Source: Fimbriimonadales bacterium
Lineage (GTDB): Bacteria; Armatimonadota; Fimbriimonadia; Fimbriimonadales; GBS-DC
Assembly (NCBI GenBank): GCA_025998675.1
Contig: AP024673.1
Location: forward strand, 2,178,562-2,242,561
Length of the DNA: 64,000 nt
Direction: 5' to 3'
Part shown: piece by piece, positions 1 to 64,000 of the stretch
Position numbering within the stretch: the first letter of the stretch is position 1
Layout of the letters: every line of letters starts with the position of its first letter
Notes under the pieces: generated by a model
Seen by the model: only the letters and a program-made list of their open reading frames with translations
Told to the model about the DNA's origin: nothing
Databases searched by the model: none
Made by a program: the position numbers and the translations under genes

Positions 1-87
1 GTCACCCACTTCCACACTTGGCAGTGTTTCCGCTCGCTGCTTTTGCCAGATGCGCTAACCGCTTTTGGATCTGTTATTCTATCGACT

Positions 88-1533
88 CTACATCATAGAC
101 AACTCAGGCAAAATGCCCCGCTCGTCGAAGGCGCGCTTGAGCTGGCGCATCAGCGAGCGTTCGCCTTCTGTGAGCGCCATGCGGGGCAGCTCGCCGCCTG
201 AGTGTGACCGCAGCCAGTCCGCGCCGTTCAGCACGCGATATTTCGCCTCCAGCGCGCGGATGCGCGACACGAGCGCGTCGGTCAGCCCGCTCTCGTCGGC
301 GGCGACATACAGGACGCCGTTGCCCGCGTGCGCCAGCGCCGAGACGCCCGTCAGCTCGCTCCAGCGCGCCGCGGCGTCGGCGATGTCGCTGGGGCGCATC
401 AGAATTTGCAGCAGCAGCGCATGACGGCGCGGGGCGAGCCAGTCGCGCACCTGCTGTAGCATCGCCGCCGACACAGGCTCCGCAGGGTAGCCGCGCGCAC
501 GCACCTGCTCGATTTGCCACGCGACGCCCTCCGCGCGCCCCGAAAACTCCAGCAGGATGTAGGGCGCGGGCGCATCCTGCTCGGTCTGCAGCAGCGGCTC
601 GGCTTGAGGTTCCAGAGTCGTCAACGGCGCAACGACGGGCGGACGCTCCAGCACCGTTGCGCCTGCGTGAATGGGTATGCGAGGCATGCTCTGAGGCGAA
701 CCTGCCGAGGCAATTGTCGGGTGGTAGTTGAGGGGCGCGGACTCGGCGTCTGGCAGGGCGTCCACGCGCCGCAGCGACTGCGCCGAAACCCAGTCGCCCG
801 GCGTTTCGCGCAACGCCAGCACGCTAACGCCGTCGGGCTGGAGAGGCAGCGTCATCAATTCGTCGAGCGTCTGTGCCAGCGTCGCCCAGCTGGCGCGCCA
901 GCCGACGGCGTCGAACTGCTGCGGCAGGGGCTGCACCTTGAGCGTGATTTCGGTCAGCACCGCCAGCGTGCCCCACGAGCCGCACAGCAAACGATGGATG
1001 TCGTACCCTGCGACGCTCTTGACCACCTTCGCGCCGCTTTTGAAGGCGACTCCGTCGGGCGTCACGGCGCGCACGGCAAGCAGTCGGTCGCGCGGCGCGC
1101 CGAACCGATAGCGCCACGAGCCTGCACGGTTGCTGGCGACAATCCCGCCGATGGTCGCCTCGCCGGGCAGCGCGGGGTTCCACGGCAGGTACTGATGGTG
1201 TTCACGGAGTATCTCCTGCACCGCCTGCAGGGTCATCCCCGCGCCGACGGTCAGCACCAGGTCGGCGGGCGAGTAGTCCACCACGCGGTTCAGGCGGCGC
1301 GTGCTGAGCAACCACCACGCGCGTTCAGGCGGTGTGAGATGAGGCAGATGTGTACCGCCGCCCGCAATCACGCACGGCGCGCGCATGGCATGGGTGTATT
1401 CCAGCAGGGCGCACACCTCCGACTCGCTGGCGGGGGCGACCACTGCAAAGGGCGCGGCGTCGCCGATGCAGGCGTGCGAATCGGGCGCGCCGCGCCCCTC
1501 ACTGCCGACAATCGCGTACAGTCCCTCCTGCAT
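88..1533 (-). CDS. GlcE-like FAD-binding oxidase subunit
   Basis: A 481-residue flavoprotein of the PCMH/FAD-linked oxidase type. The N-terminal 220 residues hold the FAD-binding fold, including GEATIGGIVASNRAG and SVAGYDIHRLLCGSWG, which match the glycolate oxidase subunit GlcE pattern (KNVAGYD..RL..GS.GTL). GlcE is usually about 350 residues, so this one is long; the extra length lies in a middle segment (about 225-310) without clear motifs. GlcE normally works with GlcD and GlcF, and neither is visible here, so the substrate (glycolate or another 2-hydroxy acid) is inferred. The start codon overlaps the upstream gene's stop codon by one base (TAATG), so the two are probably cotranscribed. 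Confidence 0.75.
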   Translation of the reverse strand: MQEGLYAIVGSEGRGAPDSHACIGDAAPFAVVAPASESEVCALLEYTHAMRAPCVIAGGGTHLPHLTPPERAWWLLSTRRLNRVVDYSPADLVLTVGAGMTLQAVQEILREHHQYLPWNPALPGEATIGGIVASNRAGSWRYRFGAPRDRLLAVRAVTPDGVAFKSGAKVVKSVAGYDIHRLLCGSWGTLAVLTEITLKVQPLPQQFDAVGWRASWATLAQTLDELMTLPLQPDGVSVLALRETPGDWVSAQSLRRVDALPDAESAPLNYHPTIASAGSPQSMPRIPIHAGATVLERPPVVAPLTTLEPQAEPLLQTEQDAPAPYILLEFSGRAEGVAWQIEQVRARGYPAEPVSAAMLQQVRDWLAPRRHALLLQILMRPSDIADAAARWSELTGVSALAHAGNGVLYVAADESGLTDALVSRIRALEAKYRVLNGADWLRSHSGGELPRMALTEGERSLMRQLKRAFDERGILPELSMM

Positions 1534-1955
1534 TACAGCCTGATATCGATAATGCCCGACACGCCGACGCCCTCCACGCGGTTAATATTGCGTTGGGGGT
1601 TTTTGGTAGAGATGGGGATCAGCGCGCGCAGGCGCACCTCGCGCCCCAGAAAGTCGCCCTCAATCTGGGCGACCGCCTGCACCTTGCGCACCAGTTCGGG
1701 TTTGCCCATCACCTGCGCCGCGCCGATATGTGCGCCATTGCCCGCGCTGAGAATGGGCACGACCTTCGTGGCAAAGTTTCTGTCGGGTTTTGTGTTCGTA
1801 AGGCGGTTCAGCGCGCGATCCATATCCCCGCCGAAGCGGTCCACCGCCAGTGCAATTCCGCCTGCCTTCAGAATCTTGTCCAGCTGCGCATACCCAACCA
1901 CACCGCCCAGCGTCAACAACACTCCAAGCCCAAATGCACGTAGTTGCCGTGTCAT
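1533..1955 (-). CDS. Exported protein of unknown function
   Basis: A 140-residue protein with an N-terminal signal peptide (basic MTRQLR, hydrophobic LGVLLTLGGVVGYA, likely cleavage near residue 23). I recognise no family. The C-terminal half carries alternating hydrophobic stretches ending VSGIIDIRL, suggesting a small beta-rich domain. A strong Shine-Dalgarno (GGGAGG) lies about 6 bases before the ATG, and a minus-strand -10 (TATACT, 1975-1980) lies about 20 bases upstream, so this is the first gene of a two-gene unit with the GlcE-like oxidase. It is divergent from the CARF-RelE gene. Confidence 0.6.
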   Translation of the reverse strand: MTRQLRAFGLGVLLTLGGVVGYAQLDKILKAGGIALAVDRFGGDMDRALNRLTNTKPDRNFATKVVPILSAGNGAHIGAAQVMGKPELVRKVQAVAQIEGDFLGREVRLRALIPISTKNPQRNINRVEGVGVSGIIDIRL

Positions 1956-2050
1956 AGAAACCTCCCTGTTGCGTAGTATACCTGTTGGACGCGCAAACGG
2001 GCGGACAGAGTCATGGTATACTTTGCGTATACTTGAATGGGAGGTTAGTG
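1956..2050. promoter_or_regulatory. Divergent promoter region with tandem TATACT boxes
   Basis: On the minus strand TATACT (1975-1980) drives the exported-protein gene. On the plus strand two TATACT copies stand 11 bases apart (2017-2022 and 2028-2033), each inside a self-complementary GTATAC, followed by the GGGAGG ribosome site for the CARF-RelE gene. The doubled palindromic hexamer could be two alternative -10 elements or a repressor site over the promoter; the sequence alone does not decide. Confidence 0.5.
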
Positions 2051-3100
2051 ATGCGTACCGTGATTACTACAGTTGGCACTTCGCTTTTGAACCACGCGAA
2101 GAATCAGGGGAAAGACCCGCAGGACTATCTGCGCACTGCTGAAAGGGAAGGAACGCTTGATCAGACATCTGCAGAGACGAATTCCCTCGAGCGATTGCTG
2201 CAGAAAGGCGACCGAATCGTGTTCCTTCATTCCGACACAGACGAAGGCGAACAGGCGGCGCGCCTGCTGGCAGACTTTTACCGCGAAAAAGGACACGCAA
2301 CCGAGACTCGAAAGGTGTCTTCGCTGAAGTACGACGAGAAACAGTTCGCCCAGCGTGGACTGCGCGCTTTCGTAACAGAGCTGATTAACCATGTTGAGGC
2401 GGCTCAGAGGGCGCATCAGGAGGTTCTCATCAACGCGACAGGCGGCTTCAAAGCCGAGTTTGCCTACGCCTTGCTGGTAGGGTTGCTGTACAAAGTGCCT
2501 GTGTATTATATTCATGAGAAATTCCGCGAAATCATCTCACTGCCGCCAATTCCCATCGGCTGGAACTTCCAGCTGATTGACGACTACGAGGCGTTCTTCG
2601 AGTGGATTGAGCAAGATCTGCGTACAACTCGAGAGGTGGAGAATTGGCTGTATGGAATGCCAGAGGCTGTGCGACTTCTGCTAACTGACGAGGATGGCTA
2701 CACTGTGCTTTCGCCCGCTGGAGAAGCGTTTTACCGCGCCTATCGGAAGCTGATTGAAGAGGAGCCACGCACGCCCGCATTCCTGCATAAGCAGGCGAAG
2801 AGGGCGCTACTCAGCGCAGACGATGACACACGACAGGAGCTGCACCGAAGAATTAGTCGGCTGCAAAACTCTGAACTTGGACGGCAGAATTCGGAACACA
2901 AGCGCAACAGCGACTGCCTGTTCTACCCAACGGGCAGGTTTCCCTATCGGATAGCCTACTACACGGATGCCAACGGTATCTGGATATGCGCAATCTTCAC
3001 CTCGCACGACAGGTACGAAGCGGCTCTGGAGAAAGGCATCTACAGCAAGGATTATGACAGGGAAGACTTCGAACCATACGAGGGGCTGGCAACACGGTGA
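2051..3100 (+). CDS. CARF-RelE fusion ribonuclease (Cami1-like), orphan
   Basis: A 349-residue protein. Residues 1-165 form a CARF domain of the APE2256/Csm6 type: TTVGTSLL (5-12) is the first ligand-loop motif and NATGGFKAE (128-136) the second; both contact cyclic oligoadenylate in the family. Residues 190-245 are helical linker. Residues about 245-335 look like a RelE-type mRNA interferase, with FPYRIAYYTDANGIWICAIF as the typical RelE strand pair. This is the architecture of Cami1, a CARF-RelE enzyme that cuts ribosome-bound mRNA after type III CRISPR signalling. An ATG 22 codons into a longer reading frame is chosen because GGGAGG sits 7 bases upstream. No cas gene or CRISPR array occurs in the window, so the source of an activator is unknown. 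Base composition looks less GC-rich than the neighbours by eye. Confidence 0.8.
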   Translation: MRTVITTVGTSLLNHAKNQGKDPQDYLRTAEREGTLDQTSAETNSLERLLQKGDRIVFLHSDTDEGEQAARLLADFYREKGHATETRKVSSLKYDEKQFAQRGLRAFVTELINHVEAAQRAHQEVLINATGGFKAEFAYALLVGLLYKVPVYYIHEKFREIISLPPIPIGWNFQLIDDYEAFFEWIEQDLRTTREVENWLYGMPEAVRLLLTDEDGYTVLSPAGEAFYRAYRKLIEEEPRTPAFLHKQAKRALLSADDDTRQELHRRISRLQNSELGRQNSEHKRNSDCLFYPTGRFPYRIAYYTDANGIWICAIFTSHDRYEAALEKGIYSKDYDREDFEPYEGLATR

Positions 3101-3136
3101 TTCGTCTGTCTTATGTGGGGTAAAATTCACTGGCGC

Positions 3137-3208
3137 GCCCCCGTAGCTCAGTGGATAGAGCGCAGGCCTCCGGAGCCTGGTGCGCAGGTTCGATTCCTGC
3201 CGGGGGCG
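3137..3208 (+). tRNA. tRNA-Arg (anticodon CCG)
   Basis: A full cloverleaf can be drawn by hand: acceptor GCCCCCG/CGGGGGC; D stem GCTC/GAGC around AGTGGATA; anticodon stem CAGGC/GCCTG with loop CTCCGGA, so anticodon CCG reading CGG; T stem GCAGG/CCTGC with loop TTCGATT; discriminator G. The CCA end is not encoded. A TAAAAT -10 box at 3121-3126 precedes it. Its 3' end is one base from the stop codon of the opposing oxidoreductase gene. Confidence 0.95.
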
Positions 3209-3209
3209 T

Positions 3210-4235
3210 TTACTTGAGATTCATCACCAGCAGCCGCTTGCCCGCGGTCATCGATGCCTGATACTCCTGCAGGGCGCGGTGCGTTTCGTGCAAGGGATAG
3301 CGTCCCGCGATTTCACTGCGCAGCAGGTCGCCCAGCGCGTTTTGAATCTGCCGCGCCAGCCGCAGCTGCTGCCACAGGGTGCGCTTCGCCAACCAGTCCG
3401 CCAGCCAGAAGCCTTCCACGCGCTTGCGCTGGAAAATCAAATCGCGCGGGTCCGCCATCAGCGGCGACTCGGAGAGCGCGCCGTACAGCACCAGCCGACC
3501 CCCATCGGGCAGTGCGCGCAGCACCCGCGCAGCGGTCATGCCCGACACCGCCTCGAACGCAATCGTCGCGCCCACTTCGCGGCACACTGTGCGCAGTTGC
3601 TCATCGAATCCGTCCGCCTCGCTGTTCAGCACATGGCGCGCGCCCATCGAGCGCAGCAGCTCCGCCTGCTCCTCGCGCCGCACGATATGCACGCCCTCGA
3701 CGCCAAAATGCAGGCTCAGGCGCGCCAGCATCCGCCCCAGCGCGCTGGCGGCGGCGGTCTGCACAAACGCGCGATGCCCGCCCCGACGGGCAATATCCAT
3801 CAGCGCCCACGCCGTGAGCGGATTCACGATGAGCATCGCGCCCGCCTCGTCGCTGATGGAGTCGCTGAGGGGGATACACCGCGCGCTGGAGGTGAGCATA
3901 TACTCCGCCCATGTGCCGTCGCGCTGGTTGGGCGCGGCGCAGGCGACGCGCTTGCCCAGCAACATGCGGCTGAGCCAGTCGTCGCCCGTCGCGACCACGC
4001 GCCCCGCGCCCTCCCAGCCCGGCGCCACAGGCAGCGGCTTCAGCACCCCGTACAGCCCCTTCAGAAACATCAGGTCGGAGGGGTTGATTGGCGCGGCGGA
4101 CATCTTCACCAGCGCCTGCCCGCGCTGCGGACGGGGTACCGGGCGCGTCTCAATCCGCAGCGAATCGGGCGCGCCGTCGTAGGCGTGCAGCACCGCCGCC
4201 TGCATCGTGTCGGGAATCGGCTCGATCGCTCTCAT
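3210..4235 (-). CDS. MDR-family NADPH:quinone/enoyl reductase-like oxidoreductase
   Basis: A 341-residue zinc-free medium-chain dehydrogenase/reductase. The N-terminal GroES-like domain shows INPSDLMFLKGLYG and PVAPGWEGAGRV, as in quinone oxidoreductases and enoyl-CoA reductases. The Rossmann part has QTAAASALGRMLARL in the nucleotide-binding position, an A-rich variant of the usual AAxGGVG motif. No zinc ligands are seen. The natural substrate cannot be told. The ATG overlaps the stop codon of the upstream SDR gene (ATGA), so the two reductases form an operon. Confidence 0.8.
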   Translation of the reverse strand: MRAIEPIPDTMQAAVLHAYDGAPDSLRIETRPVPRPQRGQALVKMSAAPINPSDLMFLKGLYGVLKPLPVAPGWEGAGRVVATGDDWLSRMLLGKRVACAAPNQRDGTWAEYMLTSSARCIPLSDSISDEAGAMLIVNPLTAWALMDIARRGGHRAFVQTAAASALGRMLARLSLHFGVEGVHIVRREEQAELLRSMGARHVLNSEADGFDEQLRTVCREVGATIAFEAVSGMTAARVLRALPDGGRLVLYGALSESPLMADPRDLIFQRKRVEGFWLADWLAKRTLWQQLRLARQIQNALGDLLRSEIAGRYPLHETHRALQEYQASMTAGKRLLVMNLK

Positions 4236-4891
4236 TCAGGAATAATGTCCAGCGCGCCTTTCTGCTCGTTGTAGTAGGCTTCCAGCACGCGCAGGGCGAC
4301 ATCTTCGGGCTGAAGCGCTTTGGGCGGCATGCGGAACGGCACGCGCTCCCAGAATCGCGTCGCGACCGCGCCCGGACGCACGACGGTAATCTTCCAGCGC
4401 GGCTGCTCTTTGGCGAGCGCCTGCGCGAAGACCTCCAGCCCCGCCTTCGCCGTCGCATACGCGCTCAAGCCGGGCAGGATGAGTTTTTCACTGATTGCGC
4501 CGATGTAGAACAGGTGCGGCTCCGGGCTGAATAGCGGGCTGAACGCGCGGGTCGCCACATATGCGCCTGTCAGGTTCGCGTCCAGAATGCGTCGCCACAC
4601 CTCCAGCGGCATCTCGGTGACCTTCTGCGCCGTGATGTCGCCCACCGCGTACACCAGCGCGTCCACCTGACGGTCGCCCAGCGTCTGCAGGTGCGTCGCC
4701 AGCGATTGCGCCGCCTGCGCCATCTGCGCCTCGTCGGCGACATCGCGCACCGTATGCGCCCATTGCACGCCCGGCGCGAACCGCTCCGCATGGCGTCCAA
4801 TCGCCCACACTTCCCATTCGTCTTCCATAAACGCCTTAGCAACGGATTGTCCGATAGAGCTGTCCGCTCCGATTAATAACAGGTGTCCCAT
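4232..4891 (-). CDS. Short-chain dehydrogenase/reductase (SDR)
   Basis: A 219-residue SDR. GADSSIGQSVAKAF near the N-terminus is the TGxxxGxG-type cofactor loop (here GADSSIG), and SAYATAKAGLEVFAQAL carries the catalytic Tyr-x-x-x-Lys. Classical SDRs are about 250 residues, so it is slightly short at the C-terminus. The start MGHLLLIGADSS is chosen over an upstream ATG because the beta-1 strand must begin there and because a TACAAT -10 box (4902-4907) would lie inside the longer version. First gene of a two-gene unit with the MDR reductase; it shares a divergent promoter region with recJ. Confidence 0.85.
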   Translation of the reverse strand: MGHLLLIGADSSIGQSVAKAFMEDEWEVWAIGRHAERFAPGVQWAHTVRDVADEAQMAQAAQSLATHLQTLGDRQVDALVYAVGDITAQKVTEMPLEVWRRILDANLTGAYVATRAFSPLFSPEPHLFYIGAISEKLILPGLSAYATAKAGLEVFAQALAKEQPRWKITVVRPGAVATRFWERVPFRMPPKALQPEDVALRVLEAYYNEQKGALDIIPE

Positions 4892-4967
4892 AGTGGCAAA
4901 GATTGTACCTGTTGGGCAGGCGCAGGGCAAGTCCACCGTCGGCAAGCGGGGTACAATAGCGTATCCT

Positions 4968-6671
4968 ATGGCGCGATACCGATGGCGTGTGCGTCCGACC
5001 GATGAGTCACAGGCGACGCGGCTGGCGGGCGAGCTGAATATCAGTCGCGTGCTGGCGCGATTGCTGGTCGCGCGCGGCTACACGGAGCCTGAAGCCGCCT
5101 ATCGGTTCCTGAACCCCTCGCTGAGCGATCTCGCCGACGCGCGGCGACTGCCCGATATCGCGCCTGCCGTGCGACGACTGGCGCAGGCGGTGGAGCGGCA
5201 GGAGCCTGTGCTGGTCTACGGCGACTACGATGTGGACGGGGTCACTTCGACCGCGCTGTGGGTGACAACCCTGCGACGGCTGGGCGCGCCCGCCGAACCT
5301 TACATTCCTCATCGCGAGCAGGAGGGCTACGACCTGCACCCGAACGCCATCGGCGCGGCGCAACGGATGGGCGCACAGCTTGTGCTGACCTGCGATTGCG
5401 GCGTGCGCGCCCATGAAGCGGTGGACGCGCTCAACGCGGCGGGACTGGAAGTCATCGTGACCGACCATCACGAGCCCGGCGACCGTCTGCCGAACGCGCG
5501 GGCGGTGGTGAACCCCAAACGCGCCGATTCGGAGTACCCCTTCCGCGAGCTGAGCGGGGTGGGCGTCTCGCTCCGCGTCGCAGAGACACTGCTCAGAGAG
5601 CGCAAGCTGCCTGTTAATGGCTTCTACGACACGATGCTGGATCTGGTCGCGCTCGGCACGGTCGCCGATGTGATGCCGCTTGTTGGCGAGAACCGCGTGC
5701 TGGTCAAGCTGGGGCTGGAGCGACTCCATCGGACGAAGCGTGTGGGGCTGCAAGCGTTGAAGCAGGTCGCGGGCGTGAAGCGCTATCCCACCGCGCGCGA
5801 TATCGGGTTCGGGCTTGCCCCGCGCATCAACGCCGTCGGACGACTGGAAGATGCGACCCTCGCGCTGCAACTGCTGCTGGAGGACGACCCGCACGCGGCG
5901 CAGCAGATTGCCCAGACGCTGGACATGCACAACCGCGCCCGACAGGACCTGCAGGAAGCGGCGGTTCAGGAAGCCATCGCACAGGTCGAGAGTGAAAACC
6001 TCACCCGCCATCGCGCTCTCGTGGTACATTCTCCCGGTTGGCATCACGGGATTGTGGGGCTGGTCGCGGGCAAACTGGTGAATCGGTATTATCGTCCCGT
6101 CGTGGCGGCGACGGTTGACCCCGAATCGGGCGTCGTGCGCGGCTCGATGCGCAGTATCCCAGAGTTCAACCTGACCGAGCTGCTCGCGCAGATGAAGCCG
6201 CTCTGCCTCAAATGCGGCGGGCACGCGGCGGCGGGCGGCTTCGCCGTCGCGCTGGAGCAGTTCGACGCGCTGCGCGAATGCATTCTCGCCTTCACCAACG
6301 CGCGCCTGACCGACGACGACCTCATTCCCCTGCTGGACATCGATCAGGCGATTGAGGCGGGCGAGGTCACGATGCGCCTGATTCAAGAGCTGAACCTGCT
6401 GGAGCCGTTCGGCGTGGGCAACGAGAAGCCGCTCTTTATGTGTACAGGCGTGGAGGTGCTGGGCAGCCAGACCAGCAAAAACGGCAAGCACCTGTTCCTC
6501 AAAGTGCGCGGCGAGGGCAGCGTGGTCTACGACGCCGTGCTGTGGGGCGGCGGCGACTACCCGATTGAACCAGAGGCGCGAATAGACCTCGTGTTCGATG
6601 TAGAAGAGGATAGTTACAACGGGTATGGCGCGGTGCGCTGGGTGATTCGAGACTTTCGGGAAACGATTTGA
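4968..6671 (+). CDS. recJ: Single-stranded-DNA-specific exonuclease RecJ
   Basis: A 567-residue RecJ of the DHH phosphoesterase superfamily; it degrades single-stranded DNA 5' to 3' in recombination and repair. Visible motifs: YGDYDVDGVTSTALW (motif I), TCDCGV (II), VTDHHEPGD (III, the DHH signature), and the C-terminal DHHA1 portion with LKCGGHAAAGGFAV. The final 100 residues match the RecJ OB domain. The longer frame upstream is rejected: TACAAT (4952-4957) is a -10 box ten bases before ATG 4968, so the message is leaderless or nearly so. It may supply 5'-3' resection alongside the NurA-HerA pair at 19.8-23.1 kb. Confidence 0.93.
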   Translation: MARYRWRVRPTDESQATRLAGELNISRVLARLLVARGYTEPEAAYRFLNPSLSDLADARRLPDIAPAVRRLAQAVERQEPVLVYGDYDVDGVTSTALWVTTLRRLGAPAEPYIPHREQEGYDLHPNAIGAAQRMGAQLVLTCDCGVRAHEAVDALNAAGLEVIVTDHHEPGDRLPNARAVVNPKRADSEYPFRELSGVGVSLRVAETLLRERKLPVNGFYDTMLDLVALGTVADVMPLVGENRVLVKLGLERLHRTKRVGLQALKQVAGVKRYPTARDIGFGLAPRINAVGRLEDATLALQLLLEDDPHAAQQIAQTLDMHNRARQDLQEAAVQEAIAQVESENLTRHRALVVHSPGWHHGIVGLVAGKLVNRYYRPVVAATVDPESGVVRGSMRSIPEFNLTELLAQMKPLCLKCGGHAAAGGFAVALEQFDALRECILAFTNARLTDDDLIPLLDIDQAIEAGEVTMRLIQELNLLEPFGVGNEKPLFMCTGVEVLGSQTSKNGKHLFLKVRGEGSVVYDAVLWGGGDYPIEPEARIDLVFDVEEDSYNGYGAVRWVIRDFRETI

Positions 6672-6805
6672 CCGTATTTCCCCCCCAATTGAGGCAAATT
6701 CTCTTCAAAAACCCCGTGAATTCAGCAGGAATCGGGTTCAGCGATAGGTAAATTTAGGGGCACGCAGGCGCAGACGCCTGTGAATCCACTCATAGGAGGG
6801 AGGCT

Positions 6806-6997
6806 ATGCAATTCTACAGCGTGAAAGAGCGCAAGATGGTCGATGTACCTGACAATCAGGTGAAGACCCAGAAGTACGAGCGCACGACCAAGTCGGGCTC
6901 GAAGCAGGTGCGCTACGCCCTGAAAGCCGAATACAACGGGCAGAAGCTCACCAAGTTCGTCGACGAGGCGACCTATAAGAAGTTCGGCGGTAAGTAA
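6806..6997 (+). CDS. Small basic protein of unknown function
   Basis: A 63-residue lysine-rich soluble protein ending TYKKFGGK, preceded by a very strong ribosome site (AGGAGGGAGG) just before the ATG. It has no signal peptide or membrane segment. The repeated basic and aromatic spacing (KYERTTKSGSKQVRYALK) would fit a small beta-sheet nucleic-acid or ribosome-associated protein, but I recognise no family. It stands alone between recJ and a hairpin at 7009-7051. The strong SD suggests high expression. Confidence 0.6.
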   Translation: MQFYSVKERKMVDVPDNQVKTQKYERTTKSGSKQVRYALKAEYNGQKLTKFVDEATYKKFGGK

Positions 6998-7008
6998 GGG
7001 ATGCGCGT

Positions 7009-7051
7009 CTGGGAGAATCCCCACCCGCACCGGGCGCGGCGATTCTCCCAG
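7009..7051. terminator. Hairpin between convergent genes
   Basis: An 11-bp perfect stem (CTGGGAGAATC at 7009-7019 with GATTCTCCCAG at 7041-7051) between the small basic protein gene and the convergent subtilase gene. The 21-base loop is GC-rich and no T-run follows on either strand, so it could be a bidirectional terminator of the T-poor kind seen elsewhere in this window. Confidence 0.5.
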
Positions 7052-7068
7052 ATTCCCTGCGCCGCTGT

Positions 7069-8922
7069 TCAGAACCAGATCGTTAACTGCGCGGAGCGCG
7101 AGACCCCGTTGTAAGTGGCGGTAATCGTCACCGTCGTGACGAATCCCCCAGCGGTCGTGCGAATGGTGAAGTTCGCGCTGGTTGCCCCCGCGGGGATGGT
7201 CACCGTGCTGGGCGCTTGCGCCCGTGTGGAGCTGCTCCGTAGTTGAACCACAATCCCACCTGCAGGCGCTGGCGCACTGAGCGTCACAGTGCCGGTCGCC
7301 GAGCCGCCCCCCAGCACAGTGGTCGGGCTGATGGTGAGCGACTGGAGCGTGATGTCTGATTCCGAAAGTATAGTCAAAGTCGCCTGACGCGAGACGCCCG
7401 CGGCGGAAGCGGTGATGGTTATCGGTGTGGAGCGGTTCACGCGGCGGGTGAGGATCTCAAAGGTTGCGGTGCGTTGCCCCGCAGGCACAATCAGATGGCT
7501 GGGCAGGAGGGTCAGCCGCGCCGTCGCGTTGCTGCCCAGTTGCACGAGGAAACCGCCTTCAGGCGCAGGCGCGGTGAGGGTGACTGTGCCCACCACGCGA
7601 TTGCCGCCCACCACGCTCGACGGGTTCAGGCTCAGACTGCTCAGGCTCGGCTGCGTCGGACCGCCGCCTCCAACCGCCTGCAACGCACGGTACACATTCA
7701 ACCGACCCGCGCCCGACGCGATCGTGCGACCGTTGTAGGGCTGGTAGGGGTCTACATTCGTCTCCAGCGCACTGCGCAGCTCAGCGTTCGTCAAATTCGG
7801 ATTGTGCGACCACAGCACCGCCGCCGCGCCCGCCACATGCGGACACGCCATCGAGGTACCGCTCAACGAACGATACTGATTACTCGGATAGGTCGACAAA
7901 ATGCTCACCCCAGGCGCCGCGATGTCTACCCACGAACCGTACTGCGAAAAACTCGCCAGCGTGTCCGACGAATCGGTCGCCGCCACCGCGATGCTGTTCG
8001 TGTAATACGCAGGATACTGCGGCGAGGAACTCCCGCCGTTCCCTGCCGCAACCACCACCAGACAGCCGCGCGTCCACGCATAGTTCACCGCGTCCTGCAA
8101 CTGCTGCGCGCCCGAACCCGCGCCCAGACTGAGGCTGAGAATATGCGCCCCGTTGTCCGCCGCCCAGGTAATCCCGCGCGCCACCGCGTCCAGACTGCCC
8201 GAACCGCTGGAGTTCAGCGTTTTGACAGGCATCAGCTGCACATAGGCGTTGCTGTTGGCGACCGCAGGGTTCCACGCCGCCACGCCCGCGACGCCAATCC
8301 CGTTGTTGATTTCGGCGGCGGCAATCCCCGCACAGTGCGTGCCGTGTCCGTTGTCGTCCAGCGCGTTGGTGGTGTTGCTCAGCGTGTTGTAGCCGTAGAC
8401 CGCGCCGTTGCTGTGCCGACGCATCTTGTTGGCGAGGTCGGGGTGGTTGGAATCGATGCCCGTGTCGATAATCGCGATGTAGACGGTGCGCTGGGGCTGC
8501 CAGAGGTCCCACGCGAGGTTCGCCTGAATGCGCGCCAGTCCGTATTGCTGGCTGTAGCTGGGGTCGTTGGGGTTAGCGAAGGCGAAGGCGAGGTAGTTGG
8601 GTTCGACATAGCGCACGCCAGGCAGGGCGCGCAGGAACTCGCCTGCGTCCTGCATCGTGAGGGTGGGGTCGAGTTTGACCACGAAGCTGTGGATGGGCGG
8701 GTTGTGGGCGGTGATGGTTCCGACCATTTCCATCGCGGCGAGCGGGAGGGCGAGGTCGCTGGCTTCCAAGCCGACGACCAGCTCACCCGGCACGAAGGGG
8801 TGTTCAATCTGCGCGGGGTTCAGCGGCGCTGGCATAGCCAGTTCTGCCGAGACCTGCGCCTGTGTCTGCTGAAAAACGAGCAGCAAACCGAGATATCCGA
8901 TAAGACGCCAGAGTATCCTCAT
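7069..8922 (-). CDS. Secreted subtilisin-family (S8) protease with two C-terminal Ig-like repeats
   Basis: A 617-residue exported serine protease. It has a signal peptide (MRILWRLIGYLGLLLVF), a propeptide-like region to about residue 115, then the S8 domain with Asp153 (IIDTGID), His193 (GHGTHCAGI), oxyanion Asn294 (AAGNGG) and Ser356 (GTSMACPHV). The tail has two tandem repeats of about 90 residues, starting LSSLSLNPSSVVGG and LQSLTISPTTVLGG, each with a TVTL(T/S)APAP core; these are Ig-like beta domains probably used for surface binding. The start is chosen five codons inside the longest frame because GGAGG lies 6 bases upstream of that ATG. Confidence 0.93.
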   Translation of the reverse strand: MRILWRLIGYLGLLLVFQQTQAQVSAELAMPAPLNPAQIEHPFVPGELVVGLEASDLALPLAAMEMVGTITAHNPPIHSFVVKLDPTLTMQDAGEFLRALPGVRYVEPNYLAFAFANPNDPSYSQQYGLARIQANLAWDLWQPQRTVYIAIIDTGIDSNHPDLANKMRRHSNGAVYGYNTLSNTTNALDDNGHGTHCAGIAAAEINNGIGVAGVAAWNPAVANSNAYVQLMPVKTLNSSGSGSLDAVARGITWAADNGAHILSLSLGAGSGAQQLQDAVNYAWTRGCLVVVAAGNGGSSSPQYPAYYTNSIAVAATDSSDTLASFSQYGSWVDIAAPGVSILSTYPSNQYRSLSGTSMACPHVAGAAAVLWSHNPNLTNAELRSALETNVDPYQPYNGRTIASGAGRLNVYRALQAVGGGGPTQPSLSSLSLNPSSVVGGNRVVGTVTLTAPAPEGGFLVQLGSNATARLTLLPSHLIVPAGQRTATFEILTRRVNRSTPITITASAAGVSRQATLTILSESDITLQSLTISPTTVLGGGSATGTVTLSAPAPAGGIVVQLRSSSTRAQAPSTVTIPAGATSANFTIRTTAGGFVTTVTITATYNGVSRSAQLTIWF

Positions 8923-8952
8923 AGCAACCTCCAGCACTCATTATAGCCCAAA

Positions 8953-9774
8953 TTATTCGGGGGCAGGCGCATCACACACCACGCGAATGCCCACGAACGG
9001 CGCGTCCGAGAGCCACCAGCGGCTCTTGGGGTACTGTGGGTCGGTCATGTTCCAGTCGGGCGTCTGGCGGGCGCGCGCCCCCGGATGAACCGTGTCGGGC
9101 TTGTCCATAAACGAGCCGCCGCACGCCACCGCCTTGCCATCCAGCCCGACGCACCACTCCATCACATTGCCCAGCGTGTCGTACAGCCCCCAGGCGTTGG
9201 GCTGCTTGCGGGCGACTTTGTGCGGCTTGAGGTCCGAATTGTCCAGATGCCACGCGACGGCGTCCAGCTGCTCCTTTGGGAGCGGCGCGCGCGTCAGCAC
9301 GCCTGCACGCGCGGCGTACTCCCACTCCGCTTCGGTCGGCAGGCGGTACGACTTGCCCGTCATGCGGCTGAGCCACTCGCAGTAGCGTTGCGCCGCCATA
9401 AAGGTCATGCCGATTGCGGGGTTGCCCTCGTAGCCGAAGCCGCGATCAATCGCGCCGTAGGGCTTGCTCGGCTTGGCGATGGCGTCCGCTTCGCGCGCCT
9501 TCTCCACCTCTGCGATGTCCTTGTTGAACGCATAGGTTCCGTACTCGTCCCAGGTCACTTCGGTTTTGCCAATCCAGAAGCCCTTGAGTTCGACAACCTG
9601 CGTTTTGCTGGGGTCTTCGGGGTCGGGCAGCTCGATGCGTCCGGGTGGGATATAGACCATCTCGAATTCAACCGTTGTGCTGGGGAGTCGCTCCTTGAAG
9701 GTTTTGGGGGCAGGTGGGAGCGCGTGCGCCAGAACGGCAAGCGCGATACAGCACAGGGACAACATTCTGCTCAT
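8953..9774 (-). CDS. Exported FGE/sulfatase-modifying-factor-fold protein, non-catalytic
   Basis: A 273-residue protein with a signal peptide (LSLCCIALAVLAHALP) and an FGE-sulfatase (C-type-lectin-like) domain: FEMVYIPPG, KTEVTWDEY, YRLPTEAEWEYAARAG, NAWGLYDTLGNVMEWC and FVGIRVVCD are the usual landmarks in order. The cysteine pair that makes formylglycine in true FGE, which follows the RGGS motif, is absent: the segment reads CGGSFMDKPDTVHPGARAR. It is therefore more likely a binding or structural relative. A TACACT -10 (9782-9787) lies 7 bases before the ATG, so the message is probably leaderless. Confidence 0.85.
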   Translation of the reverse strand: MSRMLSLCCIALAVLAHALPPAPKTFKERLPSTTVEFEMVYIPPGRIELPDPEDPSKTQVVELKGFWIGKTEVTWDEYGTYAFNKDIAEVEKAREADAIAKPSKPYGAIDRGFGYEGNPAIGMTFMAAQRYCEWLSRMTGKSYRLPTEAEWEYAARAGVLTRAPLPKEQLDAVAWHLDNSDLKPHKVARKQPNAWGLYDTLGNVMEWCVGLDGKAVACGGSFMDKPDTVHPGARARQTPDWNMTDPQYPKSRWWLSDAPFVGIRVVCDAPAPE

Positions 9775-9822
9775 AACTGAGAGTGTACCCTACTGGGTTC
9801 GAGGGGGTACAGTGCTGTGCGA

Positions 9823-10938
9823 CTACCCCGCGCACATGCCCGCGCCGTCCACCGCCTCGCAGGCGTAGAAGCGCGGCTCGTAGGCGGCGCGCGCGCGATA
9901 GAACCGCTCCGCGTCCTGCAGGAACCGCTCCAGTCGCGCGCGTTCGACCAGTGCGACGCACGCGCCGCCGAACCCTGCGCCGGTCATCCGTGCGCCAATC
10001 GCCCCCGCTTGCAGGCACGCCTCGACCATCCTGTCCAGCTCGGCGCAGCTCACCTCGTAGTCGTCGCGCAGCGAGGCGTGCGACGCCAGCATCAACGCGC
10101 GCACCTGCGCCGTATCCGCGCGGCGCAGCGCGTCCAGGAACGCCAGCACGCGCGCGTTTTCGCCCACCACATGGCGCGCGCGCCGACGCGCAGGCTCCTC
10201 CACCAGCGGCAGGTACTGCGCGCCCGCTTCAGCGCTCACATCGCGCAGGGCGACCACCGACTCGCCCAGCACGTCCTGCAATGCGCCTACTGCCTGCTCG
10301 CACTGCGCCCGACGCAGGTTGTAGTCCGACTCGGCAAGCGCGCGCGGTTTGCCCGTGTCGGCGACCACGATTGCCCACGCAGACGGGATGGGAACCTGTT
10401 GTGTCGCCTGCGTGCGCGTGTCCAGAAACAGCGCGTGCCCCGCCTGACAGAGCAGGCTCGCCGCCTGATCCATCAGCCCGCAGCGCACGCCCGCGTACTG
10501 ATGTTCCGCCTGCTGGCACAGGCGCGCCAGCGTGAGCCGATCCAGCCGCAGGTCGTCTATGGCGTCCCACAGCACGGCGAACGCCGCCTCCAGCGCGGCG
10601 GAGGAACTCAGCCCTGCGCCCAGCGGCAGACGGCTGCACAGCGTTGCGTCCACGCCCGTGAGCGTGCGCCCCGTATGGCGCTGCACCATCGCCGCCACGC
10701 CCGCTACATAACGGATGAACCCTTCGGGCAACTGCTCTGGGGGCGGCAGCTCGGCAAGGTTCAGCGTGTGCTGTTCATCGAGCGTCTCGGAGTAAACCTG
10801 GCACAGCGCGTCCGTGCGCGGCTGGGCGTACACGCGCGTCTCGAGGCTGATTGCGACAGGCAGCACATAGCCGTCGTTGTAGTCGGTATGCTCGCCGATG
10901 AGGTTCACCCGCCCTGGCGCCCGCACGCACAGCATCAT
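9823..10938 (-). CDS. galK: Galactokinase
   Basis: A 371-residue GHMP kinase that phosphorylates galactose to galactose-1-phosphate in the Leloir pathway. The galactokinase signature APGRVNLIGEHTDYNDGYVLP is at residues 7-27, the ATP-loop motif PLGAGLSSSAALE at about 120, and the C-terminal GHMP motif MTGAGFGGACVAL near 325. Length is normal for the family. No galT or galE is nearby. It overlaps the upstream DUF2203 gene by four bases (ATGA). Confidence 0.94.
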   Translation of the reverse strand: MMLCVRAPGRVNLIGEHTDYNDGYVLPVAISLETRVYAQPRTDALCQVYSETLDEQHTLNLAELPPPEQLPEGFIRYVAGVAAMVQRHTGRTLTGVDATLCSRLPLGAGLSSSAALEAAFAVLWDAIDDLRLDRLTLARLCQQAEHQYAGVRCGLMDQAASLLCQAGHALFLDTRTQATQQVPIPSAWAIVVADTGKPRALAESDYNLRRAQCEQAVGALQDVLGESVVALRDVSAEAGAQYLPLVEEPARRRARHVVGENARVLAFLDALRRADTAQVRALMLASHASLRDDYEVSCAELDRMVEACLQAGAIGARMTGAGFGGACVALVERARLERFLQDAERFYRARAAYEPRFYACEAVDGAGMCAG

Positions 10939-11345
10939 TCGTCCTCCCAGAGCGGCTTGCGCTCCCGAAATCCCGTGTCCAGCTCATGATAATACTGCAC
11001 GCGCTTCTCGCCCAGCCGCCAGCAGAGCAGCACCTCGCGCCCCTCGCGCAGGTGCGGGAAGTCCACAATCCCTTGCTCAATATCGCGCAGCAGCACGCCC
11101 ATCGTGTGCAGCTCGTCGACCGCTTTGTGAATTTCGGGGGCAATCGGGGACGACTCCCACTCGGGGTGTTTGCCGTTCGTCTGGGCGCGCTGGAACAGCT
11201 CGGTTTCCTTCTCGGCGTATTCCTCGCGCAGGCGTCGGAGCATCGCCTGCAAGCGGAGTAGTTTGACGCTCAGGTCGGGCAGGAGCGCATTCGCTTCGGC
11301 GACGGTGAAATAGCGTTGGAACGGCTTTCGACGACGCTTGCGCAT
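10935..11345 (-). CDS. DUF2203 family protein
   Basis: A 136-residue protein. RYFTVAEANALLPDLSVKL at the N-terminus and the end (VDFPHLREGREVLLCWRLGEKRVQYYHELDTGFRERKPL) are typical of DUF2203, a widespread family without known function. The middle is a predicted coiled coil (LRLQAMLRRLREEYAEKETEL). An ATTATA (plus-strand view, 11354-11359; TATAAT on the minus strand) lies 8 bases before the ATG, so the message is leaderless. It is translationally coupled to galK, although no functional link is known. Confidence 0.8.
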   Translation of the reverse strand: MRKRRRKPFQRYFTVAEANALLPDLSVKLLRLQAMLRRLREEYAEKETELFQRAQTNGKHPEWESSPIAPEIHKAVDELHTMGVLLRDIEQGIVDFPHLREGREVLLCWRLGEKRVQYYHELDTGFRERKPLWEDE

Positions 11346-11405
11346 AGCGTTGGATTATACCCCTGCGCTCCACGCAGACGCTTGCAATTCCGTCGTTGCG
11401 GGGGG

Positions 11406-11700
11406 TATACTACACTGCCTTGCAGTGCGTGGCACGCGCTGCACGCGGAATCCCAAAGGGGGGAGGCGAGACGGGCGCTATGTCGCGGTCCAACTCGGTG
11501 TCCGAGAACGGTTTCCGCCGAACTACCGCGGAGATTGACCGATGCCGTTTTGGATCCACGCCACATAGGCGCTTGTGCCCCTCGGGGCGCGCTGGAAGCG
11601 TCTGGTACCGAAACCGACCGCGCAAAACCACCCAAATCGCCTCCGGGTTCGGGGTAGCCGCAGCTGCCCGCGAAACTCGGTCGTAGCGCACAGCTACGAG
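11406..11700 (+). ncRNA. Large structured leader RNA before speD (candidate riboswitch)
   Basis: A promoter (GG-TATACT, 11406-11411) opens a gene-free leader of about 310 bases before speD. Pairings visible by eye: a 5' hairpin (11421-11443, 10 pairs); a closing stem GGAGGCGA (11462-11469) with TCGCCTCC (11637-11644), prolonged outward by GAA-CCC (from 11448) with GGGTTC (11645-11650); a 13-pair stem with one bulge (11471-11483 with 11563-11576); stacked on it CGCGGT (11484-11489) with ACCGCG (11525-11530), enclosing CTCGG-TGT-CCGAG; a GC hairpin at 11577-11588; and a 3' hairpin TCGTAGC/GCTACGA (11681-11699) just before the ribosome site. The three-dimensional nesting is unlike chance. I match it to no riboswitch class I know. 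Its position suggests control of polyamine synthesis, perhaps by SAM or a polyamine, which is inference. Confidence 0.6.
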
Positions 11701-11728
11701 ACAGATACTCTTGTCAGGAGATACAACG

Positions 11729-12283
11729 ATGATGAAGGTTGGCATTCTGGGGCGCCGACCTGCGCGGTCGACGATGCGCGTCTGGGCGCAGTCGGTCTGG
11801 CGCAGCGCGCGCGATTGGATTGTACGGATGTTCGCACCGTCGGCTCGGCAGGCGGTTGTCTCGCCGCTGACGCAGGGGTTCGAGTACGAACTCGCCCCGC
11901 GCAGTCTGCGTCAGGACGACCAGCGCGCGCTGGGCACGCACCTGCTGGTGGAACTCTACGGCTGCAACGGGCGCACGCTGGAGCGCGTTTCGTATGTGGA
12001 AGACGCCCTCGTGCGCGCCGCCCACGAGTCGAACGCGCATATCGTGAGCCATTTCTTCCACGAGTTCGAACCGTATGGCGTGTCGGGCGTGGTGGTCATT
12101 GAGGAGTCGCACTTCACCATCCACACATGGCCCGAGCGACGCTACGCCGCGATTGACCTGTTCTTCTGCTCCGAGACGGTGGACGCAGAGCGCGCGCTGG
12201 AGGTGCTGCGCCGCGCGTTCGAGCCAGAGCAGATCGATGTGATGCTGATTCGGCGCGGGGTGCTGGAACGCACGCCGGGTTGA
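11729..12283 (+). CDS. speD: S-adenosylmethionine decarboxylase proenzyme
   Basis: A 184-residue AdoMet decarboxylase of the small bacterial class (SpeH/SpeD type). It makes decarboxylated SAM, the aminopropyl donor for spermidine. The self-cleavage and active-site motif EESHFTIHTWPE is present; the Ser becomes the pyruvoyl group. GTHLLVELYGCN and AHIVSHFFHEFEPYGVSG also match. An N-terminal extension of about 55 residues (basic, with RVWAQSVWRSARDWIV) precedes the usual start and is unexplained. AGGAG lies 8 bases before ATG 11729. The stop overlaps a possible TTG start of metX. Confidence 0.9.
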   Translation: MMKVGILGRRPARSTMRVWAQSVWRSARDWIVRMFAPSARQAVVSPLTQGFEYELAPRSLRQDDQRALGTHLLVELYGCNGRTLERVSYVEDALVRAAHESNAHIVSHFFHEFEPYGVSGVVVIEESHFTIHTWPERRYAAIDLFFCSETVDAERALEVLRRAFEPEQIDVMLIRRGVLERTPG

Positions 12284-12324
12284 CTGGCGAGCGCGTCGCG
12301 CCCCCGCGCGACCTGCAAGCAACG

Positions 12325-13491
12325 ATGGAACCGACGCTTGACGCCGCGCTGCGAGCGGACGCGCCCGCCTCAGAAGGCGAGGTGGGGCTGGTTGCGCCGC
12401 AGCGCGCCGTCTTCCCCAACGGTTTAGCACTGACGAACGGGCAGCGCCTCGCGCCCGTCGAAGCCGCCTACGAGACCTATGGCGCGCTCGCGCCCGACAA
12501 AAGCAATGTGATTCTACTGTGCCACGCCCTTTCGGGCGGCGCGCACGCCGCAGGCAGGCATCACCCCGACGAACGCAAGCCCGGCTGGTGGGACCTCTAC
12601 ATCGGTCCCAACAAAGCGTTGGATACGAACCGCTTTTTTATTATCTGTGTGAATGTGCTGGCAAGCCCCTACGGAACCACCTCGCCCCTCTCGATAGACC
12701 CCGCCACGGGCGAACCCTACCACCTGAACTTTCCCCCGATTCGCGTCGCGGACTGGGTGGAGCTGGAGCGCATGGTACTGGAATCGCTGGGCATCGAGCG
12801 GCTGTATGCGGTGGTGGGCGGCTCCACAGGCGGGATGCGGGCGTTCGAATGGGCGGTGCGCTACCCGGAGCGTGTGCGCAAGGCGCTGGTCATCGCCGCG
12901 CCCGCGCGCTCCAGCCCGATGGTGATTGCGCTCAACCACATTCAGCGGCAGACCATCCTGATGGGGCTGGAACACGGCGGGCTGGACGGCGCGAATCGCG
13001 GGCTGATGCTCGCGCGCATGCTGGCGCACATCTCTTACCTGTCGGAACACGCGCTCTGGAGCAAGTTCGGACGCGATACCACACCCGAAACCGAGTTCTG
13101 GAGCGTACTGTTCCAGGTGGAGAGCTACCTCGAATACAAGGCGACCACCTTCCTGCAGCGGTTTGACCCGTTCTGCTACCTGTATATCACCCGCGCGATG
13201 GACGCCTTCGATCTGGGCTATACTTATGGTGGCGGCGATTTGCGGCGGGCGATGGAGCGCGTGCAGGCGACGATGCGCTTTGTGAGCTTCACCTCCGACT
13301 GGCTCTTTCCCCCATCGGGGCAACAGGAGGCGGTGGAGGTTTTGCAGTCGCTGGGTAAACGCGCCGACCATGTGGTCATCGATAGCCCGTGGGGACACGA
13401 CTCGTTTCTGGTGGAGCGCGTGAAGCCGCAGTTGAAGCCGGTGCTGAAGGAGTTTCTGGAGCGCGATGCTGACGGAGTGGCTGGCGTTTGA
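12325..13491 (+). CDS. metX: Homoserine O-acetyltransferase
   Basis: An alpha/beta-hydrolase-fold acyltransferase (388 residues from ATG 12325; 403 from a TTG at 12280 that overlaps the speD stop). It activates homoserine for methionine synthesis. Landmarks: VILLCHALSGGAHAAG, GWWDLYIGPNKALDTNRFFIIC, nucleophile elbow GGSTGG (usually GGSMGG), and the C-terminal Asp (FTSDWLFPP) and His (GHDSFLVE) of the triad. The acyl donor (acetyl versus succinyl) is assigned from the family only. The partner O-acetylhomoserine sulfhydrylase is 31 kb away. It overlaps the next gene by 26 bases. Confidence 0.92.
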   Translation: MEPTLDAALRADAPASEGEVGLVAPQRAVFPNGLALTNGQRLAPVEAAYETYGALAPDKSNVILLCHALSGGAHAAGRHHPDERKPGWWDLYIGPNKALDTNRFFIICVNVLASPYGTTSPLSIDPATGEPYHLNFPPIRVADWVELERMVLESLGIERLYAVVGGSTGGMRAFEWAVRYPERVRKALVIAAPARSSPMVIALNHIQRQTILMGLEHGGLDGANRGLMLARMLAHISYLSEHALWSKFGRDTTPETEFWSVLFQVESYLEYKATTFLQRFDPFCYLYITRAMDAFDLGYTYGGGDLRRAMERVQATMRFVSFTSDWLFPPSGQQEAVEVLQSLGKRADHVVIDSPWGHDSFLVERVKPQLKPVLKEFLERDADGVAGV

Positions 13492-14278
13492 TTTTGTGCG
13501 CGCGGCGCTGCTGGCGATGGCGCTGCTGGCGGCGGTCTATCCGCTGTTGGGGGTCTTCGTGGTGGGGCAGCGGGCGGCGTATTTCAGCGACGCGGTGGCG
13601 CACTCGGCGTTCATCGGCGCGGCGATAGCAGGGCTTCTGGGGTGGCAACTGGGCGATGCGTTGCTGCTGACGGCGCCGCTGTTCGCGCTGCTGATTGCCT
13701 GGTTTCAGGCGCGCACGAACCTGCCCACAGACACCCTGCTCGTGGTCGCGATTACGGGCGTGTCGGGGCTGGGAATCGCGCTGGTGAGCCTCACGGAGAC
13801 GCCGCTGGCGCTGGGCGCGCTGCTGTTCGGCGATGTGCTGGCGCTGGAGGCGGGCGATTTGTGGCGGCTCTTCGGCGTGGACTGCCTCGCGCTGGCGATG
13901 CTGCTGGGACTGGCGCGCCCGTTGATTCGGATTGGCTTCCATCGCGAGCTGGCGCAGGCGCAGGGCGTGCCCGTGCGCGCGGTGGAGACGCTTTTTCTGC
14001 TGGGGCTTGCTGTGGCAGTGGCGGTCGGCATTCGCGCGGTGGGCATCCTGCCGATTAGCGCGCTGCTGGTGCTGCCTGCGGCGTCGGCGCGGGCGGTGTG
14101 TCAGAGCTTTCGCGCGATGCTCTGGACGAGCGGGCTGCTGGGCGCAAGTAGCCTGGCGATAGGATTCACGCTCGCGCTCTGGCAGCCGATCCCACCTGGC
14201 GCGGCGGTTGCCCTTGTTGCGGCGACGCTTTTCGTGCTGATTGCACTGCTGCGCCCTGCCCAAGGAGCGCGCACATGA
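13466..14278 (+). CDS. Metal ABC transporter permease (ZnuB/MntB family)
   Basis: A 270-residue membrane protein with about eight hydrophobic segments and the ABC-3 family signatures VYPLLGVFVVGQRAAYFSDAVAHSAFIGAA near the N-terminus and VGIRAVGILPISALLVLPAASA in the C-terminal half. These proteins carry zinc, manganese or iron across the inner membrane with an ATPase and a binding protein, neither of which is adjacent. It overlaps metX by 26 bases and the VanZ gene by four, so transcription is linked to methionine synthesis rather than to transport partners. Confidence 0.88.
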   Translation: MLTEWLAFDFVRAALLAMALLAAVYPLLGVFVVGQRAAYFSDAVAHSAFIGAAIAGLLGWQLGDALLLTAPLFALLIAWFQARTNLPTDTLLVVAITGVSGLGIALVSLTETPLALGALLFGDVLALEAGDLWRLFGVDCLALAMLLGLARPLIRIGFHRELAQAQGVPVRAVETLFLLGLAVAVAVGIRAVGILPISALLVLPAASARAVCQSFRAMLWTSGLLGASSLAIGFTLALWQPIPPGAAVALVAATLFVLIALLRPAQGART

Positions 14279-14718
14279 CGCGCTGGCTGCCCGCAACGCT
14301 ATGGGTCGGGATGCTACTGGTGATTTTCTATTTCTCGTCGCAAGCAGGCAGCCCGGAAAACTCGGCTGGTTGGATCCTGGGATTCCTGCGCTGGATTGCC
14401 CCGTCGCTGGCGGAGCGACTGACGCCCGAACACCTGCAGCTTCTGAATTACCTGTTTCGCAAGCTGGGGCACGGAACAGGCTACTTTTTGCTGACGCTGG
14501 TGGGCTACTGGGCGTTCCGATACAGTTTTGGCATGGACGCTCCGCGCGCGCGACGCTGGGCAATCATTACCAGTTTCATCCGCGCCGTTCTGGACGAAAT
14601 TCATCAGGCGTTCGTGCCCGGACGCACTGGCACGCCTGTGGATGTGATGATTGACGCCGTGGGGATTGCGCTGGCGGCGTGGCTCATCAGGCGACGGGGT
14701 ATCGTTCGGGGCAGGTGA
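14275..14718 (+). CDS. VanZ family membrane protein
   Basis: A 147-residue protein with four hydrophobic segments. The VanZ-like pattern is visible: IFYFSSQAGS at the end of the first segment, KLGHGTGYFLLTLVGYWAF in the second, and the acidic loop LDEIHQAFVPGRTGTPVDVMIDAVG before the last segment. The family takes its name from a teicoplanin-resistance protein of unknown biochemistry and is common as a general envelope protein. It overlaps the preceding permease gene by four bases (ATGA) and ends the speD-metX transcription unit. Confidence 0.85.
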   Translation: MTRWLPATLWVGMLLVIFYFSSQAGSPENSAGWILGFLRWIAPSLAERLTPEHLQLLNYLFRKLGHGTGYFLLTLVGYWAFRYSFGMDAPRARRWAIITSFIRAVLDEIHQAFVPGRTGTPVDVMIDAVGIALAAWLIRRRGIVRGR

Positions 14719-14780
14719 GGGAGGGGGTACTAAGTGCCTTTGCGCGAGAATTGCGACATCCGCGTGCAATACCGTCTTTA

Positions 14781-14834
14781 TGGAGTGCGGAAGCGGAGCT
14801 TCCGCGAGGCTGAAGCTCCCGCTTCAGCACTCCA
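14781..14834. repeat. Y-shaped palindromic element (REP-like)
   Basis: A 54-base self-complementary element. An outer 8-bp stem (TGGAGTGC with GCACTCCA) encloses two hairpins in a row, GCGGAAGC/GCTTCCGC and CTGAAGC/GCTTCAG, separated by GAGG, giving a three-way cruciform. It lies in the 202-base gap between VanZ and the convergent protease gene. Compact elements like this are often dispersed in high copy; only one copy was seen in this window. Confidence 0.6.
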
Positions 14835-14877
14835 AATTACGCGCATGCGTGAATATGCAACGACATTACAGGGGGTT

Positions 14878-14909
14878 CAGGGTTCCCCGATGAACTTTGG
14901 GGAACCCTG
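14878..14909. terminator. GGGTTCCCC-type hairpin terminator
   Basis: An 11-bp stem (CAGGGTTCCCC with GGGGAACCCTG) directly after the stop codon of the minus-strand protease gene. No T-run follows on either strand. An almost identical stem with a shorter loop ends the E1 gene at 50839-50868, so this appears to be a recurrent end-of-transcript hairpin here. Confidence 0.55.
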
Positions 14910-14920
14910 CGAACGAACGA

Positions 14921-16444
14921 TCAGCACCCGCTGCCGAAGTTGAACAGCACCCGCAGCAGGTCGGCGTCGTCGACAGTGCCGTCGCCATTCAGGTCGGTCG
15001 CCGGGCTGTTGCTCCCGAAGGCGAACAGCACCTGCAGCAGGTCGGCGTCGTCCACGCAGCCGTTGCCGTCCACATCGCCTGTCGGCAGCGCAGTGGTCTG
15101 CACGGTGAGGCGATAGCGCTGCACATCATCGGTGGAGCCAGTGCCCGAAAACACACGCGCGTAGAAAGTGCCCCCTGCAGGCGGCACCACGAAGTTCGCA
15201 ATCTGCTCGGACAGCCCCACGCCGTTCGAGGCGGCGGAGGCAATCACCGCGCCGCTGGAATTGCGCAGCTCCAGCTGCAGGTTCTGGATGGCTTGTGTGT
15301 TGATTGTGGTCGCCGTGCCGCTCTGAGGTCCGACGGAATAGGTCGCTCCGATGGGCGTCACGGTGATGGTAAGGCGTCGGCTACTGGGAATCTCGAGGCT
15401 ATACCAGTCCACATCCGCCGTGCGATCGAGGCTGGCAAAATCCAGAGTGAACAGGTTTGTGTTTGTCATATCGATCAGGGTCGCCTGCGAGACGCCGTTG
15501 TTGGGTTCGTAAGGGTCGCCGTAGAGCCGATGCGCGCCGCGAATGTCGTCGTCCTGGGGACCGTCGAAGTTCGTGTTGAGATACGGCTCCATGAGCTTGG
15601 TGCTGTTCGTGGGGATGACATGCCCCAGTCCCATGCCGTGCCCGTGTTCGTGCATCACGGTGTTTCGTAGGAAGCGGTAGGTTCCGATGCTGGACGACCA
15701 GTTTTCGCTGCTGTCCAGCACCATATCGCCCGTGTTGGGGAAGTAGTTGAACGCCAGCACGCCGCCAGCATCGTCCAGATCGCGCGCGCCAATGCGCACA
15801 TCACCGCGCGGCGCCGTTGCGGAGCCTGAGCTGTTGGGAAACATTGCGCCATCGTCGTTGACCCGCTCGTAGCGCAGTCCCGCCACCTGCTGCCAGCGTG
15901 CGAAGCTGTTGACAAACTGGTTCTGCCACAGCGTGGTGTTGCCGCCGAACTTGCTGTTCATCGAGGCGAACAGGTTGCTGGGGCTGGCGCCGCCGCTGAT
16001 GCCCGGCAGCAGCGTGCCATCGGGCACGAAGCTCCAGCGCAGGCGCACGGGATTGCCGTACGAGCCTGTGCTGCCATACGAGGTAGAATTCCACCGCCTG
16101 CCGGCGTCGTAGGCAGGCAGAAAGTCGCCGAAAATCAGGCGCGACACATAGTCCACATACCACTCGGGCGTGCCCGGCGCAAAGCAAAGATGGAGCGCAT
16201 GTCCGTCGTGCGTCACGCCTTCCGCACAACACACGCCGACGCCCGAAACGCCCGTGAAATGCTCCACTACCCGATGTTGAAACTCAAAACGGGTGGGCTG
16301 CTCCCAGTCCCACAGCGGCGCCCACGCGGGGGTAATCGGCTTGTTCACCAACAGCGGAAAGCGCAATTTTTCCGAGTCTGCGGAGGCGAGACCTGCAATA
16401 AGCACGGCAACAAAACATCCTGCAATTCGATAAATTCGTTCCAT
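14921..16444 (-). CDS. Secreted matrixin-like metalloprotease with dockerin repeat
   Basis: A 507-residue exported zinc protease. After a signal peptide (YRIAGCFVAVLIAGLASA), the catalytic domain shows HEHGHGMGLGH (His265, Glu266, His269, His275), the metzincin HExxHxxGxxH signature, with a Met-turn at LMEPY. A pre-peptidase C-terminal (PPC-like) beta domain follows at about 310-450. The last 55 residues carry two dockerin/EF-hand calcium loops (GDVDGNGCVDDADLLQ and TDLNGDGTVDDADLLR). In a non-cellulosomal organism such dockerins usually serve surface anchoring or secretion. SD AGGAGG precedes the ATG. Confidence 0.9.
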   Translation of the reverse strand: MERIYRIAGCFVAVLIAGLASADSEKLRFPLLVNKPITPAWAPLWDWEQPTRFEFQHRVVEHFTGVSGVGVCCAEGVTHDGHALHLCFAPGTPEWYVDYVSRLIFGDFLPAYDAGRRWNSTSYGSTGSYGNPVRLRWSFVPDGTLLPGISGGASPSNLFASMNSKFGGNTTLWQNQFVNSFARWQQVAGLRYERVNDDGAMFPNSSGSATAPRGDVRIGARDLDDAGGVLAFNYFPNTGDMVLDSSENWSSSIGTYRFLRNTVMHEHGHGMGLGHVIPTNSTKLMEPYLNTNFDGPQDDDIRGAHRLYGDPYEPNNGVSQATLIDMTNTNLFTLDFASLDRTADVDWYSLEIPSSRRLTITVTPIGATYSVGPQSGTATTINTQAIQNLQLELRNSSGAVIASAASNGVGLSEQIANFVVPPAGGTFYARVFSGTGSTDDVQRYRLTVQTTALPTGDVDGNGCVDDADLLQVLFAFGSNSPATDLNGDGTVDDADLLRVLFNFGSGC

Positions 16445-16471
16445 TCATTGACCTCCTGTGCAATACATTGC

Positions 16472-16514
16472 AGCGTGCAGTCGTGCGACCGCGCACCACT
16501 GCACGCTTATTATA
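16472..16514 (-). promoter_or_regulatory. Promoter and 5' hairpin of the metalloprotease gene
   Basis: Read on the minus strand: TATAAT (16514-16509), then immediately a 15-pair hairpin whose outer arms are AGCGTGCAGT (16472-16481) and ACTGCACGCT (16498-16507). The hairpin would sit at the very 5' end of the message, ahead of the SD near 16451-16457, and might stabilise the mRNA. Confidence 0.5.
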
Positions 16515-16550
16515 GCACATTTTGTGCCGTTTGGGGTATCCTTTGGGCGC

Positions 16551-17684
16551 ATGCGGCGCATTTTAGTGCTGGGCTCCACAGGCTCCATCGGCAAGCAGAC
16601 TCTGGAGGTCGTCCAGCGGCATCCCGATCGGCTGCAGGTCGTGGGGCTGGCGACCTATCGCGATTACAAGACGCTTCTGGGGCAGGCGGCGGCGCTGGGC
16701 GTGCGGGCGCTGGGGCTGGTGGAGCCGCCCACGAACGGCGCGCTGGCTCAATCGCTTTACACGGGTGTGGACGGGCTGTGCGCCCTCGCGCAACGCGACG
16801 ATGTGGACATGGTGGTGGTCGCGCTGGGCGGCGCGATTGCGCTCAAGCCCACGCTGGCGGCGCTGGAGGCGGGCAAGCCCGTCGCCCTCGCCACCAAAGA
16901 GGTGCTGGTCGCCGCAGGCGAGGCAGTGATGGCGACCGCACGAAAGTATGACGCGCCCATCCTGCCCATCGACAGTGAGCATTCGGGCGCCTTTCAGGCA
17001 ATGCTGGCAGGAACGCCCCCACAGGTCGAGCGGCTCATCCTCACCGCGTCGGGCGGTCCGTTCCGCACGCGCCCCCTGCACACCTTCGACGCCATCACCG
17101 TCGAGGAGTCACTCAAACATCCCAATTGGGACATGGGCGCGAAAATCACCATCGACTCCGCCACCATGATGAACAAGGGGCTGGAGGTGATTGAAGCGAT
17201 GCATCTGTTCGGCTTGCGGCTGGAGCAGGTGGAGGCGCTGATTCACCCGCAGAGCATCGTGCATGCGCTGGTGGAGTTCGTGGACGGCTCGGTGGTGGCG
17301 CAGCTCAGCCTGCCCGATATGCGCCTGCCCATCCAGTACGCGCTGCTCTATCCCGAACGCGCCGATAGCCCGCTCCCGCGCCTGCGCCTGGAGCAGATTG
17401 GGCAGCTCACTTTCGAATCGCCCGACCCTGCGCGCTATCCGTGTCTGGAGCTGGCGTACGCCGCCGCGCGCACTGGCGGCACGATGCCCACCGTGCTGAA
17501 CGCCGCCAACGAGGTCGCGGTGCGGGCGTTTCTGAAGCGACAGATACGGTTCACCGACATCGCGCGTCTGGTCGAGAAGGCGATGGCGGCGCACACGCCC
17601 CAGCTCGCAACGCTCGAAAACGCGCTGCAGGCGGACGCATGGGCGCGGGCGTTTTTGAACGAGCGGCTGCCCTCACCCGCGTAG
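16551..17684 (+). CDS. dxr: 1-deoxy-D-xylulose-5-phosphate reductoisomerase
   Basis: A 377-residue enzyme of the MEP isoprenoid pathway that makes 2-C-methyl-erythritol 4-phosphate with NADPH. Landmarks: [15 protein letters not shown] (NADPH loop), [24 protein letters not shown] (metal-binding Asp and Glu), [31 protein letters not shown] and [15 protein letters not shown]. The start is ATG 16551: a GGGG-TATCCT -10 (16537-16542) ends 8 bases upstream, so the long in-frame extension is excluded and the message is leaderless. It converges on nuoK with a 12-base overlap of the coding ends. Confidence 0.95.
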
Positions 17685-17993
17685 CAGGCTCACCTCGTCC
17701 ACATCGATGCTCTCGCGCAGGCGGAAGATGACCGTGATAATACCCAGCCCGACGGCAACCTCCGCCGCCGCCACGCCGAACACAAACAGCACAAAAATAT
17801 GCCCCGACACCTGCGCCAGCAGGTCGGTCTGATACCGCGCGAACGCCAGAAAACTCAAATTCGCCGCGTTCAGCATCAGCTCGATGCACATGAACATCAC
17901 GATGGGGTTGCGCTTGACCACCACGCCAATCGCGCCCATCGTGAACAGAAACGCCGACAGCACCAGATAGGCGTTCAACGGAACCGCGTCCAT
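17673..17993 (-). CDS. nuoK: NADH-quinone oxidoreductase subunit K
   Basis: A 106-residue, three-helix membrane subunit of complex I. Glu in [16 protein letters not shown] (helix 2) is the conserved proton-channel residue, and the end [25 protein letters not shown] is typical. The start [17 protein letters not shown] is chosen; the longer frame would overlap nuoJ. It is the last gene of the nuoH-nuoJ-nuoK unit; nuoL and nuoM do not follow. Confidence 0.93.
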
Positions 17994-17994
17994 G

Positions 17995-18495
17995 CTACGA
18001 GACCCTCCTTCGCGCAAGCAGAATCGAGCCAATCACGCCGACCGTGAGCAGCGCGCCCATCAGCAGCAGCGGGTACGCCCACTGCGTGAAAAGCGCCTGC
18101 CCAATCACCTTCGCCGTGCCCACATCCGACGGCGGCTGCGGCGTCATCGGCAGCATCAGGGCGAACGCCTGCCCAACCAGCGTCGCCAGGATGCCGAACC
18201 CCACCAGATACGCCAGCGGACGCTTCAGATCGCGCTCCTGCATCACCGCTTCAGGCGAGCCAAGATTGAGCAGCATTATCACGAACAGAAACAGCACCAT
18301 AATCGCGCCTGCGTACACAATCACCTGCAGCGCGCCGATAAACTGCGCCGAGAGCGAGAAGTAGATCAGCGCGAGCGTGAAAAAGTTCAGCACCAGCAGC
18401 AACGCGCTGCGCACGGGGTTGCGCGAGAACACCACGCCGCCCGCCGACACAATCGCCACAAGCGCCAGCACGAAAAACAGAATCCGCTCAGCCAC
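17995..18495 (-). CDS. nuoJ: NADH-quinone oxidoreductase subunit J
   Basis: A 166-residue complex I membrane subunit with five hydrophobic segments. [25 protein letters not shown] and [18 protein letters not shown] are the family core. The GTG at 18495 ([13 protein letters not shown]) is chosen because the longest frame adds an arginine-rich stretch read out of frame from nuoH. It overlaps the end of nuoH by 8 bases and leaves one base before nuoK. Confidence 0.9.
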
Positions 18496-19699
18496 TGCGC
18501 GCCTCCTTCGGACGGTAGGGCTGCGCATCCGCCAGCAACTCGACCGTGCGCGGTTCGGGGCGACGCATCCCGAACACGAGGAAGTAGACCGCCAGCGCAA
18601 CCGCGTAGCCAATCAGCGAGGGGACCCAGCCCCAGAGGATATACACCGTCAAGAGCGCGAGGTTCACCAGCCCCACGGGAATGAGGAACCGCCAGCCGAT
18701 GTTCATCAGCTGGTCGTAGCGCAGGCGCAGCAGCGTCGCCCGTATCCACAGAAAACTGAAAAACAGCCCGAACAGCTTCAGTACGAACCACAGCGGGGGC
18801 ATGAGCGCGCCCGTGAGCGTCGCCAGCACGCCCCAGAAGCCGCCGCTCTCGCCCAGCGCCTGAATCGGCGACCAGTTAATCGGCGCGAGGTAGCCGCCCA
18901 GAAAGCAGGTCGTCATCACGCCGCAAATCGCCAGAATCGCAATATACTCGCCCATGAAAAACGCGGCGAATTTCATGCTGCTGTATTCGGTCTGGTAGCC
19001 CGCCACGAGTTCGCTTTCGGCTTCGGGCAGGTCGAACGGCGCGCGGTTGGTTTCAGCGAGCATACACACGAAAAAGAGCGCGCCGCCAATCAAGCCCCAG
19101 GGCGTGAAAATCAGCCAGTTGTGCAGCAACGGAGCCACGCCCCACAGCGGCTGCGCCTGCATCTCCACGATGCTCGTCATGCGGAAGCTGCCCGCCGCCA
19201 GCACCGCCGTCGCCAGCGCCAGCCCCATCCCCAGCTCGTAGCTAATCACCTGCGCCGACGAGCGCAGCCCGCCCAGCAGCGAATACTTGTTGTTCGACGA
19301 CCAGCCCGCCAGCAGCACGCCATACGCCGCCAGCGACGACATCGCCAGAAAGTAGAGGACGCCGATGTCCACATCCGCCACGGGGGTCAGCAGGCGGTTC
19401 GGTCCCCACGGAATCGTCGCCGCCGCGACCAGCGCCGGGAACAGCGACAGCGCAGGCGCGAGCGCCCAGATGAACCGATCCGCGCTCGCAGGCACAATCT
19501 CCTCTTTGAAAAAGAGCTTTGCAGCGTCCGCCATCGGCTGCAGCAGCCCGAACGGTCCCAGGCGATTCGGTCCCACGCGATTCTGGAACCATGCCAGCGC
19601 GCGCCGTTCGAGCCAGATAACCACGGGCAGCACGCTCAGCAGAAAGCCCAGCATGATGGCGATGCGCACAATCGCCCAGCCAAAATCCGCAAGCGTCAT
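18488..19699 (-). CDS. nuoH: NADH-quinone oxidoreductase subunit H
   Basis: A 403-residue complex I subunit with eight or more membrane helices; it forms the quinone-binding tunnel. ERRALAWFQNRVGPNRLGPFG and FKEEIVPASADR are its signatures, with AETNRAPFDLPEAESELVAG on the cytosolic loop. ATG 19699 starts 11 bases after a minus-strand TATACT (19716-19711). nuoI, which normally stands between nuoH and nuoJ, is missing, so the locus is a reduced nuoHJK block. Confidence 0.95.
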   Translation of the reverse strand: MTLADFGWAIVRIAIMLGFLLSVLPVVIWLERRALAWFQNRVGPNRLGPFGLLQPMADAAKLFFKEEIVPASADRFIWALAPALSLFPALVAAATIPWGPNRLLTPVADVDIGVLYFLAMSSLAAYGVLLAGWSSNNKYSLLGGLRSSAQVISYELGMGLALATAVLAAGSFRMTSIVEMQAQPLWGVAPLLHNWLIFTPWGLIGGALFFVCMLAETNRAPFDLPEAESELVAGYQTEYSSMKFAAFFMGEYIAILAICGVMTTCFLGGYLAPINWSPIQALGESGGFWGVLATLTGALMPPLWFVLKLFGLFFSFLWIRATLLRLRYDQLMNIGWRFLIPVGLVNLALLTVYILWGWVPSLIGYAVALAVYFLVFGMRRPEPRTVELLADAQPYRPKEARSG

Positions 19700-19768
19700 A
19701 AGCGGGGGAGAGTATACCTGATGGGGACTTGCATTCTCTGGAATCGGCTTGTGGTATACTAATGTATC

Positions 19769-20944
19769 ATGCTGGATCGTGAGCAGATAGAAGCCCTGCG
19801 TCAGGACATCCAGCGCATGACGGAGCTGGACAACGCGCATTTAGAGGAGATTCGTCGCCAGGTGCGCTCCCTGCGCGATCGAGTGAAGCTTATCCGCCCC
19901 CGCAACACGACGGCAATCGCGCTCATGGCGACCGACGGCGGCGAAAACTACATCCGCTTCGACCCCTACCTGATTGTGCCCGTGCGTGTGGTCGACTCGC
20001 ATGGCAAGCCGCACTATGTGGGCGCGGTCTCCCCCTACACGGATGTGGCGCAGTTGAATGAGTTTCATTTCCAGAACGAAACGCCACTGGGAGTCCTGAT
20101 GCGCGACCTGGGCGTGGACGGACTCTGGCGCCTGAGCCGCTTTATTCCCTATCCCGACACCCCGCCGCAGGAGATTCGGCGACGCTGGGTGCAGGTCTAT
20201 CGGGACCTTGTGGAGTGGGCGGTCCTGTATCACTATGTGATGTACGAGAGTTTTGCCACAGACACCCTGCTGGTGCGCGATGGCTTCCTGCGCGGGTTCG
20301 TGTTCCAGCCAGAGTTGTTCATGAATATGTGGGCGCGTATACGGGCGCGCGTGGAAGCGCTCCGCCAGCGGGAGCGGCGTCGGGTGTTCCTTGTGGGCAT
20401 CGCGAAGCAGAGCCGAATTCTGGACCGGTATCACCTGGTGATGTTTCTGGAGGGGATTCTTGTGCGTCCCGACGCCTGCTATCTGCCTGTGCCCCGCTTT
20501 ATGGAAGAGCAGGTGTACCGCTGGACGCAGTACGGGCGCGCGCCTGAGACGGAGTCGGAAACCGAAACCCCTGAGGCGTCCTACGAGGTGGTTGGCAAAC
20601 TGCACTTCGCGAAATTTGGCGATCGCCCCTACGACCCCATCTATCCTGTGGATGTGTGGACTTATCACGACGAGCGCAACGAGGTGGACGAGGTCTTCAG
20701 TTATCTGCTGGCGGATGCTCAGGCGGGCTTCCCCCAGCCGTTCTATCCCCTGTGCCTGCAACGGGCGCACGAGCAGGCGAACCTGTCGGGATTCGAGGGC
20801 GGCATGCTGCAGGAGCTGGTGATAGAAGCGATTCGCGACGCCGTGTGCGCGGGCGAGCCGAACGCCGCGCATGCGCTCAATACGCTGGAGGCGTTTCGTC
20901 TGCTCAGTCGAGCCAAGCGAGGCAGCGGCAGTGAACGCGGATAG
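19769..20944 (+). CDS. NurA-like nuclease partner of HerA
   Basis: A 391-residue protein with a predicted N-terminal coiled coil (residues 1-45). The NurA pattern follows: the first metal-binding Asp in ALMATDGGENYIRFD, VFLVGIAKQSRILDRY in the central part, then the C-terminal QPFYPLCLQRAHEQANL. NurA is a 5'-3' nuclease that resects DNA ends together with HerA. The assignment rests on these weak motifs and on the downstream overlap with a HerA-type ATPase (GTG of herA 14 bases before this stop). Transcription starts from TATACT (19755-19760), 8 bases before the ATG. Confidence 0.7.
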   Translation: MLDREQIEALRQDIQRMTELDNAHLEEIRRQVRSLRDRVKLIRPRNTTAIALMATDGGENYIRFDPYLIVPVRVVDSHGKPHYVGAVSPYTDVAQLNEFHFQNETPLGVLMRDLGVDGLWRLSRFIPYPDTPPQEIRRRWVQVYRDLVEWAVLYHYVMYESFATDTLLVRDGFLRGFVFQPELFMNMWARIRARVEALRQRERRRVFLVGIAKQSRILDRYHLVMFLEGILVRPDACYLPVPRFMEEQVYRWTQYGRAPETESETETPEASYEVVGKLHFAKFGDRPYDPIYPVDVWTYHDERNEVDEVFSYLLADAQAGFPQPFYPLCLQRAHEQANLSGFEGGMLQELVIEAIRDAVCAGEPNAAHALNTLEAFRLLSRAKRGSGSERG

Positions 20945-23081
20945 ACTCATTACGCAAGAGCGATACATCGGCATTTTTCGCGGCTTCAGTGAGGGCGGGC
21001 TGGAGTTCCACGCGGACCTGGTGCTGCCCTACCGCGCCGAATACGCCGAACAGCCGATGCACGGGCAGTTTCTGCTGGTGCGCCTCACGGACGACGACGA
21101 GGTGGTGCTGGGACGCATCACCGCGCTGCGCTCGGAGGGGCGGCTTGTCGACCCTGAGGGGGAGGACTACCTGATCCGTCAGGTGATTGGCAATCACGAA
21201 ATCCCTGAAGACCTGCGCGATAAGTACCTGAAATTCCGTGTGAATATCCGCGTGCTGGGGGTGTTGCGCCAGATTCAGGGGCAGCTGACCTTTGTACCGT
21301 CCCATCGTCGGTTGCCGAATGTGGGCAGCCCTGTGGCGCTTCCCTCGCCGCGCGTGTTGCGCGCGATTGCGGGGCACAGCGCAAGCCCCGATGCAGGCGC
21401 GGCGCTTGGCTTTCTGGCGATGGGCGAGTTTGTCTGGGCGCGGCAGCCCGACGACCGGGTACACCCCGACCTGCAACCTGCGCAGGACTGGATGCGCCTG
21501 CAAGCCCCCGATGTGCTGGTGCGTTTCCCCGTGAAGAATCTCGTGGCGCGGCGTACCTTCATCTTCGCGCAATCAGGCTTCGGCAAATCGAACCTCGTGA
21601 AGCTGCTGTTCTCGGAGCTGTACCGCGCCACGCCCACCATCGAGAAGCGCGGCGGCAGGACGGAGCCTGTCGGAACCCTCATCTTCGACCGCGACGGCGA
21701 ATACTTCTGGCCCGACGACAAGGGGCGTCCCGGCTTGTGCGATGTGCCCCACCTGCAGGAGCATCTCGTGGTGTTCACCGACCGCGCGGCGCCGTCGGAC
21801 TTTTATGGCAGCTTCGTCGTGAGCGGAGTCAAACTGGACATTCGCCGACTCCCTGCGTCGATGGTCGTTGGCGCGGCGCTGCCTCCAGAACGGCAAGACC
21901 AGCAGAATGTACGCAAGCTCAAAGGGCTGGACTCCCAGAACTGGCAATTGCTGGTAGACCTTATCTATCGGGAGCATCTAAACGCTCCCCTGAGAGAAGT
22001 CAACCGCCTGCTGGGCTTGGAACAGGACGGCGAAGGAACCGCTCTGGTCGAGGCGAACGCCGCGCGCAGCAACATGTACCAGATTGTGAAAATGCTCCAT
22101 GACCCCAATAGTCGCACGCTCGACTACCTTGTGCAGTCGCTCCGTGCAGGTAAGCTGTGTGTGATGGATCTGTCGAGGATGGGCGGCGAGACGGCGCGCA
22201 TCATGGCGGGCATCATCCTGGAACACCTCTTCAAATGCAACCAGGAGGAATTTGTTAAGCGCGACGCGCAGACGATACCCATGATTGCCGTGCTGGAAGA
22301 GGCGCAGAGTGTGCTGGGGCGCGGTGAAAACACCGCATACGCCCCCTTCGTGAGCTGGGTCAAAGAGGGACGCAAGTACGACCTGGGCGCGGTCATGATT
22401 ACCCAGCAGCCGGGCAGTATCCCCGCCGAGCTGTTGAGCCAGGGCGATGTGTGGTTCGTGTTCCACCTGCTCTCGGAGGGCGACCTGAAAGCCGTCCAGC
22501 GCGCGAACGCCCACTTCAGCGATGACCTGCTCAGCGCGCTGCTCAACGAGCCCATTCCGGGGCACTGCGTCTTCTGGTCCAGCGCTGGCGGGAAGCCCTA
22601 TCCCCTGCCCATCCGCATTCTCTCTTTTGAGGCGCGGTACACCGTTCAGGATCCCAACTATAACCGCTCTGCAGAGCCAACCTATGCGCTTCAACAGCGC
22701 CAAGCCTTTATTCCCCTCACTGTCAGTGAAGAACCCTCTGAAGCAGAACCTGTGCCTCACAACGATTACCTCAACGAGCTTCAGCGGCGTGTCTTCGAGA
22801 GTCTAAGCCGAGACGAGGAGCTGCGGCAAAAAGTTATCGGCGGGGAGGGAATTTCGTGGGGATACCTCAAACGAAAAATTTTTCGCTGTCTCGACGAGAC
22901 CGATCCCCTGCTCGCTGATGCAGATCGTCTGGCTTTCAGGTGGGTCAAACCCGCGCTGGAGTATCTGTTCGGGCGAGAGCATGACGCCTGGCAAACCCGT
23001 CCGGAAAACGGTACAACCACAGTATTTTTGAAAGACGAGACCCGACAGCGCTTCCTCAGCCATCACGGGCAACAGGTATAA
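20931..23081 (+). CDS. herA: HerA-type hexameric DNA translocase ATPase
   Basis: A 716-residue ATPase of the HerA/FtsK superfamily. Residues about 1-130 form a HAS-barrel; Walker A is QSGFGKSNLVK near 218; Walker B is MIAVLEEAQSV near 450; an arginine and sensor region follows (LGAVMITQQPGSIPAELLSQ). A C-terminal extension of about 130 residues without a known match ends the protein. HerA rings drive NurA for DNA end processing; related HerA pairs also act in phage defence. GTG 20931 is chosen because it overlaps the nurA-like stop and starts the HAS-barrel. The stop codon lies within the -10 box of def. Confidence 0.88.
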   Translation: MNADRLITQERYIGIFRGFSEGGLEFHADLVLPYRAEYAEQPMHGQFLLVRLTDDDEVVLGRITALRSEGRLVDPEGEDYLIRQVIGNHEIPEDLRDKYLKFRVNIRVLGVLRQIQGQLTFVPSHRRLPNVGSPVALPSPRVLRAIAGHSASPDAGAALGFLAMGEFVWARQPDDRVHPDLQPAQDWMRLQAPDVLVRFPVKNLVARRTFIFAQSGFGKSNLVKLLFSELYRATPTIEKRGGRTEPVGTLIFDRDGEYFWPDDKGRPGLCDVPHLQEHLVVFTDRAAPSDFYGSFVVSGVKLDIRRLPASMVVGAALPPERQDQQNVRKLKGLDSQNWQLLVDLIYREHLNAPLREVNRLLGLEQDGEGTALVEANAARSNMYQIVKMLHDPNSRTLDYLVQSLRAGKLCVMDLSRMGGETARIMAGIILEHLFKCNQEEFVKRDAQTIPMIAVLEEAQSVLGRGENTAYAPFVSWVKEGRKYDLGAVMITQQPGSIPAELLSQGDVWFVFHLLSEGDLKAVQRANAHFSDDLLSALLNEPIPGHCVFWSSAGGKPYPLPIRILSFEARYTVQDPNYNRSAEPTYALQQRQAFIPLTVSEEPSEAEPVPHNDYLNELQRRVFESLSRDEELRQKVIGGEGISWGYLKRKIFRCLDETDPLLADADRLAFRWVKPALEYLFGREHDAWQTRPENGTTTVFLKDETRQRFLSHHGQQV

Positions 23082-23093
23082 TCTGTTTGACCG

Positions 23094-23636
23094 ATGAAGC
23101 CCATCGATATCCTGATACCAGACGAATTCCGGGTCTATTTTGAGCAGAACGACGGGGTTGTGAAGTATCCCGACCCGCTGCTGCGCAAAGTCGCCAAACC
23201 CATCCAGCGCATCACGCCCGATCTGGACGATCTGATTGAACACATGATGCGCGTGATGAAACGCGCGCGCGGTATCGGGCTGGCGGCGCCGCAGGTCGGC
23301 GCGCCCATCCGCCTGATTATCATCGCCCCGCCCGACCAGAAACCGCGCGTGATTCTGAACCCGCAGGTGCTGGAACGCTACGGCGAGCAGACGGGGCTGG
23401 AGGGCTGTTTGAGCATTCCACAGCTGTTTGGCGATGTGAAACGCCCCAAAGAGATTGTGCTGCGCGGGATTAATCGGCACGGCAAGCCCATCCGCCTGCA
23501 CCTCGAGGACGACCCCGCGCGAATCGCCCTGCACGAGGTAGACCACCTGGACGGCGTGCTGTTTATCGACCGCGCCATTCGCGAAACGCTGCGCTGGGAG
23601 CATCCCAGCAGGGAAAACGAGGAGGAGAGCGTCTGA
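23094..23636 (+). CDS. def: Peptide deformylase
   Basis: A 180-residue iron/zinc enzyme that removes the formyl group from new proteins. All three motifs are present: GIGLAAPQVG, EGCLSIP (Cys ligand) and HEVDHLDG (two His ligands and catalytic Glu). A GG-TATAAT -10 (23077-23082) lies 11 bases upstream of the ATG. The end of this gene overlaps the presumed fmt start, the usual def-fmt pairing. Confidence 0.96.
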   Translation: MKPIDILIPDEFRVYFEQNDGVVKYPDPLLRKVAKPIQRITPDLDDLIEHMMRVMKRARGIGLAAPQVGAPIRLIIIAPPDQKPRVILNPQVLERYGEQTGLEGCLSIPQLFGDVKRPKEIVLRGINRHGKPIRLHLEDDPARIALHEVDHLDGVLFIDRAIRETLRWEHPSRENEEESV

Positions 23637-24574
23637 GCCTGCCGCGCATCGTCTACTTCGGGTCGGGCGCGTTCGCAGCGCCCCCGCTGGAGCAGTTGCA
23701 CCGTGCGGGCTATCCCATCCTTGCGGTTGTGAGCCAGCCGCCCAAACCCGCCGGGCGCGGCATGCGCCTGCAACAGACCCCCGTCCACGCGCTTGCCGAA
23801 TCGCTGGGGCTGTCGGCGCTGACCCCCGCGCGCGTCCGCGCCCCGGAGTTTCTGGAGCAGTTGCGCGCGCTCGCGCCCGACCTGATTGTGCTGGCGTCCT
23901 ACGGCAAGATTCTGCCGCAGGCGGCGCTGGAGATTGCCCCACTGGGCAACTGGAACCTGCACGGCTCGCTGCTGCCGAAGTATCGCGGCGCGTCGCCCAT
24001 CCAGTACGCGCTGCTGAACGGCGAGCGCGAGACAGGCGTGACGCTGATGGAGATGGTCGCCGAGATGGACGCGGGCGACATCTATCTGCAGGCAGTCGAA
24101 CCCATCCACCCCGACGACGACTACGGGTCGCTGGAGGCGCGCCTGTCGCAACGCGCGGCGACGCTGCTACTGGACGGGTTAGAGCGCCTGCGGGCAGGAA
24201 CCCTCACGCGCACGCCGCAGGACCACGCCGCCGCCACCTACGCGCCCCTCATCACGAAAGAGGACACGCGCCTGCGCTGGGAGGAGCCTGCCGAGCGGTG
24301 TCGCAACCGCATTCGGGCGTTCTCGCCCAAGCCCGGCGCGTTTACCCTCTGGCGGGGCAAGACGCTCAAGCTCTGGAGAGCGGCGCTTGCGCCCGGCGAC
24401 CCGAACGCCGCGCCCGGAACGATTCTTGCCTGCACGCCTGACGAAGTGCGGGTCGCCTGCGGCGAGGGCGCGCTGCGCCTGCTGGAAGTGCAGCCCGAAA
24501 GCCGCCCGCGAATGGCGATTCGCGCATTCGTTAACGGCTACCGCCCGCAGGTCGGCGAACGGCTCGGCGAATAG
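23633..24574 (+). CDS. fmt: Methionyl-tRNA formyltransferase (apparent CTG start)
   Basis: A 313-residue enzyme that formylates initiator Met-tRNA. IVYFGSGAFAAPPLEQL is the family's first beta strand and loop; PKPAGRGMRLQQTPVHALA, VLASYGKILPQAAL and NLHGSLLPKYRGASPIQYALLNG (catalytic Asn-His-region) follow, then a C-terminal OB-like domain. No ATG, GTG or TTG is in frame ahead of the essential first strand; the nearest (TTG 23696) would delete it. CTG 23633 lies 6 bases after GGAGGAG and overlaps the def stop (CTGA), so it is the best candidate; ATC 23648 or another near-cognate start is possible. Confidence 0.88.
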   Translation: MSLPRIVYFGSGAFAAPPLEQLHRAGYPILAVVSQPPKPAGRGMRLQQTPVHALAESLGLSALTPARVRAPEFLEQLRALAPDLIVLASYGKILPQAALEIAPLGNWNLHGSLLPKYRGASPIQYALLNGERETGVTLMEMVAEMDAGDIYLQAVEPIHPDDDYGSLEARLSQRAATLLLDGLERLRAGTLTRTPQDHAAATYAPLITKEDTRLRWEEPAERCRNRIRAFSPKPGAFTLWRGKTLKLWRAALAPGDPNAAPGTILACTPDEVRVACGEGALRLLEVQPESRPRMAIRAFVNGYRPQVGERLGE

Positions 24575-25207
24575 CTACTGCGCTGCCCACGCAGGCTGGC
24601 TGAGCAGCGAGCGCTGCCACTTGAGGTACTCCTGAACCACTTCGGCGACGGTGCGCCCCGTGCTCTGGGTAATCTGGTCGCGGCTCCAGACTCGGAAGTA
24701 GCCCAGCGCGCCGCGCGCCATCGGCGCGGTCGTCGCGACCCGATAGACGCGCTCGGGATCCAGCTTCGCGCCCCCAATCAGTACGCTCACGATGCGCTTG
24801 CCCGGCTCCGCCTTCGCGTTGAAGCGCACCTCCACCCCTGCAAGTTGCAGGAAGGCGTTGTTCTTCTGCGGATACAGCTCCAGCGCACGCTCCAGCGCCT
24901 GCAGAATCTGCTCCCCACGCAGGCTCAGCACCACCACCTCATCGTCCGGGTGCGCGAGCGACTTAATCAGCTCGTCCGCCGTGAAGCCCGTTGCGGGCAC
25001 AGACGCCGACTCGTTGAAAAACGCCGCGCCGAGCAGCGCCATCTCCGCGCCCGTCGCCGAGCGCATCGCCTCCACAATCGTCTGCGCGACGGGGTTCGAA
25101 CGCTCGCCCACACTCGCCAGCGTCTCCCCCTGTGACAGACCGATCTGGCTCCAGCCCATCGCCAGAGCCAGCAACACCCATCCCAGAATCCATCGAGTCA
25201 GTTTCAT
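24575..25207 (-). CDS. Exported 5'-nucleotidase C-terminal-domain protein
   Basis: A 210-residue protein with a signal peptide (MKLTRWILGWVLLALAMGWSQIGLSQ) followed by a lone 5'-nucleotidase C-terminal domain: ALLGAAFFNESASVPATGFTADEL, LSLRGEQILQALERAL and NNAFLQLAGVEVRFN are family landmarks. The metallophosphatase domain that normally precedes it is missing, so it cannot hydrolyse nucleotides by the usual mechanism; it may bind a ligand. It starts 4 bases after the prfB stop and so is cotranscribed with prfB. Confidence 0.75.
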   Translation of the reverse strand: MKLTRWILGWVLLALAMGWSQIGLSQGETLASVGERSNPVAQTIVEAMRSATGAEMALLGAAFFNESASVPATGFTADELIKSLAHPDDEVVVLSLRGEQILQALERALELYPQKNNAFLQLAGVEVRFNAKAEPGKRIVSVLIGGAKLDPERVYRVATTAPMARGALGYFRVWSRDQITQSTGRTVAEVVQEYLKWQRSLLSQPAWAAQ

Positions 25208-25211
25208 CGCA

Positions 25212-26343
25212 TCACTCCGTACTTGCTTCGACGGCGGAACGCTTCGAAGCATTCCACCTTAAATACGCTTCTATGAAGCCATCTATTTCACCCTCCAGCA
25301 CCGCCTGCACATTGCCCGTCTCGTAATCGGTGCGATGGTCTTTGACCAGCGTGTAGGGTTGCAAGACATAGCTTCGGATTTGGTGTCCCCATTCTGCAGG
25401 GGCGACCTCGCCCTTGAGCTGGCGCATCTTCTGCTCTTCCTGACGGCGGTAGTATTCCGCCACGCGCGCCGCCAGCACTTTGAGCGCGACTTCCTTGTTC
25501 TGGTGCTGCGAGCGTTCGTTCTGGCATGAGGCGGTGATGCCCGTCGGGATATGCGTCGCGCGGATGGCGGATTCGGTCTTGTTCACATGCTGTCCGCCGT
25601 GCCCGCCCGCGCGGAAGGTTTCGATCTTCACCTCTTCGGGCTTGAGCTGGTACTCGCTCTGTTCGACCTGCGGCATCACCTCCACCAGCACGAAAGAGGT
25701 ATGGCGTCGCTTGTTGGCGTCGAACGGCGAGATTCGCACGAGGCGATGCACGCCATGTTCGGATTTGAGCAGCCCGTAGGCGTACTCGCCTTCAATCAGC
25801 ACGCCGACGCTGGAGTAGCCGGTAATCGTACCAGGCGACTCGTCGACGATTTCGGCGCGAAAGCCCCGCCGTTGCGCCCAGCGCAGGTACATGCGCAGCA
25901 GCATCGCCGCCCAGTCGCACGCTTCGGTGCCCCCCGCGCCTGAGTTAATCTCCAGAATCGCGTTATTCGCGTCGTACTCGCCGCTGAGCAGCGTGAGCAG
26001 GTCGAGCTGCTCGACTTCCTGTTGCAGGAGGGCGACCTGTGCGGCGACCTCTTCTGCCGTGCGCTCGTCGTACTCCATCTCCAGCAGGCTGAGCCACTCG
26101 CGTAGCTCGTCGACCTGCGCGTTCAGTCGCTCCACAGGCTCAACGCGCGTGCGCAGGCGCGCGAGCTGTTGCATCGTTGCCTGCGCTTCGGCGGGGTTCG
26201 CCCAGAACTCCGGCGACTCGCTCGCGCGCTGCAGGCGTTCCATCTCCGACTTCAGGCGGGCGAGGTCAAAGATGCTCGCCAATCGCCTTCAGGCGACGGC
26301 GAGCCTCCTGAATCGTCTCGCTGAGTGTGCGCAAATCGGTCAT
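25212..26343 (-). CDS. prfB: Peptide chain release factor 2 with programmed +1 frameshift
   Basis: RF2 recognises UGA and UAA stop codons. The main frame holds GGAGGTEACDW-type core (INSGAGGTEACDW), the stop-reading region and GGQHVNKTESAIR with the catalytic GGQ. The first 25 codons (ending AIGEHL) are in another frame and stop at an in-frame TGA within CTT-TGA-C (26271-26265 on the minus strand), the classic autoregulatory frameshift site; shifting +1 there continues as DLARLKSEMERL. The total is about 376 residues. ATG 26343 lies 7 bases after TATACT (26356-26351), so the message is leaderless. Confidence 0.94.
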
Positions 26344-26406
26344 CAATGATAGTATACCCCCGCCTCGCGCGTCCCATGGGTATAATAGCGGCGCAGGAGG
26401 CGTATG

Positions 26407-27153
26407 ATGAAGCAGGACACGGTACGCAGGGGACTGCTGGGATTGCTGTTGCTGGGGGTGATGGTCGCACTGACGGGTTGCCGCGGCACGACATGGAGCA
26501 AGAAAGAGGAAGTGCGCATCGGGCAGCAGGTCGCGGCAGAAGTGGAGAAAGCCTACAAACTGGACCCCGACCCCGCTGTGCAGCAGCGCGTGCAGACAAT
26601 CGGACAGCGGCTGGTCGCCGTCGCGGGAGACAAGGATTTCAAGTTCTCCTTCAAAGTGCTTGCCAGCGAGGAGATTAACGCCTTCGCGCTGCCAGGGGGA
26701 CCGATTTATGTGTTTCGGGGGCTGATGGATAAGATGGGCGACGACGAGGATATGCTGGCGGGCGTGCTGGCGCACGAGATGGCGCATGTGAACCGCCGCC
26801 ACGCGAACAAGCAATACACGGAGGGACTCTGGCGCGGGATTGTGATTAGTCTGGCGACGCGCGGCAGCGTGCGCGACGCCGCCGAAATCGCCGACGCGCT
26901 GATGCAACTGCGCTACAGCCGCCAGCACGAATACGAAGCCGATCGGCTCGCCGTCGAATACACCTACAAAGCGGGCTACGACCCGCACGGCATTCTGCGC
27001 TTTCTGGAGATGCTCCAGCGCGAGGAGAAAATCGGCAACCGCTGGGTAGAAACGAACCTGCGCACGCACCCGTTCTCGGATCGGCGCGCGGCGGAGGTAC
27101 GCAAACACATCCAGCGCATCACGGGGCAACCAGCGCGGGAGGCGGCGCAGTGA
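26407..27153 (+). CDS. M48-family metalloprotease lipoprotein
   Basis: A 248-residue lipoprotein. The signal ends in the lipobox ALTGC (Cys about residue 26). The M48 zinc motif HEMAHVNRRH and the downstream glutamate motif YEADRLAVEY are present, as in BepA/LoiP-type proteases that watch over outer-membrane proteins. There is no membrane domain beyond the signal. AGGAGG lies 6 bases before ATG 26407 (an ATG one codon earlier would be too close). It overlaps the next gene by four bases (GTGA). Confidence 0.9.
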   Translation: MKQDTVRRGLLGLLLLGVMVALTGCRGTTWSKKEEVRIGQQVAAEVEKAYKLDPDPAVQQRVQTIGQRLVAVAGDKDFKFSFKVLASEEINAFALPGGPIYVFRGLMDKMGDDEDMLAGVLAHEMAHVNRRHANKQYTEGLWRGIVISLATRGSVRDAAEIADALMQLRYSRQHEYEADRLAVEYTYKAGYDPHGILRFLEMLQREEKIGNRWVETNLRTHPFSDRRAAEVRKHIQRITGQPAREAAQ

Positions 27154-27848
27154 AAGTCGCCGCCATCGTGCCCGCCTACAACGAAGCGACGCGCATCGCA
27201 GGCGTGCTGCAGGTGCTGCTGCAGTGCCCCTGCCTGCACGAAATCCTCGTGGTCAACGACGGCAGCGCGGACAATACCGCCGAAGTCGCGGCGCAGCTGG
27301 CGTCGCCCTCAAATGCGCCCCTGCTGCGCGTGATTAACCTGCCCGTGAATCGGGGCAAGGGCGGCGCGATGTTCGCCGGCGCAACCGCCACCGACGCCGA
27401 TGTGATTATCTTTTTCGACGCCGACCTCATCGGGCTGAAACCCGACCATGTGGCGCGTATCCTGCGTCCCGTTCTGGAGGGCGAGGCGGCGATGTCCATC
27501 GGGGTGTTTCGAGGCGGGCGGCTCAGTACCGACATGGCGCAGGTGCTGGTGCCCTACATCAGCGGGCAACGCGCCATGCTCCGCGAACTGTTCACCGAGA
27601 TTCCGGGCATTGAGCGCACGCGCTCCGGGGTCGAGATTGCGCTCACGCTGCATTTTCGCAGGCGGCGCTACCCCGTCTCGATGGTGGTGATTGAGGGCGT
27701 CACGCACACGATGAAGGAGGAGAAGCTCGGCTGGGCGCGCGGCGTGCTGGCGCGGGCGAAAATGTACGCCGAAATCGGACGCGCCTTCCTGCGCTACGCC
27801 CGCCTGAGCGACCTGCGCCACAAACTGCTCTTGAAACGCGAGGAGTAG
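27150..27848 (+). CDS. Family 2 glycosyltransferase
   Basis: A 232-residue GT-A fold transferase: VAAIVPAYNEATRIAGVL starts the nucleotide-sugar fold, ILVVNDGSADNTAEV and FFDADLIGL (DxD-type metal site) follow. It resembles short DPM/UGP-like synthases but has no membrane anchor. Sugar and acceptor are unknown. Its GTG start overlaps the protease stop codon, and rsmI follows after 4 bases, so all three are one transcription unit. Confidence 0.85.
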   Translation: MKVAAIVPAYNEATRIAGVLQVLLQCPCLHEILVVNDGSADNTAEVAAQLASPSNAPLLRVINLPVNRGKGGAMFAGATATDADVIIFFDADLIGLKPDHVARILRPVLEGEAAMSIGVFRGGRLSTDMAQVLVPYISGQRAMLRELFTEIPGIERTRSGVEIALTLHFRRRRYPVSMVVIEGVTHTMKEEKLGWARGVLARAKMYAEIGRAFLRYARLSDLRHKLLLKREE

Positions 27849-27852
27849 CCCG

Positions 27853-28530
27853 ATGGCAGGCGTACTCTATGTGGTCGCCACGCCGATTGGCAATCTGGGG
27901 GACATCACCCTGCGCGCGCTGGAGACGCTGAAGAGCGTCGACCTCATCGCCGCTGAAGACACGCGCCACACGAAAAAGCTGCTCCTGCACTACGGCATTC
28001 AGACGCCGCTGGCGAGCTTCCATCAGCACTCCGGCGCGGGGCGCATCGAGCAGCTTGTGCGTCGCCTGTTGCAGGGCGAGTCGATTGCGCTGGTGACGGA
28101 CGCGGGCACGCCGGGCATTTCCGATCCGGGCGGCGCGCTGGTCGAGGCGGCGCATACGGCGGGCGTGCGCGTCGTGCCCATTCCCGGCGCCAGCGCGCTG
28201 ACCGCGCTGCTCTCCGTGTCGGGACTGCCCGCGCATCGGTTCCGCTTCGAGGGGTTCCCCCCGCGCAAGTCGGGCGCACGGCAACGCTTTTTCGAGTCGT
28301 TGCGCGACGCCGACGCGCCCGTCGTGTTTTTCGAGTCGCCCCACCGCCTGCTCGCAACCCTCCAGACCGCTCACGATGCGCTGGGCGATTGCACGGTCGT
28401 TGTCGGGCGGGAGTTGACCAAACAATTCGAGGAGGTGTTTCGCGGGACGCTGAGCGCGGCGATTGCCCACTGGCAGGCGACTGCGCCGCGCGGCGAGTTC
28501 GTGATTGCGCTCTATCCGGGCGATGGGTAG
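27853..28530 (+). CDS. rsmI: 16S rRNA (cytidine1402-2'-O)-methyltransferase
   Basis: A 225-residue tetrapyrrole-methylase-fold enzyme that 2'-O-methylates C1402 of 16S rRNA. GVLYVVATPIGNLGDITLRAL, AAEDTRHTKKLL and LVTDAGTPGISDPG are diagnostic; PIPGASALTALLSVSGLP and FFESPHRLLATL also match. Length is slightly below the E. coli protein because the C-terminal domain is short. Last gene of the protease-glycosyltransferase-rsmI unit; it converges on the sugar permease gene with a 5-base gap. Confidence 0.94.
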   Translation: MAGVLYVVATPIGNLGDITLRALETLKSVDLIAAEDTRHTKKLLLHYGIQTPLASFHQHSGAGRIEQLVRRLLQGESIALVTDAGTPGISDPGGALVEAAHTAGVRVVPIPGASALTALLSVSGLPAHRFRFEGFPPRKSGARQRFFESLRDADAPVVFFESPHRLLATLQTAHDALGDCTVVVGRELTKQFEEVFRGTLSAAIAHWQATAPRGEFVIALYPGDG

Positions 28531-28535
28531 CCCGC

Positions 28536-29477
28536 TCAGCTCCGCAGCGCGCCGCTGAGGCGCAACTGCAGCAGGCTCACCACCAGCAGCCCCAGCGCCA
28601 GCGTCCAGCCCACCGCCGACGCATAGCCCAGATCGCCCGACACATAGCCGTTGATATACAGATACATCACGATGGTCAGCCCGGCGCCGTCGGGACCGGG
28701 CGACCGCCCCAGCATCACCCACGGCAACTCGAACAGCTGGAACGAGCCAATCGTGCTGATAATCACCACGAAAATCAGCACATGGCGGATGCCGGGCAGG
28801 GTGACATGCCAGAACTGCCCCCAGTTGCCTGCGCCGTCCAGCTGCGCCGCTTCGTACAGCTCGCGCTCCACCGTCTGCAGCCCCGCCAGAAAGTAGACCA
28901 TGTGCATCCCGACATACATCCACAGGCTGGTCAGCACCAGCGCGGGCATAATCAGGCTCGGCTCGCTCAGCCAGCGGGTGTCCAGCGGCGCGCCCACCGT
29001 CGCATGCAAAAATCGGTTCACCAGCCCGTACTGCGGCACAAACAGCACGCTGAACAGCACACCCACAAACACCTGCCCCACCAGGTTCGGCGAGAAAAAC
29101 GCGAGGCGGAAGAACTCGCGCCCCCTGACCCAGCGCGAGTTGAGCAGGATTGCCAGCCCCAGCGCAAGCGGGATCTGCAACGCCAGCGACCAGAGCGTGT
29201 AGACCACCGTGTTGCGCACCGCCTTCCAGAAGTCGGGGTCGGTGAGCAGGAATCGGAAATTCTCCAGCCCAACGAACACCTGATCGCGCGGACCGCTGGT
29301 GATATAAAACGCCAGCACGACGCTTTTGAGGAGCGGGTACGCGCCGAACACCAGAAACAGAATCAGGAACGGCGCAACGAACAGGTAGGGGGCGAGTTTG
29401 TCGCGGCGCGGGGGGCGGCGTCGGCGCGTCGCAGGGCGGGCGGTCGTCTCGTGCGTGAGGGCGTCAGGCGTTTTCAT
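28536..29477 (-). CDS. Sugar ABC transporter permease (MalF/UgpA type)
   Basis: A 313-residue membrane protein with six helices. APYLFVAPFLILFLVFGAYPLL is the typical first segment and ELYEAAQLDGAGNWGQFWHVTLPGI the EAA loop that docks the ATPase. The ATG is placed so that it overlaps the binding-protein stop by 14 bases. The second permease (MalG type) and the ATPase that complete such importers are absent; the next gene is on the other strand, so partners must come from another locus. Confidence 0.9.
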   Translation of the reverse strand: MKTPDALTHETTARPATRRRRPPRRDKLAPYLFVAPFLILFLVFGAYPLLKSVVLAFYITSGPRDQVFVGLENFRFLLTDPDFWKAVRNTVVYTLWSLALQIPLALGLAILLNSRWVRGREFFRLAFFSPNLVGQVFVGVLFSVLFVPQYGLVNRFLHATVGAPLDTRWLSEPSLIMPALVLTSLWMYVGMHMVYFLAGLQTVERELYEAAQLDGAGNWGQFWHVTLPGIRHVLIFVVIISTIGSFQLFELPWVMLGRSPGPDGAGLTIVMYLYINGYVSGDLGYASAVGWTLALGLLVVSLLQLRLSGALRS

Positions 29478-30807
29478 GGAGGTACGGGTTGCGGCGCATC
29501 TGGCGGCGCACTTCGGCGGCGGCGCGCGCCATCTGCTGGCGCACAAAGCCGTCGAAGCCCCGCGCGCCGTAGCGGTCGTAGTAGCGCACGCAGGCAATCA
29601 GCGCCTCGCTCAGCTTCGCCTTCGCCAGCCCGATGTAGGGGCTGGTGTATTGCGGCGGGGTCTGCGGCGCGAGGTTCGCAAACAGCCTGCCCAGTGGCTG
29701 ATTGCTCCAGAACGGGCGCGGCTCGTCGTAGGCGGGATGGTCCCACAAATCGCGCGCGGGCGGCAGGATATTCGTGTTGCGGAACTGCTCCGCCAGCGCC
29801 TCCTTGTTGAAGTAGAAATGCATCATCAGCTCCCACGCGAGGTCGGGGTCGGCGCAGCGTTTCGTGACGCCAATCATCGTGCCGCCCCATGTGCTGGTGC
29901 GCCGTCCACCGGGCGTGAAGGCAGGCAGCGGCGCCAGCGCCATCCTGCCCCCCACTTTGGGCACATCCTGCTCGATCGTTTTCGTGCGCCAGTCGGGCAC
30001 AATCATGAACAGGTAGTAGCCGTCTTCCAGCGCGCGGGTGAAAATCTGCCCGCCGCCGAGGTCGTTGCCGATACGCCCCTTGCCCGCTGCCAGCGGCGCA
30101 TAGTAGCGCATCGTCTCGATGGCAATCTCGTTGTCCAGCGTGCAGTTGCCCTGCGCGTCGAAGTAGCCGCCGTCCCGCTGGAACAGCATCGCTTCCAGCA
30201 CTGACAGCCCTTCAGGCGGCAACTCCATCATAAACCGCTTGCCCGGAATCGTGACGCGCCTGCCCACCTCCACGAACTCGTCCCATGTGCGCAGGGCGTC
30301 CACATCGATGCCGAGTTTTTCCACCAGGTCGCGCCGATACGCCAGCATCACAGGATGCACATCGTGCGGGATGCCGAAGATACGTCCGCGCGTTGTGTAG
30401 GGAGCGAATCGCGTCTGCACCACCCGCTCCCACAAGCCCGTCCGACGCACGCGCTCGGTCAGGTCGCGGAAGCCGATGCTCTCCAGCCTGCCGCGAAAGA
30501 AGCTGCCCGCCCAGCTGATTTCCACCTCCGCGAGGTCGGGCACATCGAGGTTCGACCAGAACGCCGCCTGCAGGCGCGAGGTGACCGCCTCGCCCGCCAC
30601 AATCTGAATGTCCACCGACACGCCCGGATGCCGGCGCAGGAAGTCAGGCAGCATCTTGAGGTAGGCGTCGCCGTGCGGCTTGGCGAAGGTCCACAGGCGC
30701 AGGTCGCTGCGCGATTGCTGCCCGCGGCGCGCCGCGAGATACGCGCCACTGGCGAGCGCCAGCCCCGCCATCACGCCTGCCGATGCGCCGTAAGGGAACC
30801 GCGCCAT
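29464..30807 (-). CDS. Extracellular sugar-binding protein (ABC family 1)
   Basis: A 447-residue solute-binding protein. An N-terminal hydrophobic segment (GVMAGLALASGAYLA) acts as signal or anchor; there is no lipobox Cys. LRLWTFAKPHGDAYLKMLPDF, YTTRGRIFGIPHDVHPVMLAYRRDL and the closing helix ANLAPQTPPQYTSPYIGLAKAKL resemble family 1 (oligosaccharide) binding proteins. The ligand is unknown. It is the first gene of a two-gene operon with a MalF-type permease. Confidence 0.85.
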   Translation of the reverse strand: MARFPYGASAGVMAGLALASGAYLAARRGQQSRSDLRLWTFAKPHGDAYLKMLPDFLRRHPGVSVDIQIVAGEAVTSRLQAAFWSNLDVPDLAEVEISWAGSFFRGRLESIGFRDLTERVRRTGLWERVVQTRFAPYTTRGRIFGIPHDVHPVMLAYRRDLVEKLGIDVDALRTWDEFVEVGRRVTIPGKRFMMELPPEGLSVLEAMLFQRDGGYFDAQGNCTLDNEIAIETMRYYAPLAAGKGRIGNDLGGGQIFTRALEDGYYLFMIVPDWRTKTIEQDVPKVGGRMALAPLPAFTPGGRRTSTWGGTMIGVTKRCADPDLAWELMMHFYFNKEALAEQFRNTNILPPARDLWDHPAYDEPRPFWSNQPLGRLFANLAPQTPPQYTSPYIGLAKAKLSEALIACVRYYDRYGARGFDGFVRQQMARAAAEVRRQMRRNPYLHENA

Positions 30808-30879
30808 AACGCCCTATTAATATGCGCATCTGCCCGAATTCCTGCTTTTGGAAACGGCGCGCGGGGTATCCTCTGGGCG

Positions 30880-31746
30880 ATGGAACTGCGCAGGGAAGCG
30901 TGTGTCGCGCTGGAATCGGCGGTCATCACGCACGGTCTGCCCCGCCCGCAGAATCGGGACGCCGCGCGCGAGATGGCGCACGCCGTGCGTGAATCGGGCG
31001 CGACGCCGCGTATCGTCGCCGTGCTGAACGGCGCGCCGTGCGTTGGGATCAGCGACGCCGAACTGGACTGGCTGGCGGAGTACCCCGCGCCGTCCAAAAT
31101 CGCGCTGCACAATCTGGGCATCGCACGCGCCATGCGGTTGACTGGGGGCGCGACCGTCGCCGCGACGGTCTATCTGGCGCATTGGGCGGGGATCGAGGTG
31201 ATGGCGACGGGCGGGATTGGCGGCGTGCATCGCGACGGGCGCGACATCAGCGGCGATTTGCCCGTGCTGGCGCGCACGCCGATGCTGATTGTCTGTTCGG
31301 GCGCGAAGGCGATTCTGGATCTGCCCGCCACACGCGAATGGCTGGAGACGCATGGCGTGCCGATTGTCGGCTACCAGACGGACGAGCTGCCGGGCTTTTA
31401 CACAGCGCATACGGGGCTGCGCGTCGATGCGACGGTCGGCGATGTCGACGCGCTGGTCGGGCTATGGCAGGCGCACCGCACGCTGGGAACGGCGATGCTG
31501 GTCGTGCAGCCGCCGCCCGCCGAGTACGCGCTCCCACGCGCCGAGCTGGACGCGCTGATTGAGCAAGCGACCCGCGAGTGTGCGGCGGCGGGCGTGTCAG
31601 GCGCGGCGACGACCCCATGGCTGCTGGCGCGGCTGGCGCAGCTCAGCGACGGGCGCACGCTCGCGGTCAACCGCGCGCTGCTTCAGGCAAATGCACGCCT
31701 GGCAGGCGCGATTGCACGGGCGTTGATGATCGAGGCAACCCCTTGA
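30880..31746 (+). CDS. psuG: Pseudouridine-5'-phosphate glycosidase
   Basis: A 288-residue enzyme that splits pseudouridine 5'-phosphate into uracil and ribose 5-phosphate. [62 protein letters not shown] and [21 protein letters not shown] are family hallmarks. ATG 30880 is preceded 7 bases upstream by GGGG-TATCCT (30867-30872), the same box as dxr, so the message is leaderless and the long upstream extension is ruled out. No psuK kinase is adjacent. Confidence 0.93.
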
Positions 31747-31900
31747 CTTTTTCGCACGCAATTGGGTAATATACTTGCAGAAGGAGATTCGGCGTGCGCA
31801 AGGGAATGCGCTTCAGGAAACCTCGGAACGGCTGAATGCGTCCCTTCCCAAGCGCTCCAGAATCGTCCTTCAATCTAAACTCATGGAGGAGGATGCTTCT
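31743..31900 (+). promoter_or_regulatory. Promoter and leader of the SLH porin gene
   Basis: TTGACT (31743-31748) and TAATAT (31767-31772) with an 18-base spacer form a rare recognisable -35/-10 pair in this window; the -35 overlaps the psuG stop. A leader of about 125 bases with a strong GGAGGAGGA ribosome site ends at ATG 31901. A long leader and strong SD fit an abundant envelope protein. Confidence 0.6.
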
Positions 31901-33805
31901 ATGAAGCGTTTACTCATCAGTGTGGCTGGTCTGAGCCTGATTACAGGCTTGACCTTCGCTCAGATGCGGGATGTCCCGCCTGGGCACTGGGCGTATCAGT
32001 CGATTGAGCAGCTGGTGCAGCTGGGCATCATCGAGGGCTACCCCGATGGCACCTTCCGCCCGAATCGCACCATGACCCGTGCTGAGTTTGCGCAGGCGAT
32101 TGCGCGCGCCTACCGCAACATCGACGAGCGACTGCGCGCACTCGACCGACGCATCGCCGAGCTTGCGAACCGCCCCAGTGGTGGCGGGCAGCAGGTGGAC
32201 ACCACCCAGCTTCAGAACCAGATCAACGAACTGCGCAACCAGGTGCAGGAAATGCAGCGCCTTAACGAGGCGATTCAGACCCTGCAGCGACTGGCGCAGA
32301 CCTTCCAGCAGGAGCTGGCAGGGCTGGGCGTCGATGTCGACACGCTGAAGCGCGACTTCGCGTCGCTGCGCGCCCGCGTGGAAGCGCTCGAGGGCAAGGA
32401 AGACAAGTTCAAAATGAGCGGCGACCTGACCTTCGGCGTCTACGGCGCGCACAGCATCGACGGCAAAGATGTCTACACCTTCAACCGCACGACCCTCGGC
32501 TCAGGCAAACTGCTGGAGTCGATCGCGGTCACGCACGAGCTGGGGCTGACCTTCAGTGGGCAGATTAACGACGATGTCACCGGCTCCGCCACCTTCATTC
32601 TCGGCAACTACCTGCCCTATGTGGGCGGTTCGGGCAAGTCGGCGCTGACCACCTTCGGCGGTCCCTACACCGTCGGCAACACCGACATCGTGATCTGGGA
32701 AGCGTTTGTGAAGGCGCCGATCGACCTGTTCGGCGCGAAGGTGAATGTGACCGTTGGTCGCTACCCGGCGAAGATTACGCCGTTCACCCTGCAGCGCATC
32801 AAGCCTGACTACTACCTCAACTTCGATCGCTACAGCGACGGCGCGTTCCGCATCGACGGCGGCGCGGTGGACTTCGACTTCGACACCTTCCGCCTGAACC
32901 TCTGGGCAGCGCAGGTGAACCAGCAGTCGAACAACGGCGTGTTCAACACTCTGGGCTTCCAGAACCACAACTCGACCACCTCTGCCTCGATGGAGCAGAT
33001 GGCGGGCGCGCGCCTGGAGTTTGACGCCATCCGCGGCGAGGACACCAGCCTGACCATCGGCGCCACCTACTATGCGGCGGGTATCGGTGCTGGGCAGAGC
33101 TTCACCTTCGTGCCCTCGGGCGTTGTCGCTGCGAACATCGACCGCGTGGATGTCTTCGGCGCGGATGTGAAGGCGAAGTTCGCCGGGTTCACCATCGGCG
33201 CCGAGTACGCGCAAAGCAACTTCATGAACGACACCAGCAATGTGCTGGATAGCGAGAACTGGGCGCTGGACGCCAACATCGGCTACAACTTCAGCGAAAA
33301 CCTGGGAATCAAGGCAGGCTATCGCGAGGTGCGCCCGTACTTCGCGGCGCCGGGTAGCTGGGGACGCATCGGCTACCTGTACAATCCCTCCGACCTGCGC
33401 GGCTTCTACGCGGGCGTGAACTACACCGCCTCGGAAGACCTGAAGGTCAACCTGAAGGGTACATTCCTGGAAGGTACTGGTCGAGTCGTGGGAGGCTATG
33501 GCACGGACGACGAGCTCATTCAGGTGCTGGCGGGCGTCGACTATCGCCTGTCCGAGCGCTGGAATGTGTCGCTCAACTACGAGGGCGTGTTCTGGAAGAT
33601 CGGCTCGATTGCGGGTTCGCCGAAGCCTGTGTGGAACTACTTCACGCTCGGCGTCGGCTACAACCTCGGCGAGAACGCTGCGCTGAATGTGCTGTACCAG
33701 ATCCTCGACACCGACGGCAAGGGCGTCGCGGCGTTCAGCGGCGGTCCGGCGGCTGGCAAGAACAGCGGCGCGGTGGCTGCCACCACGCTCAGCGTGAAGT
33801 TCTAA
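31901..33805 (+). CDS. S-layer-homology (SLH) domain outer-membrane porin
   Basis: A 634-residue outer-membrane protein. The signal peptide ([17 protein letters not shown]) is followed by one SLH domain ([37 protein letters not shown] region, about 22-70), a coiled coil (about 75-165, rich in [15 protein letters not shown] heptads), and then a beta-barrel of alternating aromatic strands ending ATTLSVKF, with the C-terminal Phe. This layout is that of SLH-type porins of Deinococcus-Thermus, Negativicutes and cyanobacteria, which bind peptidoglycan through the SLH part. It supports a diderm cell. A canonical terminator follows. Confidence 0.9.
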
Positions 33806-33829
33806 GCCGCTTCACAACCCTGTACACAG

Positions 33830-33865
33830 AGCAGCCTCCTGATTTTCAGGAGGCTGCTTCCTTTT
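33830..33865 (+). terminator. Rho-independent terminator of the SLH porin gene
   Basis: A perfect 13-bp stem (AGCAGCCTCCTGA with TCAGGAGGCTGCT), three-base loop, then TCCTTTT. It is the only textbook T-tailed terminator seen in the window and stands 24 bases after the porin stop codon. Confidence 0.85.
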
Positions 33866-33887
33866 AATACCAGTCGCGCAGACGGGA

Positions 33888-34784
33888 TTAGAGCTTTATC
33901 CCTACAGGCTCACTCGAATCGTGCTGGCGGGCGCGCCATGCGCGCACAAGGCGGTTGGGCTGCCACGGCGCGCGCAGAAAGAGTGTGCCGATGCTGAACG
34001 CGCGCGCGCCCAGCGCCCAGAGGTCTTCCACATCCTGAAGTGTGTAAATCCCACCGCCCGCGATAATCGGCAGGCGCGTGTGCGCGTGCAGTTGCTGCAC
34101 CGCCTCGCGCACGAGGGGGCGCAGCGGCTCGCCCGACACGCCGCCCCCGCCCAGCCGCGCCAGCGGCGACGGACGCTCGCCGAACACCATCCGCCACGGC
34201 GCGGCGTTAATCGCATGAATCGCGTCGGCAAGCCCCTCCACCGCCTGCGCAATCGCCACATAGGGCTGGTCGTAGCCGACCTTGACAATCAGCGGATGCC
34301 CCGCCGCGCGCAGGGATTCGGCAACGGCGCGCACATGCGCGACCGCATCCGATTCGCAGTGCGCCACATTCGGGCAGGAGGCGTTCAACTCCACGCCCGC
34401 AATCTGCAGCCCGCGCAGTTTGTCGGCGAACGCCCGCGCCTCCTCGACGCTTTCGGGGAACACGGACACGATGGTCTGCAGCCCCATCCGTCGCATGCGC
34501 GGATAGCAGGCGCGAATCCACCAGTCGATGCCGGGATTGGTCAGCCCGACGGCGTTCACCGCGCCGCCGCGAATCAGGCGCACACAGCGCCACGGGGCGT
34601 ACCAGCGCAGGTTGCCCGCGCGTGGGCGCAGCGTGAGCGTCTTGACCACAATGGTAAACTCACGCGGGTTCAGCAGCCCCACCCAGCGCAGGGGGTACTC
34701 CCACCACCAGCCGCGCCCATCGAACCCCAGCGCGCCGCTGCCCGTCAGAAACTCTATCCGTTCGCCGTTGGAGAGCGTAATCAC
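33888..34784 (-). CDS. Dihydroorotate dehydrogenase-like flavoprotein
   Basis: A 298-residue FMN TIM-barrel protein of the PyrD family. VVKTLTLRPRAGN, AVGLTNPGIDWW, GVELNASCPNV (substrate Asn) and PIIAGGGIYTLQDVEDLWALGARAFSIGT (phosphate-binding end of the barrel) are the family landmarks. Whether it is true PyrD or a related dihydropyrimidine-type enzyme cannot be decided; no other pyr gene is close. Two GTG codons in a row can start it; 34784 is 7 bases from the TACACT box (34797-34792), matching the leaderless spacing of its neighbours. Confidence 0.8.
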   Translation of the reverse strand: MITLSNGERIEFLTGSGALGFDGRGWWWEYPLRWVGLLNPREFTIVVKTLTLRPRAGNLRWYAPWRCVRLIRGGAVNAVGLTNPGIDWWIRACYPRMRRMGLQTIVSVFPESVEEARAFADKLRGLQIAGVELNASCPNVAHCESDAVAHVRAVAESLRAAGHPLIVKVGYDQPYVAIAQAVEGLADAIHAINAAPWRMVFGERPSPLARLGGGGVSGEPLRPLVREAVQQLHAHTRLPIIAGGGIYTLQDVEDLWALGARAFSIGTLFLRAPWQPNRLVRAWRARQHDSSEPVGIKL

Positions 34785-34834
34785 CACCCCAAGTGTACCC
34801 GTCGCGATAGAAATTGGGCTATAATTGGCATACT

Positions 34835-35782
34835 ATGGCGTACCTGCCGAAAGCTGTGGAGCGCGCCGACCGCTATAAGGTCAGAGTGGACGAATACATT
34901 CACTATCGCCGCGAGGGCTACCTGATTGTGCGCAATCTGGTGTCGCCCGAAGATGTCGCCCGTTTGCACGATTGGGCGGTGGAGCAGTGGGAACACCAGA
35001 CGCGGCGCGAGGGCACATGGTCGCCGAACCCGTCGCGCGTGCATCAGTTGCATCGCGTCGACGCCACCGCCGAGTGGGGGCTGCTGCACCCGCGCATTCT
35101 TGATGTGCTGGAGGCGTTGATCGGACCCGATGTGCTGGCGCTGCAGACGATGCTGTTCCACAACCCCCCAGGCACGGGCGGACAGGGCTGGCATCAGGAC
35201 TCGTGCTACATCACCACCTATCCCGACACGCTGATTGGCGCGTGGCTGGCGCTGGAGCCTGCCGATGAGGAGAACGGCTGCCTGTGGGTGGTACCCGGCT
35301 CGCACTGTGAACCCATCTACCCGCCCGACGCGATCCCCTACGCCCATGTGCAGGCGGTGAACGCCTTTGACGACCTGCACGAGGTGCAGAATGTGAGCCA
35401 CTTAGACGACGAGGTGAACACGCTCACACACATCGTGCGCAAGTACCCGCCGCCGATTCCTGTGCCGCTGGAGCCAGGCGATGTGCTGTTTTTCGATGGG
35501 CATATTCTGCACCGCTCGTATCCGAACCGCACGACGGATCGCTGGCGTCGGGCGTTTGTGAACCACTACTGCAACGCGCGCTCGTGGGTACCGTGGAATC
35601 ACGGCGCGCCGTATGAGGGCGACAGCGCGAACTACCTGCACATTCTGGCGCGGGGCAGCACGCACCTGCCGTTCGCCAAACCGCGCTTTGGCACGGAGGT
35701 TCACCTCTACGAGCCGAGCACCAACGGCGCGCCGCCCCCGCGCATGATGGGCGACCTGGAAGGGAACATGGGCATGCGCTGA
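34835..35782 (+). CDS. Phytanoyl-CoA dioxygenase (PhyH) family protein
   Basis: A 315-residue Fe(II)/2-oxoglutarate oxygenase. The iron triad is GWHQDSCYI (His, Asp) and the distal His in GHILHRSYPNRT, with the Arg that binds 2-oxoglutarate in the same motif or a few residues on. IGAWLALEPADEENGCLWVVPGSH is the typical beta-core. Substrates vary widely in bacteria and are not predictable here. TATAAT (34820-34825) lies 9 bases before ATG 34835. Confidence 0.88.
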   Translation: MAYLPKAVERADRYKVRVDEYIHYRREGYLIVRNLVSPEDVARLHDWAVEQWEHQTRREGTWSPNPSRVHQLHRVDATAEWGLLHPRILDVLEALIGPDVLALQTMLFHNPPGTGGQGWHQDSCYITTYPDTLIGAWLALEPADEENGCLWVVPGSHCEPIYPPDAIPYAHVQAVNAFDDLHEVQNVSHLDDEVNTLTHIVRKYPPPIPVPLEPGDVLFFDGHILHRSYPNRTTDRWRRAFVNHYCNARSWVPWNHGAPYEGDSANYLHILARGSTHLPFAKPRFGTEVHLYEPSTNGAPPPRMMGDLEGNMGMR

Positions 35783-35789
35783 GCGTCGC

Positions 35790-37214
35790 TCACTCGAAGG
35801 GCGATTCGTCGGCGTCCGCTTCTGGGCGTGAGGCGCGCGTGTCGCCGAGCGCAAGCCCGACCGCTTCCTGCACCGTGCGCGCGGGCAGCGCGGTGAGCGG
35901 TAGTCGCTCGTGCGGGCGTTGCAGGTTGCTGCGGGGCACAATCGCGTGGCGGAAGCCCAGCCGCGCCGCCTCGTGCAGCCGCGCCTCCAGACGGGGCGCG
36001 CCGCGCACCTCGCCGCCCAGCCCCACCTCGCCAAACACCACCAGGTCAGGACGCAACGGACGGTTGCGCATCGCCGACGCGACGGCGACCAGCACCGCCA
36101 GATCCGCGGCAGGCTCATACACGCGCACGCCGCCCGCCGCGTTCACAAACACATCGTGCGAGAGCATCCGAAAGCCCAGCCGCTTCTCCATCACCGCCAG
36201 CACGAGGCTCACCCGCTCATAGCTCAGCCCCGTAATCACCCGACGCGGCGTGTTCAGAAACGACGGCGTGGTCAGCGCCTGCACCTCCACCAGCATCGCG
36301 CGGCTGCCCTCCAGCAGCGGGAACACCACCGAGCCCGGCGCGTCGCTCGCCCGCTCCGCCAGCAGCCGCTCCGACGGGTTCGGCACGGGCACAAGCCCCT
36401 CCGCCTGCATGTCGAACACGCCCACCTCGTCCGTCGCCCCGAAGCGGTTCTTGCTCGCCCGCAAGACCCGAAACAGCCCCTGCGGGTCGCCCTCGAAATA
36501 CAGCACCACATCCACCAGATGCTCCAGCACTTTGGGTCCTGCTATCGCGCCCTCTTTGGTGACATGCCCGATCAGGAACAGCGCGACCTCCTGCTCTTTG
36601 GCGATTTGCTGCAGGGCGGTGGCGCACGCGCGCACCTGCGCGACCGTGCCCGGCGGGTTGTCAATCTGCGTGGTGTAGAGCGTCTGCACCGAGTCGATAA
36701 CGGCGACGACGGGCTGCTCGGTCTGAATCAGCTGGAGCGCGGCTTCCAGCTCGGCGGTTGCGGCGGCGTGCAGGTTCGGGCGGAGCGTGTGCAGGCGTCG
36801 GGCGCGCATCTGCAGCTGGCGCAACGACTCCTCGCCCGTCAGGTACAGCACCGCGCCGTGCTGCGCCAGTCCGTGCGCCGCCTGCAGCAATAGCGTGCTT
36901 TTACCGATGCCCGGCTCCCCGCCGAGCAAAATCAGCGAGCCGGGCACGACGCCCCCGCCCAGCACGCGGTCGAACTCGTCGATGCCCGTCGGCAGGCGCG
37001 TTTCGGCGGTCTCGTGCATCGCGGCGAGCGGTTGCGCCCGCGCGGGGGTGGTTGGCGCGGCGCGCGCCCGCTCGCGTACCGTCGCGGGACGGGTAGGGGC
37101 GACCATCTCCTCCTGCAGTGTGTTCCACGCGCCGCACTCCGGGCACTGCCCCATCCAGCGCGGCGTCGCGTAGCCACACGCCGTACACACATACTGCGCT
37201 CGTGCGCGCGCCAT
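35790..37214 (-). CDS. radA: DNA repair protein RadA
   Basis: A 474-residue RadA/Sms branch-migration ATPase. The N-terminal zinc finger is YVCTACGYATPRWMGQCPEC, Walker A is GGEPGIGKSTLL, the RadA-specific KNRFG motif appears as SKNRFGATDEVGVF, and the C-terminal third is the Lon-protease-like domain (FVNAAGGVRVYEPAADLAVL, PDLVVFGEVGLGGEVR). ATG 37214 is used because TACAGT (37228-37223) lies 8 bases upstream; a much longer open frame beyond it is spurious. RadA assists RecA in strand exchange. Confidence 0.95.
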   Translation of the reverse strand: MARARAQYVCTACGYATPRWMGQCPECGAWNTLQEEMVAPTRPATVRERARAAPTTPARAQPLAAMHETAETRLPTGIDEFDRVLGGGVVPGSLILLGGEPGIGKSTLLLQAAHGLAQHGAVLYLTGEESLRQLQMRARRLHTLRPNLHAAATAELEAALQLIQTEQPVVAVIDSVQTLYTTQIDNPPGTVAQVRACATALQQIAKEQEVALFLIGHVTKEGAIAGPKVLEHLVDVVLYFEGDPQGLFRVLRASKNRFGATDEVGVFDMQAEGLVPVPNPSERLLAERASDAPGSVVFPLLEGSRAMLVEVQALTTPSFLNTPRRVITGLSYERVSLVLAVMEKRLGFRMLSHDVFVNAAGGVRVYEPAADLAVLVAVASAMRNRPLRPDLVVFGEVGLGGEVRGAPRLEARLHEAARLGFRHAIVPRSNLQRPHERLPLTALPARTVQEAVGLALGDTRASRPEADADESPFE

Positions 37215-37257
37215 CACCCTAAACTGTACCTGACGGGCGCGCGGGTATAGTGTGGGT

Positions 37258-37875
37258 GTGAAGCGTGCCGCGCGCTGGAGTGTGCTGATTCTGCTCGTGG
37301 GGCTGGCGTACGGGGCGTGGATATGGCTGCGTCCAACGCCTGAACCCGACTGGGGACGGCTGGAGGCGCAGGCGCGCGCGTTCTGCACGGCGCGCGGGCT
37401 GTCGTATCCCCTGCAGCAGCCTGCCCTGCGCATCGAGAAGGGCGCGCGCCGCCTGATCTTGCTGGAGCGGGGCAAGCCCGTCGCCGAGTTCCCGATTGCG
37501 CTCAGCCGCGCCTCCGAAGGGCACAAGCAACGCGAAGGCGACCGCAAGACCCCTGAAGGCGACTACTTTGTGTGCGAAAAGCATGTCAGCCGTCGGTTTT
37601 ATCTGTTTCTGGGGCTGAGCTACCCGAGCGCCCTCGACGCGCAGGCGGGCTATCGGGCAGGGCGGATTGACGCAGCGCAACGCGCGGCGATTGAGTCGGC
37701 GATTCGCGCGGGTCAGTGCCCGCCGTGGGACACGCCGCTCGGCGGGGCGATTGGCATTCACGGCGGCGGCGCAGGGCGCGACTGGACGCTCGGCTGCATC
37801 GCCGTCGACGATGCGCATATTGAACTGCTTTATATGCTCCTGCCCATCGGCTGCCCCGTACAGATTGCGCCGTGA
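37258..37875 (+). CDS. L,D-transpeptidase (YkuD family)
   Basis: A 205-residue membrane-anchored L,D-transpeptidase with an N-terminal hydrophobic helix (WSVLILLVGLAYGAWIWL). The YkuD fold shows RKTPEGDYFV and the catalytic motif GIHGGGAGRDWTLGCIAV (His and nucleophilic Cys). It cross-links or decorates peptidoglycan. GTG 37258 lies 6 bases after TATAGT, giving a leaderless message. The last 30 bases of this gene are duplicated at 43743-43773, the mark of the cassette inserted right behind it; the gene itself is intact. Confidence 0.9.
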   Translation: MKRAARWSVLILLVGLAYGAWIWLRPTPEPDWGRLEAQARAFCTARGLSYPLQQPALRIEKGARRLILLERGKPVAEFPIALSRASEGHKQREGDRKTPEGDYFVCEKHVSRRFYLFLGLSYPSALDAQAGYRAGRIDAAQRAAIESAIRAGQCPPWDTPLGGAIGIHGGGAGRDWTLGCIAVDDAHIELLYMLLPIGCPVQIAP

Positions 37876-37876
37876 G
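37846..37876 (+). repeat. 31-bp direct repeat, left copy (end of the L,D-transpeptidase gene)
   Basis: Identical in all 31 positions to 43743-43773. This copy encodes the last ten residues (IGCPVQIAP plus stop) of the L,D-transpeptidase and one base beyond. The surrounding bases differ on both sides, so the repeat has sharp borders, as expected for an attachment site or target duplication flanking an insertion. Confidence 0.9.
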
Positions 37877-37883
37877 TGAACCT

Positions 37884-39311
37884 TCACTCTATCGGCGTCA
37901 GGCGTATCACGACCCAACTCTCCTCGTTGCGTTTCGGGTTGTGCTTGTAGACGCAGATGGCTTCAACAGGCGCGCCATCTGGCAGATTGCCCGCGATTGC
38001 TGGCGGCGCGAAGTAGCGCTCGCCCGTATCGGTGTGTACGAAGCCAAAGTTTTTATCGGGCTGGCGTTTGAACACCCCGCACGCCTGTAACGCGAAGCCC
38101 TCTATCGGCACGAAGGGCGTCAGCATGCAGCGCACGATACGATAGCCTCCCTCACGCTCGACCATCTCAAGCTGCGCCATGCTCCCCACAGGCGCGTCGG
38201 CGACCTCAGGGAACTGCTTGTAAGGCACGGGAGCGCCCTCGCGCGGCGACCAGAGGAAGTAGGCGATTTGCTTCTGCAGGTTATGGTGGTCAAGAATCGC
38301 CTGTCGGTGCTGGAGGTCAGCTTCGGAGATACCCTGCAAAAACATGCGGGCGAACCCCTGCGTGTCGATTGCGGGCTTGGGCGCATTGGCGTGCGCGGCG
38401 TACCAATCCGATTGCAGCAGCGCATGCAGCGGTTGGGGGATTGACCAGCCTTCGCGTGTGCGAACCTCATGCGCGCGCTTAGCGAACCATGCGGCTTCGG
38501 CGTAGCGGGCGTCTTCAGCGAGCAGCTGCGCCAGTCGCTGATAGACGCCCACCAGTTTGCTGACGTCACGCTGCAGAGTGCAGGCGTGCAGGTAGCACTG
38601 AATGGCAGTCGCGCGGTCAATAGGCACAAGCAGTTCGCCCATGTCGCGCCAGAGCCAGTATTCGCGCGGCTTGCGACGCAGTACCTGCAGCAGGGCGTCG
38701 CGCGCGCCTGCAAGGTCGCCCTGTTGCAAAAGCACAAGGCTCCGCGCCCGTTGCAGCCAGATGTCGTCGGGATAGCGCGCTGCGCCTGTCAGCAGACGCT
38801 CATGCACCCACGCGGCACGGCTGTCGTCGGGCGCAAGCTGTTTCAGCGCACGTCCCAGCGCATAGAGCGTCAGTGCCTCCAGGCTCGGCAGCGTCTGACC
38901 GTTCTCGAGGGTTTGGCTCTGGCAGTCTTCGTCCGTGAGCATATCCAGATTCCACCACTCCACGAAGTCCACGAAACCAAGCCAGCCCGCACGCTGCGCC
39001 TTCGTTGCTAGGCGCAACATATGCGAGCGCAGCATGGTTTCTTCAGGGGGCATCAGGTTCAGCTCGCGAAACTCGTTGAAGTAGCGCTGGATTCGCGCCA
39101 GATTTACGGAAGCGTCTGGCTCATCGTCGGCGTCGTCCAATTCGCCAGAGATATTGGGCAGCTCGCGCTTGATCAGGTCGTAAAGCACCCATCCCTTCGC
39201 GCGTCGCAGCCAGAGACTGTCGGGGTCATGTTTCAATGCCTCGCACGCCGCCTGATACGCCTCCTGAAGGTGTCCCTGCTTGCGCAGAGTGTTGATTTCC
39301 TGAAAGGTCAT
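37884..39311 (-). CDS. TPR protein with C-terminal cold-shock-like OB domain
   Basis: A 475-residue soluble protein. The N-terminus (INTLRKQGHLQEAYQAACEA, LWLRRAKGWVLYDLI) and the middle (ARSLVLLQQGDLAGARDALL, WLWRDMGELLVPIDRATAIQCY) read as TPR-type helical hairpins. The last 70 residues look like a cold-shock or OB domain: CGVFKRQPDKNFGFVHTDT has the K-x-FGFV nucleic-acid-binding motif (RNP1-like). The pairing suggests a scaffold that binds RNA or single-stranded DNA. It overlaps the HEAT gene by four bases (ATGA). I recall TPR plus OB-fold proteins accompanying some conflict systems (TerY-P, CoCoNuT types), but a match to those families was not tested. Confidence 0.75.
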   Translation of the reverse strand: MTFQEINTLRKQGHLQEAYQAACEALKHDPDSLWLRRAKGWVLYDLIKRELPNISGELDDADDEPDASVNLARIQRYFNEFRELNLMPPEETMLRSHMLRLATKAQRAGWLGFVDFVEWWNLDMLTDEDCQSQTLENGQTLPSLEALTLYALGRALKQLAPDDSRAAWVHERLLTGAARYPDDIWLQRARSLVLLQQGDLAGARDALLQVLRRKPREYWLWRDMGELLVPIDRATAIQCYLHACTLQRDVSKLVGVYQRLAQLLAEDARYAEAAWFAKRAHEVRTREGWSIPQPLHALLQSDWYAAHANAPKPAIDTQGFARMFLQGISEADLQHRQAILDHHNLQKQIAYFLWSPREGAPVPYKQFPEVADAPVGSMAQLEMVEREGGYRIVRCMLTPFVPIEGFALQACGVFKRQPDKNFGFVHTDTGERYFAPPAIAGNLPDGAPVEAICVYKHNPKRNEESWVVIRLTPIE

Positions 39312-41053
39312 CGGTCGTCTCCTGAACAGATGTGCTGATAAGCTTCCTGCGCCGCGCCTGCGATACGCTCGTCCGAATCGTTCGCCAGCTGCTCCAGCAG
39401 ACTGCAAGCGGCGGGATGCCCGATTTGACGCAGGATGCGTGTTAGGCTCTGCCTCTGTGCAAAAGTTTGCCACTCTGCGAAATGCCGCTGGATTACAGGG
39501 ATTGCCGCCACTCCACTGGCGGCGACAGCGTCTTCCAGCGCGGCGCGCACCGCAGAGTCGCAATCGCGCACAGCGTCCATCAGGGCGGGGATGGCGGTGG
39601 GGGTTGGATACTTGCGCAGGTACATGGCGCATTCGAGCTGGATGGTGTCTGGGGAGCCATACAGCTGATTCGCCATCCAGTCGCCGATGTCGGGGTAGTC
39701 AGCGTAGCGCAGCGCCGTGAGCGCGACCCAGCGCTGGTTCAGGTCGTAGCTTTCGGCAAGCGCCATCAACTCCTGCTTTATGGACTCATCGCCGCTGCAG
39801 ATTGCCGCCAACGCCTGCCCCGCACGCCACTGCGCCGAGAAACGCATCCTGGGTTCCCACTGGGCGGGCTGCTGGATGGCGTCCAGCAGCACAGGCGCGG
39901 CGTCCATCCCGCGTTCCACCAGCGCCTGCTGCGCCTCACGCTGGATGGAGTAGTCCTCATCCCCCAGCGCCAGCGTCAGCGGGGGAAGCGATTCGTTGTA
40001 TCTGAGCGCGCGCAGCGCACGAACCGCCTGCAGGCGCACGCGCGGCTTCTGATGAGGGTTTACCATCCGCTTCAGCGGAGGAACCACCTCGGGACGGTCT
40101 ATCTGTTGCAGCGTCTGTATCAGCAATTCCTTCAGCGTGTCGTCGAAGGTATCCTGCAGGGTCTGATCTATGGCAGGCAGCGCCAGCGTTCCCATCTGCG
40201 TCAGCGCGTTGCGCACGGGGTTGCGCGCGTGCGGATGCTCAAAGGCATAATCGATAAGTGTGCGCGCGTCCTGCGCCTCGCCGACCGCGCCCAGCGCTTC
40301 AACAATCGCGTGAATCACGGGCGTCTCTGGTTCGGCGTGCAGGCGGGCGCGCAGCAGGTCGCGCGCGCGACTCTCCTTCAACTGAGCCACTGCCTGAGTC
40401 GCCGCCGTGCGCACGCTGGCGTCGGGATGGGCGAGCACTGGCTCCAGCACATCCCAGGCGTAATCGCTTTTCGACTGCCCCAGCCCCATCGCAAGCGCAA
40501 CCAGCGAAGCAGGCTCCTGAAGCGAGTCGCGCAATCGCGGAAGTGCGTCCCACAGGAACTTCCAGACGCTCGTATCGTTCCTGAGGGCGCGGCGCAGCAG
40601 CCAGAGCTGATTGCCCCACGCCCAGCGGCTCACAGGAATCGCGTCTATCAGGTCGGCAATAGCCGTCGGCGCGCCTGCGACTGCCGTCGCCCACACACGC
40701 GCCTGCTCCGGGGCGTCGGGGTCTGCCAGAGTCTGCCGCGCCGCCGATTCCATCGCATCCAGCGCGTTGAGAAACTCCCCCCAGAATCGGCGCACCTGCG
40801 CATCCTCATGCTGGGCGTTCTGCTGCAGCAGCGTCCGTTCCAGCATCAGCGGCGCGTTCTGTTCCAGTCGCGTCGCCAGATGCTGATACTTCTGATAGCA
40901 CTCGTCGGGAACCATGCGCGCGAACGCCTCCCCCACCAGTTCAGCGAACGGGTTGGAGGGCGCAAGCACTTCCCCCCAGTACGCAACCCCTACCTGCACT
41001 GGTTGGACGCCGTTAGCACAGGGTATCTCGAGTGTTATCTGCAACTGCGTCAT
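39308..41053 (-). CDS. HEAT-repeat protein of unknown function
   Basis: A 581-residue protein. From about residue 170 to the end it is an array of HEAT-like helix pairs of 31-35 residues (for example DVLEPVLAHPDASVRTAATQAV, LPPLTLALGDEDYSIQREAQ, IPALMDAVRDCDSAVRAALE). The first 60 residues, beginning MTQLQITLEIPC, form a short beta-rich unit without a match. No catalytic motif is seen, so it is probably a scaffold. ATG 41053 is chosen: TATAAT (41070-41065) is 11 bases upstream. It is the first gene of the left arm and is coupled to the TPR protein by an ATGA overlap. Confidence 0.75.
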   Translation of the reverse strand: MTQLQITLEIPCANGVQPVQVGVAYWGEVLAPSNPFAELVGEAFARMVPDECYQKYQHLATRLEQNAPLMLERTLLQQNAQHEDAQVRRFWGEFLNALDAMESAARQTLADPDAPEQARVWATAVAGAPTAIADLIDAIPVSRWAWGNQLWLLRRALRNDTSVWKFLWDALPRLRDSLQEPASLVALAMGLGQSKSDYAWDVLEPVLAHPDASVRTAATQAVAQLKESRARDLLRARLHAEPETPVIHAIVEALGAVGEAQDARTLIDYAFEHPHARNPVRNALTQMGTLALPAIDQTLQDTFDDTLKELLIQTLQQIDRPEVVPPLKRMVNPHQKPRVRLQAVRALRALRYNESLPPLTLALGDEDYSIQREAQQALVERGMDAAPVLLDAIQQPAQWEPRMRFSAQWRAGQALAAICSGDESIKQELMALAESYDLNQRWVALTALRYADYPDIGDWMANQLYGSPDTIQLECAMYLRKYPTPTAIPALMDAVRDCDSAVRAALEDAVAASGVAAIPVIQRHFAEWQTFAQRQSLTRILRQIGHPAACSLLEQLANDSDERIAGAAQEAYQHICSGDDR

Positions 41054-41126
41054 CGTCCCCAAGAATTATACCTATGTTCACATTCACATAGCAGGAAAAT
41101 CCGTCGGCGCGGCGTATAAAACCGAT
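41054..41126. promoter_or_regulatory. Central divergent promoter region of the cassette
   Basis: A 73-base gap carries outward -10 boxes on both strands: TATAAT at 41070-41065 (minus) for the HEAT gene and TATAAA at 41115-41120 (plus) for the RNase H-like gene, each 6-11 bases from its start codon. Between them, TATGTTCACATTCACATA contains two near repeats of TTCACAT, a possible operator that could couple both arms. All four genes can thus be expressed from this one region. Confidence 0.6.
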
Positions 41127-41582
41127 ATGCAGGCGGTTGCCTACATCGGCGGGTCGTCGCTCAAGAATCCCACCTACGCCGCTATCGCGGTGCAAATCTT
41201 TGACGCCGCGGGGCATCTGCTTGCCAGCATCTGCGAACCGATTGGACTGCAGACCAACAACTACGCCGAATACCACGCGCTGGTGCGCTGTCTCGAAGAG
41301 GCGCGTCGACTGGGCGTGCAGCGCCTGACCGTCTACACCGACTGCGAGCCGCTCAGCAAACAGTGGACTGGCGAGTATCGAGTTAAGGCAAGCAATATCA
41401 AACCACTCTACACGACAGCCAAAGCACTCGCTGAGGGAATCGGCGTGCAGGTTGTCTACCTCCAGAAAGACTCCAACGAACAATTACAACTCGTCGATCG
41501 CCTGGCGCATGCAGCGGCGAAACACATTCAGCGATTCGGCAACCTTCACTTGCAGGAGGATGACGATGGAACAACAGATTGA
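41127..41582 (+). CDS. RNase HI-like protein with altered first catalytic residue
   Basis: A 151-residue RNase H fold. Alignment by eye with RNase HI: AYIGGSSLKNP replaces the usual TDGxxxGNP, so the first metal-binding Asp is Gly8; Glu48 (NNYAEYHAL), Asp72 (VYTDCEPL) and Asp124 (VDRLAHAAA) are retained. With the first Asp gone, hydrolysis of RNA-DNA hybrids may be lost or changed, so it could bind hybrids or nucleic-acid ends. TATAAA lies 6 bases before ATG 41127. Its stop codon lies inside the next gene (17-base overlap), so it is tightly coupled to the helicase. Confidence 0.75.
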   Translation: MQAVAYIGGSSLKNPTYAAIAVQIFDAAGHLLASICEPIGLQTNNYAEYHALVRCLEEARRLGVQRLTVYTDCEPLSKQWTGEYRVKASNIKPLYTTAKALAEGIGVQVVYLQKDSNEQLQLVDRLAHAAAKHIQRFGNLHLQEDDDGTTD

Positions 41583-43722
41583 AATGCGGCTCCCTTACGA
41601 GAAGGGCTTTATGCAGGCGGTTGAGGAACTGGACATGGAGCAGCGAAGAGCGCTTGCGAAAGTGAGTGAGGGGCTGAAACAACGCATTCCCCCAGCCAAT
41701 CTTCGCTACGAGAAGCTGGAAGCTGAGCCGTGGCGCTCTGTGCGACTGGACAACGCCAGCGGGTATCGGGTTATCTTTTATGAGGAGAACGGCTACCGTG
41801 TACTTTGCTATGTGGGGCCTCACGACGACGCCTACCGCTGGGCAGAGCGTAATAAGCCACACTACACCCCACACGGCGAATTCGAGGTGCTGCGGCGCGA
41901 ACTGCTGGAGCAAGAGATACCCCAAATCGGCGACGAGGTAGGCGTTGGAGAAGATTTGCCCTCGCTTGACTTTGAACGCTGCCCGCTGGCGCGCTACACG
42001 CCCGAACAGCTGGTCGCTCTGGGCGCGCCGCACAGGATTGTAGACGAACTGCGCACGACCCCCCGTGAGGAGCTCGATGCATTCCTTACCGCTCTCCGTG
42101 AGCAGAATCAGATTAGCGAGCCGACATACGAGCGCTTAATGCTGCTCAGCAGTGGGTATGCCATCCAGAAACTAATGCCGCCTGCACATATAGTGCCCAC
42201 GATTCACAGTGCGATTGAGCAATCCCTCCGCAAGGGATTGCTCTGGCAGCCCAGAGACTTGGAAGAACTGGAAAACTACCTCCAGCACCCGTGGGAGAGC
42301 TGGCTGGTATTCCTCAACGCGACTCAGCGCGACGCCGCACAGCAGGAGTTCGCCGGTCCCGCCCGCGTCACAGGCGGTCCGGGCACGGGTAAAACGATTG
42401 TCGCGCTCCACCGCGCGAAAACGCTCGTGGAACGCTACAGCGGCGAGAAGGTGTTTCTGACCACCTTCACGGAAAGCCTTGCCCGCGAGCTGGAGCGACG
42501 CGCCGAGAAACTATTTAGACGCAAACCGAACACCCTGACAATTCAACATCTGGACGAGTTTCTGAAAACCGCGCTCCAGACGCGCTTCGGAAATGTCAGT
42601 GTTATCTATAATTCGAGGGAATTGCAAGAAAAGATTGAATTCACTCGGATATGCGCCCAGTCGCCTGCGGCGCACCTGTCGCCCGACTTCATCTGGCAGG
42701 AGTGGGAGCAGGTCGTCGACGCATGGGGCATTCGCACGGAGCAGGAGTACCTTGAGTTCCAGCGCGTCGGGCGGGGACGGGCGCTGGACCCGAACACGCG
42801 GCGTCTGCTCTGGCAGGTGTTTCAGGAGATGCGCACGCGCCTGCGCAATTCAGGGATTATGACGCCTAATCAGGCGTGCTACGAGCTGGCGAGGCACTTC
42901 AGTCGCAAGCCGCCGTTCCGCTGCGTGCTGGTGGACGAGGCGCAGGATTTTGGACCCGCGCAGATGGCGCTGTTCCGTGCGCTGGCGCCTGCCGACAAGC
43001 CCGACAATCTCTTTTTCTGCGTGGACACAGCGCAGCGCATCTACGCGCGTAGCGTGCCCTGGAAAGAGTACGGCATCGATGTGCGCGGGCGCAGCCGACG
43101 CCTGCGTATCAACTATCGCAACACGCTCGAAATTCAGCAGGCGGCGGAGCGCGTCCTGCCCGAAACGCTTCAGATTGAGCTGGCGCAACTGATGGACGAC
43201 CCTGAAGTGCTGCAGGAGACCCTTCAGGAGGGCTGGCGTCCCATCCCGTGCCTGAGCAACCCCAGCCAGCGTCCAGAGCTGCGCCCCTGCAAAAGCCCGC
43301 AGGACGAGGCGGAGAAGCTTCTCGAATGGGTGCAGCGCTGCCGCGCAGAGAGCATCGAGTACCGCCACATCGCGATTGTGAGCCGCACACATGACGATGT
43401 GAACAACCTGACCGCGCATCTGCTCCGCACACTGGGGCTAACAGCGTGCCCGATTGGCGAGGGACGGACGGCGGCAGAGTACGAAATCAACATCGGCACG
43501 GCGCACGCGATCAAAGGTCTGGAATTCCGCGCGGTCGCCATCGTCGCGGCGCACCAGTTCCCGCTCAAGGTCGGCGAGCTGAACCATCCTGATACGCGCG
43601 ACGACTTCCTAATGCGCGAGCGCAACCTGCTGTATACCGCGATGACGCGCCCGCGTGAGCGCCTCTACATCAGCTGGATCGGAAATGCGCCGTTGCTGAA
43701 TGACCTGCTTCAAGGGGAATGA
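41566..43722 (+). CDS. UvrD-family helicase with N-terminal RelE/ParE-like domain
   Basis: A 718-residue protein. Residues 1-90 (LPYEKGFMQAVEELD through GYRVIFYEENGYRVLCYVGPHDDAYRWAE) resemble a RelE/ParE toxin fold. A helical region follows to about 255. The superfamily 1 helicase core has Walker A GGPGTGKTIVALHRA near 270, Walker B VLVDEAQDF near 455, a motif IV-type RLRINYRNT near 515, GTAHAIKGLEFRAVAIV near 643 and LLYTAMTRPRERLYISW at the end. Such helicases occur in defence modules (GajB of Gabija is a relative by superfamily only). ATG 41566 lies 6 bases after AGGAGGA. It is the last gene of the cassette's right arm. Confidence 0.85.
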   Translation: MEQQIEMRLPYEKGFMQAVEELDMEQRRALAKVSEGLKQRIPPANLRYEKLEAEPWRSVRLDNASGYRVIFYEENGYRVLCYVGPHDDAYRWAERNKPHYTPHGEFEVLRRELLEQEIPQIGDEVGVGEDLPSLDFERCPLARYTPEQLVALGAPHRIVDELRTTPREELDAFLTALREQNQISEPTYERLMLLSSGYAIQKLMPPAHIVPTIHSAIEQSLRKGLLWQPRDLEELENYLQHPWESWLVFLNATQRDAAQQEFAGPARVTGGPGTGKTIVALHRAKTLVERYSGEKVFLTTFTESLARELERRAEKLFRRKPNTLTIQHLDEFLKTALQTRFGNVSVIYNSRELQEKIEFTRICAQSPAAHLSPDFIWQEWEQVVDAWGIRTEQEYLEFQRVGRGRALDPNTRRLLWQVFQEMRTRLRNSGIMTPNQACYELARHFSRKPPFRCVLVDEAQDFGPAQMALFRALAPADKPDNLFFCVDTAQRIYARSVPWKEYGIDVRGRSRRLRINYRNTLEIQQAAERVLPETLQIELAQLMDDPEVLQETLQEGWRPIPCLSNPSQRPELRPCKSPQDEAEKLLEWVQRCRAESIEYRHIAIVSRTHDDVNNLTAHLLRTLGLTACPIGEGRTAAEYEINIGTAHAIKGLEFRAVAIVAAHQFPLKVGELNHPDTRDDFLMRERNLLYTAMTRPRERLYISWIGNAPLLNDLLQGE

Positions 43723-43742
43723 GCTGCCGTGTGCGTCCCTCT

Positions 43743-43773
43743 ATCGGCTGCCCCGTACAGATTGCGCCGTGAG
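43743..43773 (+). repeat. 31-bp direct repeat, right copy
   Basis: Exact copy of 37846-37876. Here it belongs to no gene: it is a fragment of the transpeptidase end stranded behind the helicase stop codon, followed at once by GG-TACACT of the metY promoter. Being a coding fragment out of context, it identifies the direction of the duplication: the transpeptidase end was the original site. Confidence 0.9.
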
Positions 43774-43790
43774 GTACACTTGTGCCCGAC

Positions 43791-45095
43791 ATGAGCGCAG
43801 AACCGCGACAATTCGGCTTTGAAACGCGCATGCTGCACGCCGGGCATATCCCCGACCCCTACACTGGGGCGCGCGCCGTGCCGATTTATCAGACCACCTC
43901 GTTCGTGTTCGACGACCCCGACCACGCGGCGCAACTGTTCGAACTCAAACAGTACGGCAACATCTACACGCGCATCATGAACCCGACCACCGCCGTGTTC
44001 GAGGAGCGCATCGCCAGCCTGGAGGGGGGTACGGGCGCGGTGGCGACCGCCAGCGGCATGGCGGCGCAGTTCCTCACCTTCTACACCCTGCTGCAGCCCG
44101 GCGACGAGATTGTCAGCTCCGCGCACCTCTACGGCGGCACGACCACCCAGTTCACGCACACCTTCCAGAAGATGGGCGTGACCGTGCGCTTCGTCGATCC
44201 GAGCGATTTCGAGGCGTGGGAACGCGCGATTACCCCGAACACGCGCGCCCTGTACGGCGAGACCGTCGGCAACCCGAAAGGCTCGATTCTGGACATTGAA
44301 CGGCTGGCGCAGCTGGCGAACGCGCACCGCATCCCGCTGATTGTGGACAACACCTTCGCCACGCCGTACCTGTGCCGCCCGATGGAGTGGGGCGCGACGA
44401 TTGTAGTGCATTCCGCCACGAAATTCATCGGCGGGCACGGCAACTCCATCGCGGGCGTGGTGGTCGAATCGGGCAAGTTCGACTACAGCCATTTCCCGAC
44501 CATCGCCGAGCCGTCGGGCGCGTATCACGGGCTGAAGTTCTACGAAACCTTCGGGCACTACGGTTTCCTGATGAAGCTCCGCGCGGAGACGCTGCGCGAT
44601 GTGGGCGCGTGCCTGTCGCCGTTCAACGCCTTTCTGCTGATACAGGGGCTGGAGACGCTTTCGGTGCGTATGGAGCGCCATGTCGCCAACGCGCACGTCG
44701 TCGCGCGCTTTCTGGCGGAGCATCCGCGCGTGGCGTGGGTCGCCTACGCGGGGCTGCCTGACCATCCGCACCACACGCTTGCGAAAAAATACACGCCTCT
44801 CGGACCGGGCGCGGTCTTCTCGTTCGGAATTAAACCGCCCGCAGGCGTCGACGCGCGCGAGGCGGGCAAACGCTTCATTCAGGGACTGCAACTCTTCTCG
44901 CACCTGGCGAATGTGGGCGATGTGCGCAGCCTCGTGATTCATCCCGCCTCCACCACCCACCAGCAACTGAGCGACGAGGAGCTGCAGATGGCGGGCATCG
45001 GTCCCGAAATGATACGCCTCTCCATCGGGCTGGAGACGGTGGACGACCTGCTGTGGGACCTCGACCGCGCCCTGTGGGGCATCGATAAGGAGTGA
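43791..45095 (+). CDS. metY: O-acetylhomoserine sulfhydrylase
   Basis: A 434-residue PLP enzyme of the Cys/Met metabolism family. It joins O-acetylhomoserine with sulfide to give homocysteine. Landmarks: FGFETRMLHAG, IYTRIMNPTTAVFEERIASLEGG, GDEIVSSAHLYGGT, and the PLP-lysine motif VHSATKFIGGHGNSIAG; HLANVGDVRSLVIHPASTTH near the end is typical of this class. ATG 43791 is used because TACACT (43775-43780) ends 10 bases earlier; an upstream GTG would touch the -10 box. It is the partner of metX at 12.3 kb. Its original promoter was preserved when the cassette entered. Confidence 0.94.
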   Translation: MSAEPRQFGFETRMLHAGHIPDPYTGARAVPIYQTTSFVFDDPDHAAQLFELKQYGNIYTRIMNPTTAVFEERIASLEGGTGAVATASGMAAQFLTFYTLLQPGDEIVSSAHLYGGTTTQFTHTFQKMGVTVRFVDPSDFEAWERAITPNTRALYGETVGNPKGSILDIERLAQLANAHRIPLIVDNTFATPYLCRPMEWGATIVVHSATKFIGGHGNSIAGVVVESGKFDYSHFPTIAEPSGAYHGLKFYETFGHYGFLMKLRAETLRDVGACLSPFNAFLLIQGLETLSVRMERHVANAHVVARFLAEHPRVAWVAYAGLPDHPHHTLAKKYTPLGPGAVFSFGIKPPAGVDAREAGKRFIQGLQLFSHLANVGDVRSLVIHPASTTHQQLSDEELQMAGIGPEMIRLSIGLETVDDLLWDLDRALWGIDKE

Positions 45096-45099
45096 GCCT

Positions 45100-45630
45100 A
45101 TGGAGACCCTTGCGTGTGCGATTCGGCTGAACACCATCCTGCCGCCCGAGCTGCAGGCGCGCTACCAGAACCCCGATGCGATTCGGCGCGTGTTGCGCAC
45201 GGCGCGCACGATCGCGATTGTCGGCGCGTCGACCGACTCCTACAAGGCGAGCCACATGGTCATGAGCTACCTGCAGGCGGAGGGCTACCGCTGTATCCCT
45301 GTGAATCCGAACGCAGAGACGATTCTGGGCGAGCGGTGCTACCCCGATGTGGCGAGCATTCCCGACGCGGTCGATGTGGTGGACATCTTCCGCCCCGCGC
45401 ACGAGTGCCCCGCGATTGTGGAACAGGCGATTGCGAAGGGCGCGCCGTGCGTCTGGTTCCAGCTGCGCATCGTGAATCTCGAGGCGGCGGCGTGCGCAGA
45501 GCAGGCGGGGCTGACCGTGATTATGGATCGCTGTATCAAGATGGAACACGGGCGCTATGCGGGCAGCCTGCACTGGGTCGGCATGAACACCGAAATCATC
45601 ACCGCCCGCAAACTGCGCCGCTGGTTTTAG
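45100..45630 (+). CDS. CoA-binding (YccU-type) protein
   Basis: A 176-residue CoA_binding_2 protein: a Rossmann fold with TIAIVGASTDSYKASHMVM, YRCIPVNPNAETILGERCYPDVASIPD and a conserved Cys-containing end (IMDRCIKMEHGR). The biochemical role of the family is unsettled, but it often stands beside O-acetylhomoserine sulfhydrylase, as here (4-base gap), suggesting a link with sulfur amino-acid synthesis. Confidence 0.88.
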   Translation: METLACAIRLNTILPPELQARYQNPDAIRRVLRTARTIAIVGASTDSYKASHMVMSYLQAEGYRCIPVNPNAETILGERCYPDVASIPDAVDVVDIFRPAHECPAIVEQAIAKGAPCVWFQLRIVNLEAAACAEQAGLTVIMDRCIKMEHGRYAGSLHWVGMNTEIITARKLRRWF

Positions 45631-45640
45631 CACGAAAAGT

Positions 45641-45717
45641 GGGGTATACTTGCCTGTGAAACGCCTGTCGCCCTGACGAGTCTAAATTCGCAGGGCGTGG
45701 TTGCGAGAGTGCGATGG
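45641..45717 (+). promoter_or_regulatory. Promoter and hairpin leader of the ECF sigma gene
   Basis: GGGG-TATACT stands at about 45643-45650, followed by a leader with a 7-bp stem CGCCCTG (45669-45675) and CAGGGCG (45691-45697), then GAGAG as a weak ribosome site. Unlike most neighbours this gene has a real leader, so post-transcriptional control is possible. Confidence 0.45.
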
Positions 45718-46272
45718 ATGGATGAATCGATCGAGTTCGAAGCGCTCGTGGCGACCTACGAGCGGCGCATCTACAACCTGCTCTTGCGGATGGTGAACGA
45801 CCCTGAGGACGCGGCAGACCTGACGCAGGAGACCTTCTACCGCGCCTTTCGCGCGTTCCATCGCTTTCGGGGCGACTCGCAGCCCTACACATGGCTCTAT
45901 CGGATTGCGGTGAACCTGGCGAACGACCATCTCGAAAAGCGCGCCCGCATCCGCAAACGCGAGGTGGAGTTAGCCGCGCTGGAGTTCACCGACGAGGGCG
46001 AGCCAACGGGCTGGGACCCGCCCGACACGGGACTGACGCCCGAAGAGCATCTGCTGCAGCAGGAGCTCGTCGAGAAGGTGCGCGCGCTCATTCAGCAGAT
46101 GCCGCCCGACTACCGCGAGATTATCCTGCTGCGCGAGTACGAAGAGATGTCTTACGAGGAGATGGCGGAGGTGCTGGGGATTACGCTGGAAGCGGTGCGC
46201 AGTCGCCTCGCGCGCGCCCGCGCCTGGCTGCGCCTGCGCCTCGCGCCCTATGTTCAGGAGGAGGAACGCTGA
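45718..46272 (+). CDS. ECF-type RNA polymerase sigma factor
   Basis: A 184-residue sigma-70 family protein with only regions 2 and 4. Region 2: YERRIYNLLLRMVNDPEDAADLTQETF and FRGDSQPYTWLYRIAVNLANDH. Region 4: PPDYREIILLREYEEMSYEEMAEVLGITLEAVRSRLARARAWL. No anti-sigma gene follows; instead bamA starts at its stop codon (TGATG), so the factor may respond to envelope state and help drive outer-membrane genes. A GTG seven codons earlier is an alternative start. Confidence 0.9.
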   Translation: MDESIEFEALVATYERRIYNLLLRMVNDPEDAADLTQETFYRAFRAFHRFRGDSQPYTWLYRIAVNLANDHLEKRARIRKREVELAALEFTDEGEPTGWDPPDTGLTPEEHLLQQELVEKVRALIQQMPPDYREIILLREYEEMSYEEMAEVLGITLEAVRSRLARARAWLRLRLAPYVQEEER

Positions 46273-48062
46273 TGTTCACAGGAAACGCCTATCGCTACGG
46301 GCTGGCAGGTTTAATACTGTGCTTGAGTGTGCTGCTGGGGTGCGCCCAGGAGCGGCGCGTGGAGAGCGTCGCCGTGCGCGGCTTGCGCAACATCTCGGAG
46401 ACCGCCGTGATTACCGCGCTGCGCCTCAAGCCCGGCGAGCCGTTCTCCGAAACGACGCTGGAGAGCGACCGCCGCGTCATCGAGGGGATGGGACTGTTCA
46501 GCGCCGTGCGCCCGCGCGTCGAGCAGACCGAGACGGGCGTGCGCGTCGAGTTCGAAGTCGTGGAGAACCCGCTGATTCGCGAAGTGCGCATTACGGGCAA
46601 CACGGTGCTGAGCGCAGAGCAACTGCTGGAGGTAATTCGCAACAAGCCCGGCTTCGTCTTCAACACCAACTTTGCCGAGTCGGACATCCGCGCGATTCGG
46701 GAACTCTACCAGCGCGCGGGCTATGTGGTGCTGCCCGAAGGCTACACCCCGCCCGACTACGAGAACGGCGTGCTGACGATTGCGCTGAGCGAGCTGCGCG
46801 TCGGGCAAATCCGCGTGGAGGGCAACACCAAAACGCGCACGAATGTCATCCTGCGTGAGATGCGCACCCGCCCCGGCGAGCTGTTCAACACCACGCGCTT
46901 CCAGCGCGACATCAACCGCCTCTATAACACGGGCTACTTCGACCAGATTACCCCCGAAGACTCGCTGGCGGCGCCGGGTGTGATCGACTTCACCCTGCGC
47001 GTCAGGGAGCGACCCACAGGCAGGCTGAATGTCGGTTTCGCCATCGACTCGCGCCGACGGCTGATTGGGCTGGCGGAGGTCTTTGAGACGAACTTTCAGG
47101 GCACGGGGCGCACCGTCGGTCTCAACTTCCAGAGCACCGGCGGACGCAACGGGAACAGCATCGAGATCCTCTTCACCGAGCCGTATCTGGATCGGCATCG
47201 CACCTCACTGTCCGTCTCGCTGTATAACAAACTCATCTACCGCTTCACTTCCAACTTCTTCGGCGGGCAGCTTGACCCGAATCTGGAGCAGCAGTACGAC
47301 GAGCGTCGGCGGGGGGTAACCGTCGGTTTATCGCGTCCGCTGAACGACTTTTTGACCGCTTCGGTGGGCTTGCGCGCCGAGGATGTGAACACGAACCGCG
47401 TGGCGACCAACACGGGCGGCGGCTTCATTCGTCAGGACGGTACACTGACCAGCCTGAGCCTGCGCGGCGTCTACAACAATCGCGACTTCGACCTCGACCC
47501 GGCGCAGGGACAGTACCTCGCGCTTAGCCTGGAGCCCGGAATCACCAACATCCGCTCCGCCGAGCAGCAGTTCCTCGATTCGGGCGTGGTGAAGCTGGGG
47601 CAATCGAACTTCCTGCGCGCGTCGATCGACTACCGTCTGTATTACAGCCCGCAGGGGCGGCGCACGCAGCCCGACGATCGGCGACAGGTGTTTGCGATTC
47701 GCGCCTACTACGGCGCGATTTCGGGAACCGTGCCGTTTTTTGAACAGTTCTTCATCGGCGGCGCGGAGACCCTGCGCGGCTATCCCGAAGACCGATTCTG
47801 GGGCAAAAACGCCGCCCTGCTGAGCTTCGAGTACCGCCAGCCTATCGAGAAGGCGTTCACGGCGGTCTTTTTCGTGGACATCGGGCACGCATGGGGCGGC
47901 TACCCCAGCGTGAACGACTTCACCCAGCGCAACAGCTTTCGCCCCGAAGTCGGCTACGGCTTGGGCGTGCGCGTGCGCACCCCGCTGGGACCCCTGCGCA
48001 TCGACTACGGCATCGGGCGCGACGGCGGACGCACGCACTTCAGCGTGGGGCAGGTCTTCTAA
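46272..48062 (+). CDS. bamA: Outer-membrane assembly factor BamA (Omp85 family)
   Basis: A 596-residue Omp85 protein. A hydrophobic signal ends near LLGCAQE, a possible lipobox. About three POTRA domains follow (starting VESVAVRGLRNISETAVI, IREVRITGNTVLSAEQLLE, VGQIRVEGNTKTRTNVIL); the canonical number is five, but three is common in other phyla. The C-terminal barrel has FFIGGAETLRGYPEDRFWG (the VRGY/F motif region) and the closing strand GRTHFSVGQVF ending in Phe. It inserts beta-barrel proteins into the outer membrane. Confidence 0.93.
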   Translation: MFTGNAYRYGLAGLILCLSVLLGCAQERRVESVAVRGLRNISETAVITALRLKPGEPFSETTLESDRRVIEGMGLFSAVRPRVEQTETGVRVEFEVVENPLIREVRITGNTVLSAEQLLEVIRNKPGFVFNTNFAESDIRAIRELYQRAGYVVLPEGYTPPDYENGVLTIALSELRVGQIRVEGNTKTRTNVILREMRTRPGELFNTTRFQRDINRLYNTGYFDQITPEDSLAAPGVIDFTLRVRERPTGRLNVGFAIDSRRRLIGLAEVFETNFQGTGRTVGLNFQSTGGRNGNSIEILFTEPYLDRHRTSLSVSLYNKLIYRFTSNFFGGQLDPNLEQQYDERRRGVTVGLSRPLNDFLTASVGLRAEDVNTNRVATNTGGGFIRQDGTLTSLSLRGVYNNRDFDLDPAQGQYLALSLEPGITNIRSAEQQFLDSGVVKLGQSNFLRASIDYRLYYSPQGRRTQPDDRRQVFAIRAYYGAISGTVPFFEQFFIGGAETLRGYPEDRFWGKNAALLSFEYRQPIEKAFTAVFFVDIGHAWGGYPSVNDFTQRNSFRPEVGYGLGVRVRTPLGPLRIDYGIGRDGGRTHFSVGQVF

Positions 48063-48101
48063 CGCCCCACACACAGTACAATACATGACACGGAGGTTAG
48101 A

Positions 48102-48707
48102 ATGAAAACACTCATCGGATGGCTACTGACACTCGGATGCGTCGTCGCGGCGCACGCACAGGCGTTCGGCGTGGTCGACTACGAGCGCGTGATTAACGAA
48201 TCGACCTTTGTAAAAACCAACCTCGAGCGGCTGCAGGCGCTGGAGGCGCGCTACCGCAGCGTGCTGCAGACCCTGCAGGAAAACATCGTGCTGACCAACG
48301 AGGAGCGTCAGGAACTGGTGAACCTGCTGCTTGCCGAGAACCTCAACGACGCCCAGCGCCAGCGCGCCGAGCAACTGACCCAGACCGCGCGCCAGCGCGC
48401 CGGCGAACTGCAGCAGCTGCGCCAGAAGCCCCAGCCCTCTGAGACCGAAAAAGCCGCGCTGGAGCGATTCACGCAGATGGAAGCGGTCGGACGCGAAGCG
48501 ATTCAGAGCCTCGCCCAGCAGCTCAGCCAGCAACTGGAACAACAGCTTCAGCAGAGCCGCGAGCAGGTGCGCAACGCCGTGCGCGAAACCATCGCGCAGG
48601 TCGCCAAAGAGAAAAAACTCGCGCTCGTGTTCAGCACGGAGGCAGTCCTCTACGCCGAGAACGACATCACCAACGATGTTATCAAGCGGCTGAACGAACG
48701 CAAGTAG
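48102..48707 (+). CDS. OmpH/Skp-like periplasmic chaperone
   Basis: A 201-residue exported protein. The signal peptide (LIGWLLTLGCVVAAHA) precedes FGVVDYERVINES, the typical OmpH start; a long glutamine-rich coiled coil (about 45-165) forms the tentacles, and KKLALVFSTEAVLYAENDITNDVIKRL is the family's closing motif. It lies 39 bases after bamA, as in many diderms, and escorts unfolded outer-membrane proteins. SD GGAGG lies upstream of the ATG. Confidence 0.9.
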   Translation: MKTLIGWLLTLGCVVAAHAQAFGVVDYERVINESTFVKTNLERLQALEARYRSVLQTLQENIVLTNEERQELVNLLLAENLNDAQRQRAEQLTQTARQRAGELQQLRQKPQPSETEKAALERFTQMEAVGREAIQSLAQQLSQQLEQQLQQSREQVRNAVRETIAQVAKEKKLALVFSTEAVLYAENDITNDVIKRLNERK

Positions 48708-48735
48708 CGCGTCAACCGCCTCGCACACATCCCCA

Positions 48736-48764
48736 GCTCCTCTCCTGCCCCGCGGGAGAGGAGC
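48736..48764 (+). terminator. Hairpin terminator after the skp-like gene
   Basis: A 10-bp stem GCTCCTCTCC (48736-48745) with GGAGAGGAGC (48755-48764) and a nine-base GC loop, 28 bases after the stop codon. No T-run follows. It separates the bamA unit from the TATAAT promoter (48791-48796) of the E1 gene. Confidence 0.55.
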
Positions 48765-48843
48765 GTATCTGTTGGGGGGCGCCCAGCGGGTATAATCCCC
48801 CCAGCCTGCGCTGGGCAGGCGCACACGCGACAGAGGAGGTTCT

Positions 48844-50829
48844 ATGGCAATGACGCCGACGACTATGGAGCGAGCAAGTTTCCCGAAGTTAGAGCTGTTG
48901 CGCACGATGATGCTTTCACGCGAGGGCGACCGTCGCGAGGGCATCCTGATGCGTCAGGGCAAGGGCTGGTTTCAGGTGCCCGGCATGGGGCACGAGGCGA
49001 TAGCGGCGATTGCGTATCATCTACGCCCCGACGACTACCTGTTCCCCACCTATCGCGATCGCGCGCTGATGCTGGCGCGCGGGATGACCACCCGCGAGAT
49101 TGCGCTCGACTTTATGGCGCGCGCGGGTTCCAGTTCCGACGGGCGCAACATGCCCGCGCACTACTCATCGCGCGCGCTGAATGTGTTTTCTGTAGCGACT
49201 CCGACGGGCGCACAGTGCCTGCCCGCCGTGGGGACCGCATGGGGCGTCAAACTGGCAGGCGACGACCGCGTGGTGGTCTGTAGCATCGGCGACGCCGCCA
49301 CACGACAGGGCGAATTCTACGAGGCGGTCTGCCATGCGATTCAGGAGAGCCTGCCCATCGTGTTCGTGGTGGAGGACAATCAGTACGGTATCAGCACGCC
49401 CACACGCCACATGCTGCCGATGCGCCTGCAGGTGTTCGATGAGCGGTGGGTGGCGTTCGTGAACGGGCGCTACGCCGACGAGGTGTACGAGAAGTCGGGC
49501 GAGGCGATTCGCAAGGCGCGTGCGGGCGAGGGCCCGACGATTCTGTGGTGCGAGATTGACCGCCTGAGTTCGCACACCAGCGCAGACGACCACCGCGTGT
49601 ACCGCCCCGCCGAAGAGATTGAGTCGATGTTCGAACGCGACCCCATCCGCCTGCTCGCCGAGCAGCTGATTGCTGAAGGCGCACTCACGCAGGAGCAGTT
49701 CGAACAGATGCAAGCGGAGATTACGCGCGAGGTGGACGCCATCTATCAGGAGGTGGAACGCACGCCCCTGCCCGACCCGGCGCGTGTGCTGGAACACCTG
49801 TACGGCGAGCCGCCCGCGCACTATCAGCCCCTGCCGCTGGAGCCAGAACGCGAGCCGACCACGATGGTCGCCGCGTTCAATCGCGCGTTCCACGCCGCGC
49901 TGGAGACCTTCGACAACATCGTCGTGTTCGGCGAGGATATCGAAGACCCCAAAGGCGGCGTGTTCGGCTTCACGAAGGGGCTGAGTACGAAGTATCCTGA
50001 GCGTGTGCGCAACTCACCGCTGGCGGAGGCGACCATCGTAGGCACGGCGGTCGGGCTGGCGGCGATGGGCTACCGCCCCGTGTTCGAAATTCAATTCATC
50101 GACTTCATCACGCCGGGCTTCCACCAGCTGGTCTCGCAGATTGCGACCCTGCGCTGGCGCAGCAAGGGCGAATGGAAGTGCCCGCTGGTGATTTACTCGC
50201 CGTATGGGGCGTACCTGCCCGCGGGCGGCATGTGGCACAGCCAGAGCAACGACGGCTGGTGGGCGCACACGCCGGGCATCCGAGTCGCCATCCCCAGCAC
50301 GCCCGAAGACATCGCGGGGCTGTTCTGGGCGGCGATTCAGGACGACGACCCGACGCTGTTCCTGATCCCGAAGCACATCTTCCGCGTGCGGATGCCCGTA
50401 GCGGCGTACCGCGCGATTCCGTTCGGCAAGGCAGCTGTCCGCCGCGCAGGCAACGATGTCACCGTCGTCGCGTGGGGCAACACGCTGGAGCTGGCGTTCC
50501 AGGCGGCGGAGCAGTTCGCTCAGCAGGGCGTGTCGCTGGAGATTATCGACCCGCGCACGCTGGTTCCCTTTGACTGGGAGACCGTCGAGCAGTCGCTGGC
50601 GAAAACGGGCAGGCTGGTGGTGATTCACGAGGACAACCGCACCTGCGGCTTCGGGCAAGCCATCATCACGGAGATGACCAGCGCGCCCGAACGGTTCAAC
50701 CTGCTGCTGTCGCCGCCGCAGCTGGTCGCGCGCTACGATGTGCATATCCCGTTCTGTCCGGAACTGGAGTACGCCGTGCTGCCCGACCTTGCGCGCGTGA
50801 TGCAGGCGATTCAGACCACGCTGGAATGA
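48844..50829 (+). CDS. Fused 2-oxoacid dehydrogenase E1 alpha-beta subunit
   Basis: A 661-residue thiamine-diphosphate enzyme in which E1 alpha (about 1-320) and E1 beta (about 335-661) are one chain. The alpha part has the ThDP motif from CSIGDAATRQGEFYEAVCHA to the Asn of EDNQYGIST and an AHYSSRALN loop; the beta part has NIVVFGEDIEDPKGGVFGFT, FEIQFIDFITPGFHQLVSQ and the transketolase C-terminal ending LEIIDPRTLVPFDWE. Fused E1 chains are typical of branched-chain-type 2-oxoacid dehydrogenases in several phyla. E2 and E3 are not nearby. The promoter is TATAAT at 48791-48796, with GAGGAGG before the ATG. Confidence 0.9.
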   Translation: MAMTPTTMERASFPKLELLRTMMLSREGDRREGILMRQGKGWFQVPGMGHEAIAAIAYHLRPDDYLFPTYRDRALMLARGMTTREIALDFMARAGSSSDGRNMPAHYSSRALNVFSVATPTGAQCLPAVGTAWGVKLAGDDRVVVCSIGDAATRQGEFYEAVCHAIQESLPIVFVVEDNQYGISTPTRHMLPMRLQVFDERWVAFVNGRYADEVYEKSGEAIRKARAGEGPTILWCEIDRLSSHTSADDHRVYRPAEEIESMFERDPIRLLAEQLIAEGALTQEQFEQMQAEITREVDAIYQEVERTPLPDPARVLEHLYGEPPAHYQPLPLEPEREPTTMVAAFNRAFHAALETFDNIVVFGEDIEDPKGGVFGFTKGLSTKYPERVRNSPLAEATIVGTAVGLAAMGYRPVFEIQFIDFITPGFHQLVSQIATLRWRSKGEWKCPLVIYSPYGAYLPAGGMWHSQSNDGWWAHTPGIRVAIPSTPEDIAGLFWAAIQDDDPTLFLIPKHIFRVRMPVAAYRAIPFGKAAVRRAGNDVTVVAWGNTLELAFQAAEQFAQQGVSLEIIDPRTLVPFDWETVEQSLAKTGRLVVIHEDNRTCGFGQAIITEMTSAPERFNLLLSPPQLVARYDVHIPFCPELEYAVLPDLARVMQAIQTTLE

Positions 50830-50838
50830 GCCGATACG

Positions 50839-50868
50839 CGGGTTCCCCCTGCGTGCAGGGGGAACCCG
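50839..50868. terminator. GGGTTCCCC-type hairpin after the E1 gene
   Basis: A perfect 13-bp stem (CGGGTTCCCCCTG with CAGGGGGAACCCG) and a four-base loop CGTG, ten bases after the E1 stop and ten before the end of the convergent prepilin gene, so it can serve both strands. Only two T bases follow. Compare the similar stem at 14878-14909. Confidence 0.65.
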
Positions 50869-50878
50869 TTGCAAACCC

Positions 50879-51619
50879 CTACAGGTTCTCTGCGCGTGTG
50901 GGGTCGTACCAGTCGCGGGTGGGCGGCTGACCGGGCGTCTGCTGCCAGGTCTGTTCGAACCTGTGCCACTTCGCATGCCCGTCGGTGAACACATAGTTCG
51001 CGCCGCCGCTGTGGCGCGTAATCGCCAGCGTGGTCGGAACCCCGCGCGTTGCGTCCCACAGGCGGTCGCTCATCATCGCATCTACCACCCGCGGCGGGCT
51101 GCCCCAATACATCGGCATGAAGTGGTCGCCCCGAATCAGCATGTCAGGGTACTTGCTGTTGCGCTCCGCCAGCTCCGCCGAGAAGATACACTGCGAGGGG
51201 AACTGAATCGACGCCAGCGTCACGGGGCGCGGGCTGGTCGGGCTGCCGTGCGGGGGGTGGAACGGGTCGAAGTAGGCGTTGAAGCCATACGAGGTCAGGC
51301 GCGGATTCTGCGAGTCGTTCCACGCAGGGCTGTTGTCCGACGGGCAGCGACGCAGCAGCTCGTTTTTGACATACGGCTGAATCAACACAATCCAACTTTG
51401 CCCCGGCGTGCCCATCATGCGCACGGTTGGCAGCACCTCGTCGTAGTCCTGCGTATACATCTGTACAGCAAGCCCCATCTGGCGCGAGTTCGATAGGCAC
51501 TGCGTCTGACGCGCCTTCTCACGCGCCTGGGCGAACACTGGGAACAGAATCGCCGCCAGTATCGCGATAATCGCAATCACGATCAGTAGTTCGATCAGTG
51601 TAAATCCATAGCGTTTCAT
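50879..51619 (-). CDS. Prepilin-type protein with H-X9-DG C-terminus
   Basis: A 246-residue type IV pilin or pseudopilin-like protein. The leader [17 protein letters not shown] is a class III signal: cleavage after Gly with Phe+1 and Glu+5. The C-terminal domain ends with [16 protein letters not shown], an exact His-x9-Asp-Gly motif. Such proteins are numerous in Planctomycetes and Armatimonadota and probably form short surface or secretion fibres. GGAGG lies 8 bases before the ATG but falls within an inverted repeat that could hide it (51628-51734). Confidence 0.9.
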
Positions 51620-51627
51620 CCGTGATT

Positions 51628-51734
51628 CCTCCAGACAGTGTTTCTCCAGTGGGCACGCTGCCCACTCGAACGAGAGTTTCAACACGCCTGCACGGGCAGG
51701 ATGCCCGCGCATAGCGATAGGGTCTGTCTGGAGG
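51628..51734 (-). promoter_or_regulatory. Structured leader that could hide the prepilin ribosome site
   Basis: Read on the minus strand, CCTCCAGACAG (51734-51724) pairs perfectly with CTGTCTGGAGG (51638-51628), and the latter holds the GGAGG that lies 8 bases before the prepilin ATG. The closed loop contains two further hairpins (CGGGCA/TGCCCG and GTGGGCA/TGCCCAC). The three-stem figure would block initiation unless opened, for instance by a ribosome finishing the upstream Cys-rich gene, whose last codons include the 5' arm. It resembles a translational-coupling or riboswitch-like switch; no known class matches. Confidence 0.45.
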
Positions 51735-52095
51735 GATGTCGGGGCGGCGGACTGCGCGGTATGATACTGCGAGACAACGGCAAGAGATAGAGAGGAGTAT
51801 AGGGCATGAAAGCGAGCGGCGGCGCGGGGATAGCAAGCGGCGTCGCCATAATAAGGCGCGGCATGACGGTCAGGGCAAGTTGTTGCTGTTCGGCGCGGTC
51901 GCACTGACTCAGCGCCATCGCCTGCTCCAGCGGCGTGCGGGCGCGGGCGCAGCAGCAGTTCGCCCCGCCTGCACAGTCGCGACACCTGCAAACAGCCACA
52001 TTACAGCGCGGACGACTGAACGCCTCGCGCCAGCCAGCAGTGGGCACATGACCCAGCACAAGCGCCATCAGCAGCAGAATCTGCCAGCCACGCAC
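51679..52095 (-). CDS. Small exported Cys-rich protein of unknown function
   Basis: A 138-residue protein read from GTG 52095. A hydrophobic signal ([16 protein letters not shown]) is followed by [20 protein letters not shown], seven or more Cys in about 20 residues, then an Ala/Pro-rich tail. I recognise no family; such proteins could bind metal or form disulfides outside the cell. The start is supported by a minus-strand TATAAT (52107-52102) only 6 bases before the GTG, matching the leaderless spacing seen elsewhere. It is cotranscribed with the prepilin gene downstream. Confidence 0.5.
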
Positions 52096-52166
52096 ATCCC
52101 CATTATACCCGATCAACTTATTAAGTCAAGTAGAAGCTCTGCTGAAGCGGGTACACTACACCCGCT

Positions 52167-53243
52167 ATGAAGGTCGGAGTCGTCGGTTGTGGGAACATCA
52201 GCCCCGTGTATCTGCGCGTGATGCAGGGGTTCCCTGAGATTGAAGTGGTCGCCGTCGCCGATATGAACTCGGAGTTAGCCCAGCAACGCGCCCAGCAGTT
52301 CGGTGTGCCCCAAGCGTTAAGCGTGGACGCGCTTTTGCAGCATCCTGAGATTGAGGTTGTGCTGAACCTGACGCCCCCGAAGGCGCACGCGCCCATCAAC
52401 AAAGCGGCGGTCGAGGCGGGCAAGCATGTCTACTGCGAAAAGCCGTTCGGGGTGAACCGCGACGAGGCGCGCGAGGTGCTGGCGCTTGCCCAACAGAAGG
52501 GAGTTTACATCGGCTGTGCGCCCGACACGGTGCTGGGCGCAGGCATCCAGACCTGCCTGAAGCTCATTCAGGACGGCGCTATCGGTGAGCCGGTGGGCGC
52601 GGGCGCGTTCATGCTCTGCCCCGGACACGAAAGCTGGCATCCCAATCCCGAATTCTACTATGAGGTCGGCGGCGGACCGATGCTCGATATGGGTCCGTAC
52701 TATCTGACCGCTCTGGTCGTTCTGCTGGGCGCGGCGCGGCGCGTGGCGGGAATCAGCCGAATCACACGCCCGACACGACTGATTACCAGCCAGCCGAAGC
52801 ATGGGCAGACCATCGCGGTAGAGACGCCGACTCATATCACAGGCGCGGTGGAGTTTGCCAGCGGCGCGATTGCGACGGTGATTATGTCGTTCGATGTGTG
52901 GGCGCATCGGCTGCCGTGTATCGAGGTGTACGGCACGGAAGGCGCGCTTGGCGTGCCCGACCCGAACGGTTTCGGCGGACCCGTGCTGCTGCGCAAAGCG
53001 GGCGAGTCGGCGTGGCAGGAAATGCCTCTGACCCATCCCTACGCCGAGCAGTCTCGCGGGCTGGGGCTGGCGGAGATGATTCGCGCGATTCACGAGGGAC
53101 GCCCCAACCGCCTGAACGGGGAACTGGCGTACCATGTGCTGGACACGATGCTGGCGTTCAACGACTCGTCGGCGTCGGGGGCGCATGTCGCGCTGGAGAG
53201 TACCTGCACCCCGCCCCCCCTGATGCCGCAGGAGGGATTGTAA
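52167..53243 (+). CDS. Gfo/Idh/MocA-family oxidoreductase
   Basis: A 358-residue NAD(P)-dependent sugar or inositol dehydrogenase type. GVVGCGNISPVYLRVM is the dinucleotide-binding loop, EVVLNLTPPKAHAPI follows, and KHVYCEKPFGVNRDEA is the EKP motif. GGGPMLDMGPYYLTALVVLLG matches the C-terminal domain's catalytic D-x-G-x-H-type region, here D-M-G-P-Y, so the usual catalytic His is replaced by Tyr. The substrate is unknown. TACACT (52152-52157) lies 9 bases before the ATG. Confidence 0.88.
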   Translation: MKVGVVGCGNISPVYLRVMQGFPEIEVVAVADMNSELAQQRAQQFGVPQALSVDALLQHPEIEVVLNLTPPKAHAPINKAAVEAGKHVYCEKPFGVNRDEAREVLALAQQKGVYIGCAPDTVLGAGIQTCLKLIQDGAIGEPVGAGAFMLCPGHESWHPNPEFYYEVGGGPMLDMGPYYLTALVVLLGAARRVAGISRITRPTRLITSQPKHGQTIAVETPTHITGAVEFASGAIATVIMSFDVWAHRLPCIEVYGTEGALGVPDPNGFGGPVLLRKAGESAWQEMPLTHPYAEQSRGLGLAEMIRAIHEGRPNRLNGELAYHVLDTMLAFNDSSASGAHVALESTCTPPPLMPQEGL

Positions 53244-53384
53244 GAAACCCTGTAGCGTTGCAAAGGGATAAACCGTTTCGGGTATACTGCCCCTTGTGCG
53301 CACGGGGTACGCTCCCCGCGCGGGTATGCATCGGCAACCGTCGCCGACCCTTCGGCGCGAGACGGAACGCCAGAGGAGGCAACG
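53244..53384 (+). promoter_or_regulatory. Promoter and leader of the 3D-domain lipoprotein gene
   Basis: GGG-TATACT starts near 53280, giving a leader of about 95 bases with small GC hairpins (GGGGTACGCTCCCC; CCGACCCTTCGG) before GGAGG and ATG 53385. Cell-wall genes of this kind are sometimes under the ydaO/c-di-AMP riboswitch, but the leader is too short and lacks its conserved stretches. Confidence 0.45.
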
Positions 53385-54152
53385 ATGCAGCGACAAAAGA
53401 GGAGTATGCGAATTAGGTTGTGGCGCGGGCTGCTGGCGAGTATGGGTGTTATGTTGCTCTGTGCGCTGGGGTGCGCTAAAGAGCCGCGCGCCAGCCAGAA
53501 AGGCGTGGTAGTCCAGACAGTGGAGGCGCGTGTGCAGACGCCGCCGCCGACCCTCTTTGAGGTGAATCGTCGCCTGCCGCCGCGCCATCGGGTGCTGAAA
53601 ACGGCGGGCAAGCCGGGCGAAAGCCTCGTCGTCTGGCGCGTCTACTCTCGCAACGGCAAGGAGACGCGGAGGGTCAAGGTGCGCGAAGAGGTTCTCGAAC
53701 CGCCTCAGCCGCGCATCTATGAAATCGGCGTGCATGGGCATATCGCTTCACGCGGCGCAGTCGGCAGGAGCGCGGCGTTCCGCACGACGAAGGTTCTCGA
53801 GATGCACGCAAGCGCGTACACGCCGCACCGCAGCGGCGGCGGTACGGGCACAGGGCGCACGGCGACTGGGCTGCCTGCAGGCTATGGGCTGGTCGCTGTG
53901 GATCCGCGCGTAATCCCGCTGGGCACAATCCTCTACATCGAGGGCTACGGGATGGCGATTGCCGCCGACACGGGGCGCGCCATTCGCGGACACAAGATTG
54001 ACCTGTGCATGGCAACGCGCCGACAAGCCCTGCAGTTCGGCAGGCGCAAGGTGCGCGTGCATATCCTGCGCGCGGCGCCCGCCGCTCCGCCGCCCAAGCC
54101 CCCCGACGACGCCGAAGACTCGCCGCCAGACGCCGACGACGAATCGCCATGA
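53385..54152 (+). CDS. 3D-domain (YocH/MltA-like) lipoprotein
   Basis: A 255-residue lipoprotein: the signal ends at the lipobox LCALGC. Residues about 55-100 (LKTAGKPGESLVVWRVYSRNGKETRRVKVREEVLEPPQPRIYEIG region) resemble a G5-like domain. The 3D domain follows: MHASAYTPHRSGGGTGTGRTATGLPAGYG, VAVDPRVIPLGTILYIEGYGMAIAADTGRAIRGHKIDL holds the three conserved Asp that name it. Such proteins are cell-wall hydrolases of the lytic transglycosylase type. The Pro/Asp-rich tail is low-complexity. Confidence 0.88.
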   Translation: MQRQKRSMRIRLWRGLLASMGVMLLCALGCAKEPRASQKGVVVQTVEARVQTPPPTLFEVNRRLPPRHRVLKTAGKPGESLVVWRVYSRNGKETRRVKVREEVLEPPQPRIYEIGVHGHIASRGAVGRSAAFRTTKVLEMHASAYTPHRSGGGTGTGRTATGLPAGYGLVAVDPRVIPLGTILYIEGYGMAIAADTGRAIRGHKIDLCMATRRQALQFGRRKVRVHILRAAPAAPPPKPPDDAEDSPPDADDESP

Positions 54153-54895
54153 CGCCCCTGCCCCGCGCGCACTCCCATAACGACTACTGGCGCAAGCGAC
54201 CCCTGCACGACGCGCTGGAGTGCGGCTTCTGCAGTGTGGAGGCGGACATCTTCTTGGTGGGCAATCAGCTGCAGGTGGGGCACGACCTGCATGAACTGCG
54301 CCCTGAACGCACGCTGGAATCGCTGTACCTGGCGCCGTTGCGTGCGCGTGCGCGCCAGTTTCGGGGACGCATCTATCCCGACGCGCCCCATTTCTACCTG
54401 CTCATCGATGTCAAAAGCGACGCGCAGCCGACCTACGACGCCCTGCACCAACTCCTGTCGCGCTACGACGACCTGCTGACGCGCTACGAGGGGACGCGCG
54501 TTTATCCGCGCGCCGTAACGGCGGTGCTGTCGGGCAATCGCATCCCGCTGGAGCGACTGGCGCGCGAGCGTGTGCGTTTCATCGGCTACGACGGACGCCT
54601 GCCCGACCTGGAGGGCGATGCACCGTCGACATTGACGCCGTGGGTGAGCGAGAGCTGGACGCGCCTGTTCCGCTGGAGTGGGCGCGGCGCGTTCCCCGAC
54701 GCCGAGCGCGAGCAGCTGCACCAGTTCCTGAAACGCGCGCACGCGAAAGGCTACAAACTCCGCTTCTGGGGCGCGCCCGACATCCCGCCCGTGTGGGAAG
54801 CCCTCTGGGACGCAGGCGTCGACCTCATCGGTACCGACCTGCCCTACGCGCTGCGCGACTTTATGTGGGGTAAACTAAACACAGCGCGGCGATGA
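54149..54895 (+). CDS. PI-PLC/GDPD-like (AIM6-type) TIM-barrel protein
   Basis: A 248-residue protein. RAHSHNDYWRKRPLHDAL and CGFCSVEADIFLVGNQLQVGHD are the start of the AIM6/YbeV-type family related to glycerophosphodiester phosphodiesterases; His, Asn-Asp, Glu-x-Asp and His-Asp would form the metal and catalytic site. The end (YKLRFWGAPDIPPVWEALWDAGVDLIGTDLP) matches the barrel closure. Cytosolic location is assumed because there is no signal peptide. It overlaps both neighbours by four bases (ATGA), so it is in the 3D lipoprotein-glnB unit. Confidence 0.8.
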   Translation: MTPLPRAHSHNDYWRKRPLHDALECGFCSVEADIFLVGNQLQVGHDLHELRPERTLESLYLAPLRARARQFRGRIYPDAPHFYLLIDVKSDAQPTYDALHQLLSRYDDLLTRYEGTRVYPRAVTAVLSGNRIPLERLARERVRFIGYDGRLPDLEGDAPSTLTPWVSESWTRLFRWSGRGAFPDAEREQLHQFLKRAHAKGYKLRFWGAPDIPPVWEALWDAGVDLIGTDLPYALRDFMWGKLNTARR

Positions 54896-55230
54896 AACGA
54901 ATCGAAGCAATCATCCGCCCTATCCGCTTCGAGGCGGTCAAAGAGGCATTGAACGACATCGGCGTTTATGGAATGACCATCACCGATGTGCGCGGCTTCG
55001 GACGCCAGCAAGGGCACACCGAGAAATATCGCGGCAGCACCTACACGCTGAACCTGCTGCCTAAAATCAAGCTCGAAATCGTTGTGCCCGACGCGCGTGT
55101 GGAAGAGGTCGTCAGCGCGATTATCGAAGCGGCGCAGACGGGCGAAATCGGCGACGGGAAAATCTTCATCGCGGATGTGGCGGAAGTCGTGCGCATCCGC
55201 ACAGGCGAACGCGGCGAAGCCGCGCTCTGA
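54892..55230 (+). CDS. glnB: Nitrogen regulatory protein P-II
   Basis: A 112-residue P-II trimer subunit that senses ATP/ADP and 2-oxoglutarate. KRIEAIIRPIRFEAVKEAL, the T-loop EKYRGSTYTLNLLPK with the modifiable Tyr in the RGxxY context, and the C-terminal signature IGDGKIFIADVAEVVRIRTGE are present. It could be GlnB or GlnK. No amtB, glnA or glnD is close; instead it is coupled to a PLC-like gene and followed 12 bases later by Uma2 genes. Confidence 0.93.
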   Translation: MKRIEAIIRPIRFEAVKEALNDIGVYGMTITDVRGFGRQQGHTEKYRGSTYTLNLLPKIKLEIVVPDARVEEVVSAIIEAAQTGEIGDGKIFIADVAEVVRIRTGERGEAAL

Positions 55231-55242
55231 TGGGGGTGTTCT

Positions 55243-55863
55243 ATGGCAATCACAACGGCGCAACCAAGCACACAACGCACGCTTGTAGACTGGGAGGGCT
55301 ATCTGAGCCTGCCTGAAGACCTCACGCACTACGAAATCATCGACGGCGAGGTGAAACCCTTGGCGACACCAACTCTGAAACATCAGACGATTGTTGTGAA
55401 ACTTATCGAGCAGCTTGGCTCGTTTGTAAACGCTAAAAAACTGGGAAGACTGCTTACTGCCCCGTTTGATTTTGTGGTGCGTCGTGCGCCTGTGCGCACG
55501 CGCCAGCCTGACCTGTTTTTCCTCTCGCGCGAGCGGTTGCAGGACTGGGAACAGCTGCAAAACCAGCCGCGCCTGGAGTTTGCGCCTGATCTGGTGATTG
55601 AAATCCTCTCGCCGTCGGACAGTTATTCGTACTGGAGCGAGAAGTTGCAGGACTATCACGCGCTGGGCGTGCCTGAGGTGTGGGCAGTGGATATTGAGAA
55701 GCGGGCGATTGAGGTGCTTGCGCGCGAGGCGAGCGGGTATCGGACGGTAGGCTGGTTTTCTGGGGAGCAGGCGGTGGCGTCGCAGGTGTTGTCGGGTCTG
55801 GCGTTGACGCCTGCGCAGGTGTTTTCGGTGCTGGACGAGCTGGAACAGGGAGGTGAGGGCTGA
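55243..55863 (+). CDS. Uma2-family PD-(D/E)XK endonuclease-fold protein, copy 1
   Basis: A 206-residue Uma2 (DUF820) protein. The restriction-like fold shows EIIDGEV, TRQPDLFFLS (catalytic Asp) and LVIEILSPSDSY (Glu). Uma2 families are expanded in cyanobacteria and Armatimonadota with unknown function; nuclease activity is assumed. The next gene is a tandem paralogue, starting at this stop codon (TGATG). The central 30 residues (about 47-77) differ from the paralogue while both flanks are almost identical. Confidence 0.9.
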   Translation: MAITTAQPSTQRTLVDWEGYLSLPEDLTHYEIIDGEVKPLATPTLKHQTIVVKLIEQLGSFVNAKKLGRLLTAPFDFVVRRAPVRTRQPDLFFLSRERLQDWEQLQNQPRLEFAPDLVIEILSPSDSYSYWSEKLQDYHALGVPEVWAVDIEKRAIEVLAREASGYRTVGWFSGEQAVASQVLSGLALTPAQVFSVLDELEQGGEG

Positions 55864-56483
55864 TGGCGGTAGCGACTGCGCCGCAGCAAGCGCGCTGGGT
55901 GGTGGACTGGGAGGGCTATCTGAGCCTGCCTGAAGACCTCACGCACTACGAAATCATCGACGGCGAGGTGAAACCCTTGGCGACACCAACTCTGAAACAT
56001 CAAGAGGTTATGCTGACTCTTGCAGAGAAACTGCGCCAGCACACGCGCTCAAGGCAGCTGGGCAAAGTGCTGGCGGCTCCATTTGACTTTGTCATTCGCC
56101 GTGCGCCTGTGCGCACGCGCCAGCCTGACCTGTTTTTCCTCTCGCGCGAGCGGTTGCGGGACTGGGAACAGCTGCAAAACCAGCCGCGTCTGGAGGTTGC
56201 GCCTGACCTGGTGATTGAAATCCTCTCGCCGTCGGACAGCTATTCGTACTGGAGCGAGAAGTTGCAGGACTATCACGCGCTGGGCGTGCCTGAGGTGTGG
56301 GCAGTGGATATTGAGAAGCGGGCGATTGAGGTGCTTGCGCGCGAGGCGAGCGGGTATCGGACAGTAGGGTGGTTTTCTGGGGAGCAGGCGGTTGTGTCGC
56401 AGGTGTTGGTGGGTCTGGCGTTGACGCCTGCGCAGGTGTTCTCGGTGCTGGACGAGCTGGCGCAAGGGGAGCAGACGGTATAA
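55863..56483 (+). CDS. Uma2-family PD-(D/E)XK endonuclease-fold protein, copy 2
   Basis: A 206-residue tandem paralogue of the preceding gene, with the same motifs (EIIDGEV, TRQPDLFFLS, LVIEILSPSDSY). DNA from 55903 to 56003 is identical or nearly so to 55283-55383, then about 95 bases diverge, and the rest is again nearly identical apart from a few changes such as LQDWEQ to LRDWEQ. The pattern points to recent duplication or gene conversion. Confidence 0.9.
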   Translation: MAVATAPQQARWVVDWEGYLSLPEDLTHYEIIDGEVKPLATPTLKHQEVMLTLAEKLRQHTRSRQLGKVLAAPFDFVIRRAPVRTRQPDLFFLSRERLRDWEQLQNQPRLEVAPDLVIEILSPSDSYSYWSEKLQDYHALGVPEVWAVDIEKRAIEVLAREASGYRTVGWFSGEQAVVSQVLVGLALTPAQVFSVLDELAQGEQTV

Positions 56484-56493
56484 TAACCGAGCC

Positions 56494-57159
56494 ATGTATG
56501 TGATTATCGCAGGAGGCGGCGACATCGGCTATCATCTGACGAAGGCGCTCCATCAGCACGGCTACGAGGTGTTGCTGATTGAGAAAAGCCGCAAGCGGGC
56601 GATGGATCTGGCAGACGACCTCGGGGAGCGGGTGATGTACGGCGACGCCTGCGAGGTGCGCGTGCTGAACGAGGCGGGCGCGCGACGCGCCGATGTGGTG
56701 GTCGCCGCGACGGGCGACGACGAAGATAACCTCATTATCAGCCAGCTCTCGCAGAACTTTTTCAAGGTCAAGCGCGTGCTGGCAGTTGTGCGCGACCCGC
56801 GCCATGAGTCGCTCTTTTTCCGATTGGGCATTCACGAGACCATCTGCAGCACGCGCTTCATCTTCAACATTCTGGAGCAGGAGGTGGAGTACGGCGAGGT
56901 GCTGCCCATCGGCGCGATTATGCGCGGCGAGATTGAAGTTATCGAAGCAGAGGTCACGCCCGAATCGCCCGTCGCGGGCAAGAGCATCGGCGAGATTGAA
57001 CTGCCTCCGAAGACGCTGCTGGCAGCGGTAGTGCGCAACGGACAGCTCACGCTGGGGCTGGCGAATCTCATTTTGCAGCCGGGCGACACCGTCGTCGCGC
57101 TGACCCCGCCCCAGCACGAGAAGCAGCTCGCGCGGGTGATGCGCGGTACAGCGCGATAA
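56494..57159 (+). CDS. trkA: TrkA/KtrA-type potassium-channel regulatory protein
   Basis: A 221-residue protein with a TrkA-N domain (YVIIAGGGDIGYHLTKAL, RRADVVVAATGDDEDNLII) and a TrkA-C domain (about 135-215). It gates a TrkH/KtrB potassium channel in response to nucleotides; the length is that of single-module KtrA. No membrane partner is adjacent. TATAAT (56479-56484) lies 9 bases before the ATG and overlaps the Uma2 stop codon. Confidence 0.9.
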   Translation: MYVIIAGGGDIGYHLTKALHQHGYEVLLIEKSRKRAMDLADDLGERVMYGDACEVRVLNEAGARRADVVVAATGDDEDNLIISQLSQNFFKVKRVLAVVRDPRHESLFFRLGIHETICSTRFIFNILEQEVEYGEVLPIGAIMRGEIEVIEAEVTPESPVAGKSIGEIELPPKTLLAAVVRNGQLTLGLANLILQPGDTVVALTPPQHEKQLARVMRGTAR

Positions 57160-57161
57160 AC

Positions 57162-57539
57162 CTATCCGTACACCTGCTCAGGGTCCACCAGCACAGGCTC
57201 GACTTCAACGAGCGACTCGCCCTCGGCGGCGCGGTAGAAGCAGCTCCGATGCCCCGTGTGGCACGCGACGCCGACCTGCTCGACCTGAATCAGCACGGCG
57301 TCGGCGTCGCAATCCACCAGAATGCGCTTCACCCGCTGCAGATGCCCGCTGGTCTCGCCCTTGACCCAGTATTTCTGGCGCGAGCGGCTCCAGTAGGTGC
57401 AGAGCCCGGTTTCCACCGTGCGCTGGAGCGATTCGCGGTTCATGTAGCCGACCATCAGCACCTGCCCCGTGTCGGCGTCCTGAATCACCGCGGGGATCAG
57501 ACCGTTCGCATCGAACTTGAGCGAGTCGAGCCACTCCAT
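57162..57539 (-). CDS. hisI: Phosphoribosyl-AMP cyclohydrolase
   Basis: A 125-residue enzyme of histidine synthesis that opens the purine ring of [68 protein letters not shown] include the metal-binding Asp and Cys/His residues. The fused HisE domain of some species is absent. Other his genes are not in the window. It begins 2 bases after the stop of the PKD protein gene, so it is read from the same transcript. Confidence 0.94.
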
Positions 57540-57541
57540 CG

Positions 57542-58576
57542 TCAGTTCACCTGAATTTGTATCTGGGCGGTTGCCGGCGGGCGCACTCCCTGCGGGTCGG
57601 CGATGGTCAGATGCACGGTGTAGTTGCCGCGTTTGGGAAAACGCCGGCGCACCACCTGCCCTGTGCCGTCCACCTGCGTGGGGTCGTCGCCGAAGCTCCA
57701 GCGGTACTCCACCGGGCTGCTGACGCCCTCCACCACGCCGAAGAAGATGAGTTCGTCGCCCGAAGCGATGCTGAGCCGCTCCTGACTGCGCGAGGTAAAC
57801 ACGGAGCCGAAGGTGTTCTGAATCGCCATATAGCCCTGCAGGGCGCCGCCCTCGGAGAGCGTTCGAATCTCGCCGATGTAGAACACACCCGTCGAGTCTC
57901 CAAAGAAGCCGATTCGGGCGATCTGTCCGTTCGTTTCGCGCAGTCCCGCGATGGCGCGGAGGGGCAGGCTCACCGATTGCCATCCCGATTCGTCCGTGCG
58001 CAGGTTCTGCAGGGGCAGGAGGGTCTCCGTGCGTTTGCCGTCGCTGGTTTCGATAATCAGCCGCAGCTCACGCAGAGTGGGCGCGCTGGTCTGTCCGCCG
58101 CCTGCGGACGCACCCGGTCCGCCCAAGCCGCCCGGCGCCTGGGGACCGCCGCCTTCCCCGCCGAATCCGGGTCCGCCCCGCGGAGCGCCCTGCTCGCCGC
58201 CGAAGCCCGGTCCGCCACGGGGTCCGCCCGGCGCCTGGGGACCGCCGGCGCCGCCGCCCGCTGCGCCTGCCGCGCCGGGAAAGCGCATGGTGAACCGAAT
58301 CACTTTGTCAGGCGCGTTCAAATCGGCGCGGAGGTCAACAGGCGTGCTGAACGCAATCCAGCCGCCTGCCAGTACGCCGCGCGTCAGCACTTTGAGCGAG
58401 CGGCTGCCCACGAAAGTCGTCTCCGTGCTATCTTCTATCGAGCCGGCGCCCCAACTGCGCAAGGTGATACCTGCATCGGCTGCAGGCTGCCCTGCATAGA
58501 GGGTCGCATCGGCGAACCCCGCGCCCGCCAGCCCAACTGCCAATCCTGTGAGCCAACCCAGATGTAGTATGCGCAT
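57542..58576 (-). CDS. Exported PKD-domain protein with Gly/Pro-rich segment
   Basis: A 344-residue protein with a signal peptide ([14 protein letters not shown]), a beta-sandwich like a carbohydrate-binding module (about 25-100 and 165-245), interrupted by a Gly/Pro-rich segment (about 100-165) with repeated GGPQAPGG and GGPGFGGE units, and a C-terminal PKD domain ([39 protein letters not shown] region). GGAGG lies 7 bases before ATG 58576; an ATG two codons earlier is too close. The repeat segment may vary in length between strains. Function is probably extracellular binding. Confidence 0.75.
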
Positions 58577-58621
58577 AGCCATGCCTCCCTACGATTCTAC
58601 CCGAACAGGTACACTCCTGCC

Positions 58622-59620
58622 ATGCGATTAGACGCGCCAGCAGGCGGAGAAGGTGCGCTGATTGCGCGGATTGCCCTGCGTGCGGGACACATTGACCTGC
58701 CTGCTCCATACCAACTCCTGCAGGGAATCGGCGATGATACCGCCGTGCTGCAGGTCGGCGACCAGACCCTGCTCTGGACGACGGATATGCTGGTCGAGGG
58801 CGTCCATTTCCGCCTCGACTGGACAGACGCCGCCGCGCTGGGCTGGAAAGCGCTGGCGGTTAACCTCAGCGATCTTGCGGCGATGGGCGGCGAACCTGTG
58901 GGCGTACTGCTTTCCCTTGCCCTGCCGCCTGAATACACAGAGGGATGGCTGGACGCTTTCGTGGAGGGTTTCGCCGCGTGCGCACAGTCTTTCGGCGTCG
59001 CGCTGCTGGGCGGCGACACCAACCGCGCCGAGAGAATGGTCATCGATGTGTCGGCGCTGGGCGCGGTGCAGGGCGCGCCTGTGTTGCGCAGCGGCGCGCG
59101 GGCAGGCGACTGGCTGCTTGTGTCGGGCGGGCTGGGCGGCTCGCGCGCGGGGCTGGAAGCGTTGCAGGCGGGCGAAGCGTCCGAAGTCGACCTCACGCCC
59201 CATTTTCGTCCCCAGCCGCGCCTGCAGGTCGGCGCGCAGGCGCGGGCGCTGGGCGCAACTGCGATGATGGATATCAGCGATGGGCTGGCGGCAGACCTGC
59301 CAAAACTGCTCCGCGCATCGGGCGTGGGCGCGGTCGTCTGCGCGGCGCACATCCCCGTGCATCCCGTCGCCGCGCAATGGGCGCACAGGCGGGGACTTGA
59401 TCCCCTCGCGTTCGCAATCGCGGGCGGCGAAGACTACGAGCTACTGATTGCCGCGCCGCCGCCTGTTGCCCAGCAACTGCTGGAGCGCGTCCCTGCCGAA
59501 ACGGGCGTCCCGCTCACGCGGATTGGCGAGGTTCACGCCGCACAGGAGCTGTGGCTGGAGTATCCAGACGGCAGACGCGAGTCGTTTGCGATTGCCGGCT
59601 GGGATCACTTCCGCGCGTGA
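58622..59620 (+). CDS. thiL: Thiamine-monophosphate kinase
   Basis: A 332-residue enzyme that makes thiamine diphosphate, the cofactor of the E1 enzyme in this window. GIGDDTAVLQV, TTDMLVEGVHFRLDW, ALAVNLSDLAAMGGEPVG, LGGDTNRAERMVIDV and MDISDGLAADLPK are diagnostic; AIAGGEDYELLIAAPP follows. TACACT (58610-58615) lies 6 bases before the ATG. It converges on nuoN with a 16-base overlap. Confidence 0.95.
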   Translation: MRLDAPAGGEGALIARIALRAGHIDLPAPYQLLQGIGDDTAVLQVGDQTLLWTTDMLVEGVHFRLDWTDAAALGWKALAVNLSDLAAMGGEPVGVLLSLALPPEYTEGWLDAFVEGFAACAQSFGVALLGGDTNRAERMVIDVSALGAVQGAPVLRSGARAGDWLLVSGGLGGSRAGLEALQAGEASEVDLTPHFRPQPRLQVGAQARALGATAMMDISDGLAADLPKLLRASGVGAVVCAAHIPVHPVAAQWAHRRGLDPLAFAIAGGEDYELLIAAPPPVAQQLLERVPAETGVPLTRIGEVHAAQELWLEYPDGRRESFAIAGWDHFRA

Positions 59621-61089
59621 GCGTCGGTGGGCGTGGGCGCAGGCTGCTCCACGATGACCTGCCGTGCGGCGTGGCGCGCGGCGTCGGTCAGACGCGCGGG
59701 CAACACGCCCAGCCCAATCAACCCCAGCACACACGCCAGGAGCGCCGTCGCCACGGGCGCGGGCACGCGCCACGCGGGCGTCGCCTCACGCGGCTCGGCG
59801 TACAGGCTGAACGCCAGCCGTAGGTAGTACGCCGCGCCGATTACGCTGGTCAGCGCCAGCACGCCCGCCAGCAGCCACTGGTTCGCCTCGACCGCCGCGA
59901 AAAACAGATACCACTTGCCCCAGAAGCCCGCCGTCGGCGGAATGCCCGCCAGCGAGAGCAACAGGATCGCCATCGCGTGCGCCGCAAGCGGGCTGCGCCG
60001 ATACAGTCCCTGAAGGGCGTCCACCGTTGTCGCATCGCCCGCGCGCGCCATCAGGCTCAGTACCGCGAACGCGCCCACCGTCATCAGGCTGTAGGCGACC
60101 AGATAGTAAATCATGCCCGCCACGCCCGTCGTGTTCGCGCTGACCAGCCCCACCGTCAGGTAGCCTGCATGCGCAACACTGGAGTATGCCAGCATCCGCT
60201 TGGCGTCGCGCTGCACCAGCGCCGCCGCGTTGCCCACCACCATCGAGAGAATGCTGAGCTGCCACAACAGCGCGCCCCATAACTCCAGCGCAGGCGCGAC
60301 GCTCACCGTCAGGCGAATCAATACGCCGAACGCTGCGACCTTGGCGACTGCCGACATATACGCCGTAGCGACCGTCGGCGCGCCCTGATACACATCGGGC
60401 GTCCACAGGTGAAACGGAACCAGCGACGCCTTGAATGCCAGACCAATCAGAATCAGGATGGCGCTCGCCGTCAGGAGTGCGACGGACGCCTCGTCCGTTG
60501 AGAACGCAACATCACGGATATCGACGGTGCCCAACGCGCCATACATGAGCGCCATCCCGTACAGCAGGAACGCCGAGGCGAACGCGCCCAGCAGAAAGTA
60601 TTTGAGCGCGGACTCCTCCGAGCGCGCCTCCGTGCGCGACAGCCCCGACAGCACATAGAGCGCCAGCGAAAGCATCTCCAGCCCGATGAACATCACCATC
60701 AGGTTGGTGGTGGTCAGCATCGCCAGCGCGCCCGCGCTGGCGAACAGCACCAGCGGGTAGAACTCGCCGTAGCGTAGCCCACGCGCCTGCAGGTAGTCTT
60801 CCGAAAACAGCAGCGTCAACGCCGTTGCGCCCAGCACCGCCAGACTCAGCACCGCCCCCAGCGAGTCGGCAATCAGCATCTCCCCGAAGGTGAGGACGAA
60901 ACTCTGCCACAGAGCGGTCTGGAAGTAGGCGGCAATCGCCAGCCCCAGCAATCCGACGGCAATCATCGGGGTACGGCGCGTTGGGGGCAAGAAGAGTTCC
61001 AGAATCAGCGTCAGCAGCGCGGTCGCCACCACCACGCCCATCGGCGCGAGCGCGCTCCACTCAATCTCGGGCTTAACGAACGCTTCCAT
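59605..61089 (-). CDS. nuoN: NADH-quinone oxidoreductase subunit N
   Basis: A 494-residue, 14-helix antiporter-like subunit of complex I. LLFSEDYLQARGLRYGEFYPL, FIGLEMLSLALYVLSGL (Glu of the proton channel), SEESALKYFLLGAFASAFLLYG, PFHLWTPDVYQGAPTVATAYM and KRMLAYSSVAHAGYLTVG are hallmarks. ATG 61089 starts 9 bases after TATACT (61104-61099). It stands alone, far from nuoHJK and without nuoL or nuoM, so complex I genes are scattered. Confidence 0.95.
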   Translation of the reverse strand: MEAFVKPEIEWSALAPMGVVVATALLTLILELFLPPTRRTPMIAVGLLGLAIAAYFQTALWQSFVLTFGEMLIADSLGAVLSLAVLGATALTLLFSEDYLQARGLRYGEFYPLVLFASAGALAMLTTTNLMVMFIGLEMLSLALYVLSGLSRTEARSEESALKYFLLGAFASAFLLYGMALMYGALGTVDIRDVAFSTDEASVALLTASAILILIGLAFKASLVPFHLWTPDVYQGAPTVATAYMSAVAKVAAFGVLIRLTVSVAPALELWGALLWQLSILSMVVGNAAALVQRDAKRMLAYSSVAHAGYLTVGLVSANTTGVAGMIYYLVAYSLMTVGAFAVLSLMARAGDATTVDALQGLYRRSPLAAHAMAILLLSLAGIPPTAGFWGKWYLFFAAVEANQWLLAGVLALTSVIGAAYYLRLAFSLYAEPREATPAWRVPAPVATALLACVLGLIGLGVLPARLTDAARHAARQVIVEQPAPTPTDAHARK

Positions 61090-61282
61090 GCGCGAGATAG
61101 TATACCTTCGGCGTCCAAGTGTGGAATTAACGGAAATCCTCAGAAAAATTGCAGGACTCGCCGTTGAGATGGGGTATAATAGGGCAAGTTTCGCCTTCTG
61201 GATTAGCGTAAAGGAAGATTCGGCGCATTCGCCCTGACGCTCTCTGCTTTGTGGTGTTCCACGCTTTTTCGCAGGTACGGCT
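61090..61282. promoter_or_regulatory. Divergent promoter region and leader of the exported propeller protein gene
   Basis: A gap of 193 bases. Minus-strand TATACT (61104-61099) serves nuoN. On the plus strand GGGG-TATAAT (61176-61181) starts a leader of about 95 bases with a small hairpin GGCGCATTCGCC and no clear ribosome site before ATG 61283. No known riboswitch was recognised. Confidence 0.5.
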
Positions 61283-62980
61283 ATGCGCATTCTATGGATG
61301 TGTGGGCTTCTGGCAGGGATATGCTGGACGGGAGCCGCCCAGCCCATGCGCACGCCTGACGGCATGCTGTGGGCAGGCTCCACTTTTTCGCTGAGAGCGA
61401 TTGCGACGACGCACGACGGACGCCTGTCGAGCGTCTCCAACCAGGCGACCGTGAGGGTCGGCGAGGTCATCCGCTGGCGACTGTTCGCAGAGGGCGAGTC
61501 GGCGCAGACCGTCCAGGGATCAGAGGGCTGGTTCACGCTGCTGCTGCAAAACCGCGGCAACACGATAGACGCACTCAATCTGCGCATCAAGGTGAATGAG
61601 AGCGCGGATGCCAGCCCATGGATCATTACCCAGTTCGAACAGCGCGCCGATGGCTCAGCCTTCAGCAACGGCTCGTTGCTCAGCGACGCTACTTCACCCT
61701 TTATGCCGGGCGAGTCACGACGCCTCTACTTGCGCGTCCGCCCGCCCGGCGACCGCAACACGGACGGTGCTTGGATTGACTGGCTGGGCGTTTCGCAGCG
61801 CAACGCCTCTACAACCTTATCACGCGATTTCGCCGTGGGCATGGAAACAGCGATTGCGCACCACACCGCTGCATCCCCACCCCCTAACTACAGGATTGTT
61901 GGGAATCCCGTGCTGGTCGCGGGTAGGCTCTACTGGTTGACATGGGACGGAATGTTGCTACGCCTGTATCGCACGCCGAACCCGCTCAGCGTAAATACGA
62001 CCTTCTCGAACAACACAAGTTTCGAAGCGCGTATCAGCATGCCCGAGCCAACCTCTCAGACCGTTCTGATTGGCGACCGCTGGTACTTGCGCACGCAATC
62101 GGGGCAGATAGGGTTCTTCCTGCTCTCGCAAGCGCAGGGCGGAACCACCCTCTCGGCACAGTTCATCAATTTGCCTGGCGGCGTCGTGCCTGCGCCGCAC
62201 CTGCCGCTGGTCAACTGCGCCGGCAATCTCTGCTTCGTGGACACGCAGAATCGTGTCTGGCAGTTCAACAGCGCGACAGGCGTCTTTACCCTGCTCGTGA
62301 GCTTCTCCAGTCGCCCCATCACGGCGTTCAGTGCGCTGGACACGAACTTGCTCGCGGTCGGACGCGATGACGGGCGTATCGACATTTACTACGAAGCGGC
62401 CCCTGTGGTACAGAATTTCCGTGCGCCGACTGCAGGCAATCAGCCCGTGCGCTTCCTCCGGCTTCATCAGGGGCTGCTCCTGCTGGCGGTTGGCAACACA
62501 CTCGCGATCTACCATATCGACACTGCCAAGTGGCTCTGGGCGCACACGCTGGACAGCGCCATTATTGCGCCGCCTGTGCTGGACATGCGGCATAAAGGCG
62601 CATGCTATGCCTTGACCGAAAGCGGTTGGCTTTACGGTTTTGCCCTGCCGCGCGGTGAGATACTCCCGCTCTATCCCAGACGCATGTTCGACTCGTGGGT
62701 TGCGCGCGCTGCACTCAGCTGTCGCGCACGCGCCGATCGCGAGATTCCCTATCTCTACCTGCAGGCGGAGCTGGCAGACGGTACCGTGCGCACGATGCTA
62801 ATCACCGCACACAACCCACTCAACCGATTTATCCACTCGACCAATCTTATCAGCACCCCGATTGGCGGTCAGTGGCTGTTCACGGGCAATACCGACCAGG
62901 ACCTCGCGATTCAGTGGGTCTCGTGGGGTACAGGCAGTGAGGCGAATCGCGGCATGTTCTATGCCTTCCGCTTGCGATAG
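61283..62980 (+). CDS. Exported beta-propeller-like protein of unknown function
   Basis: A 565-residue protein with a signal peptide (MRILWMCGLLAGICWTGAAQ). Residues about 55-185 resemble a CARDB or Ig-like domain (EGWFTLLLQNRGNTIDALNLRIKV). From about 200 on, repeated blade-like units (GNPVLVAGRLYWLTWDG, LIGDRWYLRTQSG, VNCAGNLCFVDTQNRVWQF, LLAVGNTLAIYHIDTAKWLWAH) suggest a PQQ- or WD-like propeller. No catalytic residues stand out; a surface binding or scaffold role is likely. It is followed closely by an ABC ATPase. Confidence 0.65.
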   Translation: MRILWMCGLLAGICWTGAAQPMRTPDGMLWAGSTFSLRAIATTHDGRLSSVSNQATVRVGEVIRWRLFAEGESAQTVQGSEGWFTLLLQNRGNTIDALNLRIKVNESADASPWIITQFEQRADGSAFSNGSLLSDATSPFMPGESRRLYLRVRPPGDRNTDGAWIDWLGVSQRNASTTLSRDFAVGMETAIAHHTAASPPPNYRIVGNPVLVAGRLYWLTWDGMLLRLYRTPNPLSVNTTFSNNTSFEARISMPEPTSQTVLIGDRWYLRTQSGQIGFFLLSQAQGGTTLSAQFINLPGGVVPAPHLPLVNCAGNLCFVDTQNRVWQFNSATGVFTLLVSFSSRPITAFSALDTNLLAVGRDDGRIDIYYEAAPVVQNFRAPTAGNQPVRFLRLHQGLLLLAVGNTLAIYHIDTAKWLWAHTLDSAIIAPPVLDMRHKGACYALTESGWLYGFALPRGEILPLYPRRMFDSWVARAALSCRARADREIPYLYLQAELADGTVRTMLITAHNPLNRFIHSTNLISTPIGGQWLFTGNTDQDLAIQWVSWGTGSEANRGMFYAFRLR

Positions 62981-62995
62981 GTACAATATGCCCCG

Positions 62996-63925
62996 ATGTG
63001 GGCGATTGAGACGCGCAACCTGCGCAAAGTGTACCGACCGCTGATAGGGGGCAACCCCATCACAGCGGTCGATAGCCTCACACTGCAAGTGCCTGCGGGC
63101 ACCGTGTTTGGATTTCTGGGACCGAATGGCGCGGGCAAAACGACCACCATCCAGATTCTGATCGGGAATGTGTACCCGACTGCGGGGCAGGCGTTTGTGC
63201 TGGGGCATCGCGCGGGCGCGCTTGCCGCAAAACGCAAACTGGGCTTTCTGCCCGAAAAGTTCCAGTTCCACGACTTTCTGACCGCGGAGGAGTTTTTGCG
63301 CATGCACGGACGCCTCGCCAAAATGGACGGCGCGAGTCTCCAGCGGCGCATCGATGAAGTGCTGGAGCTGGTCGGACTTGCCGAACGGCGCAAAAGCAAA
63401 ATTCGCGAGTTTTCCAAGGGCATGCAGCAGCGCATCGGGCTGGCGCAGGCGATTCTGCACGACCCCGATCTGGTGATTCTGGACGAGCCGACCTCCGCGC
63501 TGGACCCGCTGGGGCGCAGGCGCGTGCGCGAGGTGGTGCAGTACCTCAAGGAGCGCGGCAAAACCGTGTTCCTGAACTCGCATTTGCTTTCGGAAGTGGA
63601 GCGCAGCTGCGATCAGGTCGCCATCATCAACAAGGGGCGCGTGATTGTGCAGGGCGTGCTGGATGACCTGCTGGTGAACCGTTCGGTGGTGCGTGTGGAG
63701 CTCAAGCGTATCGAGCCGCGCGTGCTGGAAGCCGTCGCCCGAGTTGCCCAGAAGGTACACCCGATTGACGAGCGGTGCTTCACCGCCGAAGTCGCCAGCG
63801 AGGACGACATCCCTGAACTGGCGCGCGCGATCCTCGAAGCGGGCGGCGATCTGCTGGGACTGCAGGCGCACCGTGAGACGCTGGAAGACCTGTTCATCCA
63901 GACGGTGGAGGGCGAGGGGAAGTAA
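62996..63925 (+). CDS. ABC transporter ATP-binding protein (ABC-2 exporter type)
   Basis: A 309-residue ATPase. Walker A FLGPNGAGKTTTIQ, the Q-loop in GFLPEKFQF, signature FSKGMQQRIGLAQA (FSKGM in place of LSGGQ, as in ABC-2 systems), Walker B LVILDEPTSALDP and the His-loop NSHLL are present, with a C-terminal DUF4162-like extension. TACAAT (62982-62987) lies 8 bases before the ATG. A permease gene starts 1 base after the stop. Confidence 0.93.
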   Translation: MWAIETRNLRKVYRPLIGGNPITAVDSLTLQVPAGTVFGFLGPNGAGKTTTIQILIGNVYPTAGQAFVLGHRAGALAAKRKLGFLPEKFQFHDFLTAEEFLRMHGRLAKMDGASLQRRIDEVLELVGLAERRKSKIREFSKGMQQRIGLAQAILHDPDLVILDEPTSALDPLGRRRVREVVQYLKERGKTVFLNSHLLSEVERSCDQVAIINKGRVIVQGVLDDLLVNRSVVRVELKRIEPRVLEAVARVAQKVHPIDERCFTAEVASEDDIPELARAILEAGGDLLGLQAHRETLEDLFIQTVEGEGK

Positions 63926-63926
63926 G

Positions 63927-64000
63927 ATGGGAGTTATCATCGCGCTCACGCTCAAAGAGGCGATGCGCCGACGCGCGTTTCTGGGCACGCTGATTATTCT
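63927..64000 (+). CDS. ABC-2 permease, partial (cut by the window end)
   Basis: The first 24 codons are visible: MGVIIALTLKEAMRRRAFLG followed by a hydrophobic start. LTLKEAMRRR-type amphipathic helices before the first membrane segment are typical of ABC-2 exporter permeases, and the position directly behind the ATPase supports it. The substrate is unknown. Confidence 0.7.
   Translation, partial: MGVIIALTLKEAMRRRAFLGTLII

Follow-up and report, generated by a model that had tools for sequence, protein, structure and literature searches.

The carf-relE gene raises the question of where a CARF-coupled ribonuclease could obtain its activating signal when no type III CRISPR gene lies beside it. 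The gene sits in what we call the window, the whole 64,000-nucleotide stretch of DNA analyzed here (G000:C1:2178562-2242561), in a genome (G000) assembled as a single contig of 2,987,958 bases. An earlier note on this DNA had called the gene an orphan with no CRISPR locus nearby and had left two options for the signal, a type III locus at another site in the genome or a different defense cyclase. We consider it likely that the gene product is a CARF-RelE ribonuclease of the Cami1 type, acting in trans and taking its signal from a type III-B or type III-D Cas10.

carf-relE encodes a protein of the Cami1 type

The ORF comprises 349 codons, running from an ATG at 2051 to a TGA that ends at 3100, with GGGAGG shortly upstream of the start (Table 1). 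Searches for a promoter or terminator consensus gave none; two copies of GTATAC, five bases apart, lie just 5' of it (window 2013-2033) and are possible operator or -10 elements.

Table 1. Features of the carf-relE locus in window coordinates, with residue numbers of the encoded protein
Feature	Position	Strand	Evidence
carf-relE gene, predicted 349-aa CARF-RelE (Cami1-like) ribonuclease	2051..3100	+	PADLOC CARF7--CARF_RelE, E 1e-108; AF2 model closest to Cami1
N-terminal CARF domain, residues about 1-168	2051..2554	+	PF09651, residues 38-167; CARF structures aligned over model residues 1-168
CARF motif TTVGTSLL, residues 6-13; T7, G9, S11 and L12 invariant	2066..2089	+	33 aligned proteins
CARF motif NATGGFKAE, residues 128-136; K134 aligns with Sis0811 K169	2432..2458	+	Alignment
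Mostly helical linker between CARF and RelE, residues about 173-237	2567..2761	+	AF2 secondary structure
C-terminal RelE-like domain, residues about 238-328	2762..3034	+	RelE toxins 3g5o (Z 10.3, residues 238-320) and 3bpq
R300, invariant in 33 aligned proteins; aligns with Arg of Cami1	2948..2950	+	Alignment
H319 (in SHDRY), aligns with Cami1 His (DHDEY), which is Ala in ribosome-bound 8phj	3005..3007	+	Pairwise alignment
Y322, invariant in 33 aligned proteins	3014..3016	+	Alignment
tRNA-Arg(CCG), directly downstream of carf-relE; congener synteny ends at or near it	3136..3209	+	

The PADLOC profile CARF7--CARF_RelE (PDLC01937) matches residues 2-344 of the product (361 bits), and the Pfam Cas_APE2256 CARF family (PF09651) matches its N-terminal part (E = 4e-34); Pfam, NCBIfam, and PADLOC concur on the CARF domain. 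Both CARF motifs that the earlier note had read as joined to a C-terminal RelE-like domain in one 349-residue protein are present, and the profile and fold matches bear out the fusion. An AlphaFold2 (AF2) monomer model, run on an alignment of 33 proteins, had a mean pLDDT of 92.6 and a pTM of 0.87. When the proposed comparison with Cami1 was carried out using Foldseek and VIA-align, the best PDB matches of the model were Cami1 entries 8phj and 8phb over the whole chain (Foldseek E = 2e-18, VIA Z = 23.6), covering the apo form as well as the complex with cA4 and the 70S ribosome. The whole-chain rmsd was high (11 to 14 Å), suggesting a different interdomain angle. The CARF part of the model alone matches ring nucleases with an rmsd of about 3.3, and residues 238-320 alone match the RelE toxin in 3g5o with an rmsd of 2.2. 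A CARF fold had been expected in residues 1-165 and a RelE fold in residues 245-335, and known folds of the two kinds aligned over 1-168 and 238-320, respectively.

The residues expected to matter for ligand binding and cleavage point in the same direction. The stretch N128-K134 is invariant across the 33 full-length proteins, and Sis0811 K169, the counterpart of K134, is the mutated position in PDB 7pqa according to the entry title. Comparing 8phj with 8phb over the aligned stretch, the His of DHDEY is replaced by Ala in the ribosome complex 8phj, a change that presumably inactivates Cami1. MAFFT alone placed S318 in the column of this His, a one-residue shift from the pairwise alignment with H319, which we attribute to a slightly different loop in the clade of the window protein. 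With the PADLOC profile, the AF2 fold, and the aligned residues in agreement, the earlier Cami1-like reading is upheld, and assignment of the predicted protein to the Cami1 type is supported.

The window protein shares with Cami1 the CARF-linker-RelE layout and the K, R, H, and Y positions but is only about 21 to 24% identical to it in structural alignments and lacks a stretch of C-terminal residues present in Cami1. It matches PADLOC CARF7--CARF_RelE at full length, with nothing beyond normal divergence. It belongs to the same CARF subfamily (APE2256) as the Sulfolobus ring nucleases Sis0811 and SSO1393 (7pq2 and 3qyf) and has the same Lys position, whereas those proteins have no RelE domain. 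Its RelE fold resembles the RelE toxins 3bpq and 3g5o but is fused to a CARF sensor and has no antitoxin partner. The Cami1 structures are those of Mogila et al. 2023, as cited in PMC11229360; a survey in the latter source counts Cami1 in 135 of 1113 type III loci, and the kind is thus well known. What sets the window protein apart is the free-standing position of its gene outside a type III operon, which departs from the usual, although not defining, layout of Cami1 and other CARF-RelE genes; we regard this as slightly unusual and the novelty as modest.

Two type III loci are encoded elsewhere in the genome

The description of the gene as an orphan with no CRISPR locus nearby held for the neighborhood, where the 64-kb window and the preceding 14.5 kb (L016) yielded no type III gene, but not for the genome as a whole. 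The suggested search for Cas10 and Csm/Cmr genes recovered a Cas10 with a III-D gene set as well as Cmr1-6, and the RAMP search placed two type III clusters in the 2.99-Mb genome. Cluster A (about 97.7 to 106.0 kb) holds Csx21, four Cas7/Csm3-like genes, Csx19, Csm2, Csx10, and Cas10 and is type III-D; cluster B (1201.5 to 1207.9 kb) holds Cmr6-5-4-3-2-1, a complete type III-B set in which Cmr2 scores over the curated cut-off. The GGDD cyclase motif is kept in both Cas10 proteins (IGGDDFS and CGGDDVL), which supports the option that a type III locus elsewhere makes the signal. A CRISPR array of 26 repeats lies near Cas1, which is at 737.9 kb. Assuming a circular contig, carf-relE is about 0.91 Mb from cluster A and about 0.97 Mb from cluster B.

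We hypothesize that the III-B or III-D complex, encoded at a distance, would bind invader RNA, upon which the Cas10 of either complex would make cyclic oligoadenylate, most likely cA4. Binding of this ligand by the CARF domains would switch on the RelE domains, which would then cleave mRNA at the ribosome and arrest translation. We infer the ligand, dimer formation, ribosome dependence, and outcome by analogy with Cami1. The lack of type III genes near carf-relE, the low identity of its product to Cami1, and the missing C-terminal residues count against this reading.

Relatives co-occur with type III genes

Across the 113 genomes of the class, the family of the window protein occurs in 5 and RAMP genes in 19, with all 5 among the 19. 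Type III genes are therefore present in 5/5 class genomes with the protein versus 14/108 without it (Fisher p = 8e-5, uncorrected for kinship), and in one of the five carriers, G111, the match covers residues 1-234 only. The converse fails, in that the protein is missing from most type III genomes of the class. A scan of 84,980 species gave the same association, with RAMP genes in 39 of the 40 genomes carrying a relative. The exception, L112 (genome G142), is a full-length relative in a 2.3-Mb metagenome bin, possibly incomplete, that yielded no RAMP gene. Relatives are present on plasmids of Allomeiothermus and others, and none was found in viral contigs or phage records.

The association extends to gene neighborhoods. 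Among 32 full-length relatives (L083-L115, excluding L108), 22 had Cas10 or RAMP genes in the retrieved flanking DNA by a phmmer scan tallied by hand, and in Thermus and Meiothermus the relative's gene comes after the RAMP and Cas10 genes. The tree groups the window protein with L083, L084, and L085 (support 100/99), and these closest relatives come from Armatimonadota-like genomes. No type III genes lie within 10 kb on each side of L083 and L085 or on the contig of L084, which is only 5.5 kb long. L083 and L084 have both neighbors in common, a PEP-CTERM/C39-like protein and a B-family polymerase, and L085 shares the polymerase-side neighbor with them. L088 and L092 (G099 and G103, both from the window's genus) make up another detached pair, and together the two groups indicate that detachment also occurs beyond this genome. 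If linkage is ancestral, detachment arose at least twice, which an unrooted tree cannot prove.

More distant relatives varied in layout. In G111 (L020:175-1485), a more distant CARF relative comes directly after a 436-aa protein that also looks CARF-like. The cyanobacterial relatives L116, L118, L119, L120, and L125 match in the CARF part and linker but have a different C-terminal part, and CRISPR-like repeats lie close to L116 and L119.

Probable acquisition at a tRNA locus and alternative readings

carf-relE lies among genes of metabolism or repair (FAD-binding GlcE-like, ADH, SDR, and RecJ). The gene is low in GC (54% versus 64%), and only 0.2% of the window's 1-kb stretches are equally low. 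Eight congeners share the ADH side, with similarity ending at or near the tRNA, and carf-relE is absent from the tRNA-Arg site of all eight in the DNA examined. The low GC and the synteny break fit gain or rearrangement at the tRNA, and carf-relE was probably acquired horizontally at this locus; no att-like repeat was seen flanking it. Just before the window, L016:14086-14520 is a small HNH endonuclease gene (GC 51%) preceded by a gene for 78 aa.

The same GC and synteny, with the rather long end branch of the window protein in the tree, would also suit a horizontally acquired relic that has decayed or fallen silent and has no present role. We think this unlikely: the ORF is intact; T7, G9, S11, K134, R300, H319, and Y322 are retained; and the close relatives L083-L085 have an intact gene, with both neighbors common to L083 and L084. 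It is quite improbable that the CARF part is mainly a ring nuclease removing cA4 and the RelE part is inactive. In its favor, the CARF part closely resembles Sis0811, in which K169 and S12 were mutated; K134 corresponds to the former by alignment and S11 to the latter by motif position. Conservation of the RelE residues R300, H319, and Y322 argues against an inactive RelE part. Some effectors degrade their own activator too, and ring-nuclease activity would thus be compatible with an active RelE part rather than rule one out. We find it hardly credible that the protein is a true orphan answering the cyclic nucleotide of a CBASS enzyme or another non-CRISPR cyclase: its distance from any type III gene and the case of G142 favor this, but that genome is a possibly incomplete bin, 39/40 carriers have type III genes, this genome has two GGDD Cas10s, and the defense-cyclase option gained nothing from a search of G000 for the SMODS (CD-NTase) domain PF18144, one family that does not cover all cyclases, which gave no match at E ≤ 1.

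Other CARF modules and implications for effector surveys

Three CARF-family searches, covering few of the CARF families, found no CARF effector beside either type III locus; other effectors, such as membrane or SAVED types, may also be encoded. They placed two dispersed CARF modules in the genome, carf-relE and a stand-alone CARF_m1 of 170 aa (G000:C1:2,975,895-2,976,404). The latter gene is overlapped by 4 bases by a 357-aa gene that matches the PIN half of CARF_PIN, and the pair looks like a split CARF-PIN effector. Given this second module, the carf-relE product need not be the main effector of the Cas10s, even if our preferred reading of a Cami1-type ribonuclease acting in trans is correct.

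With neither type III locus having an adjacent CARF effector and two CARF modules lying elsewhere, type III loci that appear effector-less may be served in trans, and effector surveys confined to cas10 neighborhoods miss proteins like this one. We tentatively raise the possibility, which we hold to be somewhat doubtful, that the Armatimonadota CARF-RelE lineage consists of settled free-standing effectors that serve several type III complexes per cell in trans and are inherited apart from them, with effectors and CRISPR loci exchanged independently. The protein also offers a Cami1 relative for structural work, probably from a heat-loving bacterium of the hot-spring type.

A candidate Can2 effector at 2.8985 Mb (L165:1237-2145) was rejected as a Card1/Can2-like PD-(D/E)XK domain without a recognizable CARF. 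The CARF_m1 and PIN pair (L148:9896-11475; G000:C1:2975895-2977474) is far from both type III loci and directly follows a gene resembling a ribonucleotide reductase small subunit.

Follow-up and report, generated by a model that had tools for sequence, protein, structure and literature searches.

The window analyzed here is a 64,000-nucleotide stretch of the 2.99-Mb genome of a Fimbriimonadales bacterium (genome G000). Within it, a rightward promoter at 11382-11411 is followed by ∼315 bases without a recognisable protein and then by speD and metX, and the neighbouring genes around this leader, a DUF2203 gene and a galactokinase-like gene, point leftward. The TTGCAA-18-TATACT promoter was the sole promoter-like site between 10500 and 13000 (0.3 expected), and the same scan of this interval found no terminator-like site. 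When the related leaders were aligned, TTGA or TTGC together with TATAAT or TATACT occurred at equivalent positions in 14 of 14, and transcription would start just past 11411 to give a speD-metX mRNA. No Pfam family was found in the three open reading frames scanned across 11412-11728, in agreement with the initial annotation, which had described a gene-free stretch directly behind a promoter. The open reading frame list opens the speD frame at TTG 11711; the start codon is ATG 11729, which is kept in relatives, and ∼70 residues of SpeD lie ahead of the catalytic domain. In 12 loci the sequence extends far enough to show metX, which adjoins speD in 11 of them (L013 has ∼815 bases without metX; L007 and L014 are cut off) and is probably its operon partner.

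The speD leader, 11412-11728, is a real structured RNA. Its RNA strand folded at −143.5 kcal/mol, compared with −122.9±5.7 kcal/mol for shuffled sequences (z −3.6; 0 of 100 as good), and the opposite strand was less striking (z −2.1). The features of the locus, all on the forward strand, include two alternative sets of pairings, here called fold A and fold B:

11382..11411 (+), promoter TTGCAA-18-TATACT, position kept in relatives
11421..11443 (+), 5′ hairpin of 10 pairs; at 7 of these both partners differ in one or more relatives
11462..11469 (+), P1 5′ strand GGAGGCGA, partner 11637-11644; paired in 14 of 14 sequences and almost invariant
11470..11483 (+), 5′ strand of the fold A outer hairpin, GACGGGCGCUAUGU, partners 11599-11602 and 11563-11573
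11484..11490 (+), CGCGGUC, fold B partner GACCGCG 11616-11622
11487..11493 (+), GGUCCAA, fold A partner UUGGAUC 11550-11556
11495..11499 (+), UCGGU, fold B partner ACCGA 11607-11611; 3 of 5 pairs changed on both sides
11496..11498 (+), CGG, fold A partner CCG 11545-11547
11568..11602 (+), inner hairpins GGCGCUU/AAGCGUC (fold B) and GUGCCCC/GGGGCGC (both folds)
11615..11624 (+), putative switch strand CGACCGCGCA, partners 11484-11490 (fold B) or coding UGCGCGGUCG 11761-11770
11637..11644 (+), P1 3′ strand UCGCCUCC
11643..11715 (+), three hairpins before the ribosome site (11643-11680, 11681-11699, 11700-11715)
11716..11720 (+), Shine-Dalgarno AGGAG of speD, from sequence and alignment
11729..12283 (+), speD, AdoMet decarboxylase (Pfam AdoMet_dc, 1.2e-38; TIGR03330, 6e-40)
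11737..11770 (+), conserved RNA segment in speD codons 3-14: hairpin GGUUGGC/GCCGACC (11737-11743/11754-11760), then UGCGCGGUCG (11761-11770)
12280..13491 (+), metX, overlapping the end of speD (NF001209, 6.4e-124)

The 8-bp closing stem of the initial annotation is P1, with its strands 168 bases apart, and the nested helices and the hairpin just ahead of the ribosome site that it described are both present. Its 13-pair stem with a stacked 6-bp stem did not emerge as a single helix, the nearest equivalent being 11470-11483/11563-11602 enclosing 11487-11498/11545-11556, and its end coordinate of 11728 is too short, since conservation runs to ∼11770, within speD.

Searches with Rfam 15 assigned the leader to no family, as the initial annotation had proposed in calling the RNA unclassified: the only match in the window at gathering score was a tRNA elsewhere, a search of the leader at E up to 5 gave a single chance match at the speD start, and a scan of 8 of the 14 family loci gave no leader match at E up to 3. 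Low-scoring hits to sR53, mir-103, mraW, sR47, ncS025, L20_leader and Plastid-ycf2 all fell below gathering scores and were attributed to chance. SAM-I (RF00162) had no match in the window or in 8 of 8 whole genomes of the family. The RNA is not a known housekeeping RNA, as also anticipated, since RNase P (G000:C1:1115047) and tmRNA (G000:C1:2715499) both lie away from the leader; 6S RNA was not found in G000 and lay away from the leader in three of five genomes, one of these matches being above the cut-off.

Covariation and two mutually exclusive sets of pairings

Conservation was analyzed in two alignments, A1 (whole leader plus first codons) and A2 (core), each of 14 distinct sequences, nine of them from one genus. 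P1 and the hairpin GUGCCCC/GGGGCGC are common to both folds. Fold A forms locally as a long hairpin (GACG/CGUC, GGCGCUAUGU/ACAUAGGCGCU, GGUCCAA/UUGGAUC and CGG/CCG), and fold B closes the core (GGG/CCC, CGCGGUC/GACCGCG, UCGGU/ACCGA and GGCGCUU/AAGCGUC); the two exclude each other, as CGCGGUC and GGUCCAA overlap within 11484..11493. In fold A 95.9% of alignment cells pair and four pairs changed on both sides, in fold B 96.8% and five pairs (each 0 of 500 shuffles, slid 0-2); these counts are small and overlap in the shared hairpin, and we claim neither fold as proven alone. The GACGGGCGCUAUGU helix of fold A shows U-G to C-G and C-G to U-A or U-G changes in L013 and L014. Over the 5′ hairpin, the three that precede the ribosome site and one in the coding sequence, both partners had changed in a total of 18 pairs (0 of 500 shuffles), the three middle hairpins contributing, in order, such changes in 4 of 11, 3 of 7 and 3 of 4 pairs. 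These counts relative to shuffles argue that the RNA fold is under selection, and covariation across related leaders, which the initial annotation had proposed as its check, is thus present. The core is very highly conserved in sequence (alignment A2), with the most conserved leader bases far from the ribosome site. Many pairs of both folds are invariant and therefore uninformative, and in L007, a locus close to the end of its contig, each fold has pairs that are disrupted by substitutions.

Without the coding part, the computed energies of fold A and fold B were within 1.0 kcal/mol of each other in 7 of 14 sequences and within 3 kcal/mol in 11, as expected of a conformational switch, with an error of several kcal/mol to be allowed for nearest-neighbour energies that include no pseudoknots. 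The energies were not balanced in L007, L012 and L013. Exposure of the Shine-Dalgarno sequence showed no consistent computed difference between the folds in the 12 sequences other than L007 and L014. We also considered the CCUCC of the P1 strand UCGCCUCC as an anti-Shine-Dalgarno element, and rejected it because it was not better than other 20-mers (ranks 14-55 of 113-137).

Extension of the RNA into the speD coding sequence

The conserved RNA element extends into speD codons 1-14, where it is under synonymous constraint. Codons 3-14 read GGUUGGNAUNCUGGGG..CCGACCUGCGCGGUCG in nearly all relatives, and among codons with a conserved amino acid, compared over 13 of the 14 rows (all except L007), synonymous use was invariant at 6 of 9 tested codons in the first 15 and at 8 of 121 elsewhere (p = 3.6e-5). 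The frozen codons include some that are rare in neighbouring genes (GTT, 7 of 72 valines; CGA, 2 of 61 arginines; CCT, 3 of 46 prolines). Furthermore, the coding UGCGCGGUCG is an exact 10-nt complement of the core strand CGACCGCGCA; a complement this long arose in 0.6% of 20,000 synonymous resamplings and in 0 of 5,000 random 48-mers from neighbouring coding sequence. One strand occurs twice, as CGCGGUC at 11484 and as GCGCGGUC within speD, and its two copies are rivals for GACCGCGC at 11616.

The coding helix CGACCGCGCA/UGCGCGGUCG keeps 96.8% of alignment cells paired. It showed no compensatory change in the 14 sequences (219 of 500 shuffles reached its covariation score), and it is broken in L014, the most divergent relative. 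When the coding part was included in the energy comparison, made on the 13 sequences other than L014, the coding helix beat fold B in 12, by 0.6-8.5 kcal/mol. The initial annotation of the leader was thus partly supported: an unclassified, covarying leader linked to speD stands, and the extension into the coding region and the two mutually exclusive folds had been missed.

Distribution of the leader and the speD leaders of sister families

A DNA search found the leader in 14 of 201 genomes, all of one family (f1), where it occurs in 14 of 18 genomes and six genera; the four family genomes without it (68-85% complete) also had no speD match. speD lies directly downstream in 14 of 14 loci and DUF2203 is the upstream neighbour in only one of the 14. 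Because the upstream gene changes and speD is constant, the RNA appears to travel with speD. A covariance model, R1, built on the 153-191-nt core recovered these same 14 genomes, both in a search of 113 genomes from the order and in one of 291 from the phylum; a weak second R1 match, in G015 (E 0.06), lies inside a long open frame or protein gene and was rejected. When 84,980 species, each represented by one genome, were scanned with a strict pattern, 11 contigs were returned, all Armatimonadota, and the same kind of scan of viral contigs returned 0 matches. Spermidine synthase was present in 8 of 8 family genomes tested.

A further 32 genomes from the genus and order yielded speD in 23, with leaders that differ from the f1 type; 19 of these 23 loci were scanned with Rfam, and none had a match on the speD leader. 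One leader type of family f3 (L017-L021, L024-L027, L030, L063-L092; 38 f3 genomes) has the form GCGUCACGG..CCGUG ... UCGUCGGGUUUCUCGCGCAAGAGC..UCUUGUGUCUGCGCACGGUU..GUGAGG with a UUG start. Eleven such leaders were folded, and nine give a closed multi-branch structure, the last strand of which extends as far as the Shine-Dalgarno region; L021 forms separate hairpins instead. Two analyses of the eleven covered nine (all but L020 and L034) and seven (all but L020, L025, L027 and L034) of them. A natural short f3 leader of 64 nt (L034:1188-1251) consists of only the 5′ hairpin and the last strand, that is, the closing part. A model of the 3′ 70 nt of the f3 leader, R2, matched 39 of 291 phylum genomes from 14 genera in all, 38 of them f3 and one f5 (E 0.0099); speD was present at 30 of 30 fetched R2 loci, in 17 of which the leader was delimited by a text pattern. 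Like the f1 leader, the f3 leader is structured, tied to speD and equipped with a duplicate strand, as two CACGG copies can compete for the one CCGUG; the two leaders have no sequence or model similarity, and R1 finds none in f3 genomes.

Family f5 (five loci: L015, L016, L022, L023 and L036) has a speD leader of a third type, in which GGGGUUGGGUCGGCGCGUGGGCGCC or a variant of it precedes the start codon. A second f3 subgroup (L028, L029, L031-L033, L035, L037) has another leader, UUCGGUCGGGUUUCUCC .. GGGAAACUUGAUUG, which is perhaps related to the first f3 type. Neither inspection by eye nor model R1 found common ancestry of the f1, f3 and f5 leaders. The SpeD proteins also differ at their N-termini: those of f3 and f5 open with a hydrophobic run of ∼20 residues that precedes the catalytic domain (e.g. 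LANSLLLTSFLVLAAI) and whose composition suggests a membrane anchor, and those of f1 have a basic extension instead.

A candidate translational switch and its alternatives

The leader very probably regulates speD in cis. As in riboswitches, its core is conserved, covaries and lies in the 5′ leader of a metabolic gene, and we rate it as a cis-regulatory RNA of a known kind that forms a new class, without an entry in Rfam 15. Given the computed energies of the folds and the coding helix, we read the leader as bistable, and we lean somewhat toward a two-state translational switch on the speD-metX mRNA with a riboswitch-like build. The 5′ part may fold first into the long local hairpin of fold A (11470-11602). 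Next, the core's 3′ half (11607-11644) may invade this hairpin to give fold B, with P1, GGG/CCC, CGCGGUC/GACCGCG and UCGGU/ACCGA, or it may stay free, so that CGACCGCGCA captures speD codons 11-14 (UGCGCGGUCG). In the captured form, the adjoining hairpin would begin 8 nt past the A of the start codon AUG and the ribosome site would be enclosed in a loop; fold B would be ON and the coding-helix form OFF for translation. A signal of polyamine or SAM supply would set the balance, most likely spermidine or decarboxylated SAM acting as feedback. We infer that both folds form in cells, as well as the direction, the translational level and the signal of this control.

Several other explanations bear on what the leader responds to. 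The RNA might be bound by SpeD itself, a ribosomal protein or another RNA-binding protein, with no small-molecule ligand; this would suit the finding that the RNA occurs only at speD, with no credible second copy, which fits autoregulation better than a general SAM sensor, and the very high sequence conservation of the core. However, the core is far larger than usual protein operators and two competing folds would fit a ligand switch better, and we consider a protein-dependent leader unlikely. Control by a leader peptide has a precedent in eukaryotic AdoMetDC, where translation of an upstream open reading frame senses polyamines. Here AUG 11481-11483 could open a short polyamine-sensing peptide (MSRSN...): 13 of 14 leaders preserve the AUG and these first five codons, the frame ends after 7 codons in four, and L013 and L014 have an A-C mismatch in fold A that spares the AUG. 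The frame nevertheless ranges from 7 to 125 codons with no common stop and one leader of the 14 has no AUG, which makes such attenuation quite improbable; in addition, pairing explains the conserved bases and the preceding GGAGG is ∼13 nt away.

Very little probability attaches to an RNA thermometer, in which helices of the start region would melt with temperature to control speD, despite the hairpins around the ribosome site and the names of some related MAGs (HRbin15, JP3), which we take to be hot-spring sets, as the leader is very large, G+C-rich and sequence-conserved for a melting element and its most conserved bases are distant from the ribosome site. We likewise give scant credence to an independent structured RNA, an sRNA or a novel housekeeping RNA merely placed before speD. 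Its own promoter and strong fold would suit this explanation, but no terminator-like site was seen between 10500 and 13000, conservation continues into the speD codons, and the RNA always adjoins speD while the upstream gene varies, with RNase P and tmRNA encoded elsewhere.

Returning to the switch, a small-molecule riboswitch with a ligand predicted from gene context is plausible, although naming SAM, decarboxylated SAM or spermidine from that context is a guess. The restriction of the RNA to speD suggests a step-specific signal, either product feedback or SpeD, instead of general sensing of SAM. A more far-reaching proposal, which we offer tentatively and regard as doubtful, is that the leader represents a previously undescribed class of riboswitch, with spermidine or decarboxylated SAM as its ligand and an in-gene expression platform, and is one of at least three unrelated speD switches in sister families of one order; if true, RNA regulators of a single enzyme would have been replaced or invented repeatedly. 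Should three families of the order indeed carry three different structured speD leaders, the turnover of regulators at a single enzyme becomes open to study.

SAM riboswitch classes form mutually exclusive folds and occur before SAM and methionine genes such as metX; unlike them, this leader is found only at speD and has no Rfam match. Translational riboswitches such as that of E. coli thiC have an expression platform that reaches the start codon. The speD leader resembles this type in its alternative pairing around the translation start, and differs in that its competing strand lies in codons 11-14, frozen at synonymous sites. Our literature search, largely of sources outside subscription journals, recognised no earlier account of an RNA of this group in the leader of speD. 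Few natural RNAs sense polyamines, and their existence was disputed for a long time; the speD leader is a direct candidate for a second, unrelated class of them, with exact strands to test. The class for comparison is a SAM-I variant spermidine riboswitch described in 2023 (PMC10853860). Compared with it, the speD leader is larger, has a different fold, and lacks both SAM-I similarity and a detected terminator; both RNAs lead polyamine genes including speD, and feedback is the natural reading of each.
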